This document shows, one piece after another, positions 1-5,842 of a DNA stretch of 5,842 nt. The position numbers were made by a program, and so were the translations under genes. The DNA lies in assembly GCA_030628225.1 (NCBI GenBank), contig DAOVRJ010000161.1, forward strand, positions 1-5,842, read 5' to 3'. Position 1 is the first letter of the stretch; each line of letters starts with the position of its first letter. The notes under the pieces were generated by a model. The model had not been told where the DNA came from, ran no database searches, and worked only from the letters and a program-made list of their open reading frames with translations. The stretch is from Candidatus Zixiibacteriota bacterium (GTDB lineage Bacteria > SM23-81).

Positions 1-219
1 GGCGGATTGATTCTGGGTCAGGCCCTGACTCACAATCAGATCTGGGCCGTTATCCTCGGATTTCTATGTATGGCCGGGACGTATGCGGGCATCAGGGTTC
101 TGGATCGCCGCATCAGCCGGTCAGCAAAGATGCGGCCGGAGATCGTCGAGATCGTGACCCGGTCCTCGCCAAAGGCATCGCTGGGTGGGGCAGATCGTGA
201 TGAAAAAGGTGTTCTTTAG
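1..219 (+). CDS. C-terminal fragment of a multi-pass membrane protein, probably EamA/DMT-family transporter
   Basis: The reading frame is open from base 1 and ends at TAG (217-219), so the gene begins outside the window; the TTG at 7-9 has no reason to be the start. The visible 72 residues hold one hydrophobic segment (about residues 14-31, from IWAVILGFLCMAGTYAG) followed by a basic, polar tail of about 40 residues. A G-x-x-L-T-x-x-Q-x-x-x-x-x-L-x-x-x-G pattern just before and in the helix resembles the last transmembrane helix of EamA (drug/metabolite transporter) proteins, where a GE-P-L-T-x-x-Q motif is typical; here the usual Glu is Gln. This family exports or imports small metabolites, but no substrate can be inferred. 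The gene is convergent with the large lyase gene and overlaps its stop by four bases. Family assignment rests on a single helix and is tentative; any polytopic membrane protein with a similar end is possible. Confidence 0.5.
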   Translation, partial: GGLILGQALTHNQIWAVILGFLCMAGTYAGIRVLDRRISRSAKMRPEIVEIVTRSSPKASLGGADRDEKGVL

Positions 220-3200
220 AACCGGAACCGGATAAAGCCGTCGTTGCGAATTCCGGTCAGGGGGCTCTTGGAAAAGAGCAGCCCCGGGCTGCAGGGGGAG
301 CCCGTCTGCCGGATCTCGATCTGGTAAGCTTCAAGGCGATATTCCTCGGTAAGCTCCAGCTCGGCCCGCCCCTTTATTCCCGCCCCTGCCCGGCCCGTAA
401 AATCCCCGTGCAGGGATAGTTGAGATCGCCTTTCACCTGCCGGTGGCCACAGACGGGACCAGCCGCATCCCCAGACTATTTTTCCCCAGAAGTTCACTCC
501 CAGTCCCCATTTAACCAATCTCCTCTGAATTGAGTTTCCCTCCAGATTCAAGTGGAGTCGGGTTGTCTTTTCCGCTCTCAGATGGGCCGAGAGGGCCAGA
601 TGAACAGCGTCGTTTCCTACGGATGAGTGATGCTGATGGGTTATGCTGGCAGCAGAGCTGATCCACCCGGCAAGATCTTGTTGGCAGGAGAGAAATTCTT
701 CGATGATGAAAGGTCTGGCCTGCTGGTGAAAGCTCGCTCGCAGAGTCCAACGAGAGCTGCCCCTTTGTCCAAGCAGAGTTGCCCAGCCGTATGATCCCAG
801 GCCATCCTGATAGCTGTTATACAATTGCCCGCTGAGAGTTTTCCCCCGGCCCAACACCTTGTTGTTCACTTCCCTAACATAGGGATCCTTTGATATTTGA
901 CCGAGCAGGGAGCTGAACTCCCAGACGACCCCCTTCATCGGGACGCTGGCCCAGCTCACTCTCAGATCCTTTCCTCCAGCAGCTCCCTGGTCCACTAGCT
1001 CCGCCTGGGGAAAGAAAGCCAGGCCGCTCCGGGAAAGGAATAGACGCCTCCCCAGAGCCCCTTGCGGATCTCGATATTGAGAGATCTCGGCCGTCAAAGT
1101 AGGCCCTCGTGCAAGGAAAATGACCCCGTAATCAGCAGAGCCATCTTGAGTGTATCCCTCTACTCCCCAGGTTGTCGGGCCCCGATAGTGGAAAGCTGAG
1201 AACTGCTTCCGCTCCGCGCCCTCCATTCTCTCCAACTCTGTGGCCACAGAAAAAGAGCCCAGGCCGAGATGGAGAGTTCTGTGTACCACCTCGGGGAAGG
1301 GTGAATACTGGCCCACTTTCACAGATCCCCAACTACCACGGGATAGTTGTCCCTCCAGCCGCTCCATTCTCCAGCCATTCTGTGTCAGACGTCCCTGCTG
1401 GGCGTAGGAGAGCTCCACCCAGGGCAGCCTCTTTTGACCCTCCAGGTGTTGGGGGAGGTTCAGCCGGGCCCAGTTATGTGGATCATAGGCCTGATCGGCC
1501 AGTCCGGTCACCAGGCCCAGGGCTTTGCTAAGGCCGTCCGGGCCCAGTCCCATCTTTTGACTCAACCCCCGTACCGGCTTGTTCATCTGTTCCAGGGTTA
1601 TATCCAGAGCCTGCCTGTTGGTCAGAAAACGCTGTTCGGGGCTAAGCTCTTCATATCGAGCCATTGGCTCTTTGTGCCAGGCCAGTTGCTCCAGAAAGGG
1701 ATACCGGTCCCTGGAACTCTGAGGGGTGAAGATCACAGGCGGACCATGACCCAGCTCCAGGGGGCCGGATCCTTTCAGCCGCAACTTCACTTTTCCGGCC
1801 CGGTACTCGTAGTCCACGGGAAACTGTCCAAAACGCACGTGGCCGGGGTCAAAGCCGGTCTCCATCTGGATGACCACCTCCTTCTGACCCGCGTCCACAT
1901 AGCCGGACCAGCGGTCCGTCCCCGTGATCATGCTCACCGTGATGGGCCGGTCGCTGATGTAGCAAGTGTCTGTCAGGTGGGCGTAAAAAGTGCCCTGTGC
2001 ACAGGTGAAAAACTCCCTTTGTCCGCTGATTCCCAAGCCGGTGACGCAGACCAAACCATCGGTGGTTATTCCTGCAGCAGAGGCCCTCTGTCCATCCGTG
2101 GCCACTAACAGATGACGGGCGCCGCCCAGACCCTCTCCGGAGATCTCCCGGGCCTGGGCCAGACCAGAGGAGAGGACAGGCAGATCGACGCATTCCAATT
2201 TGCAGAGCTCGTCTCTCTGGGGAAGGAGCAAGGTGGCGAAGTGGGCCTTTTTGCGCCGGGCCTTGCCGGCTCTGATGTAAGTGTGAGTTTCCCAGCTGCC
2301 GTAATGCGGGGTATTCTGGCCAGTTCTCAGGGATATCTGTGTGGGGGACCTTTCCGGTGACAGAAATTCAACCTGTAGCTTTCCCGTCCCCGGTGACCAG
2401 GAGACCCTTTCCGGCTCTTCCAGCCGAGCTTTTCCCATCCCATGTAGGACCAGTTGATAATCGTGGGGCTCAGCGGATTCCAGCCGGTCAAAGATCAGAA
2501 AATATCGCTGCCCCAGGAAATGGATGGTGCGCTGGATCTCGGTTCCCCGGTATCGGGCTCGCACCGCCGCACCGCTGATCTTGCTGCTGCGAAAGCAGTT
2601 AACCAGCTGTCCCCCCGGCTGGTCCGGGGAGAAGGGATTCATGTTGGGACCCTTGCCATCTACCAGGAGCATGTTGTGTCCCTCGGCCCCCAGGTACCAG
2701 GAACGGCCGGCACTGATCCTTCCCTGGGGGCCATAGCCTGTGTCGATGATCAGATCCTGGCCATGGGCCTGGAGCACGAAGTTGCCCGGGTCGATGTGTT
2801 CGTGGCCGCTGGCCAGGGTTTTTTTACCCTCACCCAAAAACAGCAGATAGATGCCCGATGCGGACCAGCCATCCCCGAAGACGGCCATGCCTCCGTCCGG
2901 GAAAAAGGTGGTTCTCTCCCAGGGGGGAGGCTGTGGGGGAACCCGGTCGTCGAAGGCGCAGATGTATTCCACCTCGTTGAGCTGTTCGCTGGTCGTGGCC
3001 GGCTGCCTCTCGTAAATCCAGCGGGCTATTCCTCCCAATCGGCTCTGTCCCACCAGAATAGGAAGGAAGTGATGCTGTTTCTGCCAGGTGTCGTCGAAGA
3101 GGGGAATGGAACCGTTGGGTTTGCCTATTCTGATCAGCCACTGGGCCAGATCCTGGAAACGGCGATGTTCGAAGAGGTCGTACGCGGTGGTATTTTTCAA

Positions 3201-4142
3201 ATACAGGGCGAAGGGAAAGATAAGTCTGGAGATGTATCCGGCGTAGAAGACACCTTCCCGGTAAGAGCCGTCCCTGTCGATCTGGGCCAGGCCGCTGCGC
3301 AGATTGGCCATGGCGGCGTCTAACCAGGCCTGTGACTCTGTTGACCCATAGGCTGGGATGGTCAGGGCGGCGGTGCCCACCGCCACGGCCATGATGGTCT
3401 TATGGTTGTTGGGAGGGGCGAACTTCAGATTTTTATAGAGCTGATCCGCCTCGGCGGCCAGTTTTTCCGTCACCAGCCGGCGGTCTTGAGCGGAGAGGTC
3501 CTGGGCCACCAGATCATAGGCCACACAGTAGATGAGCATTAAGGCTGAGGCCCGCACCCAATCTCCCCAGCCCTGTCCCATTTTGCCTCCCTCCGGGGTG
3601 GTCACTGCCGGGGGAGGGGAGATGTGCAACAGACCCTGGCGGGCCTTATCCAGAAAGGGGAGCTCTCCGGTGACCAGGTAGGCAAAAGCGCAACTTTTGG
3701 CCGCGGTGGCCCGTCGGGATTCATCCAACCGGCGGTCTGAGAGATCCTGCGTAAGGCTGCTCTCAGCCCGCCGAAGGACGATGCGCCACCAGCGGGCATA
3801 GGGCTCCCGGAGCGTCCTTTGGCGGATGAGTTCTTTTTGGTTTTCGGAGAAGAGCAAGCAGGGATGTTGCTCGGCGGGCAGGGCAATGCCGGGCAGGAAT
3901 ACTTCTTCCAAGGGCAGGAAATCCGCCAGGCCATAGGCCCGGTAATCGCCGGTGGCGATGCTCTCCAGGGCCATTTGCCCGGCCCTTTCGGCCGCGGAAA
4001 AAAGTTTTCTCAGGCCGCTGGTCGAGGCCGGTTCTCTGGTCGAGCTGTATTCTTGAGCCCGGGTCGAGCCGGATCCGCTCAGCAGGATCAGGCTGGCAAG
4101 ACCTGTGACCCACCATTTTACCGGTGAGTGTTTTCCGGGCAT
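216..4142 (-). CDS. Exported heparinase II/III-type polysaccharide lyase fused to a C-terminal outer-membrane beta-barrel
   Basis: Predicted 1308-residue exported protein (numbering from the ATG at 4142). Residues 1-29 form a Sec signal peptide: basic start, hydrophobic core WVTGLASLILLSG, likely cleavage after STRA. Residues about 90-400 are helix-rich and match the alpha/alpha-toroid of heparinase II/III and alginate lyase families, opening with HPCLLF and carrying NNH (245-247) and DGSYREG (291-297) followed by Tyr300 and Tyr303. Residues about 410-680 are the beta-sandwich, with SGHEHIDPGNF (445-455), IIDTGYG and EGHNMLLVDG (487-496). In this family Asn/His, Tyr and a beta-domain His carry out beta-elimination on uronic-acid polysaccharides, so the enzyme is probably active; the substrate is unknown. 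More beta-rich sequence follows to about 800, then a helical stretch, then about 400 residues of short amphipathic strands ending in GFIRFRF, a typical outer-membrane C-terminal strand. ATG 4142 is preferred over GTG 4160 because it has AGGGA eight bases upstream and gives a normal signal peptide; the GTG has no clear ribosome site. The lyase call is strong and the barrel call is by eye. Confidence 0.88.
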   Translation of the reverse strand: MPGKHSPVKWWVTGLASLILLSGSGSTRAQEYSSTREPASTSGLRKLFSAAERAGQMALESIATGDYRAYGLADFLPLEEVFLPGIALPAEQHPCLLFSENQKELIRQRTLREPYARWWRIVLRRAESSLTQDLSDRRLDESRRATAAKSCAFAYLVTGELPFLDKARQGLLHISPPPAVTTPEGGKMGQGWGDWVRASALMLIYCVAYDLVAQDLSAQDRRLVTEKLAAEADQLYKNLKFAPPNNHKTIMAVAVGTAALTIPAYGSTESQAWLDAAMANLRSGLAQIDRDGSYREGVFYAGYISRLIFPFALYLKNTTAYDLFEHRRFQDLAQWLIRIGKPNGSIPLFDDTWQKQHHFLPILVGQSRLGGIARWIYERQPATTSEQLNEVEYICAFDDRVPPQPPPWERTTFFPDGGMAVFGDGWSASGIYLLFLGEGKKTLASGHEHIDPGNFVLQAHGQDLIIDTGYGPQGRISAGRSWYLGAEGHNMLLVDGKGPNMNPFSPDQPGGQLVNCFRSSKISGAAVRARYRGTEIQRTIHFLGQRYFLIFDRLESAEPHDYQLVLHGMGKARLEEPERVSWSPGTGKLQVEFLSPERSPTQISLRTGQNTPHYGSWETHTYIRAGKARRKKAHFATLLLPQRDELCKLECVDLPVLSSGLAQAREISGEGLGGARHLLVATDGQRASAAGITTDGLVCVTGLGISGQREFFTCAQGTFYAHLTDTCYISDRPITVSMITGTDRWSGYVDAGQKEVVIQMETGFDPGHVRFGQFPVDYEYRAGKVKLRLKGSGPLELGHGPPVIFTPQSSRDRYPFLEQLAWHKEPMARYEELSPEQRFLTNRQALDITLEQMNKPVRGLSQKMGLGPDGLSKALGLVTGLADQAYDPHNWARLNLPQHLEGQKRLPWVELSYAQQGRLTQNGWRMERLEGQLSRGSWGSVKVGQYSPFPEVVHRTLHLGLGSFSVATELERMEGAERKQFSAFHYRGPTTWGVEGYTQDGSADYGVIFLARGPTLTAEISQYRDPQGALGRRLFLSRSGLAFFPQAELVDQGAAGGKDLRVSWASVPMKGVVWEFSSLLGQISKDPYVREVNNKVLGRGKTLSGQLYNSYQDGLGSYGWATLLGQRGSSRWTLRASFHQQARPFIIEEFLSCQQDLAGWISSAASITHQHHSSVGNDAVHLALSAHLRAEKTTRLHLNLEGNSIQRRLVKWGLGVNFWGKIVWGCGWSRLWPPAGERRSQLSLHGDFTGRAGAGIKGRAELELTEEYRLEAYQIEIRQTGSPCSPGLLFSKSPLTGIRNDGFIRFRF

Positions 4143-4150
4143 GGGAGTTG

Positions 4151-4155
4151 TCCCT
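4151..4155 (-). promoter_or_regulatory. Ribosome binding site deciding the lyase start
   Basis: AGGGA on the minus strand, eight bases before the ATG at 4142. The in-frame GTG at 4160 lies upstream of this site and has no purine-rich site of its own (the preceding bases read CAACAGAGAATCTC), so the ATG is the better start. Using the GTG would add six residues (MPGTTP) to the signal peptide and leave the mature protein unchanged. Confidence 0.55.
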
Positions 4156-4175
4156 GGCACGAGATTCTCTGTTGG

Positions 4176-4190
4176 TGAGAGGTGAGAGGT
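4176..4190. repeat. Tandem TGAGAGGT pair in the lyase 5' leader
   Basis: TGAGAGGT occurs at 4176-4183 and again at 4183-4190, sharing one T. A third copy is at 4320-4327 and an inverted copy (ACCTCTCA) at 4281-4288, all within this one intergenic region. In the lyase direction the pair reads ACCTCTCACCTCTCA and begins roughly seven bases after the expected transcription start. That position would suit a repressor operator, or an RNA element whose CCUCUC could pair with purine-rich ribosome sites. The repetition is visible; its function is inference. Confidence 0.5.
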
Positions 4191-4203
4191 GTTTCGGAGG
4201 GAA

Positions 4204-4232
4204 AAAATACAACCGGGCAGTTACGGTGTCAA
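4204..4232 (-). promoter_or_regulatory. Sigma-70-like promoter for the lyase gene
   Basis: On the minus strand a perfect -35 TTGACA (4232-4227) is followed by a 17-base spacer and TATTTT (4209-4204) as the -10. Transcription would start near 4197, giving a leader of about 55 bases before the ATG at 4142. The -35 is consensus; the -10 matches TATAAT at four of six positions, so basal strength is probably moderate and an activator is possible. Its presence argues that the lyase can be transcribed independently of the lipoprotein gene upstream. Confidence 0.6.
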
Positions 4233-4246
4233 GACCGAAATCTGCC

Positions 4247-4256
4247 GATAGCTATC
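4247..4256. promoter_or_regulatory. 10-base palindrome upstream of the lyase promoter
   Basis: GATAGCTATC is a perfect palindrome with CC and TGG on its flanks, centred about 20 bases upstream of the -35 box of the lyase promoter. The position is where an activator dimer could sit. No known operator is recognised, and a 10-base palindrome can occur by chance, so this is only a candidate site. Confidence 0.25.
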
Positions 4257-4280
4257 TGGGCGGGGAAAAGAAGGAAATGC

Positions 4281-4327
4281 ACCTCTCAGGCATGGGAGGG
4301 GGGTTTAGCAGGTTATGGATGAGAGGT
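4281..4327 (-). terminator. Possible weak terminator or hairpin after the lipoprotein gene
   Basis: Starting 12 bases past the lipoprotein stop, an 8-base perfect inverted repeat (ACCTCTCA at 4327-4320 and TGAGAGGT at 4288-4281, minus-strand reading) encloses a 31-base loop. It is followed by a pyrimidine-rich run, TTTCCTTCTTTTCCCC. A shorter alternative stem (CCTCCCA/TGAGAGG with one mismatch and a TGCC loop) lies in the same place. The long loop and the mixed T/C tail make this a poor intrinsic terminator. The stem arms belong to the TGAGAGGT motif set, so the element may be regulatory instead. Confidence 0.3.
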
Positions 4328-4338
4328 TTATGGCGGAT

Positions 4339-5157
4339 CTATTGCAGGGTGAAGTCGAGCCTGGTCACCTGGCCCTCGGTCAAGGTGACGGTGTCCACAG
4401 CGGCGGTGTAACCCTGTTTGCTGGCCGAGACGATGAAACGATCGGTGAGCTCCCATGTGGCCTCAGAGTAAGGCCAGTTGTCCGGGTAGGAGATGGGGTG
4501 CAGAGGAGCCACTACAATCGTGTTGTGCAGAAGGATATTCAGGGGCACGTCCTCGATGACATATTTTCCGCTAGACGGGGTGCTGACCGTATAGGATTGC
4601 AATCCTCCCTCGCTGGCGATATTGATCCCTTTGGACAGGGCGATCTTGACCGTGGTGGTATCCCCTGAAAAGACGGCCGTAATTTCACAGGGGTAAAGAC
4701 CATCGACCAGAACTGAATCCTGCAGGTCCTGGCCGTTAAAATAAATCTTGTTAGGCCCTTGAGCGGTGGAGGCGTCGAGGAACTCCTGCCGCAGATCATG
4801 CCGCAGGTCGTAGATGGAGATGCTCACCGATTGTGTGGTTTCAGTGCCCAAAAAGTAGGTCAAATATGTGTCCGAGGTGAAGGGATTGGGGTAGTTCATG
4901 AAACCAGATAACGATTGGGATTCTGCAGCTGCCTGAATTCGTGCCGAAGGCGCCGGGGAGATACAGACCGTGACCCCTTCCAGGTTCGCGCCAGTCGAGT
5001 TCTTCACGAAACCGGCCACCAGTCCACAATATTGATTGTTGTTGGATACGTTCAAGCCATCTTCCGGACCGGTGCCTTTATCATTGCAACCCACTAGCAA
5101 TAACCCCGGCAACAGAGCAGCCAGGACCAGGGTGGTGGGCCATGTTTTGGGTTTCAC
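4339..5157 (-). CDS. Envelope lipoprotein with a FlgD-like (NYPNPF) module nested in a carboxypeptidase-regulatory-like domain
   Basis: Predicted 272-residue lipoprotein; no known enzyme function. The signal peptide ends in a lipobox, LLLVGC, with Cys24 as the lipidated residue followed by NDKGTG. Residues 44-68 (GLVAGFVKNSTGANLEGVTV) look like the first strands of a carboxypeptidase-regulatory-like beta-sandwich (G-x-V-x-x-x-x-G-x-x-L-x-G-V-x-V). Residues about 83-172 form a second module with NYPNPF (88-93), SISIYDL (112-118) and LVDGLYPCEI (150-159), the signature of FlgD-like Ig folds and type IX secretion sorting-like domains. Residues about 186-272 (TVSTPSSGKYVIEDVP, then FIVSASKQGY and a closing LDFTLQ) look like the rest of the first domain. 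GTG is the start: GAAGGA lies eight bases upstream and there is no other start codon near the signal peptide. Its own promoter precedes it. It could be a surface-binding or structural protein; that role is inference. Confidence 0.82.
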   Translation of the reverse strand: MKPKTWPTTLVLAALLPGLLLVGCNDKGTGPEDGLNVSNNNQYCGLVAGFVKNSTGANLEGVTVCISPAPSARIQAAAESQSLSGFMNYPNPFTSDTYLTYFLGTETTQSVSISIYDLRHDLRQEFLDASTAQGPNKIYFNGQDLQDSVLVDGLYPCEITAVFSGDTTTVKIALSKGINIASEGGLQSYTVSTPSSGKYVIEDVPLNILLHNTIVVAPLHPISYPDNWPYSEATWELTDRFIVSASKQGYTAAVDTVTLTEGQVTRLDFTLQ

Positions 5158-5165
5158 GATCTGGT

Positions 5166-5171
5166 TCCTTC
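5166..5171 (-). promoter_or_regulatory. Ribosome binding site supporting the GTG start of the lipoprotein
   Basis: GAAGGA on the minus strand, eight bases before the GTG at 5157. A strong Shine-Dalgarno match at this distance, together with the lipoprotein signal peptide that begins right at the GTG (MKPK), settles the non-ATG start. Confidence 0.65.
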
Positions 5172-5218
5172 AAATCTTATCGGTGGTATACAGCAAGCTC
5201 GTTTTTTGTGTCCAAAAC

Positions 5219-5247
5219 AGTATAGCACAGGATGATTCGTTTGTCAA
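5219..5247 (-). promoter_or_regulatory. Strong sigma-70-like promoter for the lipoprotein gene
   Basis: Minus-strand TTGACA (5247-5242), a 17-base spacer and TATACT (5224-5219): consensus -35 and a five-of-six -10. Transcription should begin near 5212, giving a leader of about 55 bases. The -35 box contains the TGA stop codon of queT (5246-5244), so the promoter starts inside the upstream gene. It shows the lipoprotein gene need not depend on queT transcription. Confidence 0.75.
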
Positions 5248-5744
5248 TGAGAATTTCCGTCCTGCCGCCCCCTTCTTTTCAGCAAGACGATCAACAGGGG
5301 ATAGCCCACCAGGTAACAGGCCACCGCCTGTCCGATACCCACGGCCAGGAAGGTGGATAGATAGGGAATGCCGCCGATGAGGGGAATACCGGTCATGGTG
5401 GGCAGGTAAAAGGAAAGGCCCACGGCATTGACCAGAATGGGGGGCAGGGGGGCCAGCCAGGGACGGCGCGCCCGGGCGGTCAGCAGGGCGGCGATGAGGG
5501 TCAGTATGCTGCCCACCAAAACGTCCAGAAGTCCGAAAGGTCCGAAGATGTTGGCGATGGCACAACCCAGGGTCAGGCCGGGAATAGCCGCTGGATAGAG
5601 AAAGGGCAGAACGGTGAGCGCCTCTGAAATTCTGACCTGCAGCGGACCGTAGCTGAAGGGGTGAAAGGCTATGGTCAGCCCGGCATAAAGGGCGGCGATG
5701 ATGCCCGTCCGGGCAAGAAATCTGACGGTAATTTTTTTCTTCAT
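5244..5744 (-). CDS. queT: QueT-family queuosine-precursor transporter (ECF substrate-binding subunit)
   Basis: Predicted 166-residue integral membrane protein, the usual size for QueT. Family hallmarks are visible: YGPLQVRISEALTVLPF (32-48), PAAIPGLTLGCAIANIFG (51-68) and GLLDVLVGSILTL (71-83). About five to six hydrophobic segments run through the protein, between a basic start (MKKK) and a basic end (LLKRRGRQ). QueT proteins are taken to be the substrate-specific S components of energy-coupling-factor importers for precursors of the tRNA nucleoside queuosine; the shared ATPase and T subunits would be encoded elsewhere, and none is in the window. ATG 5744 has AGGA six bases upstream (5754-5751). 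No preQ1 riboswitch is recognisable in the 98 upstream bases available, although such control is common for this family in Firmicutes. The gene ends inside the next gene's -35 box and no hairpin terminator follows it. The family call is firm; the exact substrate is by homology only. Confidence 0.88.
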   Translation of the reverse strand: MKKKITVRFLARTGIIAALYAGLTIAFHPFSYGPLQVRISEALTVLPFLYPAAIPGLTLGCAIANIFGPFGLLDVLVGSILTLIAALLTARARRPWLAPLPPILVNAVGLSFYLPTMTGIPLIGGIPYLSTFLAVGIGQAVACYLVGYPLLIVLLKRRGRQDGNSH

Positions 5745-5750
5745 GACTGG

Positions 5751-5754
5751 TCCT
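5751..5754 (-). promoter_or_regulatory. Ribosome binding site of queT
   Basis: AGGA on the minus strand, six bases before the ATG at 5744, in the context TATCAGGACCAGTC. It supports the chosen start, which also gives the expected MKKK beginning. Confidence 0.5.
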
Positions 5755-5764
5755 GATAATAAGT

Positions 5765-5799
5765 GATTCTGGATACTGGATTCTGGATTCTGGATTCTG
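5765..5799. repeat. Five-unit GATTCTG heptad tandem repeat in the queT leader
   Basis: Five head-to-tail 7-base units: GATTCTG, GATACTG, GATTCTG, GATTCTG, GATTCTG, with only the second differing (T to A at its fourth base). In the queT direction the array reads as CCAGAAT units and ends about ten bases before the ribosome site. The rest of the 5745-5842 stretch holds a GGATCC palindrome (5813-5818) and AT-rich sequence; no clear promoter is seen, so the queT promoter may lie beyond the window edge. A 7-base unit can gain or lose copies by replication slippage. Confidence 0.85.
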
Positions 5800-5842
5800 G
5801 TGAAAGAAAAGTGGATCCAGGAATTTGTGATCTTAATTTAGA

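Follow-up and report, generated by a model that had tools for sequence, protein, structure and literature searches.

We have identified, in a draft genome of a Candidatus Zixiibacteriota bacterium, a single gene encoding a lyase homologous to the alginate lyase Dp0100 of family PL39 and, in the same polypeptide of 1308 residues, a C-terminal region that very likely folds as an outer-membrane beta-barrel. This lyase-tail architecture occurs in three bacterial phyla. Fusions of an enzyme with an outer-membrane barrel are in general already known, the enzymes being chiefly lipases, esterases, and proteases, and our literature searches, which covered open-licence papers, found no case in which a polysaccharide lyase has a barrel of its own. 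The interest of the fusion lies in the enzyme class, in a barrel belonging to no classified family, and in the spread over three phyla; at the fold level, the case is not proven.

The fusion gene and its surroundings

The window, namely the whole stretch of DNA analysed here, is an entire contig of 5842 bases from a draft genome (G000) of 2.34 Mb in 306 contigs. The open reading frame of the fusion is intact, starting with ATG at 4142 and stopping at 216-218, and an in-frame GTG is present at 4160. The features of the gene and its upstream neighbour are as follows.

216..4142, minus strand: lyase-barrel fusion gene (barrel probable), 1308 aa, with a full-length orthologue in G001
4056..4142, minus strand: signal-peptide-like N-terminus, residues 1-29, recognised by eye (K/R, a hydrophobic stretch, S-T-R-A, then Q-E)
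1803..3875, minus strand: PL39-like lyase module, residues about 90-780 (phmmer to 6JPH/6JP4; Pfam; Foldseek)
3402..3404, minus strand: H247 (PNNH motif), invariant across the five homologues
3261..3263, minus strand: Y294 of YREG, where PL39 enzymes have their catalytic acid, likewise invariant across the five
2802..2804, minus strand: H447 of GHEH, also invariant across the five and matching the ADNH-motif His of PL39 in the alignment
1458..1802, minus strand: linker, residues 781-895, its second half predicted to be largely helical, 71% identical to the orthologue
219..1457, minus strand: C-terminal region, residues 896-1308, a probable outer-membrane beta-barrel (pattern, composition, classifier, low-confidence model)
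219..239, minus strand: C-terminal GFIRFRF, a BAM-type terminal signature (compared with same-genome Omp85 ends and soluble controls)
4339..5157, minus strand: lipoprotein gene with the lipobox LVGC, directly upstream of the fusion, with a CarboxypepD_reg end and an FlgD_ig-like piece

A preliminary description of the window had assigned positions 216-1440 to the C-terminal part of a lyase protein that runs to residue 1308 and ends in GFIRFRF; indeed, residue 902 is encoded at window 1437-1439, and the length and the last residues are as read in the translated frame. The orthologue in candidate division Zixibacteria bacterium SM23_81 (G001, contig LJUY01000085.1) is full-length and 62% identical, with an amino-acid identity of 68% in the lyase and 53% in the tail. 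At the first, second, and third codon positions of the tail, the fractions identical between these genes are 0.66, 0.73, and 0.44, respectively, a pattern indicating that the tail is protein-coding and under selection.

Given that an orthologue of the lipoprotein gene is found at the matching place in G001 (locus L004), the lipoprotein is a possible partner of the fusion. On the plus strand, an RseC/MucC-type gene (PF04246 at the orthologous locus), of which window 1-219 holds the end, overlaps the stop codon of the fusion (216-218, minus strand) tail to tail by two bases, and a close convergent pair of these genes is also present in G001. A QueT-type transporter gene (PF06177, E 3e-44) lies at window 5244-5744 on the minus strand; neither a preQ1 riboswitch nor any other Rfam match was found in the window. 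The fusion loci differ in gene content between phyla and no polysaccharide gene cluster was seen at any of them, the two closest contigs being only about 6 kb long, so that gene neighbourhoods were set aside as a clue to function. In both genomes of the second phylum (L021 and L030), the neighbours of the fusion gene are a pair of enoyl-CoA hydratase genes and one gene for a multihaem cytochrome like c554, arranged in a different order in each.

The lyase module

Residues 90-759 of the fusion protein were aligned by phmmer with residues 22-728 of Dp0100, the founding member of PL39 (PDB 6JPH/6JP4; E 1e-38; about 24% identity), and Dp0100 was also ranked first by Foldseek when our first AlphaFold model was used as the query. 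The module is composed of a toroid, a central beta-sheet, and a C-terminal beta-sandwich and can be aligned to Dp0100 along its length. The preliminary description had the lyase part ending before residue 810, which fits the extent of this match; judging from the sequence, the module ends near residue 780. It had also called the protein a heparinase II/III lyase. At the superfamily level this name holds, with Pfam matches to PF07940 (Hepar_II_III_C) and PF16332 (DUF4962), but PL39-like, after the alginate lyase Dp0100, is a better description than heparinase. A five-row profile also matches PL15 and PL17 alginate lyases, heparinase III, and dermatan sulfate epimerase.

All five homologues retain the motifs PNNH, YREG, and HE[HQ], and H247, Y294, and H447 are invariant among them. 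For PL39, a published account assigns the role of acid to the Tyr of YREG and that of base to a His (PMC10056287). On these conserved motifs the lyase is predicted to be active, and it probably cuts acidic sugar chains, for which putative alginate-like uronates are the best guess. Among characterised enzymes, Dp0100 (PL39; PDB 6JP4, 6JPH, 6JPN) shares the whole lyase module together with PNNH-like, YREG, and HxH motifs, but it comes from a Firmicute and has no barrel; AlyRm3 carries an FlgD-like tail and likewise has no barrel (PMC10056287). The host itself encodes another heparinase-family protein (L022:3482-6205, G000 contig C173) with a CBM96-like and an Ig-like domain; its gene adjoins those of a glycosyltransferase and a sigma-54-type regulator, in what looks like an exopolysaccharide locus.

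Relatives and origin of the architecture

Whole-genome protein searches revealed three distant full-length relatives in addition to the orthologue: proteins of 1228 aa (G010, JAOADG010000032.1) and 1246 aa (G082) in a second phylum and of 1255 aa (G233, JAUIFJ010000003.1) in a third. All five fusions consist of the lyase, the linker, and an unbroken tail of 389-412 residues that ends in Phe or Trp. In a survey of 386 genomes, PF07940 was matched in 82, roughly 150 times in total. The same layout as first described from the window is found in five full-length members. Of the 12 other heparinase-family proteins with open frames longer than 1040 aa, ten were read (all but G185:C59 and G001:C71), and none of these ten had such a tail. 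When the phylum of G038 was searched more densely, just ordinary lyases of 312-894 aa came up.

In a tree of the lyase parts (the five fusions, Dp0100, and 25 other lyases), the fusions form a clade of their own, set apart by a branch with a support of 100/99, while Dp0100, whose branch is long, joins the other lyases at an open fork; this tree contains long branches, and its homologues were picked by similarity to the fusion itself. The simplest reading of these sequences is that the fusion arose once. We had also considered showing the homology of the tails by sequence, but this was dropped after held-out HMM and hhalign tests across the three lineages were negative; homology of the tails across lineages rests instead on their position, their length, and the lyase tree. 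A tail without a lyase, which the preliminary description had suggested looking for, was not found above noise when a tail profile was run against the 386 genomes; only fusions were matched, the four present there doing so by construction, and the best other match had an E of 0.007 over 50 positions.

Evidence for a probable outer-membrane barrel

Several independent yet indirect tests, as well as the conservation of the architecture in three phyla, support the assignment of the tail as a barrel. First, the period-2 pattern of hydrophobicity in the tail exceeds that of shuffled sequences in all five homologues (z of 2.1, 2.5, 2.2, 3.6, and 2.9), while the helical toroid parts of the same five proteins give z of -2.0 to 0.1. 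For reference, z ranges from -0.3 to 2.4 in Omp85 proteins of the same genome and from -0.6 to 2.0 at the ends of soluble lyases, and the signal of the five tails is on average at least that of the Omp85 proteins. Counting of amphipathic 10-mers was, in contrast, uninformative, with the count in this tail not above shuffles (z 0.02).

Second, a small classifier was trained on Omp85 and FadL barrels versus segments of soluble lyases, with a leave-one-out AUC of 0.95; when trained on Omp85 alone, it transferred poorly to FadL, recognising just 52% of that set. It scored this tail at 0.90 and the two stretches before the tail at 0.23 and 0.30, and the other four tails obtained 0.86, 0.47 (G010), 0.77, and 0.97.

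Third, a terminal aromatic residue with hydrophobic residues at -3 and -5 is present in all five fusions, which end in GFIRFRF, GFLKFLF, GGFVFNW, GGISLRW, and GSVVWQW, versus 2% of 50 soluble heparinase-family proteins. The host genome contains seven Omp85 matches, five of which clearly end in Phe; nine such matches were found in G001, six in G010, and six in G054, a genome of the same family as G233 that stands in for it. With Omp85 proteins encoded in each of G000, G001, and G010, these hosts are considered diderm, and homologues in monoderm hosts, a finding that the preliminary description had held to be incompatible with a barrel, were not seen.

Searches for a known family were empty. At E up to 1, none of the five tails matched a Pfam family, be it the autotransporter domain PF03797 or an accessory domain; the Omp85 barrel PF01103 and POTRA were matched neither in the whole protein nor in any tail, and residues about 896-1308 had no PDB match by sequence. 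The tail was accordingly rejected as a member of a known barrel family, and the Pfam search of the C-terminal region proposed at the outset points to neither a known barrel nor an accessory domain.

Structure prediction was also of low confidence. AlphaFold with five alignment rows gave an overall pLDDT of 40, and a second model of residues 868-1308 with two rows gave a pLDDT of 30 and a meander of about 20 strands; the low confidence probably arises from having just two to five alignment rows. The models yield, therefore, no proof of a barrel and no confident closed barrel, yet no confident soluble fold either, and the 16-20 strands counted by eye in the preliminary description compare with about 20 in low-confidence models only. 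When the second model was searched with VIA-align, the top rows included Tom40, PapC, PorB, OmpU, chitoporin, OccK channels, BamA, and LptD; the rows were mostly membrane barrels (best Z 8.9, rmsd 7.6 over 207 residues), but for a model of such low confidence these structural matches are suggestive only. Foldseek with the tail model found nothing significant, the first rows being beta-rich soluble enzymes. Of the proposed combination of a lyase with a C-terminal outer-membrane barrel, then, the lyase stands and the barrel is supported by pattern, composition, terminal signature, and the Omp85 proteins of the hosts, but not by a confident closed-barrel model.

Topology and possible roles

We lean, by a modest preponderance, toward a barrel that tethers the lyase at the outer membrane with the enzyme facing the periplasm; whichever side it faces, the enzyme is probably attached to the outer membrane rather than free. 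The fusion protein would be exported by Sec, and the barrel (about 896-1308) would be inserted by BAM via the C-terminal strand with its terminal Phe signature. The lyase (about 90-780), N-terminal to the barrel, would then have its own anchor in the outer membrane and stay periplasmic, held at the barrel mouth by the helix-rich linker, where it may cleave uronate-containing chains by beta-elimination with Tyr/His chemistry. The closest studied arrangement, and the one known in most detail among fusions with the enzyme ahead of the barrel, is PlpD, which together with FplA represents the type Vd patatin-barrel proteins of the Omp85 superfamily. These also have an N-terminal enzyme and a C-terminal barrel in one exported protein, whereas their enzyme differs from our lyase and the fusion has no POTRA or Omp85 match. 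The enzyme domain of PlpD has been shown to remain in the periplasm (PMC11116518). It is on this precedent, together with the ten Cys residues counted N-terminal to the barrel region and the size of the tail, that the periplasm-facing tether is favoured.

Alternatively, the barrel and BAM might pass the lyase to the surface, where the attached enzyme would degrade external polysaccharide as in an autotransporter. The order of signal, enzyme, helix-rich linker, probable barrel, and terminal Phe is indeed common to the fusion and classical autotransporters with enzyme passengers such as EstA; the fusion differs, however, in lacking PF03797 in any tail, in its passenger fold, and in its larger tail. 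The usual autotransporter barrel is a 12-strand unit of about 280 residues, as compared with the 389-412 residues here, and typical autotransporter passengers are unlike a compact multi-domain lyase with ten Cys residues ahead of the barrel. The Cys residues and the tail size argue mildly against a classical autotransporter, and we regard surface display as unlikely.

Less likely again is that acidic chains, or fragments of them, pass through the barrel as a pore, with the lyase at its periplasmic mouth cutting the passing material. This reading is in line with the retention of a single-protein fusion across three phyla and with the weak structural matches, which include OccK-type acid channels and chitoporin (Z about 7, low-confidence model), but genes for the use or synthesis of polysaccharides are found beside none of the fusions. 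In the export systems AlgL/AlgE and PelA/PelB, a polysaccharide-cutting enzyme is likewise placed beside an outer-membrane barrel, whereas there the enzyme and the barrel are separate proteins encoded in synthesis clusters and the fusion is one protein with no cluster.

The least likely reading is a secreted or periplasmic lyase with a soluble tail, rich in beta-structure, that has an accessory or binding role; related lyases often have accessory beta-domains (CBM96 or FlgD-like, for example). This reading would agree with the want of a confident barrel model and with the non-significant Foldseek rows but not with one unbroken tail in all five proteins, with the empty search for accessory domains, or with a pattern, composition, and terminal aromatic signature that favour barrels.

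Conclusions

In addition to the favoured periplasm-facing tether, we consider a more far-reaching possibility, namely a single-protein cut-and-pass device in which the barrel would be a channel dedicated to acidic polysaccharides and the lyase at its periplasmic mouth would cut the chain entering or leaving. The tail would then represent a new family of barrels that was fused to the lyase a single time and has since come to be present in at least three diderm phyla; this seems unlikely. If the assignment of the barrel is true, the tail marks a barrel family missed by current domain libraries. The fusion would then also offer a compact test of cleavage coupled to passage through a pore and would show how lineages with no obvious polysaccharide clusters keep a lyase at the outer membrane.
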